Source of the DNA: Desulfovibrionales bacterium
GTDB taxonomy: Bacteria > Desulfobacterota > Desulfovibrionia > Desulfovibrionales > Desulfovibrionaceae
DNA: 64,000 nucleotides
Direction: 5' to 3'
NCBI GenBank assembly: GCA_030156255.1
Contig: JASGMV010000005.1
Span: 1 to 64,000, forward strand
Under the pieces are notes generated by a model, which saw only the letters and a program-made list of their open reading frames with translations, was not told where the DNA came from and searched no databases. Made by a program: the position numbers and the translations under genes. This document shows, one piece after another, positions 1-64,000 of this stretch. The stretch's first letter is position 1, and every line of letters starts with the position of its first letter.

Positions 1-32
1 GAGGGGGCGCTTTTTATAAAAAGCGCCCCCTC
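1..32. terminator. Perfect 32-bp palindrome, terminator-like hairpin
   Basis: Bases 1-32 equal their own reverse complement: a GC-rich outer stem closing on T5/A5. It could terminate transcription in either direction. It sits at the window edge, so it may extend further left and the gene it serves is not visible. Polypurine/polypyrimidine sequence follows up to the dnaG leader. Confidence 0.6.
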
Positions 33-148
33 CCTTCCCCCGGCCCCCCTCCTTCCCCCGCAAAATTTTTGTAAGGGAAGGAAGGGCGTTGGACGCCGGG
101 GGCTTTCCCTGGGCGGGAATCAGCCTTATTGGTAGTCGTGGCGGAGCG

Positions 149-1867
149 ATGCGCGAGATCGACGAAATCAAGGCCCGGCTGGACATTGTGGAGGTCGTCC
201 GGCGGTATGTGGAGCTGCGGCCCGTTTCTGGCCGTTGGATGGGGCCTTGTCCTTTTCACCAGGAAACCAAGCCGTCTTTTTCCGTCAATCCCGAAGAGGG
301 GTTTTACTACTGTTTCGGCTGCCAGGCCGCGGGCGATGTTATAGATTTCTATATGCGTGTGAACGGCCTTGACTTTCGCGAAGCCCTGGAGCACCTTGCC
401 TCGGAAGTCGGGGTGACGCTGCAGTCCACTCCCGCCTCCGGCGCTACGGACGAAACGCGCCAGCGCAGGCGTCGAGCCTTGGAGATGCACGAGGCCGCTC
501 AGGATTTTTATCGGCATTGCCTTGGCCGCGCTACGGGGGAGCATGCGCGCGCCTATCTGCAAAAGCGCGGTCTTTCTGCGGAGGTTGTCAATGCCTTTGG
601 AGTGGGCGTCAGTCCCGACAGCTGGAATTCTCTAAAAAATCATCTACAGTCCCGGGGGTTTTCAGCCGAAGAAGCCTTGGATGCAGGGTTGTTGGCCAAA
701 AGCGACAAAGCCAGCCGCCTCTACGACCGTTTCCGGAACCGGCTCATGTTTCCCATTCAGGACATGGCCGGCCGCATCATCGCCTTCGGCGCGCGGCTGC
801 TCGAAGGCGAGGGACCCAAATATTTGAACTCCAGCGAATCCGAGATATACAAAAAAGGCGAGCACTTGTACGGATTGAGCCAGGCCCGGGCCTCCATGGC
901 CAAGACCCGCCGAGCATTGCTTACAGAAGGGTATGTGGACGTCATCTCCATGCACCAATTCGGGTACGCCGACAGTTGCGGCGTGCTCGGCACGGCCTTG
1001 ACCTCGAACCAGGTCCGTCGTCTCACGGGCCTCGCCCACACCGTGGATCTCGTCTTTGACGGCGACGAGGCCGGCCGCAAGGCCGCCCTGCGCTCGGCCG
1101 AGATGATTCTGACCCAGGGCGCGGCCTGCCGCGTGGTGGAGCTACCCGAGGGCGAGGACGTGGACAGCGTGCTCCAGAATTCCGGGCGGGAAGGTTTCGA
1201 AGCATGCCTTGCCAACGCGTCGGACGGGCTTACTTTCTGTGTCCAGCGATTGACCAGCCAGGCTTCTCCCAAGGAAATTCTCGATTGGACGGCCGGCTTT
1301 CTCAAGGGCTTGGCCGACGAGTCGTTGCGGGCCTACTACATCCCGCGGCTCGCCGATGGATTTGGTTTGGCCGAGGCCGAACTGCGGCGCTCGGCCTTTC
1401 AGGTGGTGGCGAAAAAAACGTCGCGGGACGTTGCGCCGCAGCCTCGGGAGGCCGTCGGTCCAAGGGATGAGGACGATCGTGCGGAGCGCGCTTTTCTCGC
1501 GTTCGCCATCTGTTATCCTGAAAGTATCGCCACTTTTGAAAAGGAGGGCTTGGACCAGGTGCTGGCCTCCACGTGGAGCCAAAAATTATGGGACGCCATG
1601 CGCCGGGGTAATGAAGCCGAAATTCTGCATGAATTGGACGAGCAGTCCAAACGTTTTTGGGTTCGCTGTCGGTTGGAAAAAACGGGCTGCGAGGACGTAG
1701 GCGCAAGTACAAGCGAGATGTGCGAAATTTTGCGCCGCCGGCTTGCGGAACGCAATAAACAGAAGCATCAGGATGAACTGCGCAGGCTTGAGGCGTCGGG
1801 CGACGCTTCGGCTTGCCGCCGTTTATTGGAATCCTTCACCGAGACCCTGGGGAGGGACGATGAGTAA
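149..1867 (+). CDS. dnaG: DNA primase DnaG
   Basis: Synthesises the RNA primers for DNA replication and works with the DnaB helicase at the fork. The 572-residue product has the N-terminal CHC2 zinc-binding domain (CPFH...CFGC, about residues 34-65). A primase core follows, then a TOPRIM domain with EGYVD near residue 260 and the [10 protein letters not shown] metal-binding motif near 305. The C-terminal helicase-binding part is less conserved. I chose the ATG at 149 because the conserved primase N-terminus ([17 protein letters not shown]) starts there; the reading frame is open upstream to 89 but does not look like primase. The stop overlaps the rpoD start, so the two are co-transcribed, an arrangement related to the classical macromolecular-synthesis operon. 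Length and motifs are normal for the family. Confidence 0.97.
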
Positions 1868-3629
1868 TATCAAGGAAATTCAGCAGATCAAAACCTTGAT
1901 CGCCAAAGGCAAAAAACAGGGCTACCTGACGTTCGAAGAGTTGGGCAAGTCCTTGCCGTCGGAGATCAGCAACCCGGAGCAGATCGAAGAGGTCATCGGG
2001 ATTTTCGATCAGCTCAACATCGCCATCGTGGACAGCGAAGAGGCCGGCAAGAAGATCGCCATGGCTGCGGACAGCAGCGACGACAGCGGCGAAGGCGAGT
2101 TGTCCTTTGACGAAAGCGAGGAGTCCGCGGACTATTCCTCCCGGTCGACGGACCCGGTGCGCATGTACCTGCGCGAGATGGGCGCCGTGCCTTTGTTGGA
2201 TCGAGAAGGCGAAGTGCACATCGCCAAGAAAATAGAGTCCGGGGAAATGGATGTGTTGTACGCCCTGGTCGAGGTCCCCGTGGCCATCGAGGAACTCGTC
2301 GTGGTGGGCGAAGACCTGCGGCAGGGCAACATCAAGCTCAAGGACGTGGTCAAGACCATCGAAGAGGACGATCCCAGCGAGGACGAGATGAACCAGCGCC
2401 AGCGGGTCATCTTTCTGCTGGATGAAGTCCGGTCCATCTACAAGAAGAAAGGCCGCAAGATTTACGACAAGTTCGACGCCTGCGCCCAGTTGGAGCGCCG
2501 GGTCTACGGCGTGCAGATGGACATTTTGCGCTACAAGGACGAAATCGTCACGCGCTTGCGCGACATCAAGCTGGAGAAGACCCTGATCGACCGCATCATC
2601 GAGACCGTGGGCGACTACGTGCGGCAGATGCACAACTGCCAGCGCGACCTGTCGGCCTACATCCTGTCCGTGGGCAAGAGCCGGGACGAAATCGAGGAGC
2701 TGTTCCGCAAGGTGGACGAGCGTGAGATCAGCCCGGTGCTGGCGGCCGACGAACTGGGCATGACGGTGGACGAACTGTTCTCCTTCAAGGAGATGATCTC
2801 CGGCAAGATGGAGATTCTGGTTCGGCTTCAGGACAAGTGCCGCCACAACGTCATGGACCTGGAGGAGGTCCTGTGGCGCATCAAGCGCGGCAACGTGGCC
2901 GCCATGCGCGCCAAGCAGGAGCTTATCCGCTCCAACTTGCGTCTGGTGGTGTCCATCGCCAAGAAGTACACCAACCGCGGCCTGCAGTTCCTGGACCTCA
3001 TCCAGGAGGGCAACATCGGTTTGATGAAGGCGGTGGACAAATTCGAGTACCAGCGCGGCTACAAGTTTTCGACTTACGCCACGTGGTGGATTCGCCAGGC
3101 CATCACCCGGGCCATTGCGGACCAGGCCCGGACCATCCGTATTCCGGTGCACATGATCGAGACCATCAACAAGCTGATCCGCACTTCCCGCTACCTGGTG
3201 CAGGAGCTGGGCCGCGACCCCACGCCCGAAGAAATCGCCGAGCGCATGGACTATCCGCTGGAGAAGGTCAAGAAGGTGCTCAAGATCGCCAAGGAGCCCA
3301 TCTCCCTGGAAACGCCTATCGGCGACGAAGAGGATTCGAGCCTCGGGGATTTCATCGAGGACAAGAAGGCCGCAGCGCCGGCCGAAGAGGTGGTCAACAC
3401 CAAGCTCAGCGAACAGATCGCCCGCATTCTGTCCGACCTGACGCCGCGCGAAGAGCAGGTGCTTCGCAAGCGTTTCGGCATTGGTGAGAAATCCGACCAT
3501 ACGCTTGAGGAGGTCGGTAAGCTGTTCAACGTTACCCGTGAACGCATACGACAAATCGAGGCTAAGGCGTTGCGCAAATTGCGCCATCCCGTGCGTAGCC
3601 AACTGCTGCGCTCTTACTACGAAAGCTGA
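1860..3629 (+). CDS. rpoD: RNA polymerase primary sigma factor RpoD (sigma-70)
   Basis: Housekeeping sigma factor that recruits RNA polymerase to -35/-10 promoters. The 589-residue product shows region 1.1 (residues about 1-60), an acidic linker, region 1.2 ([11 protein letters not shown]) and a non-conserved region. Region 2 ([35 protein letters not shown]) and region 3 follow. Region 4.2 carries the helix-turn-helix [21 protein letters not shown] chose the ATG at 1860, which overlaps the dnaG stop codon by a few bases, because the region 1.1 signature begins there. The reading frame is open further upstream only inside dnaG. Translational coupling with dnaG is likely. A long hairpin follows the stop codon. 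Confidence 0.98.
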
Positions 3630-3631
3630 TG

Positions 3632-3665
3632 AGAAGGCGGCCGGAGATTTCTCCGGCCGCCTTCT
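3632..3665 (+). terminator. Hairpin after rpoD
   Basis: A 15-bp perfect stem (3632-3646 with 3651-3665) with a 4-nt loop starts two bases after the rpoD stop. No long T-run follows, so it may attenuate transcription or stabilise mRNA rather than fully terminate. The next gene starts only 18 nt downstream. Confidence 0.6.
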
Positions 3666-3682
3666 GCAACGAGGAACCCACT

Positions 3683-4609
3683 ATGCTCACTCTGTTGACT
3701 CCCCCTGCTGCGATAGTGTTGGATGCTCTGCTGGGCGACCCGCCCACTCTGCCTCACCCGGTGCGGCTTATCGGCCTGTGGTTGGAGAAGCTCGAAGCTT
3801 GTCTGCGTAGAATCAAGTTCGCCGGATACCTTGGCGGCGTTCTGGCTGTGATTCTCACGGCCGGGATTGTCGGATTGGCGGTCAAATTGCTGACTTCCAT
3901 CCCGCTGCTGGGGGTGTTGACGACGCTGTATTTCGCCTGGGCCGGTTTGTCTCTGGGGCAGCTCGTTCGCGAAGGCCGCAGGGTGCATCGGCATTTGGCA
4001 TCCCATGAACTGGAGGAGGCCCGCAATCTGGTGGGGCGCCTGGTGAGCCGGGATGTTTCGAATATGGACGCCGTCGGCCTCCGCCGCGCTTTGGCCGAAA
4101 GCATGAGCGAGAATTTGAGCGACGCCTTCGTGGCGCCGTTCTTCTTTTTGTGCATCGCGGGTCCGGCCGGTTTGTGGGTGCAGCGGGCCGTTTCCACCAT
4201 GGACTCCATGTGGGGATATCGGACCGAAAAGTACTCCCAACTGGGGTGGGCCGCGGCCAGGCTTGACGACGTGTTCTGTTTCATTCCGGCTAGGCTTACG
4301 TCGCTGGCCATGCTGGGCGCCGGCGCCCTGTTGGGTCTGGATTGGAGAAACGGCTACGATCACGTCATGGACGACGCCGCCAAAAGCGAGAGCGTCAACG
4401 CCGGGTGGCCCATGGCGACGGCGGCGTGGCTGCTGGGCGCCTCCATGGGCGGCAAGGACGTCTACTTCGGAGAGACCAAGGACAAGCCGGTTATGGGGCC
4501 GGAAGGGGAGTGGACCGACATGCGCTTGACGCGCCTGCTGAAGCTTGTCGTCGTGTCCGCATTGATCTCCGCGGCGGTCTTGTACCTGTACGTCTGGGCT
4601 CTGGCCTAG
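3683..4609 (+). CDS. cbiB: Adenosylcobinamide-phosphate synthase CbiB/CobD
   Basis: Integral membrane enzyme that attaches aminopropanol (or its phosphate) to adenosylcobyric acid in vitamin B12 synthesis. The 308-residue product begins with the family-typical hydrophobic N-terminus containing LDALLGDPPTLPHPVRLIG. Several membrane segments follow, with the conserved ESMSENLSDAFVAP and STMDSMWGYRTEKY stretches mid-protein. Length is normal. The ATG at 3683 is preceded by GAGG at good spacing. It stands alone behind the rpoD hairpin with no other cobalamin gene in the window, so it probably joins a pathway encoded elsewhere. Confidence 0.93.
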   Translation: MLTLLTPPAAIVLDALLGDPPTLPHPVRLIGLWLEKLEACLRRIKFAGYLGGVLAVILTAGIVGLAVKLLTSIPLLGVLTTLYFAWAGLSLGQLVREGRRVHRHLASHELEEARNLVGRLVSRDVSNMDAVGLRRALAESMSENLSDAFVAPFFFLCIAGPAGLWVQRAVSTMDSMWGYRTEKYSQLGWAAARLDDVFCFIPARLTSLAMLGAGALLGLDWRNGYDHVMDDAAKSESVNAGWPMATAAWLLGASMGGKDVYFGETKDKPVMGPEGEWTDMRLTRLLKLVVVSALISAAVLYLYVWALA

Positions 4610-4612
4610 CAG

Positions 4613-4758
4613 GCCGCTGAAAAATGGTGATCTGCTTCGTCAATGAAAAATCCAGACCGCTTATGTATGAGCAATATACTGCGCGCCCTGGATTTTTTCA
4701 CTTCCTCGCATCTCACTATTTTGAACGGTCTGCGTCGGCGAGTTTTTCAACAGTCAGC
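4613..4758. repeat. Imperfect palindromic intergenic element (~146 bp)
   Basis: Arms 4621-4655 and 4688-4722 are similar in inverted orientation; both contain AAAATCCAG at the inner end and an AAAAT-purine-GTGA core at the outer end. Outer pieces (GCTGAAAAA at about 4616 and TTTTTCAACAGTCAGC at about 4743) also mirror each other. There is no ORF of note inside. It resembles the folded, non-autonomous (MITE/REP-like) intergenic repeats I associate with deltaproteobacteria; that family assignment is from memory. Confidence 0.6.
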
Positions 4759-4825
4759 TAGCAGACATGCAAGACGCACTTGTTGCGCTACTGCTTGTTG
4801 TACAGCGAATTGTTTTGCAGGTAGA

Positions 4826-4886
4826 AGTTTTTGAAGAGGGGTCCAGGGGAGAAACTTTTTTCAAAAAGTTTCTCCCCTGGGAAAAC
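4826..4886 (+). repeat. Hairpin intergenic repeat, copy 1
   Basis: Contains an 18-bp perfect stem (4843-4860 with 4863-4880) of the form CCAGGGGAGAAAC...GTTTCTCCCCTGG. A diverged copy lies at 19880-19940 in the opposite orientation. The right flank runs into the leader of the secreted-protein gene at 4907. Similar hairpins are, to my knowledge, frequent between genes in Desulfovibrio. Confidence 0.65.
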
Positions 4887-4906
4887 TCTTTCACAGGAGA
4901 GGCGCC

Positions 4907-5410
4907 GTGGCGATGAACAAATGGTGCGGCGTGCTGGCCGGCCTGTTGCTGGCGGTCCATCTGGGCTCGGTCGACGCTTTGGCGGCCGGGGCCAAGGCGG
5001 ACCTGTCCGCCGAGTTCAAGGCCATGCACGCCTTGTACAAGGACAACGCAGCGTTCGGACGCGAAACCCAATCCCTCGTTCGACAGTGCCGAGACAGGAA
5101 TTGCCAGGAGCCGGCCCGCGATCTGGAGTTGGCCTACCAGACCCTGCGGCTGATCATCGCCCACGTCCAGGACTTGTCCGTGCTGTATCAATTCGCGGAT
5201 TACGATCCGAAGATGCTGGTTCAGATCAATCAGCATCTCCATCGGCGCATGGATGGATTCGTGAACGAGACGTATCGGGTGCAGAACATGCTGGACGCCG
5301 CCGCCAAATCCGACGAGACCCGAATCCGGGAGTTGTCCGACTACTACGCCGACGTGCTCAAGCAGGTGAAGATTCAGCTTGAGGTGCTCAAGGTCAAGTT
5401 CGAGCCCTGA
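4907..5410 (+). CDS. Secreted alpha-helical protein of unknown function
   Basis: I do not recognise a family. The 167-residue product has an N-terminal signal peptide (hydrophobic residues about 7-20, AxA-type cleavage near residue 27), then a charged, mostly helical domain. Two cysteines (QCRDRNCQ) near residue 63 could form a disulfide in the periplasm. AGGAGA at 4895-4900 favours the GTG at 4907 (6-nt spacing), although the ATG at 4913 is also possible. It stands alone and runs convergently into the radical SAM cluster; the 3' ends overlap by 37 bp. No enzyme motif is visible. Confidence 0.75.
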   Translation: MAMNKWCGVLAGLLLAVHLGSVDALAAGAKADLSAEFKAMHALYKDNAAFGRETQSLVRQCRDRNCQEPARDLELAYQTLRLIIAHVQDLSVLYQFADYDPKMLVQINQHLHRRMDGFVNETYRVQNMLDAAAKSDETRIRELSDYYADVLKQVKIQLEVLKVKFEP

Positions 5411-6572
5411 TCCTTTCCCGACTTCGCCGTGCGCCGCTCGGGCGCACACCGTTCAAGGCGTAAAACCTTCGGTCCAATCGCCGTCGCGTGCGCCGATTCT
5501 TCAACCGGCCCCGCAACGCCAAGCGCCGCCGCGGCCGCTCTGTAGTCCGCCTCCCGGGGAATGTGCTTGCCCCGTCTTTTGAGATTGTGGCCTCCGTGGT
5601 AGCAATTTTTGCAGTAGGTCGGTTGATCCGGAGTGTTGATGACCCGCCGGAGGTTGCGCAGTTTTTTGTTGCTCCAGAATTCCCTGAAGCTCATGGTGTT
5701 CAGGTTGCCGAAAGGCGGTGCTCCGCCGCAGCAAATTTTCGCATCGCCGTTGTGCTCCACGCCGAGAAAATGCCCTGGTCCCGCGCAGGAGCTTTGGGGT
5801 TCGCCTTGCGCAGTCTCATCGGTGTCCCGGAACAACCCCGGAACCTTGACCTCCACCCCCACCTTTTCGCCCATCGCAACCGCCTTGGCCATGTAGGCGT
5901 CGCTTTGTTCCTGGCAAAAATACAGCGATTGCTTGGCCAGCTCCTCGTTGTGCGCCATCATGTAGATGACGCGGATGGCCTGCACGCCGAGATCGGCGGC
6001 CATGACGGTGAGGGCGGGCAGTTCCTTGATGTTGGCCTTCATGGCCACAAAATTGATCTCGATGATCGGAGTCGTCGAGCCTCGCTGGACTTTGAGCAGG
6101 GCAAGCTTGGCGATGTTGCTCAGAACCTTTTTTAGGTTCGGATACCGCCGGACGTATTCGTAAGTTTTTTGAGTGGCCCATCCACGCTGATGCGGATGTT
6201 GGTCATGTTCTCCACAATGCGTTCGCGCCATCTGTCATTGAGCAGCACGCCGTTGGTCACGGTCTCCAGTTTGCAGCCGTATTTCGACCCCCAATCGATC
6301 ACTTGGTCAAAGGAGTCCAACAGCAAGGGTTCTCCGCCTACGAAATCCACCAAAGTGACGTATGGCAAAATCGCTTCAAGTTTTTTCAGTGTTTCGGGCG
6401 GCAGTTCTTCGCTCGTATGTCGTTGGACGCAGGTGCGACAGCGGAAATTACACTTCTGCGAGGGAGACAACAGGAGAGTGCAGGGGAAACTGTGCGGCTG
6501 TTGCTCATGATGGGCGGATTCATATTTGATTAAAAAGTCATTCATCGCCTTGAGTTTATACGAGTTGATCAT
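5374..6572 (-). pseudogene. Radical SAM/SPASM protein 1, frameshifted
   Basis: The third gene of a radical SAM operon, read in two frames. The N-terminal part (6572 to about 6165) has the S-adenosylmethionine [4Fe-4S] motif CNFRCRTC, the GGEPLL motif and ISVDG. The C-terminal part (about 6170 to 5374) continues with TYEYVRR and the SPASM cysteines (CCGGAPPFGNL..., CKNC). The frames meet at a run of six A on the minus strand (plus-strand T at 6165-6170). Re-reading one A gives DGPLKKTYEYVRR, which aligns without a gap to the intact neighbours (DAAKPATYEYIRG). So one base is missing, either as a real mutation or as a sequencing error. The C-terminus is longer than in its paralogues and overlaps the convergent gene ending at 5410. 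AGGA precedes the start. Confidence 0.8.
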
Positions 6573-6629
6573 GACGTTGTCCTGTCGTTTCGTGGGGGCG
6601 GGTTCGCTGGATTCCCGTGGCCTTCTCCA

Positions 6630-7727
6630 CTATACGGCGGCGTGTTCTGCATTCTGGGCGGCAAGCAGTTGTTTGGCGCGTTCTTGGAGTTCTTTGTTGG
6701 ATATATGCGTTCCGATGCGGTTGGGGTCTTGCTTCCGCGTATAGCAATCCTTGCAGGCCTTGGGAGGGTGGGCCGTATTGACGAGCTTGCGGGCGGCCAC
6801 GCGCTTGGGATGATTCCACATGTCATGGAAGGTTCCCGTCGTGAGGTTGCCGGTGCTGTCGCCGCCACCGCAGCACATGCTCACGTTCCCGGCCGGCCAC
6901 AGGAACATGTTGCGCCAAGGCTCGAAGCAGTGGTCTTGCCGGCTGCGAAACGCCTTTTGAGGACCGCTGGGCGGCTCCAGAAAAAGCGGTGGAAGATTGA
7001 CGGCGAGTCCCACCTGCTTTGCAATTTCACTGGCGCGGCGCATCCAGGCGTCGCTCAATTCCTGGTGCAAAAACAAGGATTCTTCAAAAGACTCTTCCTG
7101 GTGGACCGCCATGTAGGAGACATAGACAACGTCCACCCCAAGCTTTTTCGCCATCAAAATAAATTTGGGCAACTCGGCGATGTTGCTTTTCATCGCCACG
7201 AATCCGAGTTCGATGTAGGGGGCATGCAGTCCGTAGGCGTTGCGCGTTTCGATGACCCGGGAAATGTTGCGCAGGACTTTCTCCAGATTGCCGCCCCGAA
7301 TGTATTCGTAGGTGGCGGGCTTTGCCGCGTCGAGGCTGATCTTGAGCTTTTGCAGTTGACGCTGGAAGACCAATTGGATGTTGTCGTCGGTCAGAAGCGA
7401 GCCGTTCGTCACCAACTGTAAATGGCATCCCGCTTGCTGGCCCGCCTGGAGCAGGTCGTCCAGTTTGCTGTACAGGAACGGCTCGCCGCCCGTGACGTAC
7501 AGCGTATTGACGAATGGCAGCACGGCCTTGAGCTTGTCGGCGACCTCTGGCGAAAGCTCCTGGCGCACCGGTCGTCTCCATTCAGCGCACATGAGGCAGC
7601 GATAATTGCAAATGGAGGAGACCGCCACGGTGATGACTTCGGGAAAGGACATCACTTCGCCGATGTTGTTGGCGGCGTAAACTTGATTCGCCAACGCGTT
7701 CATTGCTTTCATGTTTTGCTCATACAT
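6630..7727 (-). CDS. Radical SAM/SPASM domain protein 2
   Basis: Intact member of the tandem trio, 365 residues. CNYRCLMC (about residues 32-39) binds the catalytic [4Fe-4S] cluster and SAM. GGEPFL, NGSLL and KISLD mark the barrel. The C-terminal SPASM region (MCCGGGDSTGNL, then CKDC) should hold auxiliary Fe-S. Such proteins usually modify peptides or proteins, sometimes other substrates; the substrate here is unknown. The frame opens further upstream, but the ATG at 7727 has AAGGAG at good spacing and begins MYEQNMKAMN. The KAMN segment is shared by all three paralogues. It lies 57 bp before paralogue 1 and 38 bp after paralogue 3, so one operon is likely. Confidence 0.9.
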   Translation of the reverse strand: MYEQNMKAMNALANQVYAANNIGEVMSFPEVITVAVSSICNYRCLMCAEWRRPVRQELSPEVADKLKAVLPFVNTLYVTGGEPFLYSKLDDLLQAGQQAGCHLQLVTNGSLLTDDNIQLVFQRQLQKLKISLDAAKPATYEYIRGGNLEKVLRNISRVIETRNAYGLHAPYIELGFVAMKSNIAELPKFILMAKKLGVDVVYVSYMAVHQEESFEESLFLHQELSDAWMRRASEIAKQVGLAVNLPPLFLEPPSGPQKAFRSRQDHCFEPWRNMFLWPAGNVSMCCGGGDSTGNLTTGTFHDMWNHPKRVAARKLVNTAHPPKACKDCYTRKQDPNRIGTHISNKELQERAKQLLAAQNAEHAAV

Positions 7728-7765
7728 GCCGATCTTGTCTCCTTGGTGGGGCTTGCCCTGAGAAA

Positions 7766-8830
7766 CTACGCAGCCAGTTCGGCGTTGATTTTTTGCGCGA
7801 TCTCCGGGGACATGTGCATCTTCACGTCGCGGGGATCGCCTTTGCGGATGCGGCATCGTTTGCAGTATCCGGGCTCTTGCGGGGTGTTGACCACTTTTCT
7901 GATCGCCTGGGCTTTTTCATTGTTCCACAGATCCTCGAACTCGTGCTGGAGCAGGTTGCCCAAGTAGGGCGCGCCTCCGCAGCACAGCGAGAGATCTCCG
8001 TTGACGCCGATCAAGGCTTTTGTCCAGGGATCGCGGCAGGCAAGGCTTCTGACGCCGCTTTCTCCGCCAGCCGTTTCGCTTTCGCAAAAAAGGGCGGGGA
8101 GATTCAAACCCACGCCGAGCTGCTTCGCCGTCTCCCGGGCCTTGATCAGCATCTCGTCGCTGTATTTTTGGTCAAAATAGACGCTGTCCTTGGCCATCTC
8201 CTCGGTCTGCATCAAAGGATAAAACACATTGACGGCCCGAATGCCGAGCTCCTTGGCCAAGACAAGCAGCCGGATCAACTCACCGACGTTGGACCGCATG
8301 GCGAGAAAATTGAAGTCCAGGATAGGCGTCTGCTGTCCGCGCTCCAATTTCCCTTTGGTGAGCAGGCCCACCCCGCGCAGCACTTTGAAGAAATCTCCGC
8401 CCCGGATGCGCTTGTAGGTTTCCGGCGTTCCGGCGTCCAGGCTGATCTTGATGCACATGACCTGATTGTCGAGGATGCTGTTGATCATGCGCTCCGTCAG
8501 CAGGGAGCCGTTCGAGATCATGGTGATGTGGCAATTGTTTTCATGGGCGATTTGGTACAGCTTCTCCACGCCTGGGTAGAGGAGCGGTTCTCCGCCGAAT
8601 ACTTGCAACGTCTTTGCGAAGGGCAGAATGGGACGAATTTTCTCCACCGCCTGAAAATCCAATTCGTCCGAAAAATTTTTTTGGTAGCACATCGAACATC
8701 TGTAGTTGCATTTCAGACTGGCGGTGATGGTGACTTCTTCCGGAAAACTCAGAATGGAGGGGGAGTTGCTTGCGCTGTAATGGTTGATGAAGGCTTCATT
8801 CATCGCCTTGATGTTGTTGACGTATTTCAC
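7766..8830 (-). CDS. Radical SAM/SPASM domain protein 3
   Basis: First gene of the radical SAM operon, 354 residues. It has the CNYRCSMC cluster motif (about residues 35-42), FGGEPLLY, SNGSLLT, and KISLDAGTPETY matching the paralogues. The C-terminal SPASM part has LCCGGAPYLGNL and YCKRCRIRKGD. I chose the GTG at 8830 because AAGGAG lies 7 nt upstream and because VKYVNNIKAMNEAF aligns with the N-termini of the other two. The open frame further upstream to 9220 has no such support and a biased composition. Function unknown; probably modification of a protein or peptide. A weak sigma-54-type promoter candidate lies at 8887-8900. Confidence 0.9.
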   Translation of the reverse strand: MKYVNNIKAMNEAFINHYSASNSPSILSFPEEVTITASLKCNYRCSMCYQKNFSDELDFQAVEKIRPILPFAKTLQVFGGEPLLYPGVEKLYQIAHENNCHITMISNGSLLTERMINSILDNQVMCIKISLDAGTPETYKRIRGGDFFKVLRGVGLLTKGKLERGQQTPILDFNFLAMRSNVGELIRLLVLAKELGIRAVNVFYPLMQTEEMAKDSVYFDQKYSDEMLIKARETAKQLGVGLNLPALFCESETAGGESGVRSLACRDPWTKALIGVNGDLSLCCGGAPYLGNLLQHEFEDLWNNEKAQAIRKVVNTPQEPGYCKRCRIRKGDPRDVKMHMSPEIAQKINAELAA

Positions 8831-8886
8831 CTGCTTTCTCCTTGCTGTTCGCTTGGGCAAGGCGTTTCGCCTTCGCGCCCAGAGGT

Positions 8887-8901
8887 GCAATCGCCATACC
8901 A
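8887..8901 (-). promoter_or_regulatory. Possible sigma-54 promoter of the radical SAM operon
   Basis: On the minus strand TTGG-TATGGCGA-TTGCA has GG and GC exactly 10 nt apart and TTGC at -12, about 60 nt before the GTG start. The -24 half is weak (GGTATG instead of GGCACG) and such a match can occur by chance. Confidence 0.25.
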
Positions 8902-9116
8902 AGTTCGGCGCGTGCTTCCTGCGAAGCTCCTGGACACGCTCGCATCGCACGGACTGCGCGAGGTCTGCATGGAACCGAGCGGTCTTCAGCCCGGTCCCCG
9001 CCGGTTGGAGCATCGGAGGTTTGTTATCCGGCAAGCAACATGTCGGTTTTTTGACTGGAACGGCTAGGCTGGCTGGGTGGCGGCGTTTTGGCGGACTGGG
9101 CGCGGGGGACGGCGTG

Positions 9117-9272
9117 ATGCGATGGAATGGATTGCCGGGAAAATATGTCCGGCGCCTCAAGATGCTTGGGGGCCTTTGGTTCGATTTCGACAAGCCCTCG
9201 ATGAGGGCTGCCAAAGACATCTGCGAGAGAATTCGCGCTATTTTGGGAAAGCCGAAATTCTTGGTTTGGTGA
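9117..9272 (+). CDS. Possible 51-residue basic protein
   Basis: A weakly supported small ORF beginning MRWNGLPGKYVRRLK and ending AILGKPKFLVW. It is basic and amphipathic and has a protein-like C-terminal half (RAAKDICERIRAIL). GGGGGA lies about 9 nt before the ATG. A GC-rich hairpin (9277-9301) follows the stop, which could be its terminator. It is convergent to the 79-residue gene at 9333. No family is recognised, and it could be a chance frame. Confidence 0.3.
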   Translation: MRWNGLPGKYVRRLKMLGGLWFDFDKPSMRAAKDICERIRAILGKPKFLVW

Positions 9273-9276
9273 GAGA

Positions 9277-9301
9277 CCGGCCCCCGCTATGGCGGGGCCG
9301 G
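9277..9301. terminator. GC-rich hairpin between convergent ORFs
   Basis: CCGGCCCC(C)GC pairs with GCGGGGCCGG around a TATG loop with one bulged C. No T-run on either side. It could serve the minus-strand 79-residue gene, the possible plus-strand ORF, or both. Confidence 0.4.
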
Positions 9302-9332
9302 CCTGCGTCGTTCGGTGGAAAAAGTGCGTGAT

Positions 9333-9572
9333 CTATAGTTTGGATATTTCCACCGCCGCCTCCATCTGGGCGACGATTTTGTACTGTTGTCCGCCGGACT
9401 CCAACGTGTACTCGCAACCCGGGAACAACGTGACCGCCGGCGTCCAGGAATCGTTGATCATGATATCTTTCGCCTCGGCGTTGGTCTCGAATCGGACCAC
9501 GGAACCGTCAGCCAAAGTCAACATCTCGGCCTCTTGCAACGTCACGGGCAAATCGCTTTCCGCATAGTTCAT
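9333..9572 (-). CDS. Small protein of unknown function (79 aa)
   Basis: A 79-residue acidic protein with alternating hydrophobic residues that suggest a small beta-rich fold (LTLADGSVVRFET, EYTLESGGQQYKIVAQ). It has one cysteine, no signal peptide and no membrane segment. The ATG at 9572 has a strong AAGGAGG 6 nt upstream, and a good sigma-70 promoter (9633-9661) drives it alone, so I regard it as real. It lies upstream of the three radical SAM genes in the same direction but 500 bp away. It could be a partner or substrate of those enzymes, but its sequence does not look like a typical precursor peptide or a PqqD-type chaperone. Confidence 0.7.
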   Translation of the reverse strand: MNYAESDLPVTLQEAEMLTLADGSVVRFETNAEAKDIMINDSWTPAVTLFPGCEYTLESGGQQYKIVAQMEAAVEISKL

Positions 9573-9632
9573 GCCTCGCCTCCTTCGCTCGTCCCCATTC
9601 GACGGGCCTGGTTATGGTCTTAGCCGGATAAT

Positions 9633-9661
9633 TCTATATTGCTATTGTAGAAATGTGGCAA
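9633..9661 (-). promoter_or_regulatory. Sigma-70 promoter of the 79-aa gene
   Basis: On the minus strand TTGCCA (9661-9656) and TATAGA (9638-9633) are 17 nt apart, about 60 nt before the gene start. Both hexamers are close to consensus. Confidence 0.6.
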
Positions 9662-9781
9662 GAGTTTTTCGTAGAGGGGCTCCAAAAAGGGGAGGTGCAG
9701 ACACCAACGCATGCATTGAGGTTGCAACGCCGGCTTTTGAGGGGGAAAGCGATGCGGTGGCTCGGGCGGGGTGCGCCGTCG

Positions 9782-9961
9782 TTATCTTACGATGTGGTGG
9801 TAATGGCCGCGCTGGTGTATCTCGTGGTTTTTGTAGCCGTCAAAATCAACGTTCACTTTGTTGAATTTTTTGGATTGATCGACGAAGTGGCGTACAATCA
9901 ATGTCACCGCGGCGACGGCGCCCAGGCCGACAAGGATGTACAGCAGGAAGGAATCGTTCAT
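9782..9961 (-). CDS. Small membrane protein, 59 aa, His-rich tail
   Basis: A short gene. The product begins MNDSFLLYILVGLG and carries one hydrophobic segment (residues about 5-23), then a basic/polar stretch and a C-terminal tail with six histidines (HEIHQRGHYHHIVR). GGGAG lies 8 nt before the ATG at 9961. It starts 15 nt after the stop of the 95-residue gene, so they form one transcript. The histidines could bind metal, but nothing else points to a function. No family is recognised. Confidence 0.55.
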   Translation of the reverse strand: MNDSFLLYILVGLGAVAAVTLIVRHFVDQSKKFNKVNVDFDGYKNHEIHQRGHYHHIVR

Positions 9962-9976
9962 GTTTCCAACTCCCGT

Positions 9977-10264
9977 TCAGGACTCAAGCAGCTGAAACGC
10001 GTCGTTTTCACGTTTCGCCTCGCCTTCATCTACAAGTGCTTGTAGGATGGCCTCAAGCTTGGCCACTTCCTCCGGGGGGCAAAATTTTTCCGCTTCAGCT
10101 TTAAAATAGGCGAGAGGCAAGAGATCATTGCGGCCCCTTTGGTAGACCGCTTGAAGAAAACGGCGGGTGAGTTTCTTTTCTTTGCTGCGTTGTTTGATCT
10201 CAGGGCGGGGAAAGTCCCAGTCGGAATCGGAGGCTTGCAAATCTTTCGGCTTCTCTTCGATCAT
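9977..10264 (-). CDS. Small charged helical protein of unknown function (95 aa)
   Basis: A soluble, highly charged 95-residue protein. The first 30 residues are polar and probably flexible (DWDFPRPEIKQRSKEKK). The rest is predicted helical (RRFLQAVYQRGRNDLLPLAY, then EEVAKLEAILQALVDEGEAK). GAGGG lies upstream of the ATG at 10264, and a promoter with a near-consensus -10 box lies at 10349-10377. It is followed by the 59-residue membrane protein in the same transcript. I do not recognise a family; the helical part may mediate protein contacts. Confidence 0.7.
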   Translation of the reverse strand: MIEEKPKDLQASDSDWDFPRPEIKQRSKEKKLTRRFLQAVYQRGRNDLLPLAYFKAEAEKFCPPEEVAKLEAILQALVDEGEAKRENDAFQLLES

Positions 10265-10348
10265 CCCCTTGCCCTCGGTTTGCGTGGTTCGCAGCGAAAG
10301 GAACGCCGCAGTCGTTTCTCAGTCGAGCAAAATTGAGTCTTATCGATC

Positions 10349-10377
10349 AATATAGCCGGTGCACGCAAGAGGCGCAA
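10349..10377 (-). promoter_or_regulatory. Sigma-70 promoter of the 95-aa gene
   Basis: On the minus strand TTGCGC (10377-10372) and TATATT (10354-10349) are 17 nt apart, about 85 nt before the start codon. Confidence 0.5.
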
Positions 10378-10454
10378 GGAATTCTTGTCACAGCATGGCG
10401 CCGGTTGACGCGGCTTTTTCGAAAGAGCAATCGTCTTGGTGGGTTGTAGAGCAT

Positions 10455-11141
10455 TTATTTTTTCGTAGAGCCGTTGACGCCCACGCTTCCTTGCTCGATT
10501 TTCGTCAAAAAGTTGAGGAAGGACTCGGCCGGTTTGAACTCGTCGTTCAAATCCAAGGCCGCCTGCAGATGTTTTCGGGCGAGGTTGTGGTTCCCCATGT
10601 CGAAGTAGACGCGGGCGATGTTGAAATGCAGGTTTTCGTCGGACGGCGTGAACTCCAGGGCTTTTTGGTACAGCCGGAGCGCTTCCTCCAGCCGGCCCTC
10701 CTTGCGCAGGGTCACGCAATAGGCGCAAATGTGTCCGGTCTGGCGCTCCAGGATGCTCTGCGCTTGTTCGAAAAAATCGGCCATAAGCTTTTTGAGCGTT
10801 TCGCGGGGCGTTGGAGCTTCGGTGATGTCGCACCCGAGCCGTTTGAGCAGTTCGGTGCGGCTGGCGTCGTCCGTTTGTTCGGACAAGAAGCGCCTGATGG
10901 CGGGCAGCGTGTTGCGATAGAAGTGGCGCGGCTCCGGGTGGAATCCGGTCATGAGTTTTTCGGCGTCGACAGTCTTGTACACTTCGGTGGGCAAGCAGGC
11001 GTTGTTGAGGGCCGCCACCCGATAGTCCTTTCCGCGCCGGGAAACGAACCAGTATATCTTTTCGATGTCCGGTTGGGAGGCGGACCAGCTTTTGTGCTTG
11101 AACGAGGTGGAGTAGTCTCCAAGTATCTCTGTTTGCTGCAA
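10455..11141 (-). CDS. TPR-repeat protein of unknown function (228 aa)
   Basis: The N-terminal 130 residues match nothing I recognise (EKIYWFVSRRGKDYRVAALN, FHPEPRHFYRNTLPAIRRFL). The C-terminal part has tetratricopeptide repeats (residues about 145-215): EGRLEEALRLYQKALEFTP, then ENLHFNIARVYFDMGNHNLA. TPR domains mediate protein-protein binding, so this is likely a scaffold or adaptor in the cytoplasm. The start is a TTG at 11141 with AAGGAAG 6 nt upstream; no ATG in frame is equally placed. A sigma-70 promoter is present at 11271-11298. It is transcribed in the same direction as the small genes and the radical SAM operon. Confidence 0.8.
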   Translation of the reverse strand: MQQTEILGDYSTSFKHKSWSASQPDIEKIYWFVSRRGKDYRVAALNNACLPTEVYKTVDAEKLMTGFHPEPRHFYRNTLPAIRRFLSEQTDDASRTELLKRLGCDITEAPTPRETLKKLMADFFEQAQSILERQTGHICAYCVTLRKEGRLEEALRLYQKALEFTPSDENLHFNIARVYFDMGNHNLARKHLQAALDLNDEFKPAESFLNFLTKIEQGSVGVNGSTKK

Positions 11142-11270
11142 GGCGATCTTCCTTTCAAGGCGTTATTCCATAGGAGCCTGGCGACGTTTTTGTTTCGTCA
11201 TCTCAACGAATCAAGCGGACCTTGAAAACAGAAAAATTTCGTCGCCAGCAAAAGTTGGCGCATCACCGCT

Positions 11271-11298
11271 ATAATAGCCCGCCTTAAAACAAAAGCAA
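11271..11298 (-). promoter_or_regulatory. Sigma-70 promoter of the TPR gene
   Basis: On the minus strand TTGCTT (11298-11293) and TATTAT (11276-11271) are 16 nt apart. The leader of about 120 nt contains a small CGCCA/TGGCG hairpin near 11241-11260. Confidence 0.5.
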
Positions 11299-11354
11299 GA
11301 CCCAGGAGCGGAAGGAATGGTTTAGATGCAAAAAAAAATTCGTTTATCGCAATT

Positions 11355-12146
11355 TCAATCAATCGCCAGCAGGACAATTGCGGCCAAAACGAGCCGATAC
11401 CAGGCGAAAGGGCGCAAGCTTAGTTTTGAGAGGAGAAGAATGAAGCCCTTCACCGCCGCCCAGGCGGCGAAAAAACTCACCACGAAACCCACGGCCAGCA
11501 TGGCCAAATCCGAACCTCCGAACACGCCGAAATTTTTGACGAAGTCATAGCCAGTGGCCGCAACCATGATCGGAACCGCGGCGATGAACGAATACTCCGC
11601 CGCCACTTCCCGGCGGGCTCCGAGGATCATGCCTCCCATGATCGTCGCCGCGGACCTGGAGAATCCGGGCCACAGGGCCAGGCATTGGAAAAAGCCGACG
11701 CCCAGCGCGAAACCGGGCGTGATGTCGTCCAGGCTTCGCTTGCGGGCGCGCCAATGCACGGCTTCCACGACGAAAATCATCACCGCTCCGGCCGCCAGGG
11801 CCCAGGCGACGGTCTGGGGGCCGAACAAGTATTTCTTGATGGCCGAATGCGTGGCGAGCCCAAGCAGCGAGGCGGGCAGGGAGGTCAGAAAGAGCAGCAG
11901 CAAACCGCGGACGCCGGTGAAGCGATATCCCGGTTGCGGTTTGACCAATCCCCAAAAGCGCTTCCAATACAGGACCACCACGGCCAGAATGGCGCCGAGC
12001 TGGATGATGACGTCGAAGGCTGCGGCCACAGGGCCGTCCAGCCCGAGCCAATGCCCCACCAGAATCAGGTGCCCGGTGCTGGAAATGGGTAAAAATTCGG
12101 TCAGCCCCTCCACGACCCCCAACAGCGAAGCCTGCCACCAGATCAT
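11355..12146 (-). CDS. uppP: Undecaprenyl-diphosphatase UppP (BacA)
   Basis: Membrane enzyme that dephosphorylates undecaprenyl diphosphate to recycle the lipid carrier for peptidoglycan and other polymers; high levels give bacitracin resistance. The 263-residue product has the two family signatures: EGLTEFLPISSTGHLIL (about residues 13-29) and GFSRSAATI in the middle, with about eight hydrophobic segments. The usual GFSRSGATI has Ala here in place of Gly. The ATG at 12146 is preceded by GGAGAAA, and the upstream extension of the frame is polar and lacks a ribosome site. It lies 90 bp downstream of hemA on the same strand. Confidence 0.96.
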   Translation of the reverse strand: MIWWQASLLGVVEGLTEFLPISSTGHLILVGHWLGLDGPVAAAFDVIIQLGAILAVVVLYWKRFWGLVKPQPGYRFTGVRGLLLLFLTSLPASLLGLATHSAIKKYLFGPQTVAWALAAGAVMIFVVEAVHWRARKRSLDDITPGFALGVGFFQCLALWPGFSRSAATIMGGMILGARREVAAEYSFIAAVPIMVAATGYDFVKNFGVFGGSDLAMLAVGFVVSFFAAWAAVKGFILLLSKLSLRPFAWYRLVLAAIVLLAID

Positions 12147-12235
12147 TGATTCATTTTCTCCATATCTTGATGGGAGGTTGCCATCATCTTCATTACCACC
12201 AGATTTTTTTGCAAGGCATGGGGGCCGGGGGCGAA

Positions 12236-13597
12236 TCAATCATCTTCATCCGCATGGCCCAACGGGCAGTCGATGTGCGGCGGCGGGGAACCGCGTCTTC
12301 TCTCTGCATGGGCGTCGGCCGGGGGCTCCGGATCGTCCATATTGAAGATGCGGCGCACCAGGTCGATGAACCGTTCGGCCGAGCCTTCCTCCTGGGTCCG
12401 GCGTTTGAGGAAGGAAATGGGTTCGTGCAGGATTTTCAGTGCAACGGAGCGCACCAGCGTCTCCAGGGCTTGTCTGGTTTCCGGCGAGTCGTCGCCCAGG
12501 CGCTTGAGGGTTTTTTCCATCTCCCGGAATCCGGTTTGCTCGGCCATGTCCACCAGGCGTTTGATGGTCGGATTCAAGGCCAGCGAGGTCAGCCAGTCGC
12601 TGAAGGCGCAGGTCTCGGCGGCCACGATGGCCTTGGCCTTGGACGCTTCGTCCTGGCGCTGGGCCTTGTTCTCTTCGACCACCTCCTCCAGGTCGTCGAT
12701 GTCGTAGAGATAGGCGTTGTCCAGATTGTTCACGTCGGGGTCGATGTCCCTGGGGACGGCGATATCGATGAAGAACATGGGGCGGAAGCGCCGTTTCCGC
12801 AGGACGTTTTTCACGTCTTTGGAGCGGATGACCAGGCTGGGGGCGCCTGTGGAGCTGACCACGATGTCGGCCTCGTGCAGGCGGGTGAACAGGTCGTCGA
12901 AGGCGACAGGATCGCCCCGGAATTGCCGGGCCAGCTCTTGGGCGCGTTCGAAGGTCCGGTTGGCGATGAGGACGTTGGTCACGCCCGAGGAGAGCAGATG
13001 GGCCGCGGCCAGCTCGGCCATTTCACCGGCGCCGACGAGCATGGCCGTGCGGCCGGACAAGTCGCCGAAGATGTGTTTCGCCAGCTCCACGGCGGCGTAG
13101 CTGATGGACACCGCGCTTTCCGCAACACCGGTTTCGGTGCGCACGCGTTTGGCCGTGAAAAAGGCCCGGTGCAAAAGCCGGTTGATGATGGGGCCCGTGG
13201 CCTTGTTGGCCACGGCCTCCCGGTAGGCGTCTTTGAGCTGGCCGAGAATTTGGGGTTCGCCCATGACCATGGAGTCCAGGGAGGACGCCACGGTAAAGAC
13301 GTGCGACACGGCGTCCATGCCTGCATGGTGGTACAAGTGGGGCGACAGCTCCTTGACGGACCCGCAGCAGGATTCGGCCCAGTACTCGACGACCGCCTGA
13401 CGCGCTCCGGAGTTGTCGGGCGCCGTGAACAACAGCTCCACCCTGTTGCAGGTGGACAGCGCCAGCGCCTCCAGCGCGGGGGTGTTCTGGATGAGCTCCG
13501 CCGCCATCTCCCTGCGTTCGGAGAGTGCGTACCGCTCGCGTACGTCCACGCCGGCGGTGCGGTGATTGAGACCTAACAGGTGAATGACTCGGTTCAT
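12236..13597 (-). CDS. hemA: Glutamyl-tRNA reductase HemA
   Basis: Reduces glutamyl-tRNA to glutamate-1-semialdehyde, the first committed step of tetrapyrrole synthesis by the C5 route. The 453-residue product has the N-terminal catalytic domain with LSTCNRVELLF, whose Cys is the nucleophile. The NADPH-binding domain (LVGAGEMAELAA) and a C-terminal helical dimerisation domain follow. The ATG at 13597 overlaps the stop of the upstream ccsA-like gene by 4 bases, which implies translational coupling. The open frame upstream runs antisense-like through that gene and was ignored. With sirC two genes upstream, the operon makes precursors for sirohaem and haem. Confidence 0.97.
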   Translation of the reverse strand: MNRVIHLLGLNHRTAGVDVRERYALSERREMAAELIQNTPALEALALSTCNRVELLFTAPDNSGARQAVVEYWAESCCGSVKELSPHLYHHAGMDAVSHVFTVASSLDSMVMGEPQILGQLKDAYREAVANKATGPIINRLLHRAFFTAKRVRTETGVAESAVSISYAAVELAKHIFGDLSGRTAMLVGAGEMAELAAAHLLSSGVTNVLIANRTFERAQELARQFRGDPVAFDDLFTRLHEADIVVSSTGAPSLVIRSKDVKNVLRKRRFRPMFFIDIAVPRDIDPDVNNLDNAYLYDIDDLEEVVEENKAQRQDEASKAKAIVAAETCAFSDWLTSLALNPTIKRLVDMAEQTGFREMEKTLKRLGDDSPETRQALETLVRSVALKILHEPISFLKRRTQEEGSAERFIDLVRRIFNMDDPEPPADAHAERRRGSPPPHIDCPLGHADEDD

Positions 13598-14427
13598 GAA
13601 ATCATCTTGAAGCTGTGGTGCGTCGGCGCAAAAAAGTTGATTCCCACCAGGGAGGCGATGGATATGGCGAAAACCCAGATCAGGAGCACGGCGGGCTTGC
13701 GCCCTCTCCAGCCGATCATCAGCCGTTGGTGGAAAAGCAGGGCGTACAGAAACCAGACGGCCAGGCCCGTCACTTCCTTGGGATCCCATGAGAACGTTTT
13801 GCTCCATGCGATGTGCGCCCAGACGAAGCCGGAGAAGAGCCCCAACGTGTACAGGGGAAAGCCGATGGCGATGGCCCAGTGGTTCACCCGGTCGAAGGCG
13901 TTGAGCGACGGCAGGTCGGGTCCGCCTTTGGAAAGCGGCGTCTTGGATTTGATGCGTTTGTTCAAATATAAAAAGGCCAGGGCCGCGCCGAACCCCATGG
14001 CCAGGAGGCCGAGGCTGGCGAACAGTGAGCCGATGTGCAGGCCGAAAAACAAGCCGACCAGCTGTTTCGGGATCGTGACCTTGAAGTTGATGGCCGCCAA
14101 GGAGGATATGAACAGCACCAGCGCCAGGGGCGAGGCGGTCAGAGCCAGAAATTTCAGTTTGAGCCTCCACCAGAGCAGGAAATAAATCAGGAGCAGGCAC
14201 CAGGACAGCAGGCTGAAATAGAATTCTCCGGCGGAGAAGGCGGCGATGCGGTTCTGGCTGACAAACAGAATCAAGTCCAGCGAATGGCAGGCGAATCCGG
14301 CCAAGGCGCACAGTGCGCCCATCTGGCGCAGCCGGCCGTTCGACGCGATAAGTCCGGCGAAGAAGAAGGCCGAGCCGGTGAAGTAGAGCAGGATGATCAG
14401 CGCCTCGAGGGCTTCACGCAATCCCAT
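13594..14427 (-). CDS. CcsA/HemX-type cytochrome c assembly membrane protein
   Basis: A 277-residue integral membrane protein with about eight hydrophobic segments. A WDPKEVTGLAVWF segment followed by histidines is characteristic of the CcsA/ResC/HemX family, which moves or presents haem for cytochrome c maturation. In many bacteria a hemX-type gene sits next to hemA and modulates it. Here it lies between sirC and hemA and overlaps both (14 bp with sirC, 4 bp with hemA). Whether it acts in cytochrome c assembly or in control of haem synthesis cannot be told from sequence alone. Confidence 0.88.
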   Translation of the reverse strand: MGLREALEALIILLYFTGSAFFFAGLIASNGRLRQMGALCALAGFACHSLDLILFVSQNRIAAFSAGEFYFSLLSWCLLLIYFLLWWRLKLKFLALTASPLALVLFISSLAAINFKVTIPKQLVGLFFGLHIGSLFASLGLLAMGFGAALAFLYLNKRIKSKTPLSKGGPDLPSLNAFDRVNHWAIAIGFPLYTLGLFSGFVWAHIAWSKTFSWDPKEVTGLAVWFLYALLFHQRLMIGWRGRKPAVLLIWVFAISIASLVGINFFAPTHHSFKMIS

Positions 14428-15091
14428 GCAGCAACTCCGAAATTCTGCCGTGCAGCGGCTCGGGCAGATGCCGGGCCAGGATGTCTCGGGCTCGTTGCAA
14501 GTCGTCGGCTCCCAGGGCCTCCAGGAGATCGGAGCCTACCAGGGTCCTGAACAGGGTGGAGTTTTCGTCCGTGGCCTGTCCCAGCTCCAGGACCATGGGC
14601 CGCAGCCGCCCCATGAGCACCAGGAACGCGCCGTACTCGGACCCGAAGTAGTCGTCAAGGCTTTTGCGAATCTTTTTGGCCAGCGCCGGGCTGGCGCCGC
14701 CCGTGGACACGGCCAGGGTCAGATCGCCTCTGGTGAACATGGCCGGGACGATGAAGCTGCACTTCTCCGGCTGGTCCACGACGTTGCACAGCAACCCGCG
14801 TTCGGCGCATAGCTTGCTGATGCGCCAATTGACCTCCTCGGAGCCGGTGGAGGCGATGACCAGAAATTTCCCGTCCAGGTCGGACTCGCGAAACTCCCGG
14901 TGTTCGAAGACGACGCCCGGCTGCTCGAAGAGCTGGCGCAAGTTGTCGTCGGGTTCGGCCAAGTCCAGCACGGTCAACGCGGGCGCGCCGCACTTGAGCA
15001 GCGTCTCGATCTTGCGGCGTCCGACATCTCCCGCCCCGACCACCAGACAGTGCTTGCCCGAGAGGTCGACAAAGATGGGGTAGTAGCGCAT
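14414..15091 (-). CDS. sirC: Precorrin-2 dehydrogenase (SirC/Met8/CysG-N type)
   Basis: NAD-dependent enzyme that oxidises precorrin-2 to sirohydrochlorin, the branch point to sirohaem, cobalamin and, in sulfate reducers, haem. The 225-residue product starts with a membrane-independent Rossmann motif (CLVVGAGDVGRRKIETLL) and has the conserved NVVDQPEKCSFIVPA and STGGASPALAKKIR segments. It lacks the methyltransferase half of full CysG. It is the first gene of the sirC-ccsA-hemA operon. No strong ribosome site is visible before the ATG at 15091, so the exact start is less certain. A possible ferrochelatase role, known for some homologues, cannot be judged here. Confidence 0.93.
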   Translation of the reverse strand: MRYYPIFVDLSGKHCLVVGAGDVGRRKIETLLKCGAPALTVLDLAEPDDNLRQLFEQPGVVFEHREFRESDLDGKFLVIASTGSEEVNWRISKLCAERGLLCNVVDQPEKCSFIVPAMFTRGDLTLAVSTGGASPALAKKIRKSLDDYFGSEYGAFLVLMGRLRPMVLELGQATDENSTLFRTLVGSDLLEALGADDLQRARDILARHLPEPLHGRISELLHGIA

Positions 15092-15140
15092 CGAAAAAAG
15101 ATAACACGGAGGAGGGCGGGGTGTAAAATGCCGGATGGAG

Positions 15141-15169
15141 TTTACACAGTATATAGTATATCATAAACT
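15141..15169 (+). promoter_or_regulatory. Possible promoter of the AT-rich gene
   Basis: TTTACA and TAAACT are 17 nt apart in an AT-rich stretch about 40 nt before the start. The -10 box is poor, and several alternative A/T boxes exist nearby. Confidence 0.25.
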
Positions 15170-15207
15170 GGATAAAATTATTTTCACGTATTGCCCAGGA
15201 GATGAAA

Positions 15208-15774
15208 ATGATTGATTGGAGTTCATGGGTTACAGCTGGTTCGACAATTGTTTTAGCTGTGCTAACATTTGTATATGTTAGGCTGACTAAAAAAATTGTG
15301 GAATCTCAAACGGATCCATGTGTTGTTGTTGCCTTGGAAATTTGCGAAGGCAGTGCTGGATTGTTTGTGATAAACGTAAAGAATATTGGATTTGGTATCG
15401 CTTACGACATCCAATTTACCTTTTCTGAAAAACTCCCCAAAAGAGCTTTCGGAATATCGGAATGTGTAAAAAAAGAAGTAGAATATTTCGAATCAGGATT
15501 CTTAATAGATGGCATTCCGGCATTAGCTCCTGGAGAAAGTCGCAAACTGTATTGGGGACAATATGGGTGCATAAAAAATATTTTAGGTGACAAAAAAATT
15601 AAAATAACATGTAATTTTAAAAAAAATAATGTTAATATGAACCCAATAGTTTCTATATTGGAAATATCTTCATATAGCGATACAATTGTACCAAAAAGTT
15701 CAATATCAGATTTGGTTGAAGAGATCAAAAAAATAAATTCAAATATTAGTAGATTATCTAATAAAATCAAGTAG
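15208..15774 (+). CDS. AT-rich membrane-anchored protein of unknown function
   Basis: A 188-residue protein with one N-terminal membrane segment (residues about 8-26), a probably beta-rich middle (LFVINVKNIGFGIAYDIQFTF) and a lysine/serine-rich helical C-terminus. The stretch NVKNIGFGIAYD recalls small membrane-anchored proteins with an immunoglobulin-like domain. I infer no function. AGGAG lies 6 nt before the ATG at 15208; an ATG at 15202 is too close to it. Base composition is far more A/T-rich than all neighbours and codons favour A/T endings, a sign of recent transfer. It stands alone between two core operons. Confidence 0.75.
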   Translation: MIDWSSWVTAGSTIVLAVLTFVYVRLTKKIVESQTDPCVVVALEICEGSAGLFVINVKNIGFGIAYDIQFTFSEKLPKRAFGISECVKKEVEYFESGFLIDGIPALAPGESRKLYWGQYGCIKNILGDKKIKITCNFKKNNVNMNPIVSILEISSYSDTIVPKSSISDLVEEIKKINSNISRLSNKIK

Positions 15775-15902
15775 AAAAATTGTAGCATTTGGTTGTATTA
15801 TTTGTAGAGATAGTATTCCCCTGACACCGCCGCCCTGGCGGGGCGCCGATTACGCCGCTTCTTGCCCCCGCCCTCCGCATAGGCTATTTCTTTTTATAGG
15901 TT

Positions 15903-17159
15903 ATGCAGCGCCATCTCATTATGCAACTCGCCCGGTTGGGGGATTTGATCCAGACCAAGCGGCTGGTCCTTTCCGTGGCCCGCGAGGCCGAAGTCCATGT
16001 GTGCCTCGACCATTCCCTGGTCCCCGTGGCCCGGCGGGTCTATCCGAACGCCGTGCTGCACCCCATCCACGCCCACAAGAAACCGGGAATCTCGGCCGGT
16101 GAGGCCGCGGCCGCCAACATGCCCGTGTTCGCCGAACTCCGGGCCGAATCCTTCGACCGGGTCTACAACCTCAACTACTCCGGGCTGTCCTTCGCTTTGT
16201 CCACGCTGTTCGATCCCGACAGCGTACGCGGCTACCGGCAGGTCGCCGGGCAACGGCTGCGGGACCGCTGGTGCGACTTGGCCTTCCGATGGGCCAAAGA
16301 GCGGCGCGCGGCCATGAATCTTTCGGATTTTTGGGCGCACTTTTCCCGCGACCCCGTTCCCGCCGCGGAAGTCAACCCGCAGGCTTCGCCCAAGGGCGGC
16401 GGGCTTGGCGTCGTCATGGCCGGCCGACACGCGCGGCGCAGCCTGCCCCCCAACGTGTTGGCGCCCATTGCGGCCGCCTTGTGGTCGGCCGGAGGGCGCA
16501 ACCCCCTGACGTTGCTTGGCGCCGCGGCCGAGCGGCCCGCGGCCCGGGCCCTGCGCAAGGATTTGCCTCCGGCCGCGGACGCAGCGGTTACGGACTTCAC
16601 CGGCAAGACGAATTTGGACGAGTTGATGGACGTCGTCGCGGGGCTGGACGGTGTGCTGACCCCGGACACCGGCGTCATGCATCTGGCCGCGCACCTGGGG
16701 GTTCCGGTCACCGCCTTTTTCCTGTCCTCGGCCTGGGCCTTCGAGACCGGGCCGGTGGGGGAGGGGCACGTGGTCTGGCAGGCGGTCGCCGAGTGCGCGC
16801 CGTGCCTGGAGAGCGAACCTTGCCCCTGGGACATCGCCTGTCTGCGGCCTTTCGCCTCCCGGGAATTTCTGCGGTTGGCCGTCACCATGCGGCCGGAGCG
16901 CGCCGTGGACGGCCTGGCGGGGTTGCGCACGGCTTTCGACGAACTGGGTTCAACCTACGAACCCTTTGCCGGGGAGGCGCCTCAAAGCGAGGATCGGCGC
17001 CGGCTGCGGGAGTTTTTGGCGTTTCATTTGGGCCGGCGGGACGCTCCGGGCGCCGGCGCCGCCGTCCTTGCGAACCGCGTGTATTGCGAGCGGGACTGGA
17101 TGACTAGGCCCCGGAGAACCGCGCCCCGCCGGAGGATGTTGCGTTATGGAGACGAATGA
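15903..17159 (+). CDS. Glycosyltransferase family 9 (heptosyltransferase-like)
   Basis: A 418-residue GT-B enzyme of the ADP-heptose:LPS heptosyltransferase type. The N-terminus MQLARLGDLIQT is the family signature; an earlier ATG at 15903 was kept as start. The C-terminal nucleotide-sugar site has DTGVMHLAAHLGVPVTAFF (about residues 255-273). A cysteine-rich patch (CAPCLESEPCPWDIAC) follows and is often seen in deltaproteobacterial members. The substrate could be LPS core or another surface glycan. It overlaps the next glycosyltransferase by 14 bp, so both probably act on the same glycan. Confidence 0.88.
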   Translation: MQRHLIMQLARLGDLIQTKRLVLSVAREAEVHVCLDHSLVPVARRVYPNAVLHPIHAHKKPGISAGEAAAANMPVFAELRAESFDRVYNLNYSGLSFALSTLFDPDSVRGYRQVAGQRLRDRWCDLAFRWAKERRAAMNLSDFWAHFSRDPVPAAEVNPQASPKGGGLGVVMAGRHARRSLPPNVLAPIAAALWSAGGRNPLTLLGAAAERPAARALRKDLPPAADAAVTDFTGKTNLDELMDVVAGLDGVLTPDTGVMHLAAHLGVPVTAFFLSSAWAFETGPVGEGHVVWQAVAECAPCLESEPCPWDIACLRPFASREFLRLAVTMRPERAVDGLAGLRTAFDELGSTYEPFAGEAPQSEDRRRLREFLAFHLGRRDAPGAGAAVLANRVYCERDWMTRPRRTAPRRRMLRYGDE

Positions 17160-18420
17160 CATGCGGCGCCTGCGCATTCTGGTTGTTCTGCCGTTGTATG
17201 GCGGCTCGTTGCCCGTGGCCCGGTTCTGCGTCGCCGCGTTGCGGGAGCTGGGACACACGGCGGAGCCTTTTGAAGCGCCGGATTTTTATTCGGCCTACCA
17301 GGCCCTGAGCCGGCTCAAGGTCACGTCCGACCGCCTCGGCTATCTGCAGAACAGTTATTTGCAGACCGTATCGTCGGCCGTTCAGGCCAAAGTGGAGAGT
17401 TTTGAGCCGGACTTGGTGCTGGCCCTGGCCCAGGCGCCGCTGACGCATCAAACCCTCAAGCGGCTCAAGCGCGACGGCGTTCCCACGGCCATGTGGTTTG
17501 TGGAGGACTTCCGCCTGTTTACCTACTGGCAATCCTTCGCGCCGTTTTACGACCTTTTCGCCGTGATCCAGAAGTCCGTGTTTCTCGAACAGTTGGAGGC
17601 CGTGGGCCAGCCGAACGCCCTGTATCTGCCGCTGGCCTGCCATCCGGACGTCCATCGCCCTCTGGAGCTGACCCCGGGCGAGCGGCGCAAGTTCGGCTCC
17701 AAACTTTCCTTTATGGGCGCCGGCTACCCGAACCGACGCATGGCGTTCCGCCGGTTTGTGGGACGGGATTTCAAAATTTGGGGCACGGAATGGGAGGGCG
17801 ACCACATTCTGGAGCCGCTGGTGCAGCTCAGCGGTGCGCGCATATCCAGCGAAGATTGCGTCAAAATCTTCAACGCCACGGACGTCAACCTGAACCTCCA
17901 CTCCAGCATCCAGGCTGACCGGATCGTGACGGGCGGCGATTTCGTAAACCCCCGCACCTTCGAACTCGCCGGCTGCGGCGCCTTCCAGGTGGTGGACCAT
18001 CGCCAGCTTTTGCCGGAGCTGTTTGCACCGGATGAATTGGCCGTCTTCCACTCCGTTGAGGAGATGGTGGAAATGGTGGACTACTACCAGGGGCGTCCCG
18101 AGGAGCGTCTGGACATGGCCCGGCGGTCGCGCAAGCGAGCGCTCGCCGAACACACCTACGCAGCCCGGATGCAAGCCTTGATGGAGTTCGCGGCCGAGCG
18201 GTTGAACGGCTGGCCCAAGCCGAAGGCGGCCGTGGGGGCGCTGGCTGATTTGCCCGAAGATTTGGCCCGAGGCGTATCGGCGCTGCTGGAGCGGCTCAAC
18301 CTGCCGGCGGACGCAAGCTTCGAAGACGCGGCCCACGCCGTGCGCTCCCGGAGCGGAATTTTGTCCGAACTGGAAACCACCGTGCTGTTTCTGGACGAGT
18401 GGCGCAAGCAGTACGGATAA
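17146..18420 (+). CDS. CgeB-like glycosyltransferase
   Basis: A 424-residue GT-B type protein similar to the CgeB/Glyco_trans_1_2 family. N-terminal Rossmann-like half begins RRLRILVVLPLYGGSLPVARF and has TAMWFVEDFRLFTYW. The C-terminal half has SFMGAGYPNRR, a NPRTFELAGCGAFQVVD motif typical of the family's sugar-nucleotide site, then a helical tail. It is translationally coupled to the family 9 gene before it. In Desulfovibrio such proteins occur in surface or flagellar glycosylation clusters, but no flagellar gene is visible here. Activity and acceptor are unknown. Confidence 0.82.
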   Translation: METNDMRRLRILVVLPLYGGSLPVARFCVAALRELGHTAEPFEAPDFYSAYQALSRLKVTSDRLGYLQNSYLQTVSSAVQAKVESFEPDLVLALAQAPLTHQTLKRLKRDGVPTAMWFVEDFRLFTYWQSFAPFYDLFAVIQKSVFLEQLEAVGQPNALYLPLACHPDVHRPLELTPGERRKFGSKLSFMGAGYPNRRMAFRRFVGRDFKIWGTEWEGDHILEPLVQLSGARISSEDCVKIFNATDVNLNLHSSIQADRIVTGGDFVNPRTFELAGCGAFQVVDHRQLLPELFAPDELAVFHSVEEMVEMVDYYQGRPEERLDMARRSRKRALAEHTYAARMQALMEFAAERLNGWPKPKAAVGALADLPEDLARGVSALLERLNLPADASFEDAAHAVRSRSGILSELETTVLFLDEWRKQYG

Positions 18421-18529
18421 ATGTTTTTTTGTCACACACGGTTTTTTTGCCTCAATCCTGTGGTACGCCCGCATGATGTTCCCGAGTTGAAGGCGGCTGG
18501 AAAACGCATCAGACCAGGAGTTGCTTTGC

Positions 18530-19879
18530 ATGGTTATTGATTTGAAGGCCCTGGCCGAAAGGTTGCTCGCATGGATGAAGGCCGACGTTCTGCAGTGGGA
18601 GGTGGGCGTTGCGGTCGCGCTGTGCGTGGTTGTTTTGGTTGCGGCCTGGGCTGTCGGCCGAAGGCTGCAACGCCGCGCCGAGGCGCGTTTGCAGGCCTTG
18701 CAGTCGGGACGCGGCGCCGCGCAGTTGGCGCCGGTGCTGCGAACCTGGTCGCGGTTGTTGTGGCTCTTGATCGCCGCGGCGCTCTTCGGCGTGTGCATGG
18801 TGGGGGCCAAACTGGCCGGCCAGGTCTATTCTCCCTTTCGGATCGGCCTGAGCCTAAGTCTGCTCGTGGCCGTCATCCGCATGAGTTCGTCCTTGATCCA
18901 AAACCGGATCATCGGCCGGTTTATCGAGATCGTGACCATCGTCGCCGCCGTGCTGAGCGTTTTCGGCGTACTGCACCCGGTCACCGACTATTTGAGCGGA
19001 CTCTCTTTTAGTATTGGTGAATCCGACCTGTCCGTCTACTCCGTCATCAAGGGCTTGGTGCTTGTCGTTATTCTGTTGGAGCTCGCAAAGTTCGTCTCCA
19101 AGCTTCTCGAACGCCGCATCGCCGGCTCCTCGCAACTGACGCCTTCGCTGCAAGTTCTTTGGATCAAGGCAACGCATATTCTCTTGTTTTTGTTGGCCTT
19201 GGTCATCGCCCTGCAATCCATAGGGTTCAGCCTGACCAGCGTGACGGTCTTCAGCGGCGCCGTTGGCGTCGGCATCGGTTTTGGATTGCAGAAGATTTTT
19301 TCCAATTTCATCTCCGGCGTCATTTTATTGCTGGAAAGCTCCATCAAACCGGGAGACACCATCGAGGTTTCGAACATCTACGGACAGGTGAAATCCATGA
19401 ACGCCCGGTTCGTGTCCATGACCAGCCGGGACGGCAAGGAATACCTCATTCCCAACGAAAAATTCATCATCAGCGACGTGGTGAATTGGACGTATTCGTC
19501 CTCCAACGTCCGCGTTCGCATTCCGGTGGGCGTTTCCTACGAATCCGACGTGGAGGAGTGCCTGAAACTCTTGGAGGAATGCGTTAAAAGCGTGCCCCGC
19601 ATCCTTGAGAACCCGGCGCCCAGGGCCGTCGTGCGGCAGTTCGGGGCGGACTCCATCGACTTGGAGCTGCGTGTCTGGATCAAGGACCCGGAAAGCGGGC
19701 TCGGCCGCGTTCGCAGCGATGCGCTTCGCGCCATATGGCGCACTTTCAAGGAACATGGCGTCACGATCCCGTACCCGCAGCGCGACCTGCATCTGGTGAG
19801 CGTGTCGGAGCAGGTTGGCCAGGGCCTTGCCGAAGCCGGCTTCCGGAAAGGCGCGACGTCGGAGGAGCCGACAGACTAA
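18530..19879 (+). CDS. MscS-family mechanosensitive channel
   Basis: A 449-residue inner-membrane channel that opens under membrane tension to release solutes on hypo-osmotic shock. It has several hydrophobic segments in the first 230 residues and then the MscS pore helix and beta domain: FSGAVGVGIGFGLQKIFSNF, GDTIEV and the NEKFIISDVVNW segment. It is longer than E. coli MscS because of extra N-terminal segments and resembles the medium-size YbdG/YnaI types. CAGGAG lies 9 nt before the ATG at 18530. It stands alone, followed by a repeat element (19880-19940). Confidence 0.92.
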   Translation: MVIDLKALAERLLAWMKADVLQWEVGVAVALCVVVLVAAWAVGRRLQRRAEARLQALQSGRGAAQLAPVLRTWSRLLWLLIAAALFGVCMVGAKLAGQVYSPFRIGLSLSLLVAVIRMSSSLIQNRIIGRFIEIVTIVAAVLSVFGVLHPVTDYLSGLSFSIGESDLSVYSVIKGLVLVVILLELAKFVSKLLERRIAGSSQLTPSLQVLWIKATHILLFLLALVIALQSIGFSLTSVTVFSGAVGVGIGFGLQKIFSNFISGVILLLESSIKPGDTIEVSNIYGQVKSMNARFVSMTSRDGKEYLIPNEKFIISDVVNWTYSSSNVRVRIPVGVSYESDVEECLKLLEECVKSVPRILENPAPRAVVRQFGADSIDLELRVWIKDPESGLGRVRSDALRAIWRTFKEHGVTIPYPQRDLHLVSVSEQVGQGLAEAGFRKGATSEEPTD

Positions 19880-19940
19880 GGTTGTTTCCCGGGGAGAAAT
19901 TTTTTGAAAGAAGCTGCTTCCCCGGACTCCTCTTCAAAAC
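19880..19940 (-). repeat. Hairpin intergenic repeat, copy 2
   Basis: The reverse complement (GTTTTGAAGAGGAGTCCGGG...) aligns along about 60 nt with the copy at 4826-4886, with about three quarters of bases matching by eye. The hairpin is less perfect here. It lies between two convergent genes, so it may also act as a terminator. Confidence 0.6.
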
Positions 19941-20422
19941 GGGGCGCCGTTGAGATGTTGCTTGCGTCTCGCCCGGAAGAATTCGCGCAAAATCCCTGCG
20001 CACTCCTGCTCCAATATTCCGCCCGTGGTTTCGAAATGATGATTGGAGAAGGGGAGGTTCGCGCCGTCCATGTGGGTGGTCAGAGCGCCCGCTTTGGGGT
20101 CGAAAGCGCCGAACACCACCCGGGCCAGGCGCGCCTGGATGATCGCCCCCACGCACATGATGCACGGCTCCAGGGTCACGGCCATCGTGGCGCCCGTGAG
20201 GCGGTGGTTGCCGATCTCCCGAGCCGCCCGGCGCAGGCAAAGGATTTCGGCGTGCGCCGTGGGATCGTTCAGGGTGACGGTCCCGTTGCCGGCCCTGGCC
20301 AGAACCTCGCCGCGTTCATTCACGATGACGGCGCCGATCGGAGCTTCCTGGGCTTTGGCTGCGGCCTCGGCCTCGGCCAAGGCTAGGTGCATGAGCGCAA
20401 TGTCTTTGGGGCGTTCGTCCAC
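19934..20422 (-). CDS. tadA: tRNA-specific adenosine deaminase TadA
   Basis: Converts adenosine 34 to inosine in the anticodon of tRNA-Arg(ACG). The 162-residue product carries the zinc deaminase motifs: THAE-type TAHAEI (about residues 55-60; His ligand and catalytic Glu) and LEPCIMCVGA (about 84-93; two Cys ligands). FGAFDPKAGA is also typical. The start is a GTG at 20422 with AGGAG upstream. Length is normal. It is convergent with the mechanosensitive channel gene. Confidence 0.95.
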   Translation of the reverse strand: MDERPKDIALMHLALAEAEAAAKAQEAPIGAVIVNERGEVLARAGNGTVTLNDPTAHAEILCLRRAAREIGNHRLTGATMAVTLEPCIMCVGAIIQARLARVVFGAFDPKAGALTTHMDGANLPFSNHHFETTGGILEQECAGILREFFRARRKQHLNGAPF

Positions 20423-20491
20423 GTTTTCTCCTGCCGCCCGGCCGCCTTTCGCCTTGGCGTAACATGCGCCGACAGAAATGCGTATGTGAGC

Positions 20492-20602
20492 GCTCTGCTG
20501 TATGTCTGTCTTTCAACAGAGCCCGCGCCGTGTTTCGCGGTGCGTCGGCGTCGCTTGAGCTACCGTAATAATGAGCGGACGCAATGCGAACACTTGCGTC
20601 CG
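20492..20602. other. Two hairpins in the leader region before the lipoprotein gene
   Basis: 20492-20500 pairs with 20514-20522 (GCTCTG arms, one mismatch), and 20576-20584 pairs perfectly with 20594-20602 (CGGACGCAA). Neither has a T-run. They may be structured leader RNA of the gene at 20668 or stand-alone hairpins. No riboswitch class could be assigned. Confidence 0.35.
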
Positions 20603-20667
20603 GGGCCGAAAGTATTTATGCCTTATCCTGGCTGCAAAGCCAAGCGGCTCCCTGCAGGAGGTGGCTG

Positions 20668-21219
20668 ATGCGCACGGCGGCGCTCGTATTGATGATTCTT
20701 TTTCTCGCCTACGCGGCGGGGTGTTCCGGAGAGGCTTCGGACGCCCCGGCCGGACATAGGAACGCCTCGTTGACCGACCAGGACATCCAGTTGTTTCTGG
20801 AGGTTTATCCGGCTTATCTGAAATGGGCCAGCGCCCAGGAAAAGCCGGTGACGGACGACCAGGCCAAGAGGTTTCTTTCGTCCCAAGGCGTGGATCCGGC
20901 CAGATTGCAATGGATCATGGAGCGCGTCATGCTGGGGTATATGGCCATCAGCCTGGAGCAGGAGCTTCCTTTGCTGGAGAAGCGTATCGCCGATATGGAC
21001 CGCACCCGCCAAAGGCTTTTGCGGGACGGCGCCATAGATGAGAAGCAAAAGGAAAGCATCCATCGCGAGTTCGATGAACTGATTCGCGAGCAGCAAGAAA
21101 TGGTGAAGAAAATGCGCGCATTCAGCGAAAATGAACGCGAGCTCCTTCTCGCGCATGAACAAGAAGTCGGCGCTGTGCTGCATGAGGCGCTTGCAAAGAA
21201 ACAGGACGCCGAGCAGTAA
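20668..21219 (+). CDS. Lipoprotein with coiled coil, unknown function
   Basis: A 183-residue protein with an N-terminal lipoprotein signal: hydrophobic residues about 4-16, then AYAAGC as lipobox, so Cys18 would be acylated. The mature part is helical. From about residue 95 it is a coiled coil rich in Glu/Lys/Arg (LLEKRIADMDRTRQRLLRDG, REFDELIREQQEMVKKMRAF). GGAGG lies 6 nt before the ATG at 20668. It is monocistronic with a long structured leader. No family is recognised; an envelope role is inferred from the signal only. Confidence 0.8.
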   Translation: MRTAALVLMILFLAYAAGCSGEASDAPAGHRNASLTDQDIQLFLEVYPAYLKWASAQEKPVTDDQAKRFLSSQGVDPARLQWIMERVMLGYMAISLEQELPLLEKRIADMDRTRQRLLRDGAIDEKQKESIHREFDELIREQQEMVKKMRAFSENERELLLAHEQEVGAVLHEALAKKQDAEQ

Positions 21220-21562
21220 CCGCCCTTCCTCCTTCCTTCATTGCACGAGTCGCCGTGGTTGGAGCTTGACGAAAGACTTGGACCAAGACGAATGGGAGCA
21301 AGCCTCTATCCATTCTTATCCCATGGTGAGGGCGCTTCGCGCTCCGCTTTTTCCTGACGCGTCCTTCCAAGCGCCAACGCCCAAAAAAATTATGAACGAT
21401 CGGACGGTCGTTCTGCTGCGATTGCGTGATTTGCGTGAATTCGATCGATTTTTGCGCGTATTTTCTATATTTTATCTTATTGAAATAAAATGATAAATTT
21501 TGAATTACAGCTGGGTTGGGCGGGCAGGTCTGGTTTTTGCTTTTATGGGAGTGGAGCGTGCA
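21220..21562. other. Regulatory gap before the truncated sensor/wHTH gene
   Basis: 343 bp without a supported gene. It turns A/T-rich towards its right end (21440-21500). It holds one copy of the island motif (21421-21430, ATTGCGTGAT, directly followed by TTGCGTGAA) and a weak GG-N10-GC element at 21527-21540. Short frames here lack ribosome sites. Confidence 0.5.
21421..21439 (+). promoter_or_regulatory. Candidate activator site upstream of the truncated paralogue
   Basis: ATTGCGTGAT followed by TTGCGTGAA. It differs by one base from the 10-mer repeated at 25943 and 25983 upstream of the sigma-54 promoter. Its position, about 140 nt before the start codon, suits an enhancer or autoregulatory site. 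Confidence 0.4.
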
Positions 21563-23236
21563 ATGAACCAGTCCTCCACCACCACCCGGCCGTCGCGGCT
21601 TGTGACCAAGACGGCTTTATATTTGGCTCCGGCCGTTGCTCTGGTCATGCTTTGCTGTTTCCTGAGCGCCCAGCGTCTCTTTGATGCGAATGAAAAGGAG
21701 AAGCGGCGGGTTGAAGTCCAGTCCAGAACCGAAGAGTGCGCCCACCAGTTGGAGTCCGTGCTGGAAACCTGCCGCCAGGATTTGCTCCTGGTCGCCGCAG
21801 GCGCCCCGGACGGGCGAGGCTGGGCGCAACGGTTCGCCGATTGGAGACGGATTCGGACCGCGCCCTACGGCGCATTGTTTTGGGTCCCCGACGACCTAAG
21901 CCGACCCACGCTTCTCGCCGATGGCGCCGACGAACTTAGAGAATATTTCGAGCCCGGGCTGCGACGCAGTCTTATGGATGCGTTGCGAGCCGGCGGCCAA
22001 CGAGAAGCCTTGCAGGGCGGCGTGCGTTTCGTCGGGGGCGGCGCGCCTCTGAGCGGGGAAAGCGCCGCGCCGTTTTTTTTATTCGCATTGCCCCGTAACG
22101 AAACCGCCTTAGGCCCCGGCGTCCTGTTTTTGTCTTTGGACGCCCGTGCGCTGCGCAACAAATTGCCGTCGCTTCCCAAAGCGGACGCCGCGGCCGGAGG
22201 GTGGAGCGACGAGCGCTTCGCATGGTTCGCCGATGCGGATGGCTGGATTCTTTTTCAATCCGGCCCGGAGGGAGAGCCGGACAGCCGCTTGGAGACGTAT
22301 CTGGCCCGGACCGGCCTGCGAGGCGCCCTGGGCAAGCCCGGGTACGCCTCGGCTTTTCGGCCGATGGAGGACCATGGGCAATATTGGCGGATGATGGCCG
22401 CCGTCTTATCGGAAAACGGCGACGAGGCGAAAATTGTTCAATGGCCGGACGACCGAGGCGTGTCCGCCGTGGCCCCGGTGCGCCTTCCGGGGCTCGACCA
22501 AGCCTTCACGCCGGTGGGCGTGGTGGTGTACACGGACCGCCACCGCGGCGTTGCGCCCGGCGTCTTGTATCCTTTGTCGTTGCTGCTGGCCTTGGCGGGC
22601 TTCGTCGTCTTGATCGTCTGCCTCGCCGTGGCGCACAAATTGGCGGCCAGGCCCCTGCGGGAGCTTGCCGATGCGCTGCAAGACGACGACGCCTTGGCGG
22701 CTGCGGATCGGGCTGCGCGCGCGCCCTGTCGGGAGGCGCGCCGGGTGGGCGAGGCCGTCCACAGCATCTTACAGAGAGGCGCGCAACAGGAGGCTATGAG
22801 TCCGAGCGCCGCCGGCAAGTTGCGTGAACCGGCGGTCATCCAGACCAACGGGGCGTATGGCGTTGCGCCGTCCGGAGACCATGCGCATGGCGCGGAAGGG
22901 GTGCAAACTTCCAGTATGCCAATCGACCGCCATGGGGATGGCGTCTTGCACGCAAAAGCCTTCAATGCTCGGCGTCCCGCCGTTCTCCAGATAGAAAACG
23001 GCTTGAGCTCCCGCCAGGCGACGGCCTTGTCGGAGATTTCGCGGCGAGGAGTCATCACGCGCAACGAGTATCAGCAGATCGTTGGAGACGGGTTGCCCGC
23101 CCGCACGGCGATCCACGATCTGAACGATCTGGTGCGCAGGGGATTGTTGACCAGGCAGGGACGCGGGCCGGCGACGCGTTATGTGGTCGTTTCGTCCGGC
23201 GAGGCGGTGGAATCCTCCCTGGAGAAGGGGGCCTGA
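21563..23236 (+). CDS. Membrane sensor fused to winged helix, lacking AAA+ domain
   Basis: A 557-residue paralogue of the sigma-54 activator encoded tail to tail at 23353-25917. It has a first membrane segment (about residues 17-38), a periplasmic sensor (about 40-325) with FAWFADADGWILFQSGPEGE and YLARTGLRGALGKPGYASAF matching the activator (YSYLFDADGWMIFQS, YLARAGYTGTLGKPGQPMAF), and a second membrane segment (about 335-360). A linker follows. Its C-terminal winged helix (LSEISRRGVITRNEY...TAIHDLNDLVRRGLL) matches the activator's C-terminus. The whole AAA+ module is absent, so it cannot drive sigma-54 polymerase. It may compete for the same DNA sites. The ATG at 21563 has GGAG 7 nt upstream. 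Confidence 0.82.
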   Translation: MNQSSTTTRPSRLVTKTALYLAPAVALVMLCCFLSAQRLFDANEKEKRRVEVQSRTEECAHQLESVLETCRQDLLLVAAGAPDGRGWAQRFADWRRIRTAPYGALFWVPDDLSRPTLLADGADELREYFEPGLRRSLMDALRAGGQREALQGGVRFVGGGAPLSGESAAPFFLFALPRNETALGPGVLFLSLDARALRNKLPSLPKADAAAGGWSDERFAWFADADGWILFQSGPEGEPDSRLETYLARTGLRGALGKPGYASAFRPMEDHGQYWRMMAAVLSENGDEAKIVQWPDDRGVSAVAPVRLPGLDQAFTPVGVVVYTDRHRGVAPGVLYPLSLLLALAGFVVLIVCLAVAHKLAARPLRELADALQDDDALAAADRAARAPCREARRVGEAVHSILQRGAQQEAMSPSAAGKLREPAVIQTNGAYGVAPSGDHAHGAEGVQTSSMPIDRHGDGVLHAKAFNARRPAVLQIENGLSSRQATALSEISRRGVITRNEYQQIVGDGLPARTAIHDLNDLVRRGLLTRQGRGPATRYVVVSSGEAVESSLEKGA

Positions 23237-23352
23237 TCCCGAGTGATCGGCGGGCGGAAAGCGTTTTTGGAATCCACGACCGATTGCGGCGCGGGCGGCT
23301 TGTCGCCGAAAGGCGGGACGCCAGCGGAGCCTTCGATCAACTGCGCGCCCCG

Positions 23353-25917
23353 TTATTCCTTGGAGGAGTGTTTTGCTGCAACCGCTCCGAAATTGACTTG
23401 ATAACGGGTGCTGGGTCCTGCGCCGAGTTTGACCAGCAGTCCGCGCTCCACGAGATCCGACAAGTCGTTGAGGGCGGTGCGGGGCGAGATGGTTTCCTGT
23501 TGCATGGCCTGGTAGTCCGCCCGGGTCAGGCTTTCCGTGTCGGCCAGGGCTCTGAGGGCGATTTTTTGTCGAGGGTTGAGCCCGTCCAACTCCGTTTTGG
23601 GGGCCTTTTCCTGCAGGGCGGACGCCGGCTCGGGGCCGCTTTCGACGGGAGCGAAGCTCTGGTCGGCAAACGTTTCGCTTCCGAAACTGGCCGGCTGGGA
23701 CTCCTCCGGCCAGGTAAAGACCGTTTCCTGCGGGAGTTCGGCGGTCTCCTCGTCCAGGCGAATGTCTTCATTCTGGATGAGAGCGCCCTCGGACATGATG
23801 GCCGCCCGGAGCATGGCGTGCTTCATTTCCCGCACGTTGCCCGGCCAGTCGTGGCGTAGTATTTTCTCCAGGGCTCCCTTGCTCAACACAAGCTTGGACC
23901 GTCCCGCCTGGGCCTCCGCCATGCGCAGGAAGCTCATGGCCATGATGGGAATGGACTCCTTGAGCGTGCGCAGGGGCGGGGTGTGGATGGTGACGACCTT
24001 GAGCCGGTAGTAGAGATCTTCCCTGAATTGGCCTTCCCGGATCATGGCCCGCAAATCCACGTTCGATGCGGCGAGAATGCGCACATTGACGTCGATTTCG
24101 CGGTCGCTGCCCAACGGCCTGATTTTGCGCATGGCGATGGCGCGCAACAGGGCCTGCTGCACCTTGGGAGTGGCGGATTGGATTTCATCCAGGAACAAAA
24201 CGCCGCCCTGCGCCTCCTGAAAGGCGCCCTTGCGATCGCCGCGAGCTTCGGTGAAAGCGCCTTTGACGTGGCCGAAGAGGCTGTCCAACAGCAGGTTCTC
24301 GTCTAACGCGCCGCAGTTGATGGCGATGAACGGATTTTGAGAACGCGGGCTCAAACGGTGCACCGCCTCGGCGACGAGCTGCTTGCCGGTGCCGGTTTCC
24401 CCGACGATGAGTACGTCCGCCTCCACTTGGGCGGCCTTGCGGACGTCGGCTCGCAAAGCGTCCAGGAGAGGCCCCACGCCCAGAAGTTCTTTGGGCTCGT
24501 CTTCGGACAGGTCCGTCGCCGCGGCGTCGAAGGTCGCGGGTTGTCTGGCCTGGACTCCCTCGATGGCCGCATCGCGCTCCCGTATCTCCGTCATTTGTCG
24601 GCGCACCGTCCGGATCATCTCATTGAGGGCGTTTTTTAGCGAAGACGTTTCCGCGTCGTAGTCGGGCAGAATGATTTCCGTGAGCTTGCCCGAGGCCCGG
24701 ATATCGTGCATCGCGGCGGCCAGCCGGATGATGGGGCGGGTGATGGTTCTGCCCAGGAAATACGTCACCAGGGAAAGCAGAACGATCGTGGCTAACGTGA
24801 TGATGAACATGACGTCGATGTGTTTGTAGCCGGCGCGAAGGTTCAAAGAGCTTTTGTCGATGTTGGCCAGCCCGGCGTAGATTACGGGCGCTCCGCCGGG
24901 AGTGGGGCTGAACAGGACGGGAGCGTATCCCATGAAGTAGGATTTGCCGAAACCCGGCGTATAGGCTGTTGTTTCCGGCTCTTCAATGACGCCGTGTCGC
25001 CCCTGCAGGGTTTCGGCGTGCATGCGCCAGTATTCGGTGAACTTTGATTCCGGGCGAAAAGCCATGGGTTGGCCCGGCTTGCCCAGGGTCCCTGTATAAC
25101 CGGCCCGCGCCAGGTAGGTGGCCATTTCATGGTTGGGTTTGTGGAGATCGGCGGATTGAAAGATCATCCACCCATCTGCATCGAATAGATAGGAGTAGCG
25201 GACTTCCGGACTGCGGGGGACCGCCCAGAGGGGTGAGTCTTCGGAATTGTACAAGGACAAGAGGTCTCTCAATCGCTTGGCCTTGATCGAAAGCAGGTAG
25301 GCGCCTTTGACGACGTTGTCCTGGCGCAGCGGGACCGTGAAGCGTATGGCCTCCTCCCGCAGCAAGGCGCCGTCCGGCTGGGGCCTGACTTCGACCAGCG
25401 CCACGGGTTCGATGCGCACCGTCAAAGGCGGTAGCTTTGATGCGGCGCGGGCCGAAGCCATGGGGTCGGGCGAGGGACCGTCCGGGCCGAACGCCTGGAT
25501 GCTTCTGGCGGCTCCATTGGCCAGAATGCAGTACGCCGGTTTGGAGTCGCCGTCGAAGGGGACATAGGCCAATTCCAGATAGCAGCCGGGGCGAATGCGG
25601 TCCAAGTGGGACAGGCGCGCCGGAAGATCGTCCGCCGCGGGGGCGTCCTCCGCGATGAACAGCAGGTCGTCGCGCGAACGCTCCAGGAAAGAGCCGAGTT
25701 CCCGGGCCAGACCCAGCGTCTGGAACTGAACGCTGCGTTGCAAGGCGTTGTTTAGAAAATTGTTGGAGAAAATGTAGGTCACATAGCCGGTCACGGCGAG
25801 AAGCGCGACCACGGCCGGAATCAACACCACCAGCAATTTGAAGCTGATGCGTCCCTTCCGGATCGCCTCGATGAACCGCAGTGGGACACGATGCTTGTTC
25901 GCCCCTTCCCCCTCCAT
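23353..25917 (-). CDS. Membrane-anchored sigma-54 activator with sensor and wHTH
   Basis: An 854-residue transcription activator of the bacterial enhancer-binding type. Order: membrane segment (about 24-45), periplasmic dCache-like sensor (to about 370), second membrane segment with HAMP-like stretch (about 375-430), linker, AAA+ domain with Walker A GETGTGKQ (about 502-509) and Walker B LFLDE, then a C-terminal winged helix (about 790-845) instead of the usual Fis-type helix-turn-helix. The sigma-54 contact loop reads GAFTEA (near 555) instead of GAFTGA, an uncommon change at a key position. The ATG at 25917 has GGAGG upstream; a GTG 3 nt earlier is also possible. It is divergent to the sigma-54 promoter at 26067 and presumably controls it. 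Confidence 0.92.
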   Translation of the reverse strand: MEGEGANKHRVPLRFIEAIRKGRISFKLLVVLIPAVVALLAVTGYVTYIFSNNFLNNALQRSVQFQTLGLARELGSFLERSRDDLLFIAEDAPAADDLPARLSHLDRIRPGCYLELAYVPFDGDSKPAYCILANGAARSIQAFGPDGPSPDPMASARAASKLPPLTVRIEPVALVEVRPQPDGALLREEAIRFTVPLRQDNVVKGAYLLSIKAKRLRDLLSLYNSEDSPLWAVPRSPEVRYSYLFDADGWMIFQSADLHKPNHEMATYLARAGYTGTLGKPGQPMAFRPESKFTEYWRMHAETLQGRHGVIEEPETTAYTPGFGKSYFMGYAPVLFSPTPGGAPVIYAGLANIDKSSLNLRAGYKHIDVMFIITLATIVLLSLVTYFLGRTITRPIIRLAAAMHDIRASGKLTEIILPDYDAETSSLKNALNEMIRTVRRQMTEIRERDAAIEGVQARQPATFDAAATDLSEDEPKELLGVGPLLDALRADVRKAAQVEADVLIVGETGTGKQLVAEAVHRLSPRSQNPFIAINCGALDENLLLDSLFGHVKGAFTEARGDRKGAFQEAQGGVLFLDEIQSATPKVQQALLRAIAMRKIRPLGSDREIDVNVRILAASNVDLRAMIREGQFREDLYYRLKVVTIHTPPLRTLKESIPIMAMSFLRMAEAQAGRSKLVLSKGALEKILRHDWPGNVREMKHAMLRAAIMSEGALIQNEDIRLDEETAELPQETVFTWPEESQPASFGSETFADQSFAPVESGPEPASALQEKAPKTELDGLNPRQKIALRALADTESLTRADYQAMQQETISPRTALNDLSDLVERGLLVKLGAGPSTRYQVNFGAVAAKHSSKE

Positions 25918-25942
25918 CACGTTTCCTCCCCCCTGAACAATC

Positions 25943-25992
25943 ATTGCGCGATGCGAAATCGTCACGCAATTTATTCTCCTAAATCGCGCAAT
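25943..25992. promoter_or_regulatory. Paired candidate enhancer sites for the sigma-54 activator
   Basis: ATTGCGCGAT at 25943-25952 and its exact reverse complement ATCGCGCAAT at 25983-25992, with a partial ACGCAAT at 25964-25970. They lie 75-125 nt upstream of the -24 box at 26067, typical for enhancer sites, and next to the activator gene. Near-identical sites occur at 33375 and 33425. Confidence 0.6.
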
Positions 25993-26039
25993 TTGCAAGA
26001 GGCAATCGGCGCCATTTTTTTTACACAACCTCTAATACG

Positions 26040-26066
26040 CTGAAAAATAAAAATATAATTTTTCAG
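26040..26066. promoter_or_regulatory. AT-rich inverted repeat abutting the sigma-54 promoter
   Basis: CTGAAAAAT (26040-26048) and ATTTTTCAG (26058-26066) form a 9-bp inverted repeat with an A/T-only spacer directly upstream of the -24 box. It could be a bending-protein (IHF-like) site or an operator. No similar repeat was found at the other sigma-54 promoters. Confidence 0.35.
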
Positions 26067-26081
26067 GGCACGCTGGTTGCT
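26066..26081 (+). promoter_or_regulatory. Sigma-54 promoter of the signalling operon
   Basis: GGGCACG-CTGG-TTGCT matches the consensus TGGCACG-N4-TTGCT except the first base. GG at 26067-26068 and GC at 26079-26080 are 10 nt apart. Transcription would start near 26091 and read into the gene at 26201. Confidence 0.8.
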
Positions 26082-26200
26082 CATATACGGAGAGCGATAG
26101 CGCGTCACCGACGCTGCAATTCGATGGCGGAATGAGAGGTGCTGCATGGTCGCCGCCTTACGGTTGGGCGGAGCGAAAAAACGCTACGAAGGAGAGAACC

Positions 26201-26665
26201 ATGGGTCTGGGAATCGTGAAGAGGGTTCGCAGCGAATACGGGGATGCCCTGGAAGATAACGGTCCCGGTGATCGGAGTACGTTCACGTCCGTGTTTTTTG
26301 CGCTGGTCTTGGTCCTTGTTTTGGCGGTGGGTGGAATTTTTTATGTGGAGCGCCGCGTGGCCTCGTCCCAGGAAGCCCTGGCGGGTTTGGTCCAGGACCT
26401 GCGTGCGCAGCGCGACGCGCTGGAGGACAAGATCGCCGCTTTAGGGACGTCTTCGGCAGAGCTGCAACAGCGCATCGAAAAATTGGAGAAAGCTCCCGCT
26501 CAAATGGATCAGATTTTGTTGCGCACGACGCTCTACGACATCAGCCAGAAGCTAACTTTGCTCAAGGCTCAGCCGTCATTCTCCCCTGAGACGGTGCAGG
26601 CTTTGAGCAGGATGGAGGCCGAAATGCAGTCCGTACTTCGCCAGGCGGGCGTGTCCGGCCAATAA
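26201..26665 (+). CDS. Membrane coiled-coil protein, first gene of the sigma-54 operon
   Basis: A 154-residue protein with a cytoplasmic N-terminus of about 27 residues, one membrane segment (FFALVLVLVLAVGGIFYVE, about 32-50), then a heptad-rich coiled coil (residues about 52-95) and a helical tail. No enzymatic motif. It might scaffold signalling proteins at the membrane. GGAG lies upstream of the ATG at 26201; an in-frame ATG at 26132 lacks a good site. It is the first gene behind the strong sigma-54 promoter, so its expression should depend on the activator at 23353. Confidence 0.8.
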   Translation: MGLGIVKRVRSEYGDALEDNGPGDRSTFTSVFFALVLVLVLAVGGIFYVERRVASSQEALAGLVQDLRAQRDALEDKIAALGTSSAELQQRIEKLEKAPAQMDQILLRTTLYDISQKLTLLKAQPSFSPETVQALSRMEAEMQSVLRQAGVSGQ

Positions 26666-26752
26666 AGGGGTTTGAAACCTGCCCCAACCCGAGCCCGGCC
26701 CTGCCATGGGTTGCGCCGCCCAGGCAGGGCGCGGGCGACAAGGAAGCTCGTC

Positions 26753-27133
26753 ATGAGACTGCTGTTGGTGGACGATGAGACGGAATTTTTGGAGATGATG
26801 GGTAAGCGGCTTGTTCACCGCGGCATCGATACGGCCGTGGCCGATTCCGGCCGTAAGGCCTTGGATATTTTGGACAATAGAGAGATCGACGCCGTGGTCC
26901 TGGATGTGAAGATGCCCGGCATGGACGGCTTGCAGGTCTTGCAGGAAATCAAGCGCCGCAAGCCCGGAATGGTCGTGGTTCTGCTCACCGGGCACGCCGA
27001 TCTGGACACGGCCGTACAGGGGATGGATTCCGGCGCCTTCGACTACCTCATGAAACCCGTCGCATTGGAGGAGTTGCTGGCCAAGCTGCACGAGGCCATG
27101 GACGAGCGCCAGCCGCTGGATTCTTCAGCCTAA
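26753..27133 (+). CDS. Single-domain response regulator (receiver)
   Basis: A 126-residue stand-alone receiver with no output domain. The acidic pair is in LLVDDET (residues 7-8), the phospho-acceptor is Asp51 in VVLDVKMPGMDG, the Thr is in LLTGH and the Lys is in LMKP. Such CheY-like proteins work by contacting a partner or relaying phosphate. Partners could be the two kinases (29790, 31833) or the PEP-synthase-like protein immediately downstream. AAGGAA precedes the ATG at 26753. It belongs to the sigma-54 operon. Confidence 0.92.
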   Translation: MRLLLVDDETEFLEMMGKRLVHRGIDTAVADSGRKALDILDNREIDAVVLDVKMPGMDGLQVLQEIKRRKPGMVVVLLTGHADLDTAVQGMDSGAFDYLMKPVALEELLAKLHEAMDERQPLDSSA

Positions 27134-27150
27134 CCTCGAAGAGGGGCGCC

Positions 27151-29823
27151 ATGAGCGGGCTTTGGTCTGCCTTCAGGAGAATGATTTCACGCTCTCAGGC
27201 TGCGAACGACGCAGACGAGGCGTTTCACGCTTCGCGGTTGCTGGAGCGTTGCCAAGCCTTCCGCAAACTTCTCGCGGCCAACAACCAGGCGCTCGGGGCC
27301 ATGGCGGCGATCGATGAACTCGCGGCCGGGACCGAGCCGTTCACCATGAATCAGGTGCGCAGCCTGTGCACCGAGGTCGCCGTTCGCGTTCTGCAAATGG
27401 TCCAGCAGGTCGAGGCGCTCGCTCCTGGCCGTTATCCGGGACTGGAGGCCGCCTTCCGCGCGATCCAACAGGAACTGGCGGACGTCCTGCGCCGGGAGCC
27501 CGGCCCGAGCTCGGAGGCCCCGTTGATTTTCGATCTCCAGGGTGTGGACTGCGCCATGGCGTCCGTGGTGGGCGCGAAATCCGCCAATCTGGGGGAGGCC
27601 GGCCGTCTGGGATTCCGCACGCCTCCCGGGTTTGCTGCGACTACGGCGGCGTACGCGCTATTCATGGCCTCCGACGGGCTCGCCGAGGAGATCGACCGGC
27701 GCATCCAGGCAGCGGGAGCGAAAGCCTTGGACGAGGCCCATGCCTTGTCCTCCAGCCTGCAACAGCTTGTGATGCGCTCCGCGCTTCCGGAGTCCCTGGC
27801 GCTGGAGTTGAACGCCGCCTGCGCCAGGTTGGCCGAACGCCTGGAGACGGGCGAGGCCTTGCGGTTGGCCGTTCGCTCCTCGGCCGTTGGCGAGGACGGC
27901 GAGGCCTATTCTTTTGCGGGTCAATACCGCTCCGTGTTGAACGTCGGCCTCGAGGACGTCGCCGCCGCCTACAAAGAGGTCATAGCCTCCAAGTACGGCG
28001 TCACGGCCATGAGCTATCGTCTGGCGCGCGGACTGCGGGATGAGGACGCGCCCATGGGCGTCATGGTGATCCACATGGTGGATGCAGCGGCCGGCGGCGT
28101 GGCCTACACGGCGGACCCGGCCACGGGGCGTTGCGAGCATGTATTCGTTCACGCGGTCTTCGGGATGCCCAAGGCCGTGGTGGACGGAGCGACGGAGTCG
28201 GACGTCTACCGCATCTGCAGGGAGCCGTTGGAGATCGCCATGTCCTGCATCGGGAGCAAAAAAACGAAACTGGTTTTGGCCCGAGGGGAGGGCCTGGCCT
28301 ATGAGCATTCTCCCGGCGACGTCGCCGGAGCGCCCTGCCTGAAGCCGGAGCAAGCGCTGGAAGTCGCACGCGCGGCTCTGGCGTTGGAACGCCATTTCGG
28401 CGCTCCCCAGGATGTGGAGTGGGCTTTCGACCGCGAAGGTCGGCTTTTTATTTTGCAGAACCGTCCGCTCAGAATGCCGGAGACGCCTATGGACTACGCC
28501 GAGCTGGAGGTGGCGCAGTCCGATATTCTTTTGTCCGACGGTGTAACCGCTTCGGCCGGAGTCGGCGTCGGACGCCCCTACATCGTCCGTAAGCAGGCTG
28601 ACGCCCTGCGGCTTCCGAAAGACGCGGTGTTGGTCGTCCGCAACGCCTTGCCGGCCTGGGCGTCTCTGTTGGACCGGGCTTCGGCCGTGGTGGCCGAACT
28701 TGGCGGCGCGGCCGGGCATTTGGCGGCCGTGGCCCGAGAAATGGGAACGCCGGCCTTGTTTGGGGCTTCCGGCGCCATTGCGGCTCTGGCGCGCGCCGAA
28801 GTCGTTACGGTGGACGCCGACAGGGGCGTGGTGTTGTCCGGCGACCGCTCGCAGTTGCTGTCCCGCAAACCCCGGTCTCCGCGGGTCATGGTCGGCGCGC
28901 CGGTGCACGACGCCTTGTTGCGGGCCGCTCGTTTGACGACTCCGCTATCGTTGATCGATCCGGACAGCCCCCTGTTCGATCCCGGGTATTTCCAGAGTCT
29001 GCACGACGTGACCAGATTTTGCCATGAGAAGGCCGTGGAGGCGATGTTCGCTGAGGACGACGACCGCCGCTTTCCGCAGGCTTCGGCTCTTCGCTTGTCG
29101 TATCAGGGCAAGCCTCTCCAGTATTGGGTGGTGGACCTGGGCGGCGGGGTTTCCCCCGCCGCGCCTCCTGCGGACAAAAACCGCTCCTCCCGCCTCGATG
29201 TGGAGATGGTCGCCTGCCGTCCGTTTCGGGCTCTGTGGCGGGGCATGATCGAACTGCCGTGGAGCGGTCCGCCGGCGTTGGACATGCGCGGCTTCGCCAG
29301 CGTGGTGGCTCAGGCCGCCTCCAACCCGGACCTGGAGCCGGGAAGAAGTTCGGCCATGGCCATGCGCAATTATTTTCTGATTTCGGACGAGTTCATGAGC
29401 CTGCAGTCCAGGTTCGGGTTCCATTTTTGTACGGTGGAGGCGCTTATCTGTCCGGTTTCAGAGGAGAACTTCGCGTCGTTCCAATTCAAGGGCGGCGCGG
29501 CGGACCGGGGTCGCCGAGTGCGCCGGGCGCGCCTGCTGGCGGACGTGCTCGAAGGCTACTGCTTTATCGCCGAAAATCGGGAGGATTCCGTCGTCGCCCG
29601 ATTGGAGGGCGCTTCGGTGAGGGAAATGGAAAATGCTTTGGCCATGTTGGGCTATCTGCTCATACATACGCGCCAACTGGATATGGTCATGGCGGACAAC
29701 GCCAGGGCCGAAGCCGAATTCAAACGGCTGCGCAGAGACATTGACATTATTTTGTCGCGCAACGCGCGTCGCGCGGTTGAGGAGACCTCATGGAAAAATC
29801 AGGGCACAGCGGGCTCAAACTGA
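27151..29823 (+). CDS. PEP synthase/PPDK-like protein with novel C-terminal region
   Basis: An 890-residue protein. The first 125 residues are helical and match nothing I know. A PEP synthase/PPDK-type ATP-binding domain follows (about 130-450), with VRSSAVGEDGEAYSFAGQY and GGVAYTADPATG. Next is the swivelling phospho-histidine domain (about 470-570), where GGAAGHLAAVAREMGTPALF places the acceptor at His523. The PEP/pyruvate TIM barrel is absent. A roughly 290-residue C-terminal part of unknown fold takes its place. The parts present suggest transfer of a phosphate from ATP to His523 and then to an unknown acceptor, as in rifampin phosphotransferase and related enzymes. It lies between a receiver and a histidine kinase, overlapping the kinase by 34 bp. 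A regulatory phosphotransfer role is inferred. Confidence 0.85.
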   Translation: MSGLWSAFRRMISRSQAANDADEAFHASRLLERCQAFRKLLAANNQALGAMAAIDELAAGTEPFTMNQVRSLCTEVAVRVLQMVQQVEALAPGRYPGLEAAFRAIQQELADVLRREPGPSSEAPLIFDLQGVDCAMASVVGAKSANLGEAGRLGFRTPPGFAATTAAYALFMASDGLAEEIDRRIQAAGAKALDEAHALSSSLQQLVMRSALPESLALELNAACARLAERLETGEALRLAVRSSAVGEDGEAYSFAGQYRSVLNVGLEDVAAAYKEVIASKYGVTAMSYRLARGLRDEDAPMGVMVIHMVDAAAGGVAYTADPATGRCEHVFVHAVFGMPKAVVDGATESDVYRICREPLEIAMSCIGSKKTKLVLARGEGLAYEHSPGDVAGAPCLKPEQALEVARAALALERHFGAPQDVEWAFDREGRLFILQNRPLRMPETPMDYAELEVAQSDILLSDGVTASAGVGVGRPYIVRKQADALRLPKDAVLVVRNALPAWASLLDRASAVVAELGGAAGHLAAVAREMGTPALFGASGAIAALARAEVVTVDADRGVVLSGDRSQLLSRKPRSPRVMVGAPVHDALLRAARLTTPLSLIDPDSPLFDPGYFQSLHDVTRFCHEKAVEAMFAEDDDRRFPQASALRLSYQGKPLQYWVVDLGGGVSPAAPPADKNRSSRLDVEMVACRPFRALWRGMIELPWSGPPALDMRGFASVVAQAASNPDLEPGRSSAMAMRNYFLISDEFMSLQSRFGFHFCTVEALICPVSEENFASFQFKGGAADRGRRVRRARLLADVLEGYCFIAENREDSVVARLEGASVREMENALAMLGYLLIHTRQLDMVMADNARAEAEFKRLRRDIDIILSRNARRAVEETSWKNQGTAGSN

Positions 29824-31442
29824 CCATCGTCGCAGCCATTCTGGCGTTCTCCCTTATCCCGCTGTTCGGATTGGGACTTTTTTTTCATATTCAATTCACG
29901 GAGGCTTTCGAGGAAAAAATCACCCGGACGCTGCGCATCATGGTCGAGGACAAACGCAACGTCGTGGATATGTTCCTGAATGAAAACGTCAACCAATTGC
30001 GGAACATCGCTTACACGCACACCTACAAGGAAATGTCCGACTCCGACTATCTGGCGGAGGTCTACCAGGTCCTGGCCGCCACATCGAACGCGTTTGTGGA
30101 TTTGGGGGTTTTCGACGCGTCGGGCGAGCATGTCGCCTACACCGGCCCGTACAAATTGAGCGGGCTGAACTATGCGGACCAGGAGTGGTTTCAGAACGTC
30201 ATGACCAAGGGGCGCTACGTTTCGGACGTGTTCCTGGGCCATCGGCGTTTTCCGCACATCATCATGGCCGTGAAACGGCAGGAAGGCGTGCAGACCTGGA
30301 TTCTGCGAGCCACCATCGACTCGGAGATGTTTACCGATCTGGTGCGCGGCTCCCAGCTCGGGGAGTTCGGAGACGCATTCCTGGTCAATCAGAACATGGA
30401 GCTGCAAACACAGTCGCACGGAGCGGCCGGAGTGATGGAAAAGGCCGTGTTGCCGAGGCAGGGGCGGTTCCCGGGCTTCCGCATGGTCGAATTTGTGGAG
30501 AACGGCCGGCAAATGATCGCCGGCGTGACCTGGCTGCAAACCAAAAACTGGATGCTGGTGGTGGCGGAAAATCCGGAGGAGGCGCTTTCGCCCTTGGTGG
30601 GCGTCCGGTGGCGAACCTTCGGCATCGTCCTGGCCGGAGCGCTGATCATCTTGACCGGGGCCGTGCTCACCGCTTCGACCATGATTCGCCAGCTCAACGA
30701 ATATGATCGGCGGCGTGCGGAAAGCGACGCGGCCCTGATGCAGTCCTCCAAGATCGCCTCCCTGGGCAAAATGGCGGCGGGTGTGGCCCATGAAATCAAC
30801 AATCCCTTGTCCTTGATCCGGGAGAGCGCCGGATGGATTCAGGATTTGCTGACCGAGGAAGACCCCGAGGCGATCAAGAATTTCGGGGAAATCGAGGACT
30901 CGCTGGCAAAGATCGACAAGCACGTGGAGCGCGCCCGCAACGTGACCCATCGGTTGTTGGGTTTCGCCCGCCGCATGGAGCCCATGCAGGAAAACGTCAA
31001 TCTGAACGCCTTGGTGGACCAGACCGTGGCGTTTTTGGAAAACGAAGCTTTGCACCGGGAAGTGACGGTGGAGCGGCGATTGGATTCGAATCTGCCGCTG
31101 GTGACCACGGATTCGGCTCAGGTGCAGCAGGTGGTGCTCAACCTGTTGGAGAATGCACTGGACGCCGTGAATTCCCAGGGGCGGATCATTTTGCAAACCG
31201 GTTACGACGACAGGGAAGCGCGTATTTCGGTCCAGGACAACGGGTGCGGCATTCCCAAGGATATGGCGTCCAAAATTTTCGATCCGTTCTTCACAACCAA
31301 AAAAACCGGTGAGGGGACGGGGCTGGGCTTGTCCATCAGTTATGGAATCATCAAGAAGATGGGCGGGCGCATCAGCGTGGAGAGCGAGCCGGGAGCAGGC
31401 TCCACCTTCACCATCCACCTGCCGCTGGCGGCCGAGGAGTAG
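29790..31442 (+). CDS. Sensor histidine kinase with Cache domain
   Basis: A 550-residue membrane kinase. Membrane segment 1 (about residues 11-32), a periplasmic dCache-type sensor (about 35-275; [20 protein letters not shown] is typical), membrane segment 2 (about 280-300), then a HisKA domain with [10 protein letters not shown] (phospho-acceptor His334) and a HATPase domain ([25 protein letters not shown]). All catalytic boxes are intact. Its start lies within the end of the PEP-synthase-like gene, and its stop is 2 bp before the receiver gene at 31445, the probable partner. The ligand is unknown. Confidence 0.93.
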
Positions 31443-31444
31443 CC

Positions 31445-31828
31445 ATGGAGCGAATCAGGCTGTTGCTTGTGGACGATGAAGAGGAATTCGTGAACCTTTT
31501 CGTGAAACGGTTCAACATGCGCAACCTGGACGCCTTCGGCGTCACCAGCGGGAGGGCGGCCTTGGGCTATCTGGCCGAACATCCCGTAGACGTCGTCGTA
31601 TTGGACGTCAAAATGCCCGGCATGGACGGGCTCGCCGCGCTGGGCGAAATCAAAAAGCGGTTCCCGACGGTTGAAGTCATCATGCTCACGGGCCACGGTT
31701 CGCTCAAGTCGGGAGTTGAGGGCATGAGCCTCGGCGCTTTCGACTATGTCCTCAAACCCTTCCGTATCGACGATTTGTTGGATCGCATCCGCAAGGCGGC
31801 CGAACGCAAACGCCTTATGGGGGAATGA
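31445..31828 (+). CDS. Single-domain response regulator (receiver)
   Basis: A 127-residue receiver: acidic pair in LLVDDEE, phospho-acceptor Asp54 in VVLDVKMPGMDG, Thr in MLTGHG and Lys in VLKPF. No output domain. It resembles the receiver at 26753 along most of its length (both keep LDVKMPGMDGL), so the two may come from duplication. It is placed tightly between two histidine kinases (29790-31442 and 31833-32714), which probably phosphorylate it. Confidence 0.93.
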   Translation: MERIRLLLVDDEEEFVNLFVKRFNMRNLDAFGVTSGRAALGYLAEHPVDVVVLDVKMPGMDGLAALGEIKKRFPTVEVIMLTGHGSLKSGVEGMSLGAFDYVLKPFRIDDLLDRIRKAAERKRLMGE

Positions 31829-31832
31829 CGAC

Positions 31833-32714
31833 ATGCGCGCTGGACCGGCCGGGGAATTTTTTGACGTCGTCGGGCTCGGTTTGGCTGTCGCCCCGATTTG
31901 GCTTTTGGTCGCGGCGTTGCTGCTGGGAGCAACCGCCGTGCTCTTGTGCTTCCTGTTGCTGCGCGCCCGGCGACAGTTGTCCGAGACGCTGGCCGAGGCC
32001 GATACGCTCCGCACCAGCCTGGCTCGTGTCCAGAAGTTTTCCTCCCTCGGGCAGCTTTCGGCCGGCGTGGCCCACGAGATCAACAACCCCCTGGCCGTGA
32101 TCGGGCAGGAGGCGGAGCTGCTGGCCTTTTTGATGTCCCAACCGGATCAGGAGTCGGTGCGCGAAGAACTGGAGACGAGCCTGGATTCCATTCAAAGTCA
32201 AATCCGGCGAGCTTCGGACGTGACCCGGCGCTTGCTGGATTTTGCGAGAAGCCCGAGAGCCGTGATTCAGAACCTGGATCTGCGCGCGCTGGCGGAAGAC
32301 ATGGCCGTGCTCGTGGAGCGCGACGTCAGTCGCCGCGGCGTGCAATTGAACAAGAATTTCTGGGAGAGTCCGCTGCTGGCGCGTTCAGACGCTCCGCTTT
32401 TGCGCCAGGTTGTGATCAATTTGCTGCAGAACGCAGTTCAAGCCGCGCCGGACCACGATGGAGAAATCAGCCTGTCCGGGTGGAGCGAGAGGAGCTTCGC
32501 CTGCCTGGAGGTTGCGGACAACGGGCCCGGAGTTTCCAAAGAAGACGCCAATCGGCTGTTCACTCCGTTTTTCACGACCAAGCCTCCAGGGCAGGGCGTC
32601 GGCTTGGGCTTGGCCGTGTCCAAAAGGATCATGCACAGCCTGGGGGGAGATTTGACCCTGGAAAGCCAGCCCGGCCAAGGCGCCAGATTCCGTCTGTGGG
32701 TCCCGAAGTCCTAG
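31833..32714 (+). CDS. Histidine kinase with one hydrophobic N-terminal region
   Basis: A 293-residue kinase with an N-terminal hydrophobic stretch (about residues 13-43, one long or two short membrane segments), no periplasmic sensor, then HisKA with [10 protein letters not shown] (His81) and HATPase (NLLQNAVQA, DNGPGVS, GVGLGLAVS). A sensing partner must come from elsewhere, perhaps the Cache kinase upstream or the coiled-coil protein. GGGGA precedes the ATG at 31833, 4 nt after the receiver stop. It is the last gene of the sigma-54 operon; the next gene is convergent. Confidence 0.9.
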   Translation: MRAGPAGEFFDVVGLGLAVAPIWLLVAALLLGATAVLLCFLLLRARRQLSETLAEADTLRTSLARVQKFSSLGQLSAGVAHEINNPLAVIGQEAELLAFLMSQPDQESVREELETSLDSIQSQIRRASDVTRRLLDFARSPRAVIQNLDLRALAEDMAVLVERDVSRRGVQLNKNFWESPLLARSDAPLLRQVVINLLQNAVQAAPDHDGEISLSGWSERSFACLEVADNGPGVSKEDANRLFTPFFTTKPPGQGVGLGLAVSKRIMHSLGGDLTLESQPGQGARFRLWVPKS

Positions 32715-32734
32715 GCATTTCAGCGGAATATGCT

Positions 32735-33190
32735 CTAGGATGCTTCTTGTTGAGCATAGATTGTTGAGAGATACTGAAGAATCGTTCGGCGAGAAATTTC
32801 ACCGACCAGACGACCGTCCTCCAATACGGGGACGGCCGTTACTTTTTTTTCCTGAACCACTCTGCTGGCGGCGAGAAAGCTATCCGCCGGCGAAAGCGAC
32901 GCGACTTCCTTGCGCATGATGTCTTTGACCGGAAGGTCCGCATAGTCATTGAGCGTGGTGACGGCGAGTTTCTTAATGCCCTGCTCGTCGAGTTTTTCGC
33001 CGGAGGACATGGGAAGAAAGATTTGGATCAGATCGAACATGGAGACGAGACCGAGGAGTCTGTTTTCTTTGTCGACGACATAGGTCAATCGCGAGACGGT
33101 TGTAAGAGAGCCATAGATTTTCAGGATAAATCCCAGAGTGGCTTCCGGACCGACAGTGATGATGTTGTAGCGCATATGATCGCCGACCAT
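32735..33190 (-). CDS. CBS-domain pair protein
   Basis: A 151-residue protein made of two CBS motifs (Bateman module): residues about 7-65 (YVVDKENRLLGLVSMFDLIQ) and about 85-145 (VTAVPVLEDGRLVGEISRRTIL). CBS pairs bind adenine nucleotides such as AMP, ATP or SAM and act as energy sensors. There is no attached effector domain, so it would signal by contact. GGAG lies 6 nt before the ATG at 33190. A sigma-54-type promoter (33268-33281) drives it, divergent from the chemoreceptor, so it likely belongs to the same regulon. Confidence 0.9.
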   Translation of the reverse strand: MVGDHMRYNIITVGPEATLGFILKIYGSLTTVSRLTYVVDKENRLLGLVSMFDLIQIFLPMSSGEKLDEQGIKKLAVTTLNDYADLPVKDIMRKEVASLSPADSFLAASRVVQEKKVTAVPVLEDGRLVGEISRRTILQYLSTIYAQQEAS

Positions 33191-33267
33191 GGCGAACTCC
33201 GAAATTTTTGTTTGGCCTTCGATAAAGGCGTAAGGTTACGAAACGTGGCAATTCCCAACCACGGAAA

Positions 33268-33282
33268 GCAATAACCATTCCA
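33268..33282 (-). promoter_or_regulatory. Sigma-54 promoter of the CBS gene
   Basis: On the minus strand TGGAATG-GTTA-TTGCT; GG (33281-33280) and GC (33269-33268) are 10 nt apart. The -12 half is perfect and the -24 half is weaker. The leader to the start codon would be about 65 nt. Confidence 0.6.
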
Positions 33283-33374
33283 TGATGGCTCAGGGCCAGA
33301 TTCGTTCGATGGAATTCCGGCCGCGTCGTTTTCGTCGCATGGAGTGGGCGCCCCGCAATAGAAATGTCGGGAAA

Positions 33375-33434
33375 ATCGCGCAACGCCTATTACAAGTTAC
33401 GCGACCTTTGAAGACTCGCCTCGTATTGCGCAAT
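33375..33434. promoter_or_regulatory. Paired candidate enhancer sites between divergent promoters
   Basis: ATCGCGCAAC (33375-33384; reverse complement GTTGCGCGAT) and ATTGCGCAAT (33425-33434) differ by one base each from the motif next to the activator gene (25943, 25983). They lie 55-115 nt upstream of the chemoreceptor promoter and 95-165 nt from the CBS promoter, so one pair could serve both. Confidence 0.55.
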
Positions 33435-33486
33435 GCGCGAAAAGCCTTCGCTGCTGGAACGTGCAGCCGCCATTAAGTAATCGATC

Positions 33487-33502
33487 ATGGCACGATGGTT
33501 GC
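33487..33502 (+). promoter_or_regulatory. Sigma-54 promoter of the chemoreceptor
   Basis: TGGCACG-ATGG-TTGCT is a full consensus match, with GG at 33488-33489 and GC at 33500-33501. The start codon follows about 85 nt downstream. Confidence 0.85.
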
Positions 33503-33586
33503 TCATGGAAAGCAATATTTGCGTGAAAATTTTTGAACGTCTTTCAATTATTCTAAAGTCCACAATGCCGAAATGGGAGGCGCCCC

Positions 33587-35598
33587 ATGTCCGTGCGAAA
33601 CAAGTTATGGCTGGTATTTTTAGTTGTTGTGTTGGGGTTTGCAGCTATATTCGCAGCAGACGTGGTCGGCGACAGGATGGCGAGGCGGATGATGAACCTT
33701 CGGGAGCTGGCCGAAGATAGCTTCATCCAGGTCATGCAGGCCAGAAGGCAGGAGAAAAATTTCCTGCTCCGGGCGAAGGTCCAATACATTCCCCAGGTTC
33801 GGGAGCATATAGGCAACGGCCAGGTTTGCATTCAGAAGATCATTCTCCAAGACCCCGAGAACGCCGGCGCCGGTCGGAAAGTCCTGGAGTTGATGGACCG
33901 GTATCTGGGGGAGTTCGAAAAGATGGCGGCGGCCCAGCAGGCGAGGGGCCTGACCGAAGAGGAGGGCTTGCGCTGGACGTTTATCAAGTCCGCCGAGCCT
34001 TGGAGGCCGAATTCAAGCCGCTCACGGACAAGGACATGCTCATCGCGCTGCTGCAGTTGCGCCGGCAGGAGAAGAATTATCAGCTTCGCCTGAAAGATTC
34101 GTATCTCGAGAAAGCCCGCAAGGCCAATGACAGATTGAAGTCGCTGATTGACGCCTCCACGGAGCTGGACGACGGCCTGAAGTCCAGGCTGTACAACTTG
34201 CTGGGCGCCTACGACGCCGCCTTCGCGGATTATGTTGCGAATCAGAAGTTGCAGGAAAAGGTCGGCAGCGAACTGATGGTCGCCGCGCGCTCGTTGGAGC
34301 CCGCCATCGAAACGTTGAAGAATCATTACGTCCAGGAGCTCCAGCGGACGGCGCGCCAAATGAAACTGGCCGCGGCCGCCCTGGAGACGGGCGTCGTGGT
34401 TGCGGTGTTGCTCCTCATCGTCTGGGTGCTCATGTCCATCTCCAAGTCCATGAGGGCGTTGCAGTCTTTCGCCGCCAAGGTGGCCTCGGGCGATTTGGAC
34501 GCCAAGCCGGAAGGAAATTTTGCAGGAGAATTCGAGGCGCTTCGAAAACATCTGGCCGCCATGGTGCAGCAGCTCAAGGCGCGGTTCGCCGAGGTGGAGG
34601 AGAAAAGCGCGGAGGCTCAGGACAACGCCTCCAAGGCCCAAGTCGCCCTGTTGAAGTCGCAAGAGCAGGAAGGCAAAATATCCCAACTTCTTGGCCACAT
34701 GCAGAGTGCGGCCCACAAGGCGGACGGCATTGCGTCCCGGGTCGCCACGGCCTCGGAGCAGTTGGCTGCTCTTATCGGACAGGTGCGGAAGGGGGCCGTT
34801 GTCCAGAAGGACCGCATGACGGAGACTTCCACCGCTCTGGAGCAGATGAGCGCCGCCATCGAAGAGGTCGCCCGCAATTCGCTGCACGCTTCGGGCAGCG
34901 CCCACGAAGCCCGCGACAAGGCCGCCGAGGGCGCCGGCAGGGTCAAGGAGGCGGTGGAGGCCATCTCCACGGTTCGCCTCACGACGGAGGACATGCGCCA
35001 GGGAATGGATCGGTTGGGCGCCCAGGTGCAGACCATTGGCGAGGTTATGGGCGTTATCAGCGAGATCGCGGACCAGACCAATCTTCTGGCCCTGAATGCG
35101 GCCATCGAGGCGGCGCGGGCGGGGGATGCGGGACGGGGGTTCGCCGTCGTCGCCGACGAGGTGCGCAAGCTGGCCGAGAAGACCATGCAGGCCACCAAGG
35201 AAGTCGGAGAAAGCATCGAAGCCATCAAGGGCGCGGCGCGGGACAATGACGAAAGCGTCCGCAAGACCGTGGCCGCGGTGGAGCGGTCGACGAATCTGGC
35301 TAGCGCCACCGGCGAGACGCAGGAGGACATCGTGCGCCTGGCCGAGAACAACGTGCAGCAGGTGGAGGAGATCGCCTCGGCGTCCCAGGAGCAGTCCGCG
35401 GCCACGGAGCAGATCAACCGCGCGGTGGCGGAGGTGAACCGGATCGCCGGAGAGTCGGCGGACGGTATGTCGGAGTCTTTCGAAGCGGTGCGCGACCTGA
35501 GCCTGATGGCGCGGGAGCTGGCCCAGTTGATCGACCACATGCTCGCCGAGGCGGGAAAGAACGAGGGCGCGCAGTCCCCCGAACTCAGGACGGCCTGA
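33587..35598 (+). pseudogene. HBM-type methyl-accepting chemotaxis protein, frameshifted
   Basis: A chemoreceptor read in two frames. Frame 1 (33587 to about 33973) gives the start, membrane segment 1 and the first helical-bimodular half with [11 protein letters not shown]. Frame 2 (about 33973-35598) gives the second half with [10 protein letters not shown], membrane segment 2, a HAMP-like region and the signalling hairpin ([20 protein letters not shown]...[16 protein letters not shown]). The two RRQEKN motifs are the mark of HBM sensors. Adding one base at about 33973 (CGCTGG to CGCCTGG) restores a continuous protein. The rest looks under selection, so the loss is recent or a sequencing error. 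The gene follows a perfect sigma-54 promoter and precedes a receiver gene. It was likely a receptor for small organic acids or similar; the ligand is unknown. Confidence 0.82.
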
Positions 35599-35620
35599 CG
35601 CAGATTCAAAGGAGCAAGAC

Positions 35621-36076
35621 ATGGCGTCGCAACGACCTATTGCATTGTTGGTGGACGACGAGGTTGAATTTTTGAAAAGCCTGCGCGAGCGTTTCGAGCT
35701 GCGGGGCTACGACACTCTTCTGGCCGAAAACGGTCGCGAGGCCGTGGAGACGGCGAAGAGTCGCCACATCGACCTGGCCGTGGTGGATTTGAAAATGCCG
35801 GACATGGACGGTTTGGCGTGCATCGCCAAAATCCAGGAGCTGCAGCCCGACGTCCGGACCATTCTGCTCACGGCCTACGGCGGCGACAAAATCCGCGAGG
35901 CCACGGAGTCGTTGGAGTCCGTCTACTTCGAGAAACAGGACATGGGGTCGTTTTGGGATTTTCTGAAGCGGGCCACCAAGCGCTTGGAGAACGCCATGGC
36001 CGCAGCCGGTCTGGCCGAGGACGGCGGCCGCGACGAGGCCATGAAGATCGAGCGGGAAGACCGGAAGGGCCGGTGA
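35621..36076 (+). CDS. Response regulator receiver with short C-terminal tail
   Basis: A 151-residue receiver: acidic pair in LLVDDEV, phospho-acceptor Asp56 in AVVDLKMPDMDG and Thr in LLTAYG. The conserved Lys is followed by Gln (YFEKQD) instead of the usual cis-Pro, which may alter the signalling surface. A charged helical tail of about 30 residues follows the receiver fold, with no DNA-binding motif. The gene starts 22 bp after the chemoreceptor with AAAGGAGC upstream, so it should be co-transcribed and may couple the receptor to the other signalling proteins of the island. Confidence 0.88.
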   Translation: MASQRPIALLVDDEVEFLKSLRERFELRGYDTLLAENGREAVETAKSRHIDLAVVDLKMPDMDGLACIAKIQELQPDVRTILLTAYGGDKIREATESLESVYFEKQDMGSFWDFLKRATKRLENAMAAAGLAEDGGRDEAMKIEREDRKGR

Positions 36077-36121
36077 ACCGGATGGCGCCAAGACTGAAAG
36101 GCGCATTTCTCCGGTTTACGG

Positions 36122-36170
36122 CGCGTTCCCTTACAAAAAAATTTTTGTATGGGAAAGAGGATGGAGGGCT
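36122..36170. repeat. Short intergenic palindrome with purine-rich flank
   Basis: CCCTTACAAAAAAATTTTTGTATGGGAAAG forms an A/T palindrome within CCCTT/GGGAA arms, followed by GGATGGAGGG. A similar arrangement (AAAATTTTTGTAAGGGAAGGAAGGG) lies at 62-89 before dnaG. It lies between a plus-strand gene and the convergent purQ, so it may serve as a terminator. Confidence 0.4.
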
Positions 36171-36236
36171 GGGAGAAAGGAAGACCCCTTCTTATGCGTA
36201 AAAGGGAGGACTTTCCCGCAGCTCTTGTCCAAAAGG

Positions 36237-38811
<2,575 letters not shown>

Positions 38812-38812
<1 letters not shown>

Positions 38813-39624
38813 TGGAGGAGTCCTCAAAAATTTTGTTCGAGGCCAGCAAGGCTGGCCCGTTCGTCATCGTCGGGCCATGCGTGCTGGAGTCTTTGGACCT
38901 GGCCCTGCTGTGCGCGGAGGCCGTGGCGGATATCGCCTCCCGACTGAAGATTCCGGCCGTTTTCAAGAGTTCTTTCGACAAGGCCAACCGCACCAGCCTG
39001 GACAGCTTCCGCGGCCCCGGGCTGGACCAGGGGTTGGAGTGGCTGGCCAAGGTCAAGGCCCGAACCGGCCTGCCCGTGATCACGGATATTCATCTGCCGG
39101 ACCAGGCGGCGGCCGTGGCCGAAGTGGCGGACGTGCTGCAAATTCCGGCCTTTCTCTGCCGCCAGACCGATTTGTTGGCCGCCGCGGCCCGCACCGGCCG
39201 TTTGATCAATGTGAAGAAGGGGCAGTTTCTGGCGCCGCTGGACATGGCGCATCCGGTGGGCAAGCTCACGGACTCCGGCTGCAAGGCCGTCTGGCTCACG
39301 GAGCGCGGCGCGAGTTTCGGATACAACAACCTGGTGGTGGACATGCGCTCCATCGCCATCATGAAGCAGTTCGGCTGGCCTGTCGTGTTTGACGCCACTC
39401 ATTCGGTGCAATTGCCGGGGGGCGCGGGAGGCGCGTCGTCGGGGCAACGGGAGTTCGTGGACGTGTTGGCGCGGGCGGCCGTGGCTGCGGGCGCTGACGG
39501 AGTGTTTTTGGAAATCCATCCGGACCCGGACAAGGCACTGTGCGACGGCGCCAATTCCTGGCCGCTCGGCCGGCTGGAGGCGTTGTTGCGCCAATTGCTG
39601 GACTTGTGGAGGACGCTTGCGTGA
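38812..39624 (+). CDS. kdsA: 3-deoxy-8-phosphooctulonate synthase KdsA
   Basis: Condenses PEP with arabinose-5-phosphate to Kdo-8-phosphate for the LPS inner core. The 270-residue product shows the family motifs GPCVLES near the N-terminus, [15 protein letters not shown], the [12 protein letters not shown] segment, GQFLAPLDM and [11 protein letters not shown]. The GTG start at 38812 overlaps the pyrG stop. The stop overlaps the GTG of kdsC by 4 bases, so the genes are translationally coupled. The motif [16 protein letters not shown] places Glu/Arg at the positions of the metal-independent or metal-dependent class, which I did not try to distinguish. Confidence 0.97.
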
Positions 39625-40184
39625 CGTCTGAAGAACGCGCTGCCAAGATTGAGCTTTTTGTGCTGGACGTGGACGGAGTGTTCACGGACGGCGGCCTGTA
39701 TTACGACGCCAAGGGCAATGTGGCCAAGCGGTTCGACGTTCAGGACGGGCTCGGGGTCAAACTCGCCCAGGCCGCCGGTCTGGAGATCGCCGTGATCACC
39801 GGCTTGGACCACACCTGCGTGCGGTTGCGCATGACGGAGCTCGGAGTGCGGGAGTTCCACTCCGGGATTCTTCGCAAGTGGCCGCTGCTGGAGGAAATCA
39901 TGGCCCGGCGCGGCGTCGGACCCGAGGCCGTGGCCTACATGGGCGACGATTGGGTGGACGCGAGCATCATGCGCCGCGTGGGGCTGGCGTTGGCGCCGGC
40001 CAACGCCCAACCCGAGGTGCTGGAGACGGCCCATTGGACGGCGACGCGCTCCGGCGGTAACGGAGCGGTGCGGGAGGCGATTCGTTTCCTCCTGCAATCC
40101 CGAGGTGTTTTGGATGAGATGTGGAGCTGCTGGAGCCGGCTTGGCGCGGAGTCCGACACGGAATCCGAAAAGGGGACCTGCTAG
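39621..40184 (+). CDS. kdsC: Kdo-8-phosphate phosphatase KdsC
   Basis: HAD-family phosphatase that removes the phosphate from Kdo-8-P. The 187-residue product has the catalytic motif [12 protein letters not shown] (about residues 14-25; nucleophile Asp17), [17 protein letters not shown] (motif 2) and [12 protein letters not shown] (motif 4). The start is the GTG at 39621 with GGAGG 8 nt upstream. The longer open frame upstream lies inside kdsA and lacks KdsC similarity. The C-terminus is slightly longer than the E. coli protein. Confidence 0.95.
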
Positions 40185-40187
40185 GGT

Positions 40188-40832
40188 ATGCCTCGGCTGT
40201 TGGCCGTGCTGCTTGTGCTGGCCGCAGCGGCGGGCGCCGGGTATTTTTTCTTTGGCCGGGGCGGCGCCGGCAACGACGCCCCGCCTCCCGTCGTTTCCAA
40301 TCAAAGCGCTGCATCCGAATCCCAGCCCGAGGCCGACATCGTTGCGGACGCCATCGAATTGACCCAAGGCCAGGCCGGCCGGATCATGTGGAGCCTCAAG
40401 GCCGACACCGGCCGTTATCACGAACAGGACGGCCTCATCGACCTGGACGAACCGCGCATCACCTATTTCCTCGGAGAAAAAAGGGAAGAAGTGCATCTTG
40501 GCTCCCAAGCCGGGACCGTGTATCAAAAGCAGGACCGGATCGTTTTGTCGGAGCTGGTCTCCGGATCGTACGACGCTTTTGACATCAAAGCCAATCGGCT
40601 GGACTACGAAGGCGAAGGCGGCGCGCTGATCCTGAGCGGCGCCGTCAGTCTGAAGCGATTCGGCTTGGACCTGGACGCCGACAAGGCGGTCATCCATTTG
40701 TTGAACAAGACCATGACGGCGACCGGCAACGTCACCGCGGTGATCCGCCGGGACGAACTGGCTTCGGAAACCGGCGCGGCGCCGGCTTCCGAACCGGCCT
40801 CGGCCCCGGCGCCGGAAGGGAGTGAACAGTGA
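40188..40832 (+). CDS. lptC: LPS export protein LptC
   Basis: Inner-membrane bitopic protein that passes LPS from the LptBFG transporter to LptA. The 214-residue product has an N-terminal membrane anchor (about residues 3-23), a Gly/Pro/Ala-rich linker, then the beta-jellyroll LptC domain (about 48-190) in which alternating hydrophobic strands are visible (RIMWSLKADTGRYHEQDG). The C-terminus is Ala/Pro-rich and unconserved. The sequence is poorly conserved in general, and the call rests partly on position between kdsC and lptA-lptB. It overlaps lptA by 4 bases. Confidence 0.88.
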   Translation: MPRLLAVLLVLAAAAGAGYFFFGRGGAGNDAPPPVVSNQSAASESQPEADIVADAIELTQGQAGRIMWSLKADTGRYHEQDGLIDLDEPRITYFLGEKREEVHLGSQAGTVYQKQDRIVLSELVSGSYDAFDIKANRLDYEGEGGALILSGAVSLKRFGLDLDADKAVIHLLNKTMTATGNVTAVIRRDELASETGAAPASEPASAPAPEGSEQ

Positions 40833-41362
40833 CTCGAGGCGTTGCGCTTGCGGCCGCGGCCGTCCTGTGGATGGTCCTGGGCCTTGCCGCCGGATCATTC
40901 GCCGCGGACGATCAAATTCCGGTGCGTATCACGGCGGACAAGATGACCTATTCCGACGAAGGGCGCTCCGTCACGTTCGAAGGCCAGGTGAAAATTGTCC
41001 GCGGCGATTTGACCATCACCTCCAGGCAACTGTCCGCCACGTTCGTCAAGGAGTCGACGGGCGCCGAAGACCTCGCCAAGCAGGTTGAACGCATCAAGGA
41101 GATCGTGGCCACCGGCAACGTGCGCCTGAATTATCAGGGGCGCAAAGGAACCTGCGGCCGCATGGTCTACGACGTGGACAACGGCATTCTGCGCATGGAG
41201 CAGCAACCCAAGCTGACCGAGGGGCGTAATGTCGTGGAGGGAGAAGTCATCAAGTTTTACTTGAAGGACTACCGAAGCGAAGTGCTGGGAGGCAAGAACA
41301 AGCGGGTGGAAGCCATTTTCTTCGCCCCTGGCGAAATGGGCGCAGGGCAGGGCAGGCCGTGA
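40829..41362 (+). CDS. lptA: LPS export periplasmic protein LptA
   Basis: Forms the periplasmic bridge that carries LPS to the outer membrane. The 177-residue product has a signal peptide (hydrophobic residues about 5-22, cleavage near SFAADD) and an OstA-type beta-jellyroll domain (ITADKMTYSDEGRSVTFEGQVKI is typical; GNVRLNYQGRKGTCGRMVYD follows). The GTG at 40829 overlaps the lptC stop, and the gene overlaps lptB by 4 bases, so lptC, lptA and lptB are translationally coupled. Confidence 0.93.
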   Translation: MTRGVALAAAAVLWMVLGLAAGSFAADDQIPVRITADKMTYSDEGRSVTFEGQVKIVRGDLTITSRQLSATFVKESTGAEDLAKQVERIKEIVATGNVRLNYQGRKGTCGRMVYDVDNGILRMEQQPKLTEGRNVVEGEVIKFYLKDYRSEVLGGKNKRVEAIFFAPGEMGAGQGRP

Positions 41363-42081
41363 GCGTTCTCGAAGCCAGCGAGTTGTCCAAGAGCTACGGG
41401 CGCCGCCTTGTGGTGCGCGACGTCGGCCTACGGGTTTCCCAGGGAGAAGTGGTGGGCATTCTCGGGCCCAACGGCGCGGGCAAGACCACCACGTTTTACA
41501 TGCTCTGCGGCATCGTCGACTCCGACACGGGTTCGGTGACGCTGGACGGAGAAGACATCACGGGCCTGCCGCTGCACGAGCGGGCCCGGCTCGGCATGTC
41601 TTACCTGCCCCAGGAATCGTCGGTCTTCAAACGGCTGTCGGTCTGGGAAAACATGCTGATCATCCTGGAGTACGCCAAGCTTTCGCGCAAGGAGTGCGAC
41701 GCCAAGGCTCAAAAACTCCTGGAGGACCTCGGCATCTATCAACTCAAGGACCAGAAGGCCGTGCATCTGTCCGGCGGCGAGCGCCGACGCCTTGAAATCG
41801 CCCGAGCGCTGATTCTGGACCCCCGTTTCATGCTTTTGGACGAACCTTTCGCCGGCATCGACCCCATTGCGGTGGACGAAATCCAGCGCATTGTGGCCGG
41901 CCTGAAGCAAGAGTCCATCGGCGTGCTCATCTCGGACCACAATGTGCGCGAGACGCTGTCCATCTGCGACCGCGCCTACCTGGTCTTCGAAGGCCGCATC
42001 CTGTTCGAGGGCTCTCCGGAAGACATTGTCAAGGATGAACACGCCCGCCGGCTGTATCTCGGAGAAGGCTTTCGCCTTTAA
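41359..42081 (+). CDS. lptB: LPS export ABC transporter ATPase LptB
   Basis: Cytoplasmic ATPase that powers extraction of LPS from the inner membrane with LptF and LptG, which are not in the window. The 240-residue product has Walker A GPNGAGKTTT (about residues 35-44), the Q-loop in LPQESSVF, the signature LSGGERRR, Walker B FMLLDEPFAGIDP, and the H-loop His in SDHNVRET. Length and motifs are normal. GTG start at 41359. It ends the kds-lpt operon; a gap of about 340 bp separates it from rpoN. Confidence 0.97.
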   Translation: MSVLEASELSKSYGRRLVVRDVGLRVSQGEVVGILGPNGAGKTTTFYMLCGIVDSDTGSVTLDGEDITGLPLHERARLGMSYLPQESSVFKRLSVWENMLIILEYAKLSRKECDAKAQKLLEDLGIYQLKDQKAVHLSGGERRRLEIARALILDPRFMLLDEPFAGIDPIAVDEIQRIVAGLKQESIGVLISDHNVRETLSICDRAYLVFEGRILFEGSPEDIVKDEHARRLYLGEGFRL

Positions 42082-42419
42082 TCCTTCTGTCGACGGCCGC
42101 TGCTCCGCCGCGGAGCCGTCGGAGCGGACGGGCGTTCCCTTCTGTTCGTCTCCCTTTTCGTGGGCGGGTGCAGGGCGCCGACGTCTTTTGCGCCGTCCGC
42201 TAGCAGAGGAGCTAAGCTTTTATCTCCCTAATACTTTGTTCTTTTTTCGTTTTTTCGTTTTTTGCCGCGTCACCGCCCTTGCAGAGAAAATTCCTTTGTG
42301 GCATTGTTTTTGAATAATTCAATCGGCGAGGGCGGGGGTAGACCTTCAGACCCGAGGGAGGGCCTGGAGATCGTGTAGGCGTTTGTATTGTAATCCATAA
42401 TGGACTGGCGACGATATCT
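42082..42419. other. Gap between lptB and rpoN
   Basis: 338 bp without a gene. The left half is GC-rich with small inverted pieces (CCGCTGCTCC...GGAGCGG near 42100-42130). The middle has T-rich runs at 42235-42260 (TTTTTTCGTTTTTTCGTTTTTT), which could end transcripts or form part of the rpoN promoter region. No confident -35/-10 pair could be picked. Confidence 0.4.
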
Positions 42420-43850
42420 ATGGGACTGGAGCTCAGGCAACAACTTAAGCTGACCCAGCAGTTGGTCATGACTCCGCAGTTGCAGCAGGCCATCAAACTG
42501 CTGCAGCTTTCTCGTTTGGAGTTGGTGGATACGGTCCAGCAGGAGCTGCTGGAAAATCCTTTTCTGGAGGAGTCCCCCGAACCGGAAGCAGTGGAGGCTC
42601 AGCAGGAAACTTCGGAAGCCGCTTCGGAACCGTCCAGCGAATCCCAGCAGGAGGAGCTGTTGGTCCGCAATGCGGACTGGGAAAACTATCTGGGGGAGTT
42701 CTCCAGTACTTCAAAGCAGCAAATGCGCGAGACCGAGGTGCCGGAGGAAGGCATGTCCTTCGAGGCCCGTCTGGCGTCTGCGCCCTCTCTGGAGGGCCAC
42801 CTTGAGTGGCAGATGCGCCTGTCGGACATGTCCGAACACCAAGTGGCGATCGGGCAGGTCCTCGTGGGCAATGTGAGCCCCACAGGATATTTGCAGGCCG
42901 AGCTCTCCGAAGTGGCGTCCATGGCCGGGGCCACGGAGGAGGAGGTCGAGGAGGTGCTGCACATCCTGCAGCGTTTCGATCCCGTGGGCGTGGCCGCTCG
43001 CACGCCGCAGGAGTGTTTGCTGGTGCAGCTTGAGATGCTGAACCTGAACAACGACCCCGTGCTGGTCTCTTTGGTGCGCGACCATCTGGAGGACCTGGAA
43101 AAACGGCGTTACAAGCCGCTGGCGCGCAAATTCAAGATCGATATGGAGGATCTCAAGGAGTACCTGGACATCATTCAAGGCCTTGATCCCCTGCCAGGCT
43201 CCCACTATCACGCAGGGGAGCCCCACTACGTCAGCCCCGACGTCTTCGTCTACAAGTACGGGGAGGATTTCGTGGTGGTGCTCAACGAGGACGGCCTGCC
43301 GCGATTGTCCTTCAATAATTACTACTCCGAGAATTTCACTCCCAAGGGCGACAAGGAGCGCGACTACTACCAGGAAAAGATGCGCTCCGCGGCGTGGCTC
43401 ATGAAAAGCCTGTACCAGAGGCAGCGAACCCTGTACAAAGTCGCCGAGTCCATCGTGCGCTTCCAGCGCTCGTTTTTCGAGGAAGGAGTGACCAAGCTCC
43501 GGCCGCTGATCCTCAAGGAAGTGGCGGACGACATTCAGATGCACGAATCCACTGTTTCGCGCATCACGACCAACAAATACATGTCCACGCCGCACGGCAT
43601 CTTCGAACTCAAGTTCTTCTTCAACAGCGCATTGGATCTGGAGGACGGCGGGCAGGTGGGATCGGAGTCGGTCAAAGCCATCATCAAGAAGCTTATCGGC
43701 GAGGAAGATTCGAAAAAACCTTTGTCGGATGAGCGGATCGCCGAGATTCTCAAAGAGGTGCTCGAAGTGAACATCGCCCGGCGCACCGTCGCCAAGTACC
43801 GCACTGCTTTGGACATCCCTTCGTCGTCCAAGCGCAGAGCCGTGTTTTAA
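42420..43850 (+). CDS. rpoN: RNA polymerase sigma-54 factor RpoN
   Basis: Directs RNA polymerase to -24/-12 promoters and requires AAA+ activators. The 476-residue product has the Gln/Leu-rich region I (LRQQLKLTQQLVMTPQLQQA), an acidic region II, the core-binding domain, and the C-terminal DNA-binding part with the helix-turn-helix (HESTVSRITTNKYM) and RpoN box (ARRTVAKYR). It is relevant to this window because three strong sigma-54 promoters and an activator lie at 23-34 kb. It is followed by hpf, ptsN and rapZ, the arrangement common in proteobacteria. Confidence 0.98.
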   Translation: MGLELRQQLKLTQQLVMTPQLQQAIKLLQLSRLELVDTVQQELLENPFLEESPEPEAVEAQQETSEAASEPSSESQQEELLVRNADWENYLGEFSSTSKQQMRETEVPEEGMSFEARLASAPSLEGHLEWQMRLSDMSEHQVAIGQVLVGNVSPTGYLQAELSEVASMAGATEEEVEEVLHILQRFDPVGVAARTPQECLLVQLEMLNLNNDPVLVSLVRDHLEDLEKRRYKPLARKFKIDMEDLKEYLDIIQGLDPLPGSHYHAGEPHYVSPDVFVYKYGEDFVVVLNEDGLPRLSFNNYYSENFTPKGDKERDYYQEKMRSAAWLMKSLYQRQRTLYKVAESIVRFQRSFFEEGVTKLRPLILKEVADDIQMHESTVSRITTNKYMSTPHGIFELKFFFNSALDLEDGGQVGSESVKAIIKKLIGEEDSKKPLSDERIAEILKEVLEVNIARRTVAKYRTALDIPSSSKRRAVF

Positions 43851-43909
43851 CCTTCAACCCTATCCGGTCCGGGAGCGGCCCGGATCGGCTGAACTCCTAG
43901 GGAGCGTTT

Positions 43910-44455
43910 ATGAATATCTCCTTTCATTTCAAAAACTTTGATCCGTCTGACCACCTCAAGGAGTACTCCCGGTCCCGCTTTGAGAAACTGTCCAAATACA
44001 TCGGACAGGATGAGGAGAGCGAGGTCCAGGTGACCCTTTGCGTCGAAAAATTCCGGCAAATGGCGGAAGTGGTGTTCTTGGCGGACAGCGTCAATCTTTC
44101 GGCCTACCAGGAATCCGAGGACATGTATTCGAGCATCGACTTGGTGCTGGACAAGCTTGAGGCGCAGCTGCGCAAGATGCGCGAAAAAATGAAAAGCAAG
44201 CGTCGCACCCAAAAGGTCGTGCGCGGCGTTCGGCACAACGTGTTCACCATGCCCTCTGCGGAGAGCGGCCAGGGACGCAGCATCGTGAGCTCCGACACCT
44301 ACGAGCCCAAACCCATGTCCGTGGAGGAAGCCGCCATGCAGCTCGATTCGGCGGGGATGGAGTTTCTGGTGTTCCGCAACGCGGAAACCGAGGGGCTCAA
44401 TGTCATTTACAAGCTTAAGAACGGCGACTTTGGCGTCATCGACCCGGGATATTGA
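43910..44455 (+). CDS. hpf: Ribosome hibernation-promoting factor HPF, long form
   Basis: Binds and inactivates 30S subunits in stationary phase. In the long form the C-terminal domain pairs two ribosomes into 100S dimers. The 181-residue product has the N-terminal S30AE domain (about residues 1-100, starting MNISFHFKNFDPSD) and the conserved C-terminal dimerisation domain (about 125-181, with MSVEEAAMQLDSAGMEFLVF and YKLKNGDFGVIDPG). It lies 60 bp after rpoN and is adjacent to ptsN. The gene is preceded by AGGGAGC. Confidence 0.95.
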   Translation: MNISFHFKNFDPSDHLKEYSRSRFEKLSKYIGQDEESEVQVTLCVEKFRQMAEVVFLADSVNLSAYQESEDMYSSIDLVLDKLEAQLRKMREKMKSKRRTQKVVRGVRHNVFTMPSAESGQGRSIVSSDTYEPKPMSVEEAAMQLDSAGMEFLVFRNAETEGLNVIYKLKNGDFGVIDPGY

Positions 44456-44457
44456 TT

Positions 44458-44907
44458 ATGAAGCTGGCTGAGTACTTGGAGCAGGATCTCATCGCTCCGG
44501 ACCTGAAAGCCGCCAACAAGTCTGAGGCGCTCACGGAGCTGATCGAACTTGTGAAGCTCAAGCATCCGGAGTTGGATTCGGAGGAAGCGTTCCGGGTGCT
44601 GATGGAGCGCGAGCAGTTGGGCACCACAGGCATCGGAGACGGCGTAGCCATCCCGCATGGGAAGCTCAAGTCCCTGGAGCGCATCGTCGTGGTCTGCGGC
44701 CGGAGTTTGTCCGGAGTGGAGTTCGAGGCGTTGGACCACAGTCCGTGCGCCATATTTTTTCTGGTGCTGGCCCCGGAGCAATCCGCTGGGCTGCATCTTC
44801 GTCTTCTGGCGCTCATTTCCAGACTGCTTAAAAATCCTGAATTTCGAGAGTCCTTCGCCGAGGCTGAAGATCGCGACGGGTTGTGGCGATTGTTGAAAGA
44901 ATCGTGA
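44458..44907 (+). CDS. ptsN: Nitrogen-PTS EIIA protein PtsN
   Basis: Phosphorylated regulator of the PTS-Ntr chain that controls processes such as potassium uptake and sigma-54-related functions. The 149-residue product is a PTS EIIA type 2 domain with the phospho-acceptor His in DGVAIPHGKL (about residue 66) and the conserved REQLGTTGIGDG just before it. The ATG at 44458 was preferred to an in-frame TTG at 44452 that overlaps the hpf stop. Its phosphate donors (EI-Ntr, HPr) are not in the window. Confidence 0.94.
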   Translation: MKLAEYLEQDLIAPDLKAANKSEALTELIELVKLKHPELDSEEAFRVLMEREQLGTTGIGDGVAIPHGKLKSLERIVVVCGRSLSGVEFEALDHSPCAIFFLVLAPEQSAGLHLRLLALISRLLKNPEFRESFAEAEDRDGLWRLLKES

Positions 44908-45139
44908 GAAGGCTTCGTTTCTAGGCATTGAGCAGGCGCGCCGCCCGATGGGGGCGCAGCATGAGGACGAGAAGCGCCGACTCGACGCGCCGGGACCGTT
45001 CGGACGGCGCGGGAGGGCTCGAGAAAAACGGCTTGCACGAGCTAAGCTGGTTGAGGAGCGGTGCGCAGTGCGCGTGCGGCCGAAGTTTTTTTGAACCCTG
45101 ACTCAGCGGCGGTGTGAGCCGCGACTGCAGGAGTGCGGC

Positions 45140-46024
45140 GTGAATCGTTCAAGCGTTTTCCCCGTCGTCATCGTCACCGGGTTGTCCGGCTCCGGCAAAA
45201 GCACGGCCTTGCGGGTGTTCGAGGACCTGCGTTTTTTTTGCGTGGACGGACTGCCGGCCTCCATGGTTCCCAAGCTGGTTTCCTTGTTCGAGGGCCGCGA
45301 CTCCAGCCGATACCGCGGATTGGCGCTGGGAATGGACGTCCGGCAGCTCGATTTCGCCAATGACTGGCTTCAGGCCCTGCAGGAGCTGAAGCAGATCGGC
45401 GTCAAGCCCAAGGTCGTCTTTTTGGAGGCCCGGGTCGAAACGTTGTTTCGCCGCTACGCCGAAACGCGGCGTCCGCACCCTCTGGAGTCCGAGCAGCGCA
45501 GCCTGGACCAGGCCTTGGAGGAGGAGCGCAGGCTTTTGAGCCCCATGCGCGAGACCGCGGACCTGGTCATCGACACAACGGCCTACTCCATCCACGACCT
45601 GCGGCGCCAGCTTCAGGAAAGCTATCAATCCGACGGGCTTCAGGGCGGAGGCCTCCGCCTGAACCTGATTTCCTTCGGTTTCAAGTACGGCCCGCCACGC
45701 GAGGCGGATTTGGTCTTTGATCTCCGTTTTTTGCCGAACCCGTATTTCGACCCCCAACTTCGCCCGCTGTCGGGTAAAGACAAATCCGTGGCGGACTATG
45801 TACTGGAACACGAAACAGGTCGGCAGTTCATACAAAAGCTCTTGGATTTCTTGATCTTTGTGCTGCCCTTGTACGCCAAGGAAGGCCGATATAGGCTGAC
45901 GATCGCTTTGGGCTGCACCGGTGGACGGCACCGTTCGGTGGCCGTGACGGAGCGCATGCACGCCGAACTGAACCGGTTGGGCTTTAACGCGACCATGGAG
46001 CATCGGCATCTGGAGTTGGGCTGA
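45140..46024 (+). CDS. rapZ: RNase adapter protein RapZ
   Basis: Nucleotide-binding regulatory protein; in E. coli it presents a small RNA to RNase E to control glucosamine-6-phosphate synthase. The 294-residue product has an N-terminal Walker A (VTGLSGSGKST, residues about 12-22), a middle kinase-like part (FLEARVETLFRRYAETRRPHPL), and the conserved C-terminal domain (FGFKYG, FDLRFLPNPYF, GCTGGRHRSV). The GTG at 45140 has CAGGAG upstream. A 230-bp gap of unclear content separates it from ptsN. Its role in this lineage has, as far as I know, not been worked out. Confidence 0.94.
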   Translation: MNRSSVFPVVIVTGLSGSGKSTALRVFEDLRFFCVDGLPASMVPKLVSLFEGRDSSRYRGLALGMDVRQLDFANDWLQALQELKQIGVKPKVVFLEARVETLFRRYAETRRPHPLESEQRSLDQALEEERRLLSPMRETADLVIDTTAYSIHDLRRQLQESYQSDGLQGGGLRLNLISFGFKYGPPREADLVFDLRFLPNPYFDPQLRPLSGKDKSVADYVLEHETGRQFIQKLLDFLIFVLPLYAKEGRYRLTIALGCTGGRHRSVAVTERMHAELNRLGFNATMEHRHLELG

Positions 46025-46062
46025 GCCGGGCTCACTGCTGTCTCGAGCCAAGGAGCATGGAT

Positions 46063-46488
46063 ATGGACAAGAAGGACGCCGGGCCGTTGACGGGTATTTT
46101 GCTGGTGACGCATTTGAACCTGGGCGAAGACCTGCTCCAGGCGGCCCAGTTCATCATGGGGCCCCAGACGGGGTGTTGCGCTGTGGGCGTAGAGTCTACG
46201 CTGGATGCTTCCGCCATGGTGGAGCGCATTCGCAAAGCCCGCGATCAGGTGGACGCCGGCGCTGGCGTTCTGGTGTTGACGGACATGTTCGGCGGAACGC
46301 CGACGAATCTCGCCTTGTCACTGCTTGGGGACAATCTGGAAGTGCTTACGGGGCTGAACCTGCCCATGCTGCTGAAAGCCTTACAGGGCAGAACCCAGCC
46401 GCCCTCACAATTGGCCATAGAAGTCTGCCGCGCAGGCAGGGACGGCATCGTCGCGGCCGGCGAGGTTTTGGGGCTGCGTAAAAAGTAA
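46063..46488 (+). CDS. PTS EIIA component, mannose family
   Basis: A 141-residue EIIA-Man-like domain with the phospho-acceptor His in LLVTHLNLGEDLL (about residue 17) and LTDMFGGTPTNLALSL (about residues 71-86), a family signature. The usual Gly after the active-site His is Leu here. AAGGAG is 8 nt before the ATG at 46063; an ATG at 46057 is too close to it. Deltaproteobacteria often carry such a protein next to rapZ and ptsN as part of an incomplete regulatory PTS. No membrane permease is nearby, so sugar transport is unlikely. Confidence 0.9.
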   Translation: MDKKDAGPLTGILLVTHLNLGEDLLQAAQFIMGPQTGCCAVGVESTLDASAMVERIRKARDQVDAGAGVLVLTDMFGGTPTNLALSLLGDNLEVLTGLNLPMLLKALQGRTQPPSQLAIEVCRAGRDGIVAAGEVLGLRKK

Positions 46489-46616
46489 ACCCGCAGGGCG
46501 CTTGGACTCGCACCGCTTCAATTGACTTGCTTCTTTGATGATGCTACCCGAGTGCAATTCGTTCGGATGCGTTGAGCAACATACCCAGACATATTATTTT
46601 TAGGAGGAGGAAACCT

Positions 46617-47537
46617 ATGGCCATTTACGTCGTTGGACACAAAAATCCGGATACGGACTCCATCACCGCCGCCATCGCCTACGCTGATTTGTACAGCAAA
46701 ACCAAAGGCGAAGCCGTGGCCGTCGCCCAGGGCGCTTTGAACCCCGAGAGCGCTTTTGTACTGGAGAAATTCGGCATCGCCGCCCCTGAAGTTGTGAATG
46801 CTTTTGAGGGCAAGCAGATTGCTCTGGTGGACCACTCCGATCTGGCGCAAGCCCCGGACGACTTGGCCAAGGCTGAACTCGTCGCTATCGTCGACCACCA
46901 CAAGCTGGGCGACGTGACCACTCCCAACCCCATCGAGATTTGGGTCTGGCCCGTGGGCTGTTCCGGCACCGTGCTGAAGAACATGTACGACTTCTACGGC
47001 GTGGAGATCCCCAAGGGCATCGCCGGCGCCTTGTGCTGCGCCATTTTGTCCGACACGGTCATGTTCAAGTCCGTAACCTGCACCGACGCGGACAAGAAGG
47101 CCGCCGAGGAACTGGCCAAGATCGCCGGCATCACCGACATGATGGCTTTGGGCATGGATATGTTCAAGGTCAAGTCCGCTGTGGAAGGCACGCCGATCCG
47201 CGACCTGGTTTTCCGCGACTACAAGGACTTCGACATGTCCGGCAAAAAGGTTGGCATCGGCCAGCTGGAAGTCGTGGACCTGTCCATCCTGGACGGCGTG
47301 AAGGCCGCGTTGCAGGAGGAGATCGGCAAGGTCAAGGCGGAGGGACGCCACAGCGTGTTCCTGATGCTCACCGACATCATGAAGGAAGGCACCGAACTGC
47401 TCATCGTCTCGGACGATCCCGTCGTGGTGGAGAAGGCCTTCGGCGTATCCACCTCCGGCGATCCGGTTTGGCTGGACGGCGTGATGAGCCGCAAAAAGCA
47501 GGTCGTTCCCAACTTCGAGAAGGCCTTCGCCGGCTAA
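46617..47537 (+). CDS. ppaC: Manganese-dependent inorganic pyrophosphatase PpaC
   Basis: Hydrolyses pyrophosphate to phosphate in the cytoplasm. This is important in sulfate reducers because sulfate activation to APS releases pyrophosphate. The 306-residue DHH-family product has GHKNPDTDSITAA (metal ligands), LVDHSD and VDHHKLG (the DHH motif), and the C-terminal SRKKQVVP segment that binds substrate. A very strong ribosome site (TAGGAGGAGG) lies just before the ATG at 46617, suggesting high expression. It ends in a strong terminator. Confidence 0.97.
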   Translation: MAIYVVGHKNPDTDSITAAIAYADLYSKTKGEAVAVAQGALNPESAFVLEKFGIAAPEVVNAFEGKQIALVDHSDLAQAPDDLAKAELVAIVDHHKLGDVTTPNPIEIWVWPVGCSGTVLKNMYDFYGVEIPKGIAGALCCAILSDTVMFKSVTCTDADKKAAEELAKIAGITDMMALGMDMFKVKSAVEGTPIRDLVFRDYKDFDMSGKKVGIGQLEVVDLSILDGVKAALQEEIGKVKAEGRHSVFLMLTDIMKEGTELLIVSDDPVVVEKAFGVSTSGDPVWLDGVMSRKKQVVPNFEKAFAG

Positions 47538-47564
47538 CCCGCATTCGCTGATTGCATTGGACGC

Positions 47565-47600
47565 AAAGCCCGGCAAGGTTCGCCTTGCCGGGCTTTTTTT
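47565..47600 (+). terminator. Rho-independent terminator of ppaC
   Basis: AAAGCCCGGCAAGG (47565-47578), TTCG loop, CCTTGCCGGGCTTT (47583-47596), followed by a T-run. A textbook intrinsic terminator. Confidence 0.9.
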
Positions 47601-47926
47601 ATCGACCGGTCAACGGCTTCGGATGACCCGGGCATGCATCCATTGCGCATTTCAAGCAACGTTCAGGGCGTCCCCGCGTTTTTTCTGGACTTCTTCGCTT
47701 CGGTGTGCGCGTTTCCGAGCAAGCCGATTGCATCTTTCCCCTCGCAACGCTCTACGTCGCTCCAACTGAAACACCCGGCCGATTGTTCCGAACGGTTCGT
47801 CCGGGATCGCTCGATGTCGCCGTATTGGCGCGGGAATGCTGTTGTTGCCGGACGGTTTTTGTCTTACTCTCGCTCCAATCGGGTGTTTGGAGGTTTTGCC
47901 CGAAGAAGGGACGGGAGGTCGAAACC
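47601..47926. other. Gap before the hydrogenase operon
   Basis: About 325 bp after the ppaC terminator without a supported gene. The operon's reading frame is open through it but composition and lack of similarity argue against coding. Only a weak promoter-like pair (TTGTTG, 17 nt, TACTCT at about 47842-47870) is visible. Confidence 0.4.
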
Positions 47927-49915
47927 GTGCGAATTCTTTATGGAAGCTGGGATAACAACATTTACGACAACCGCGGACGCGAGATTTTTGAAATCCCGGA
48001 GGACCCGGCCTACGAAGGGTTCAGCGCGTTCAACGAGGGCAATCCGGTCAAGGCCTTTTTCGGTGACCGGGGCTTCATGGTTTTCGAACCCGACGTGAGC
48101 CTGATCGACGCGTTGTGGCGCTACGCCGAGCGGGCGGCCGAGGAGTCTTGCGGGAAGTGCACGCCGTGCCGGGTGGGAACCGGACTAATTCGCGACTGGC
48201 TCGGCCGGCTGAAGGACGGCCAGGCCGGCGCGGACTTGCTGGACAACCTGCACGCCCTGGCCTCCCACGTGCGCAGCACGTCGCTGTGCGGCCTGGGCAA
48301 GACCAGCGCCGAGCCGCTTTTGGCCGCCCTGGAGCATTTTCGGGACCAGTTGGAGAGCGAAATCGCAAGCGGGCCGGCGCCGGACCAGTACTCCATGAGC
48401 TACGTGACGGCGCCCTGCATCGAGGCTTGCCCGGCGAAAGTCAACGTTCCGCGGTATATCGATTACATCAAGGACGGCGAACCGGCCCACTCTCTGGGCG
48501 TCATCCTGCAGAAATACCCCATGGCCGCGACCTGCGGCCGGGTTTGCGTCCGGTTCTGCGAACTGGCCTGCCAGCGCAACAACGTGGATCAGGCGGTGGG
48601 CGTCAAGGCGCTCAAACGCTACGTGGCCGACAGGGAAGAGCAGCTGTCCTCGGAGTGGTTCACGCCGGACCTCATCGCAACGAAACAACCCGACGCCCTG
48701 AAGGTCGCCGTGGTCGGAGCCGGGCCGGCCGGGATCAGTTGCGCCTACCATCTGCTGCTGTTCGGCTATCCGGTGGAGGTGTTCGAGGCGAAAAACGAGG
48801 CCGGCGGCATGGCCGCCTGCGGCATCCCGAGCTACCGGCTCCCCAAGGACGTGTTGCACAACGAAACCGATATCGTTTCCCGCCTGGGAGGCGTCTTCCA
48901 CTACGGTCAGCGCATGGGCCGGGATTTCGATCTCGACGATCTTTTCGACCAGGGATTCAAGGCCGTGTTTTTGGCCCTGGGATGCGACAAAGGCCGCGAC
49001 CTCGGCGTCGAAGGCGAGGACCCAGCCTTGGACGGCTACGAATCCGGCATCGATTTTCTGCTGAAAATCCATCGACGCGTGGAGTTCGATGAACCTTTGT
49101 CCGTCTCGGGCCGCGTGGTGGTCGTGGGCGGAGGCAACGTGGCCATGGACTGCGTGCGCTCGGCCTTGCGCGTCGGGGCCGACGAGGTCCACCTGGTCTA
49201 TCGCCGGGGCAAGGAGGACATGCCGGCGGATAGGGAAGAGATAGACGCCGCGGAGGAGGAGGGCGTCGTCTTTCACTTTTTCACCAATCCGGCGCGCATT
49301 CTCAGCGAGAACGGCAAGGTGACGGGCGTGCGCCTGTTGGACATGCAGCAGGGAGCGCTGGATGCGCGGGGGCGCAGGCCCCTTTCCCCGATTCCGGGAT
49401 CGGAAAAGGATTTCCCTTGCGATCTCGTGATCGCCGCCATCGGGCAGCAGGTGGACGCTTCTTCCGTCAGCGAGAGGGACGGAATCGCTTTGAACCGATG
49501 GGGGTGCGTTGAAGCCGATCCCGACACCCTGGAGGCCTCCAGGCCGGGCGTGTTCGCCGGCGGGGACTGCGAGCTTGGGCCTTCCACCCTGATCCACGCC
49601 ATGGCCGCCGGCCTCAAAGCGTCGCGGAGCATTCACGATTATTTGCGCTACGGGAGAGTCCGCTTCTTTCCTCGAAGTCGAATGCGAAAGATTATCAACG
49701 AGTTCAAAGTCCTGAAGAAGGAATGGGTCGACACCCCCGTGCTGCACAAGTATCGGGTCGAGATTCAGACCCTGGACCCGCAGGTGCGCAAACAGCGTTT
49801 CGACGAGGTCGAGGAGCCCATCACGACCCGCCAGGCCTACCGAGAGGCCGAACGCTGCCTGCGCTGCTACCGCATCTACTCGGTGGTGACGGAGACGCCT
49901 ATTCCCCAGGCTTGA
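47927..49915 (+). CDS. NuoF C-terminal/GltD-like NAD(P) oxidoreductase fusion
   Basis: A 662-residue flavin and Fe-S protein. Residues about 1-160 correspond to the C-terminal [4Fe-4S] domain of NuoF/HndC (ESCGKCTPCRVGT, then TSLCGLGKTS), but the FMN/NADH domain of NuoF is missing. Residues about 160-640 are a GltD-type subunit: N-terminal Fe-S ligands (CIEACPAKVNVPRYIDYI, CGRVCVRFCELAC), an FAD site (VVGAGPAGISCAYHL) and an NAD(P) site (VVVGGGNVAMDC). It probably passes electrons between NAD(P)H and the hydrogenase in the next gene. The GTG at 47927 follows GGGAGG. Confidence 0.88.
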   Translation: MRILYGSWDNNIYDNRGREIFEIPEDPAYEGFSAFNEGNPVKAFFGDRGFMVFEPDVSLIDALWRYAERAAEESCGKCTPCRVGTGLIRDWLGRLKDGQAGADLLDNLHALASHVRSTSLCGLGKTSAEPLLAALEHFRDQLESEIASGPAPDQYSMSYVTAPCIEACPAKVNVPRYIDYIKDGEPAHSLGVILQKYPMAATCGRVCVRFCELACQRNNVDQAVGVKALKRYVADREEQLSSEWFTPDLIATKQPDALKVAVVGAGPAGISCAYHLLLFGYPVEVFEAKNEAGGMAACGIPSYRLPKDVLHNETDIVSRLGGVFHYGQRMGRDFDLDDLFDQGFKAVFLALGCDKGRDLGVEGEDPALDGYESGIDFLLKIHRRVEFDEPLSVSGRVVVVGGGNVAMDCVRSALRVGADEVHLVYRRGKEDMPADREEIDAAEEEGVVFHFFTNPARILSENGKVTGVRLLDMQQGALDARGRRPLSPIPGSEKDFPCDLVIAAIGQQVDASSVSERDGIALNRWGCVEADPDTLEASRPGVFAGGDCELGPSTLIHAMAAGLKASRSIHDYLRYGRVRFFPRSRMRKIINEFKVLKKEWVDTPVLHKYRVEIQTLDPQVRKQRFDEVEEPITTRQAYREAERCLRCYRIYSVVTETPIPQA

Positions 49916-49950
49916 GCTTTCGCCGAATCAACGCAATCAACGGGGCGCCC

Positions 49951-51789
49951 ATGCGAGGATACATCAACAACGAGGAAATCGAGTTCCGGCGGGGAGAGAC
50001 CATCCTCCAGGCCGCGAAGAGAACCGGCCATTTCATCCCCACCCTGTGCGCACTGTCCGACATCAACCACACGCCCGGAACGTGCCGGGTTTGCTTGGTG
50101 GAGATGCGCCAGGAAGGGCGGGACAAGAGCAGCATCGTCACGGCCTGCACCACGCCGATGGTCGAAGGCGTTTCGATTTTCACGCGGACTCGCCGGGTCA
50201 GGGAGATGCAACGGTTGCAGGTGGAGCTGCTTTTGGCCGACCACGACCAGGACTGCGCGGCCTGCATCCGCCACGGGGACTGCGAGTTGCAGGACGTCGC
50301 CCAGTTCGTGGGCTTGCAGCAAACCCGGAGGCGCTTCCGGAACGCGGTCGAAGCGCGCACCCGGGACGACTCCTCAAGGGCTGTGGTCCGGGACATGAAC
50401 AAATGCGTCCGCTGCCAGCGCTGTTTGAAAATCTGCCGGAGCCTGCAAGGCGTGGACGCCCTGGTGTACGCCGGTTCGGGCCTGGCGTCGGAAATCGGCC
50501 TGCGCGGCGGGGGCGTTCAGGCGCAATCCGATTGCGTGTCCTGCGGGCAGTGCGTGCTGGTTTGCCCGGTGGGCGCCTTGGCCGAACGCGACGACACGGA
50601 GCGGGTCGTCGATTACCTTTACGATCCGGACGTGTTTACGGTGTTCCAGTTCGCTCCGGCCGTGCGCGTGGGGCTGGGCGAGGAGTTCGGCTTCGAGCCG
50701 GGGACCAACGTCGAGGGGCGCATCGTCGCCGCTCTCAAGCGGCTCGGGGCGGATTTGGTCATGGACACCAACTTCGCCGCGGACATCACCATCATGGAGG
50801 AGGGCTCCGAGCTTTTGGAGCGGATCAAGTCCGGCGGGGCGCTGCCCATGTTCACGTCCTGCTGTCCGGGGTGGATCAATTTCGCCGAAAAGAATTACCC
50901 CGAGATTTTGCCGCACATTTCCTCCACCCGCTCGCCGCAACAGTGCTTCGGCTCTTTGGCCAAGACCTATCTGACCGAGTCTGTCGGTGTCGATCCGGAC
51001 AGGATGCGGGTCGTTTCGATCATGCCCTGCACGGCCAAGAAGGACGAGGCGGCCAGGCCGCAGTTCAATCAGAACGGCCGGGCCGACGTGGACGTGGTGC
51101 TGACCGTGCGGGAGTTTGCGCGGTTGCTGAAACGCGAGGGCTTGCATCTGGCGGCCCTGGAGCCTGTGGCTTTCGACAACCCCATCATGAGCGGCTATTC
51201 CGGCGCCGCAGCTATTTTCGGAACCACCGGCGGGGTCATGGAGGCGGCCGTTCGTACGGTTTACCACGCGGTCAACGGACGCGAGCTGGATAGGATCGAG
51301 CTTGCCGAACTGCGCGGCTACGCCAACGTTCGCAGCGCCGAGGTGGACCTGGGCGCAGGGCTCGGCTCCGTCAAGCTGGCCGTGGCCCACGGCCTGACCG
51401 GAGCGCGGCAGGTGGTGGAGTCCATGCTCGCCGGGGCGTCGGACGTTCAATTCGTGGAGGTCATGGCCTGTCCGGGAGGATGCATGGACGGCGGCGGACA
51501 GCCTCGTTGCAAGGGCGCCTACCAGAAGAACGCTCGGGCGCGGCGCAAGGCCCTGTACTCCATCGACGCCGAGAAGCCTGTACGGCAATCCCACAACAAT
51601 CCGGAGATTCAGCGCGTGTACCGGGAATATCTGGGACAACCGTTATCCGAGCTTTCCCATCGGCTTCTGCACACGCGCTACATGGACCGCAAGAGCGTGC
51701 GCCAGCCGACCATGCTGGACATCTGGCGCGACGTCGTGCGATACGCTCCGGTGCACAGCGAGTACGAACCGGCTGGAGGCGGCGCCTGA
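49951..51789 (+). CDS. Cytoplasmic [FeFe] hydrogenase (HndD/HydA type)
   Basis: A 612-residue hydrogenase that makes or consumes H2. N-terminal [2Fe-2S] domain (CALSDINHTPGTCRVC), His-ligated [4Fe-4S] (HDQDCAACIRHGDC), two ferredoxin clusters (CVRCQRCLKIC, CVSCGQCVLVCPVG), then the H-domain with all three signatures: TSCCPGW, MPCTAKKDE and MACPGGCMDGGGQP. The C-terminal segment resembles the small-subunit tail (YREYLGQPLSELSHRLLHTRY). No export signal, so it is cytoplasmic. With the GltD/NuoF fusion upstream (35 bp away) it matches the glutamate-synthase-linked class (A2) of [FeFe] hydrogenases. Maturases (HydEFG) are not in the window. Confidence 0.94.
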   Translation: MRGYINNEEIEFRRGETILQAAKRTGHFIPTLCALSDINHTPGTCRVCLVEMRQEGRDKSSIVTACTTPMVEGVSIFTRTRRVREMQRLQVELLLADHDQDCAACIRHGDCELQDVAQFVGLQQTRRRFRNAVEARTRDDSSRAVVRDMNKCVRCQRCLKICRSLQGVDALVYAGSGLASEIGLRGGGVQAQSDCVSCGQCVLVCPVGALAERDDTERVVDYLYDPDVFTVFQFAPAVRVGLGEEFGFEPGTNVEGRIVAALKRLGADLVMDTNFAADITIMEEGSELLERIKSGGALPMFTSCCPGWINFAEKNYPEILPHISSTRSPQQCFGSLAKTYLTESVGVDPDRMRVVSIMPCTAKKDEAARPQFNQNGRADVDVVLTVREFARLLKREGLHLAALEPVAFDNPIMSGYSGAAAIFGTTGGVMEAAVRTVYHAVNGRELDRIELAELRGYANVRSAEVDLGAGLGSVKLAVAHGLTGARQVVESMLAGASDVQFVEVMACPGGCMDGGGQPRCKGAYQKNARARRKALYSIDAEKPVRQSHNNPEIQRVYREYLGQPLSELSHRLLHTRYMDRKSVRQPTMLDIWRDVVRYAPVHSEYEPAGGGA

Positions 51790-51809
51790 ACTCGTCGCCG
51801 TGGACAAAC

Positions 51810-51844
51810 AAAAAGCCCCGACGCGGATGCAGGCGGGGCTTTTT
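51810..51844. terminator. Bidirectional terminator
   Basis: AAAAAGCCCCG (51810-51820) pairs with CGGGGCTTTTT (51834-51844), with A- and T-runs on either side. It sits between the convergent hydrogenase and cheZ-like genes and can stop both transcripts. Confidence 0.85.
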
Positions 51845-51885
51845 ATTCGGGGCGAAAGGTTCGCCGCTAGGCGATGAAACAGGGA

Positions 51886-52617
51886 TTACAGGCCCAGTTG
51901 GCTCAACAGGTCGTCCACGGCGCCCTGATCCGCTCCGGCCTGCGGCCCCTTGAGGTCGGACATGGTTTCCTTGGCCTCGGCGTCCAACTCGTCCAACGCC
52001 TTTTCCGGGGCCTTCTCACGGGCTTTGATCTTCAAGCCCGTGGACATGACCATGTCTAGAACGAGCTTCTCCACTGTCTTGAGGGCCGTGATGATGCGTT
52101 TGATGCGCTGGCCGGTGAGATCCTGGAAGCTCAGGCTGGCCATGATGTTCATCAGGTCCTGCCCGAGGGCGCTGTTGATATCCTCCAGTTTGAGACGATC
52201 GGCTTTGGTCACGCCGCCGGTGTTCATGCCGTCGACGATGGCGCCCAACGTTATCTGCATCTCCTGCAGTTTTTCAACGATGTCCATGATCTCCACCGCG
52301 GCCTGCTCCGTGGTGCGCAATATCTCGTCGAGCTGGTCCGCCGCTTCGGTGAACAGTTCGTCCGTATTCCCTTCGACCACAACGGCCGCGCCGCCGTTGG
52401 TTCGCTTGGCCGCGGAGATTTCCTTGTAGATTTCTTTCAAACCGCCCTGAAGTTCATCATTGATGCGACGGTAGAATTCACCTTCGAGCAGCGCCTTGGA
52501 GAGGCTCTTGGAAATTTCTTTTTCCACGGCGGCCTGGATGGAGGTCTTTAGACTCTCCACCATCTGATCGCTGACTTTGCTCATGAGTTCCTGGATCAGT
52601 TTGTCATCGGTTTGCAT
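51886..52617 (-). CDS. CheZ-like protein phosphatase
   Basis: A 243-residue helical protein that should dephosphorylate CheY-P in chemotaxis. The key motif SFQDLTGQRIKRI (about residues 162-174) includes the catalytic Gln of CheZ. A long helical hairpin precedes it, and a linker leads to a C-terminal peptide (GAVDDLLSQLGL) of the kind that binds CheY. The ATG at 52617 has GGAG upstream. It is the last gene of a long minus-strand run and follows a PilZ gene by 50 bp, linking chemotaxis and c-di-GMP control by position. Confidence 0.88.
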   Translation of the reverse strand: MQTDDKLIQELMSKVSDQMVESLKTSIQAAVEKEISKSLSKALLEGEFYRRINDELQGGLKEIYKEISAAKRTNGGAAVVVEGNTDELFTEAADQLDEILRTTEQAAVEIMDIVEKLQEMQITLGAIVDGMNTGGVTKADRLKLEDINSALGQDLMNIMASLSFQDLTGQRIKRIITALKTVEKLVLDMVMSTGLKIKAREKAPEKALDELDAEAKETMSDLKGPQAGADQGAVDDLLSQLGL

Positions 52618-52667
52618 AGAGCAACTCCACGGTTTGGTCGCCGGGGCGGGAGACGGGAGGACAAGGC

Positions 52668-53186
52668 CTACTCCCATTTTTTCCTCAACTGCTGGCGTTG
52701 TTCCTGGAAAACGTATTGGACAATGGCCTCCGTATCCGTATCACGGATATCCGTAAACTCGGCGGCGTATACCTGTCGGCCGCCTTCCTGGGATCTGCGC
52801 ACCACGCGGGCGACCGCGCCGGCCATGAGAAACGGCATGTTGCTCAAATGGATCACCAGTTCCAGATAATCGTCTTGCTCGAAGTGGTTTTCACTGTGAA
52901 AAGTGACTCCCGCCGCGGAAATTTCCGTAACTTCAAGGACAATGGGAAAATCTTTGCGCAGCTGCTTTTTGCTCTCCAAGCTGAGCAGCATGTCGAGCTT
53001 GGCGTCTATGGCCGTGAGGAAGTCGAGGAGAGCCTGGGGCACGGCGCCGCCCATTTTGCCCACCGAGATGATGGGGGGAGCCGGATAGCCTTGGAACAGG
53101 GACGGAGATCCGGCGCTTTCCAGCGTTCGGGCTAACGCGGTCAGTCTTGTAGATACCCTGGAGAAGGTTCTATGATCGCCGTCCAT
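52668..53186 (-). CDS. PilZ domain protein
   Basis: A 172-residue protein with a C-terminal PilZ domain (about residues 75-165). EVTEISAAGVTFHSE fits the D/N-x-S-x-x-G motif, with Glu at the first position. The RxxxR motif normally just before it is not clear; RTFSRVSTR at residues 6-14 could act instead. c-di-GMP binding is therefore plausible but uncertain. Such proteins regulate motility or adhesion. The N-terminal part carries a helical segment (ALLDFLTAIDAKLDMLLSLE) common to PilZ proteins of this group. It lies upstream of the CheZ-like gene. Confidence 0.8.
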   Translation of the reverse strand: MDGDHRTFSRVSTRLTALARTLESAGSPSLFQGYPAPPIISVGKMGGAVPQALLDFLTAIDAKLDMLLSLESKKQLRKDFPIVLEVTEISAAGVTFHSENHFEQDDYLELVIHLSNMPFLMAGAVARVVRRSQEGGRQVYAAEFTDIRDTDTEAIVQYVFQEQRQQLRKKWE

Positions 53187-53214
53187 GGGGCGCCTCCTGG
53201 CCGAATGGGCCGGA

Positions 53215-53664
53215 TCAGACGTGCAGTCCGTTTTCCTCGATGTCCACAGTCATGGCGTTGACCGGACAAATTCTCCGGCACATGCCGCAGGCGGAGCAGC
53301 GTTCCGGATCGAATTGGACTTTGCGCGTCACCAGGTCCAACTCCAGGGCCTTGGTGGGGCATAGGGCGGTGCACATGCCGCAATGCACGCACGAGTCTTC
53401 GTCGCGGAAAATCTTGCGGGCTACGGACTCCACTTGGAGACCGGACTCTTTTAAATAGTTCACGCCCTTATGAAAGTTTTCCTCCAGCCCGGAAATTTCG
53501 AGGACCATCGAGCCGTCGTGGCGCGGGTGGATTTTGGCCTTGAGGATGTTGAAGCTCAGGTCGAAAAGCCGCGCCAGATTGCACACGATGGGCCGGGAGG
53601 ACGTCTCCGGCGGAAAGGAGAGATAAACGATTTTACGGTAACCTTTCATTACGTCTGTACTCAT
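53215..53664 (-). CDS. NIL domain ferredoxin-like protein
   Basis: A 149-residue protein. Residues about 5-80 form a NIL domain (KIVYLSFPPETSSRPIVCNL), a small ligand-binding fold also found in MetN. Residues about 92-140 form a 2x[4Fe-4S] ferredoxin (CVHCGMCTALCP and CSACGMCRRICP). In methanogens and deltaproteobacteria, such proteins often have a role in methionine or homocysteine formation with electron supply; here this is only a possibility. GAGG precedes the ATG at 53664. It lies between the CpoB-like and PilZ genes. Confidence 0.87.
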   Translation of the reverse strand: MSTDVMKGYRKIVYLSFPPETSSRPIVCNLARLFDLSFNILKAKIHPRHDGSMVLEISGLEENFHKGVNYLKESGLQVESVARKIFRDEDSCVHCGMCTALCPTKALELDLVTRKVQFDPERCSACGMCRRICPVNAMTVDIEENGLHV

Positions 53665-53726
53665 GGGGGTCCTCATCAAGGGAGGCAGCATACACACACG
53701 GACCCGCGCCCGCAAGGCGGGCCGGC

Positions 53727-54629
53727 CTACTGCTTATCCAGAAATCCTTTGGCTCGCTTGGCCTCGGCGGAATCTGGAAAACGTTTGATCAACTCCTCCA
53801 GGCGAAGGCGCCCGGCTTGGTCCTTTTTCAATTTATACCAGGTGACGCCTTGTTTCAGAAGCGCCGTCTTGAATTTGGAGCTTTTGGGGTAGTGGTCGAG
53901 AACGTGCTGGTACGACAATACGGCTTGGGCGTAGTTGCCTTGCTGGTAGTAGCATTCTCCCTGCCAGAACCAGGAGTTGGGCGCCAGGCTGTTTTTGGGG
54001 TAGGCTTTGCCAAATTCGGACCATAGCCGCCGAGCCTTGTCGTAATCCCTGGATTTGAAGGCCTCCATGGCGGCGTCGTACAGCGCTTTGGCTGGATCGG
54101 TTTCGATCTCGGGCTGTTGCGGCGCAACGAGGGCCGCCGCCGGAACGGCCGCCGTGGCGTTTACGGCGGCGACTGGCAAAGGCGCGGCGGCTTTGGCCGT
54201 CGCATTTTGCGGAGAGAACTCCGGCAGGTCCAAACCGAGTTCGTGGGCCAAGGCCTGCCGCATCGTCTCGACTTCGAACTGAAGGCGTTTCAGAACCGGC
54301 GCATTCACGCCGTTTTGCTGCTGCAGGACGGACAGCGTATTCTCTATCGTCTCCAGCCGGCCTTCCATGGCTGATTGGCGGTTGCGGGCCTGCTCGAGGT
54401 CGCTCCAGATATTGGCCTGAGTGGCTTGGAAGGGCGTGGTGGCCGAAGAGATCGCCTTTTGCAGCTCCGCCCTGGTTTGCTCGAGCTCGGCCTTGATCTG
54501 GTCCGTGTCCTGCTGGTTCCGGCGGAGCTGGCTGTCCAAAATTTGTACGTCTTCACGGCTTGCGCAGCCGGACTGCAACAGCATCAAGACGACCAACAAC
54601 AGGGAGGCTACGCTCAGCATTCGCCTCAT
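53727..54629 (-). CDS. CpoB/YbgF-like lipoprotein with coiled coil and TPR
   Basis: A 300-residue envelope protein. Lipoprotein signal (LLVVLMLLQSGC, Cys about residue 21), a coiled coil (about 25-105), an Ala-rich linker (about 130-165) and three TPR units at the C-terminus (ALYDAAMEAFKSRDYDKA, NSWFWQGECYYQQGNYAQA, KTALLKQGVTWYKL). This is the YbgF/CpoB layout, which coordinates outer-membrane constriction with septal peptidoglycan through Tol-Pal. No tol genes are here. The ATG at 54629 overlaps the preceding small gene by 4 bases. Confidence 0.88.
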   Translation of the reverse strand: MRRMLSVASLLLVVLMLLQSGCASREDVQILDSQLRRNQQDTDQIKAELEQTRAELQKAISSATTPFQATQANIWSDLEQARNRQSAMEGRLETIENTLSVLQQQNGVNAPVLKRLQFEVETMRQALAHELGLDLPEFSPQNATAKAAAPLPVAAVNATAAVPAAALVAPQQPEIETDPAKALYDAAMEAFKSRDYDKARRLWSEFGKAYPKNSLAPNSWFWQGECYYQQGNYAQAVLSYQHVLDHYPKSSKFKTALLKQGVTWYKLKKDQAGRLRLEELIKRFPDSAEAKRAKGFLDKQ

Positions 54630-54871
54630 GACTCTCCTCCAGTGGTGCGCTTGCGGCCGCGGCGGCGGCCGATGACGGCGTAGATGAGTCCTCCCACGAA
54701 AGGCGCCAGGACGGCAAGCTGTATCCAAGCGAATTTTTCCATGGGATGGTCATAGTCCCGGCTGAAGGCGTCCCAAATGGCCCAGAAGCTGATGCAGACG
54801 AAACAGAGCACCACGCCGGCGATGACGGCGATCTGGATTGGGCTCAATGCAGGGATGTTTCCAAGGAACAT
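54626..54871 (-). CDS. Small membrane protein with PLDc_N-type domain
   Basis: An 81-residue protein with two membrane segments (about residues 8-28 and 46-64) separated by FWAIWDAFSRDYDH, and a very basic C-terminus (GRRRGRKRT). The pattern fits the phospholipase-D N-terminal membrane domain family. These small proteins are of unknown role. The ATG at 54871 was preferred over a TTG at 54877; neither has a strong ribosome site. Its stop overlaps the start of the CpoB-like gene. Confidence 0.8.
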   Translation of the reverse strand: MFLGNIPALSPIQIAVIAGVVLCFVCISFWAIWDAFSRDYDHPMEKFAWIQLAVLAPFVGGLIYAVIGRRRGRKRTTGGES

Positions 54872-54953
54872 GGTCAACTCGTTTGCGGGTTACGGATCAA
54901 CAGATACACGCCCCTCGGGGCGAAGGCCAGCGGAAGTTCTCGGCGCCGCCGGG

Positions 54954-55574
54954 TTACTTGGAATGCTCGGAGCGATTGTTCGTCTCCAACTGCCGGCTCC
55001 AGTCGGGAGTTTGGGAGCCCGGCGCCGTCGACGATCTGATCAGGGCGTCGGCGTTCGAATCGTTGCTGATCCACTGGATGGCGCTTGAAGACCACCAGCC
55101 GGGCAAGGTGGCGTTCGCCAGCATGGCGGGGGTGGGCGGAAGCTTGACGTCCAGGTCGTTGGTCAAGGCATCCCGCATGGCCTGGACCTCGAAACTCAGT
55201 CGCAGGAGCGCCGGGGAGTCTGTTTGGTTGTTGTTCGTTTGGTTGCTTTGCTGCGCGTGGTCCAGGAGCCGCTCCGTCGCGTCCAGTTTGACCAGCATGT
55301 ATGTTTGCTGCCTGCGCAATTGCTCCACCAGTGACAGAATACTGGTTTGAGTGGCCTGGACGGGAGTGTTTGCCTGGACGATGGAATGATGCAGCTCGAT
55401 TTTTGCTTTGGCGAGCTCCTTCTCCAATTGCGCGATACGCTGCTGCGAATCCAGTTGTTCCTGAAGGAGTTGGGCGCGCATCGCCTCCAATTCCGTATGG
55501 CTGGCGCAACCAGCCAGCAACAGCGCCAAACTCAATATGAGCACGGGGACAAGAGAAATTCGTCGAATGAGCAT
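54954..55574 (-). CDS. Coiled-coil lipoprotein, CpoB N-terminal paralogue
   Basis: A 206-residue lipoprotein: signal LILSLALLLAGC (Cys about residue 23), then a coiled coil. TPVQATQTSILSLVEQLRRQ aligns with TPFQATQANIWSDLEQARNR of the CpoB-like protein two genes downstream. LRLSFEVQAMRDALTNDLDV also aligns with LQFEVETMRQALAHELGL. The TPR half is absent; the C-terminus is a Ser/Asn-rich tail. So this looks like a duplicated N-terminal half that has specialised. GAGG lies just before the ATG. Confidence 0.82.
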   Translation of the reverse strand: MLIRRISLVPVLILSLALLLAGCASHTELEAMRAQLLQEQLDSQQRIAQLEKELAKAKIELHHSIVQANTPVQATQTSILSLVEQLRRQQTYMLVKLDATERLLDHAQQSNQTNNNQTDSPALLRLSFEVQAMRDALTNDLDVKLPPTPAMLANATLPGWWSSSAIQWISNDSNADALIRSSTAPGSQTPDWSRQLETNNRSEHSK

Positions 55575-55658
55575 ACGCCGCCTCTGACTATGTTAATCGT
55601 TCACAACAGACGTTCGGGGTGAGCGAGGCGCCTCGACATGCGGGGACGCCAGCCACGG

Positions 55659-56414
55659 TTAACACGCTTTCGGCCTCCGCGCCAACAAATACACTCCTAG
55701 CAAGCCAAAGGCCAGCGCAATAAGTTGGGTGACGGAAATGGGGCCCGCGTAACCGCGGTAGTCACCCCTGAAAAATTCTATAAAAATTCGAAAAGAAGCA
55801 TAGAGAGCCAGGAACAGGCCCATTTGACGACCGGGCGTTTCAAACTTTCGGCGTGTCACCATTAACACAAAAAAAATGAAAAAACTTGCAAGGCTGTGGT
55901 ATAGTTGCGTTGGGTGCAGCGGGTGGAAGAGGGGCGCGAGGGACAACGGGTCCGTGAACCGGATCGCCCAAGGAAGCGTGGGCGCGTATGCGCCGTAGCA
56001 ACAACCGGCCATGAGACAACCGATGCGGCCTACTCCCTGGCCCAAAGCGATGCCCGGCGCCATGGCGTCCAGCCAGGGCAGGATCGGTTGGCCGCGGCGT
56101 TTCAAAAAGAGGTAGCCCAACAGTCCGCCCAGGATCGCTCCGCCCAGGAAAACGAAGCCGCCGCTCCATATGGCGAAAATTTTGAGAGGGTCCTCCAAAA
56201 AGGTGGAGATATTGAGCAGAACATACAACAGCCTGGACCCCGCCAGGGCGCCAAGAACGATCCAAAAGCCGAGATCCGGAATCAACTGATGCGGCAACCC
56301 CCGGCGTTTGGCCTCGCGCATGGAGTAGGCCAAGGCGAGCAAAAACGCCGTTGCGATCAGCACGCCGTAGGAATAAAGCCTGAATCCCCCAATCTCAAGA
56401 AGGACGGGATGCAT
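55659..56414 (-). CDS. lgt: Prolipoprotein diacylglyceryl transferase Lgt
   Basis: Membrane enzyme that transfers diacylglycerol from phosphatidylglycerol to the lipobox Cys, the first step of lipoprotein maturation. The 251-residue product has about seven membrane segments, the GQGVGRIGCLMAGCCYG motif (Cys in place of the usual Asn of GRIGN, a variant common outside enterics) and HPTQLYHSLASF. Start at 56414, overlapping lspA by 20 bp. Its position right after lspA, the next lipoprotein-processing gene, and before two lipoprotein genes makes functional sense. Confidence 0.96.
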   Translation of the reverse strand: MHPVLLEIGGFRLYSYGVLIATAFLLALAYSMREAKRRGLPHQLIPDLGFWIVLGALAGSRLLYVLLNISTFLEDPLKIFAIWSGGFVFLGGAILGGLLGYLFLKRRGQPILPWLDAMAPGIALGQGVGRIGCLMAGCCYGAYAPTLPWAIRFTDPLSLAPLFHPLHPTQLYHSLASFFIFFVLMVTRRKFETPGRQMGLFLALYASFRIFIEFFRGDYRGYAGPISVTQLIALAFGLLGVYLLARRPKAC

Positions 56415-56889
56415 GCTTGCGTTTCCTGTACATGGAGATGATGACGGCGAACGCTCCGAGGGTGATGGCCATGTCCGCAACGTTGAAGGCGGGCCAGTGC
56501 TGGGCGCCGATGTGGAAATCCAGGAAATCCACCACGGAGCCGAGCCGTATGCGATCCGCGAGGTTGCCGACGGCGCCGCCCAGAATGAGCCCCAGCCCCC
56601 AGGTCAAAAAAGGATTCTCGGAGGTGTTGGAGCGTAGCAAATGAACGATGACCGCCACGGCGGCCAGGGTCGCCGCGATGAAAAACGTTCGCTGCCAAGT
56701 GATGTCCGCCCGGTTCAGAAAGCCGAACGCCGCGCCCCGGTTGACGATGTACACCAGGTTGAAAAAGCCTGGAATGACGGCCTTGCTTTCTCCCAGGGAG
56801 AAACACTGCATGACCGCCAGCTTGGAGGCCTGATCCAGCAGGAGGGCCCCCAGAGCCAGCAACCCGGCGGCGCGGTATCGGGATTTCAT
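56395..56889 (-). CDS. lspA: Lipoprotein signal peptidase LspA
   Basis: Aspartic protease of the inner membrane that cleaves the signal peptide of diacylated prolipoproteins. The 164-residue product has four membrane segments and both catalytic Asp motifs: [11 protein letters not shown] and [20 protein letters not shown] is also diagnostic. The start overlaps the ileS stop by 4 bases, the widespread ileS-lspA order. Length normal. Confidence 0.97.
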
Positions 56890-59738
56890 GACGGCAGGCG
56901 CTCCAACACCCCGGCGCAGCGCGGGCAGACGCCTTCGCGTCCCGCTTTGCCCACGTGCTCGTCAATGCGCCAGCAGCGTTCGCATTTGTCTCCGACCGCC
57001 GGCGCCACGCCGATGCGCAGTCCTTCGATTTCGTCGGAAACCAGTTCGTTTGGCAGCGCTTCCTTATGATCCTGGCCTCTTAGCTCCAATTTGGAGACGA
57101 TGAACAATTCTTCCAGGTCGAGCCCGTCCATGCGCAAGGCGTCCAAAAGCTCCTCCGGCGCCTGAATCGTCAGGCTGCAATCCAGGGATTTGCCCACGTC
57201 GCCGCGTTTCCGGACCGGCTCCGCCGCGCGGTTGGCCTCGGCCCGGACCGCGAGAATGCTTTCGAAGCGGTCTCGTTCGGCCTTCTCCAAAAACGGCGCA
57301 GGCAGGCTCGGGCGCACGCCGAAGACGGTGGCCGCGTCTGCGGCGGCCATGGCGGCGCGCAAGGGATCTGCGAGGTGCTGAAAGATTTCCTCGGCCGTGA
57401 AGCTCAAAATGGGCGCCATGGCCTCCAACATGGTTTGCAGAGCGATCCAGAGCACAGTCTGGGCGGCGCGCCGGGGCGCTCCGTCCCGGTCCTCCACGTA
57501 GAGGCGGTCTTTGACGATATCCAGATAAAAGGCGGACAGGTCCGTGACGCAGAGGTTGTGCAGCGTATGGTGCACTTTGTGGAATTCGAAGGAGCTGAAG
57601 GCGTTGACCATGGTTTCGCGCCGGCGCAGCAGCAAATCGGCGTAGTAGCGGTCGATGGGGTTCATCTCGCCGAAGTCCACGCAGTCGGCGGCCGGATCGA
57701 AATCGGCCAGGTTGCCGAGCAGGAACCGGGCCGTGTTGCGGATGCGGCGGTAGGCGTCCACGAGCCGGGTCAGGATTTCGTCGGAGATGCGAACGTCTTC
57801 CTGGTAGTTCACGGCCGAGACCCACAATCTCAGAATTTCGGCGCCGTGCTTGTCGATGATCTGCTGGGGAGCGATGACGTTGCCGATGGATTTGGACATC
57901 TTGCGGCCTTCGCCGTCCACTACGTAGCCATGGGTGAGCACGGCGCGGTAGGGCGGAACGCCGCGCGTTCCGATGGAGGCCAAAAGGCTTGAATGGAACC
58001 AGCCCCGGTGCTGGTCCGAGCCCTCCAGATACAAATCGGCCGGGAAGGCGCACTCGGGGCGTTGCTCGACCACGGCGGAAAAGCTCGTGCCGGAGTCGAA
58101 CCAGACGTCCAGGATATCGTCTTCCTTGACGAAATTGGTCCCGCCGCACTTGGGGCAGACCAATCCTTCGGGCATGATGTCTTTGACGTCGGCCTCGAAC
58201 CACGCGTCGCAACCGAGGGGATGGTCCTTGAAGCGAGCGGCTACGGACTTGACCCATTCGCCGTCGTGGTAGGCCGTGTCACAGTCCTTGCAGATCAGGG
58301 CGATGATGGGCACGCCCCAGTTGCGCTGCCGGGAAATACACCAGTCGGGCCGGTTTTCGATCATGGAGTGGATGCGCTCCCGACCCCAGGACGGAATCCA
58401 GCGCACCTCATTGTTGATGGCGTCCAGGGCGCGTTTGCGCAGGCCGTTCGTCTCCATGGAAATGAACCACTGCGTCGTGGCCCGGAAGATGACGGGCTGT
58501 TTGCACCGCCAGCAGTGCGGATAGGAGTGGCTGATCTTCTCCTGCGCCAGGAGATGGCCTTTTTCCGTCAGGAGTTTGATCACTTCGGGGTTGGCTTCGG
58601 TCACGTTCATACCGGCGAAGTGTTCGACGCTCGGCAGAAACCGGCCTTCGTCGTCCATCGGCGAATAGATATCCAGGCCGCAGCGCACGCCGGTTTCGAA
58701 GTCCTCGCGGCCGTGGCCCGGGGCGGTGTGCACGAGCCCGGTTCCGGCGTCCAGGGTGACGTAGTCGGCCAGGACGATGGGGGACGGACGGTCGTAGAAG
58801 GGATGTCGCGCCTCCAGGCCCTCCAGCGCCGAACCCGGGACCTCGGCCAGAACCTCGCGGTCGGCCCAGTGGAAACGGTCGACCAGCGTCGGCAGCAGCT
58901 GGCTGGCCACGACGTACACGCCGCCGCCCGCCAGAACGATGGAGTATTCGAATTCGGGGTGCGCGGCCACGGCCATGTTGTCCGGAATGGTCCACGGGGT
59001 GGTGGTCCAGATGACGGCGTAGGCCGGCGCGTTCGCCGCTTTTTCGGCCGCCTCGGGCGGCAGCAGCTTGGCGAATTTTTCATCCGGCAGGGGGAAGCGG
59101 ACGAAGATCGAGGGCGAGGAGGCGTCGTAGTACTCCACCTCGGCCTCGGCCAGGGCGGTTTTGCAGGAGCAGCACCAGTGCACGGGCTTCTTGCCGCGGT
59201 AGGCCGATCCCGTGGACATGAACTCGCCCAGCTCCGAAGCCGTGGCCGACTCGTAGGCCGGCTTCATGGTCATGTACGGATCGTCCCAGACTCCGAACAC
59301 GCCCAGCCGCTTGAATTCTTCGCGCTGGATGTCCAGGTATGTCTCGGCGTACTCACGGCAGCGCTGGCGGATTTGCAGGGTGTTGAGATCGAGCTTTTCT
59401 TTCTTGATCTCCTGGGCCACCTTGTGTTCGATGGGCAGCCCGTGGCAGTCCCATCCAGGAACGTATTCGGCGCGTTGTCCGCGCATGTTGGCGGATTTGA
59501 CCACGATGTCCTTGAGAATCTTGTTCAGGGCCGTGCCCAGGTGAATGTGGCCGTTGGCGTAGGGAGGGCCGTCGTGGAGCACGTAGCGGGAGTCGGCCGG
59601 GCTGGCCTGGACCATGGCCTCGTAGGCGTTGATCCGAGCCCAGAACTCCAACATTTCAGGCTCCTTGGCGCGCAGGTTGGCTTTCATGGGAAAGCTCGTC
59701 TTGGGCAGGCACAGCGTATCCTTATAATTGCTGCTCAT
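56886..59738 (-). CDS. ileS: Isoleucyl-tRNA synthetase IleS
   Basis: Charges tRNA-Ile. The 950-residue class I enzyme has the HIGH signature as HIHLG in [16 protein letters not shown] (about residues 57-72), a CP1 editing domain, the KMSKS motif in [10 protein letters not shown] (about 610), an anticodon-binding domain and a C-terminal zinc finger ([12 protein letters not shown]...CPRCAG). Length is normal. The N-terminal [18 protein letters not shown] is typical. No T-box leader was seen upstream. It heads the lspA-lgt run. Confidence 0.98.
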
Positions 59739-60032
59739 CGGGGTCGCGTTCCTTTTACATTGTTGGGGTGGCTCTGGTCACAAGGCACAAGAGGATGGAG
59801 CAAGCCGGCTTTGAAGTCAAGGCTCGCGCCTGCTCCCGGCTTACGCGGATTCCGGGCGTTGCGGCGTCGCCTCCTCTTGCCCGGGCGTCGCCTCCCTGTC
59901 GCCGATGCACGGCCCGTCTTTACAGGCTTGGGCGCATGTGCTAGGAAAAAGATTGAGTATTTATTACTTAATAGTCTACATTTGTTAGCCTTTTCTCCTT
60001 TTTTATCTGCTTTGAAGTTGCGTGAGGCCCGC
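59739..60032. promoter_or_regulatory. Divergent region between ileS and the protease gene
   Basis: 294 bp. The right half is A/T-rich. A candidate sigma-70 promoter for the plus-strand gene is TTGAGT (59953-59958) with TACATT (59977-59982), 18 nt apart. No clear promoter for ileS could be picked. Confidence 0.3.
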
Positions 60033-62300
60033 ATGCCGTCCCAAGGTCTTTCCTGCGACCGAATCCGTGCTTTTTGCCTTGTCGGACTGGCGTTGCTGAT
60101 GGCCGCGGGGAGCGGATGCCGGGCGGGCGGACGGGGCGCGGGGTTCGGCGCCTTCTATACGCCGGCCGACCGGATCAATGATCTGCTGGACGGCAATCTG
60201 ATGCAAAACGCCTCTCGGGTGTATGACGCCAATCCAGGATATTTCACCAAGTCCGACGCCGAAACCATGGCCGCGTGCGAGCGATTGGTCCGGGCGTTGA
60301 TGCTCGAAATCGAGCCGCAGGCCGAGGCCGCGTTGGAGGACTTGGACCGCGCCGCGTGGCCGGCCGGCCCGGCGGCGTGGCCCGAAATGCGTAACGCCCT
60401 AGCCCGTGCGCGGGCCGTGCTGGAGGAGGCGGCGCAGCATCGCGTGCTGGCCGCGCAGGAACTCCGTCCGGCCGTGTTGGAGCGGCTGGCCGCGCAGGAC
60501 CGCAATCTGCGTTTCCAAATCACGGCCGACGCTCCGGAGATGCTGGCCGATTACCCGCTGTTGTCCGCCGAAAAGAGTTTTTTCGAGGTCTATCCGGTCA
60601 AAATCGACGCGGCCAAGGCCTTTGGCGACGACGCCCTGAATTTTTGGAGGAAACGGCTCAAGGACGCGGTGTCCCCGGAGATTCTCCACGCTTTTGATCT
60701 CTACGGAGGAAGCCTGCCCGCCGCCGTCCAGGAGGCCATGGGGGAGGCGTATTACCTGAGCATCATGCGGAGCGAACGGGAGCGCGGCGCCATGTCCCTG
60801 GCCGCGGCGTTGGCCGCGGCCAAGACCGTTCGCAAAACCGGCATGCCGCTCGCCGCCGCGCCCGGCGCCAGGGTCGTGTTCGTCAACGTCACCAGCCGAA
60901 CGCTGCTTCGCAAAGGCCTGCTGGACTTTCCCGTCTCCATCGACAACGATACGCCTTTCGAGACGTCCAGGGGGAGCATGCGCCGTCTGTTCGCCGGCAA
61001 CGCCACTCTTGACGCCGACTTTTACGTCCTGGTGGACACGGCTTCGACCCGTTCGGAGCGCACTATCTATAAAAAGCAAACACGGCTTTCCGAATTCCTG
61101 TCCGGAGTGCAAACGGTGGAGAACCGCCGTTATATCGAAGAGAGGGACCGCGTGCTTCGGTTGCGGCAAAAGTACGATTCGGCCGGCGATCATGCGTTGT
61201 TCGCTTCCGATCCTTTTGTGCAGCTGTTCGGGGCCGTGTCCCAGTCGCGGTTGGACGATGACTTGGAAAAAGCCGAAGAACGGCTCAAGAATACGCCTAT
61301 GTATGTGGAGAAGGAAGTGTACAGCGAGTACGCTTATCCGGTTTTCGATCTGGAAGTGGTCAAGCTGGCTACGGTGAACTATTACGTGGTGGACGTGCGG
61401 GCCAAGCGATACTTCAAGGACGTCTTCGATGTGCGCGAGTCGCAGAGCTTTTCCGTGGCTTACGGGGTCAATCCCAAGGACCCGCACCGCCGCGACATCC
61501 TGGCCGGCAAGGAGACCGAGGAGGACGTGACCGATTTCGAGGACGCTCCGGTTCACGTTCCGCTCTCGGCCATTCTGGAGCAGTTCGCCAGCCAACCCGG
61601 AAAAGGCAAACCGCTCGCTTCGTTGGCGTCCCTGGCCGACCAGATTTTCGCGGACCGCAACCGGGCCGTGGAGCTGGCCAAGAAAACCAGGGTGTTCACC
61701 GGCGACGAAGGAAGCGACGAGCGATTCAAGGCCGTGGTTTACGTCAGCTTGCCCCGGTCGTTGGGCTCCGGTTTCTACGTGCGCGACGACGTGGTCATGA
61801 CCAACTACCACGTCGTGGAGGAGTCGGACTTCGTGGAAATCCGCCTCTACGACGGGGCGGAGACGTTCGGCAAGGTCATCGCCAAAGATATCCAGCACGA
61901 CCTCGCCTTGATCAAAGTCCAGGCCCGCCGCAAACCGCTCAAGTTCTACAGCGGGAACAGCCTGCCGCTGGGCGCGACGGCGGAGGTCATCGGAAACCCC
62001 GAGGGCTTCAAATTCTCCATATCGCGCGGCGTGATCAGCGCCGTGCGTCGAGATACGCCCCCGATGGCGATGCAGAGCGGAAAAAATCTGTACATCCAGA
62101 CCGATGCGGCCATAAATCCCGGAAATTCCGGCGGCCCGCTGTTTCTGGGCGACGCCGTGATCGGCGTTGTGGATTTCGTCATCCGGGAGTCTGAAGGCCT
62201 GAATTTCGCCATCCATTATTCCGACGCCCTGGCGTTCATGAAAAAAAGCGGAATCGAGCCCATGTTGGCCAAGGAGGAGGACGTGCATGTCAAGAAGTAG
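60033..62300 (+). CDS. Envelope protein with C-terminal trypsin-like protease domain
   Basis: A 755-residue protein. N-terminal signal sequence (about residues 9-29), possibly lipoprotein (GSGC, a weak lipobox). A long, mostly helical region of unknown fold (about 35-530) follows. The C-terminal serine protease (about 570-745) has the full triad: His in TNYHVVEE, Asp in HDLALIKV and Ser in GNSGGPLF. There is no PDZ domain, unlike DegP. ATG 60033 has GAGG 6 nt upstream; the frame is open far upstream, but only as antisense of ileS. It overlaps the TraT-like gene by 14 bp, so the two probably work together in the envelope. Confidence 0.85.
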   Translation: MPSQGLSCDRIRAFCLVGLALLMAAGSGCRAGGRGAGFGAFYTPADRINDLLDGNLMQNASRVYDANPGYFTKSDAETMAACERLVRALMLEIEPQAEAALEDLDRAAWPAGPAAWPEMRNALARARAVLEEAAQHRVLAAQELRPAVLERLAAQDRNLRFQITADAPEMLADYPLLSAEKSFFEVYPVKIDAAKAFGDDALNFWRKRLKDAVSPEILHAFDLYGGSLPAAVQEAMGEAYYLSIMRSERERGAMSLAAALAAAKTVRKTGMPLAAAPGARVVFVNVTSRTLLRKGLLDFPVSIDNDTPFETSRGSMRRLFAGNATLDADFYVLVDTASTRSERTIYKKQTRLSEFLSGVQTVENRRYIEERDRVLRLRQKYDSAGDHALFASDPFVQLFGAVSQSRLDDDLEKAEERLKNTPMYVEKEVYSEYAYPVFDLEVVKLATVNYYVVDVRAKRYFKDVFDVRESQSFSVAYGVNPKDPHRRDILAGKETEEDVTDFEDAPVHVPLSAILEQFASQPGKGKPLASLASLADQIFADRNRAVELAKKTRVFTGDEGSDERFKAVVYVSLPRSLGSGFYVRDDVVMTNYHVVEESDFVEIRLYDGAETFGKVIAKDIQHDLALIKVQARRKPLKFYSGNSLPLGATAEVIGNPEGFKFSISRGVISAVRRDTPPMAMQSGKNLYIQTDAAINPGNSGGPLFLGDAVIGVVDFVIRESEGLNFAIHYSDALAFMKKSGIEPMLAKEEDVHVKK

Positions 62301-63036
62301 GCTGTCGCCGCGTGCTTTGATCCTGTGTGTTCTGCTCCTGGCCGGATGCCAGCCGTCCGCGCGCCACGGCATGGTGGTGGACCCCGAAACCGGACTGCAG
62401 TTCGGCTCCATGGTCAGCGGCTCTCTGACGCTGGATTCCTCGCTGCTCAAGGACCGTCGGTTGAAAATCAAGTTGCGCAACACCTCGGGCGATCCGGCGT
62501 TCGATCTCTCGGAATTCCAGAAGGTGCTGGAGGAGGCGTATGCGGCCCAAGGCTACGAGATCGTGCAGGAAGGCGACTTCGGCGTGCTGCTGGACGTGAA
62601 CGTGGTCTATTCGGGCCAGGCCACGCAGTCCATGGCCTTGGAGTACGGCCTGCTCGGCGCGGGCGGCGGCCTGGCGACGGGATACTACGCCACGGGCGAA
62701 GCGCCCGGCCGAGACGCCAACACGGCCATCGGCGCCGTGAGCGGCGCCGGCATCGGCGCGATTCTGGGGAGTTATGTAACCGACGAAACCTTCGCCGCAG
62801 TGTCCATGATTAGCGTCGCCATTCCACGGTCCAAAAAGGAAGCGCGCGAGTCGGATATTTACTTCAATGAAAGCCGGCGCCGCATCAAGGAGCAAGAGCG
62901 GCGGGTGCTGCGGCAGTACCGCTATAAATACGATATGCAAGCCGCAGTCTACGCCGGCGGCGGGAATGTCGACCAGTCCGACATCGCCGAGGCGGTCAGA
63001 AAGCGCCTTTACCGCATCGCAGCCAACATCATGTAA
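62287..63036 (+). CDS. TraT-like outer-membrane lipoprotein
   Basis: A 249-residue lipoprotein with signal ILCVLLLAGC (Cys about residue 21). The rest matches the TraT (complement resistance/surface exclusion) family: FQKVLEEAYAAQGYEIVQE, then a Gly/Ala-rich central hydrophobic stretch (GLLGAGGGLATGYYATG, GAVSGAGIGAILGSYV), and a C-terminal ADVRKRL-like end (IAEAVRKRLYRIAANIM). TraT on F plasmids blocks mating and complement; chromosomal homologues have no clear role. AAGGAGGAGG precedes the ATG inside the protease gene. Confidence 0.9.
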   Translation: MSRSRLSPRALILCVLLLAGCQPSARHGMVVDPETGLQFGSMVSGSLTLDSSLLKDRRLKIKLRNTSGDPAFDLSEFQKVLEEAYAAQGYEIVQEGDFGVLLDVNVVYSGQATQSMALEYGLLGAGGGLATGYYATGEAPGRDANTAIGAVSGAGIGAILGSYVTDETFAAVSMISVAIPRSKKEARESDIYFNESRRRIKEQERRVLRQYRYKYDMQAAVYAGGGNVDQSDIAEAVRKRLYRIAANIM

Positions 63037-63579
63037 AACCCTCTCCTGACCCGCGCCCCGGCCTATGGAAGGGCGCGGGCGTACCTTTTTCACTACGTCT
63101 GAATCGCCATTCGACGGCTGCCGGCGTCGCCGTTGTCGTGTACCTGTTCGTGACCAGGACCGTTGAGCGCTTTTTCATCCGCTGGAAGACGTCACGGGAG
63201 ACGTCCCTACGGCGAAGGCGGCGGAGCCGTCGACCCTCGCCGCCGCTCCAGCCGCGCTGCATGAGCTGGCGCAGCCCCAGGTCGAAGCGGATTCTCTCGC
63301 GAACTAGGTGTTTTTACGCTTGAAATGCTTGCTTAACGGCGGGCGTACCGCCTATCAACCTGTCGCAGCAAGGATTTTCGTAAATCCTTGCCAAGCAGTT
63401 GGACTTTTTCAAAGTTAACCTGCTCTCATCCGCAACGAACCGATGTTTTCACAAAGAAGAACCGTCCGTCGGAGGAGGAGGGTTTCGTCGTCGGCTTTGT
63501 TTGGGCGGTCTGGGGTGGGACTCCGGATCAGTTCGAAATTATTTTACATGGCCGCAAGGTGGTCCTTGCGCCAATCGCT
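63037..63579. other. Unassigned region after the TraT-like gene
   Basis: 543 bp. It begins with a hairpin (63050-63079). At 63110-63310 two frames look protein-like: a membrane segment (VAVVVYLFVTRTVERFFIRWK) and, shifted, an Ala-rich acidic stretch ending at a TAG near 63305. They could be remains of one small gene with a frameshift, but there is no clear start. A 10-bp perfect hairpin lies at 63368-63391. Confidence 0.35.
63050..63088 (+). terminator. Hairpin after the TraT-like gene
   Basis: CCCGCGCCC (63050-63058) pairs with GGGCGCGGG (63071-63079); CGTACCTTTTT follows. A probable intrinsic terminator with a short, slightly offset T-run. Confidence 0.65.
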
Positions 63580-63969
63580 TTATTCGCCATTGGTTCTTTC
63601 GCCTTTCTCTTGCTCCTGGGAATCACAAGAAGACTTCTCGCCAGCAACTTTTTTTCTTTTTCGGAATGCTTTCAGCAATGCGACGGTTCTCTCGGCGATA
63701 TGCGCTTCGCTCTCCGCAGATGGATTCCACCCTTTGAGATTTGCAATCAAATGTTCGATCCATTCGGGGGCAAAACTATCTGCGGAATTCTCGATGATCC
63801 TTGTAGCAATGTCGAAAGTTGACTCCACATTTCCGGTGAGGGAAACAGCAGTGGCATACTGCAGCAGGTCCGCCAGCTGGCGTGGTCCGCATAGCGCCTC
63901 TCCGAATCCGTTATCTCCGAATATGCCTGCAAGAACGCTATCCACAACCCAAGGATGTGCGTAGGTCAT
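63580..63969 (-). CDS. Protein of unknown function, possibly cut by window edge
   Basis: A soluble, mostly helical protein of at least 129 residues (WVVDSVLAGIFGDNGFGEAL, PEWIEHLIANLKGWNPSAES). The C-terminus is very charged (SQEQEKGERTNGE). The ATG at 63969 has no ribosome site, and the frame stays open to the window end, so the true start may lie outside. Its codon use is less biased than that of neighbours. A plus-strand frame (63388-63822) overlaps it and has a hydrophobic stretch, but I consider the minus-strand reading more protein-like. No family is recognised. Confidence 0.5.
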   Translation of the reverse strand: MTYAHPWVVDSVLAGIFGDNGFGEALCGPRQLADLLQYATAVSLTGNVESTFDIATRIIENSADSFAPEWIEHLIANLKGWNPSAESEAHIAERTVALLKAFRKRKKVAGEKSSCDSQEQEKGERTNGE

Positions 63970-64000
63970 GCAATGATTTGGAACATTCGGTATGCAGTCT

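Follow-up and report, generated by a model that had tools for sequence, protein, structure and literature searches.

Sigma-54 promoters require an AAA+ activator, and to our knowledge the exit of regulators from sigma-54 is mostly known through point changes in the GAFTGA loop. Among the closest described systems is DVU0151, the sole activator of D. vulgaris without a Fis-type motif, which has a probable winged helix (PMC4641369, 2015). In this protein, an N-terminal sensor of unknown kind is combined with a GAFSEA loop that was rated compatible with activity, and the regulator is predicted to drive DVU0150-0146 (PMC4641369). A departure from sigma-54 has been described for Caulobacter NtrC, which is without GAFTGA and acts as activator and repressor at sigma-70 promoters (PMC12421884). 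For an enhancer-binding protein (bEBP) without AAA+, we found no precedent in the open-access literature, which misses most subscription papers.

Here, we analyzed a window of 64,000 nucleotides from the genome of a Desulfovibrionales bacterium (GCA_030156255.1, contig JASGMV010000005.1), in which two genes of interest have the following layout:

21563..23236, plus strand: P0001, the motorless member, 557 aa, with TM1, a periplasmic dCache, TM2, HAMP-like helices, a disordered linker, and a winged helix, without AAA+
21698..22552, plus strand: dCache sensor of P0001, residues 46-330 (AlphaFold2 and VIA-align)
22817..22990, plus strand: disordered linker of P0001, residues 419-476, at the position of AAA+ in relatives (AlphaFold2 and six-frame search)
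22991..23188, plus strand: winged helix of P0001, residues 477-542, with the motif RTAIHDLNDLVRRGLL and a pLDDT of 93-96
23353..25917, minus strand: P0002, a full-length membrane-bound sigma-54 activator, 854 aa, with a sensor, HAMP, AAA+ with a GAFTEA loop, and a winged helix
23395..23586, minus strand: winged helix of P0002, residues 778-841 (BLASTP)
23755..24465, minus strand: AAA+ domain and lid of P0002, residues 485-721 (Pfam)

The two open reading frames are convergent, with 116 bp between them. As the initial annotation had proposed, P0001 and P0002 have a common sensor and wing: BLASTP aligns the sensors with 33% identity over 291 positions (E 6e-29) and the winged helices with 29 of 64 residues identical (45%, E 3e-13), the latter being the alignment named beforehand as the one on which the proposal could fail. 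The ATPase is also confined to the minus-strand protein, as had been claimed—i.e. of the two, only P0002 matches Sigma54_activat (PF00158, E 9e-61), AAA_lid_14, and HAMP in Pfam and carries GETGTGK together with the GAFTEA loop, while PF00158 and PF25601 are unmatched in P0001. No AAA+ remnant was found in the P0001 linker when six frames were searched (z <= 1.6), which rules out a frameshifted motor, and the scattered alignment of this linker with relatives is alignment noise. Elsewhere in the window, which has a GC content of 60%, an ORF at 15202-15774 has a GC3 of 0.24 and no Pfam match, and looks recently acquired.

The AlphaFold2 model of P0001, built from a 32-row alignment (mean pLDDT 73, pTM 0.58), contains, in order, a long N-terminal helix (TM1), a mixed domain in the periplasm, another long helix (TM2), short HAMP-like helices, the linker, and the wing. 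The sensor has a double Cache fold, with residues 47-329 aligned by VIA-align and the TlpQ LBD as the best match (9kp3_B; Z 16.6, rmsd 3.5 over 227 residues), and the other top VIA-align rows, among the matches listed, are mostly dCache domains of chemoreceptors and kinases. Sensor residues that are invariant in the family are retained in P0001. In the C-terminal part, Foldseek matched MarR/AspA-like wings, and the recognition-helix core RTAxxDL is shared. PF00486 (Trans_reg_C) gave no match, either for P0001 at E <= 1 or for the isolated wing at E <= 10; weak Pfam matches of the wing (AbiEi_4, DIP2311-like) are below the cut-off and were not used for classification. With the wing aligned and AAA+ absent, P0001 is predicted to be what had been suggested: a DNA-binding protein anchored in the membrane that keeps the reader head but has no motor.

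The closest relative of P0001 is P0003, a full-length activator encoded on contig C43 of the same genome, with 40% identity in the sensor and 56% in the wing. The wing being too short for a tree, only the sensor was used; P0001 and P0003 are joined in it at 100/100 on a long stem, while P0002 falls in a different set of Solidesulfovibrio activators. As such, P0001 and P0002 are homologous but are not sister paralogues, which corrects the initial annotation, where they were called tail-to-tail paralogues, and a local duplication of P0002 as the origin of P0001 is rejected because the sister lies on contig C43. Nor does the tail-to-tail pair appear special, the arrangement being absent at the other motorless loci examined. 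At the P0003 locus (L034:3037-8477), a divergent histidine-kinase gene carries a TGGCATAggctTTGC promoter and is followed by genes for response regulators, of which one has CBS domains, and for a sodium:sulfate symporter.

Judged by sequence, the family of P0001 and P0002 is the DVU0151 type of membrane-bound activator, with a dCache sensor and a non-Fis winged helix. This assignment is made via Solidesulfovibrio orthologues that adjoin DVU0150-family genes (NF040783) and are matched by both window proteins. The loop reads GAF[ST][EDQ]A almost throughout the family (GAFTEA in P0002, GAFTQA in P0003)—i.e. E, D, or Q replaces the G of the GAFTGA sigma-54 contact loop in nearly all members, yet good sigma-54 promoters adjoin.

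Homologues are present in 171 of 288 family genomes and 188 of 348 order genomes, two overlapping sets sampled at one genome per species. Almost all are full-length with AAA+; the frames measure about 830-1060 aa, and shorter ones lie mostly at contig ends. Five proteins from three lineages, among more than 200 homologue-bearing genomes, are motorless. Besides P0001, these are two from Solidesulfovibrio (genomes G289 and G296, with the genus label taken from contig NZ_JNJA01000001.1) and two encoded on contigs JACRBZ010000021.1 (L172) and CAIMCT010000452.1 (L176). No further motorless members were found in 297 genomes of the phylum or in 389 genomes of the order of G632, and a named genome collection scanned with P0001 alone gave no matches. 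In a tree with all five, each motorless protein is nested among full-length ones and supported branches force 3 changes, whereas a single origin is recovered in 0 of 200 bootstrap trees, which rejects one ancient motorless lineage. According to this tree, sulfate reducers and related bacteria have lost AAA+ in at least three independent events. A full-length close relative is kept in the same genome in two of the three motorless lineages.

In Solidesulfovibrio, 12 of 14 genomes have a full-length orthologue and 2 have a motorless one, in the same syntenic place. The full-length operon includes Usp, DVU0150, TauE, and DUF4881 along with two more genes. By contrast, the two motorless loci are without the Usp, DVU0150, TauE, DUF4881, and 85-aa genes, and the last operon gene (F1) now adjoins the motorless regulator. 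Similarly, a GGCAC-N5-TTGC sigma-54 promoter is found at 11 of 11 aligned full-length loci and at 0 of 2 motorless loci. In the upstream alignment, full-length and motorless loci nonetheless have in common a TGTCAAG box and two blocks that are palindromic; the general half-site consensus flags nothing at the motorless loci, and it is the alignment with full-length sisters that shows the blocks. Based on this alignment and the gene losses, the reader head and its sites therefore stayed, while the motor was lost along with the promoter and most of the operon. The two motorless genomes retain only a distant full-length paralogue.

Selection was assessed with Nei-Gojobori counts and a simple correction in two motorless pairs outside the window's genus, which itself comprises one genome with one P0001 sequence. 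The Solidesulfovibrio pair, which shares one deletion, has a dN/dS of 0.315 overall (CI 0.23-0.42), with 0.20 in the sensor, 0.20 in the winged helix, and 0.57 in the linker. For the L172/L176 pair, the values are 0.21 in the winged helix (0.08-0.47), 0.36 in the sensor, and 0.85 in the linker, and the full-length sisters of this pair have 0.25 in the wing and 0.11 in the sensor. Motorless pairs are thus under relaxed constraint compared with full-length pairs (0.32-0.43 vs 0.03-0.23), and another activator of the two Solidesulfovibrio motorless genomes has 0.17. On these counts, constraint is relaxed yet clearly present in the DNA-reading and sensing parts, and motorless proteins therefore look like working switches without sigma-54.

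Half-sites of the form TTGCRYGA lie directly upstream of all three regulators (P0001, P0002, and P0003). In the window, sites and probable targets are located as follows:

21422..21439, plus strand: tandem half-sites upstream of P0001, TTGCGTGAT-TTGCGTGAA, of the tandem TTGCGTGA type
25944..25991, no strand assigned: upstream sites of P0002 and the divergent operon, TTGCGCGAT (25944, plus), TTGCGTGAC (25961, minus), and TTGCGCGAT (25983, minus)
26066..26080, plus strand: sigma-54 promoter of the divergent operon, GGGCACGctggTTGC
26198..32714, plus strand: probable P0002 target operon, encoding a coiled-coil membrane protein, a response regulator, and a PPDK_N/PEP-utiliser protein, then, in order, a dCache histidine kinase, a response regulator, and a histidine kinase
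33375..33502, plus strand: second probable P0002 target, with half-sites at 33375 and 33425/33426 and a perfect sigma-54 promoter, TGGCACGatggTTGC, at 33488

The geometry of these half-sites differs among regulators, with direct repeats at P0001 and mainly inverted ones at P0002 and P0003. In the 3.84-Mb window genome, a tandem arrangement (TTGCRYGA-N0-30-TTGCRYGA) has 3 locations: upstream of P0001 (21422), upstream of P0002 (25962), and within an ORF on contig C48, a hit that we attribute to chance. By itself, the number of half-sites upstream of P0001 stands out only modestly (p 0.016, or p 0.038 for two within 60 bp). The inward inverted pattern is found genome-wide at 25944 only, and the outward one precedes both P0003 and a TetR-type gene. 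The second of these outward sites, TCGCGCAA-TTGCGCGA, is located ~30 bp ahead of the TetR-type gene (L123:4508-4540; G000:C40:45507-45539), without a sigma-54 promoter, and may be an operator of that gene or a stray family site. The sites and promoter at 33375..33502 precede a chemoreceptor gene (33587-35598), which, given this arrangement, is probably a second target of P0002; a response regulator gene follows it (35621-36076). A protein similar to the PPDK_N/PEP-utiliser one also adjoins a related activator in L077.

No sigma-54 promoter with <= 2 mismatches is present between 19830 and 26066, and a plus-strand search ahead of P0001 gave no clear sigma-70 promoter. In the regions upstream of full-length genes, 61 in all, TGCGCGAT was counted 24 times vs 1.3 expected and TGCGTGAT 14 times vs 0.7 expected, the enrichment being derived from k-mers, as an expectation-maximisation motif search was dominated by A/T runs. 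A separate enriched signal in these regions, GGTTGCTA, fits the -12 element. In the same 61 regions, TTGACA is counted 37 times on the regulator strand and 3 on the other, which suggests sigma-70-type promoters close to the half-sites for many regulator genes. Upstream of the L172 and L176 motorless genes, we found no recognisable half-sites and no sigma-54 promoter, and a TTGACA box is common to both regions. A predicted lipoprotein gene (SCSKSINDRPD) comes after the motorless gene in both cases (L172:8140-9312 and L176:4829-5992; dN/dS 0.21).

With moderate confidence, we favor the reading that proteins of the P0001 type are sigma-54-independent, autoregulating transmembrane one-component regulators, with AAA+ removed in frame from a full-length ancestor. 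For P0001, this ancestor would have been an enhancer-binding protein of the DVU0151 type, full-length and membrane-bound, that was close to P0003. The periplasmic dCache would sense a small ligand, and the signal would travel via TM2 and the HAMP-like helices to the winged helix, which, on its flexible linker, could bind TTGCRYGA half-sites, first those ahead of its own gene. P0001 would then work at sigma-70-type promoters, because without AAA+ the sigma-54 polymerase cannot be opened, and could do so by blocking or recruiting, most simply as a repressor; autoregulation would be the simplest target since half-sites lie ahead of the P0001 gene itself. The initial annotation had offered two roles for such a protein. 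Of these, a regulator independent of sigma-54 agrees best with the comparative evidence—i.e. the loss of the promoter and most of the operon with blocks kept in Solidesulfovibrio, the lack of a sigma-54 promoter near P0001 and near the two other Desulfobacterota motorless genes, and purifying selection in two pairs—while the competitor is possible in the window genome only and does not extend to a general role.

As a ligand-controlled competitor or dominant-negative, P0001 would occupy the half-sites of P0002 and/or P0003, or form mixed dimers through the common dCache-TM-HAMP part, and so damp sigma-54 operons. Such a role would suit the half-sites directly upstream of all three regulators, the wing identity of P0001 (45% to P0002, 56% to P0003), the shared RTAxxDL core, and the close full-length relative found in the same genome in two of three lineages. 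We still regard it as unlikely, as the full-length orthologue in Solidesulfovibrio is replaced rather than accompanied, with most of the sigma-54 operon gone, as the direct repeats at P0001 are unlike the mainly inverted sites at P0002 and P0003, and as the tail-to-tail pair is not conserved.

It could also be argued that P0001 is a decaying gene, a redundant duplicate that recently lost AAA+ by deletion and whose functionless remainder has survived by chance. However, the loss is clean and in frame, the 557-aa frame is intact, the sensor and winged-helix folds are confidently modelled, invariant sensor residues are retained, and a tandem site still lies upstream; moreover, dN/dS in the sensor and wing of two other pairs is well below 1, with the linker alone near neutral. 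Decay thus seems rather improbable to us, even with a single sequence in the window's genus, a long P0001/P0003 stem, and relaxed dN/dS in motorless pairs elsewhere. Least credible of all is an assembly or binning error that joined the ends of two activator genes: although the window genome is a draft in 106 contigs, P0003 is the sister indicated by the P0001 sensor and by the wing alike, the reading frame is unbroken, and the architecture recurs in four other assemblies, one of which is a single 4.69-Mb contig (G296).

Beyond this locus, we tentatively propose that enhancer-binding proteins repeatedly become membrane-bound sigma-54-independent regulators by clean AAA+ excision, with sensor and sites kept, as a general evolutionary exit. 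If true, a comparison of sister species could show the exit from sigma-54 control while it is under way. In this one family, the whole motor has been lost at least three times, beyond point changes in GAFTGA. Because Solidesulfovibrio has orthologues with and without the motor at the same place and with the same site blocks, the step from motor to switch is testable by domain swaps between sister species.

Compared with known systems, the OmpR-type wing of ToxR and CadC is N-terminal and combined with a single TM helix, whereas P0001 has two TM helices and HAMP-like helices, its sensor is a dCache, and its wing, at the C-terminus, is MarR/AspA-like and descends from a bEBP. Like P0001, ToxR and CadC unite an extracytoplasmic sensor, a membrane helix, and a cytoplasmic DNA-binding domain in one protein (PMC5430869, PMC10269533), and, by analogy, the way P0001 works is likely similar. 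DVU0151 of D. vulgaris Hildenborough resembles the family in its long N-terminal region, its non-Fis winged helix, and its divergent sigma-54 operon with DVU0150, a gene family (NF040783) that the full-length Solidesulfovibrio proteins also adjoin. It differs in that DVU0151 has AAA+ and a predicted sigma-54 promoter, while the motorless proteins are without AAA+ and without such an adjacent promoter. The divergent operon of P0002 (26198-32714) also differs, holding RR, PPDK_N, and HK genes and not those of the DVU0150-DVU0146 type. Caulobacter NtrC is likewise a bEBP descendant that departed from sigma-54 (PMC12421884). NtrC retains the AAA+ fold and is without GAFTGA only, while the P0001 type, predicted to be anchored in the membrane and to carry a dCache sensor, lost the whole AAA+ domain. 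The activity of NtrC at sigma-70 promoters shows that bEBP descendants can leave sigma-54, and whole-domain loss would be one step further.
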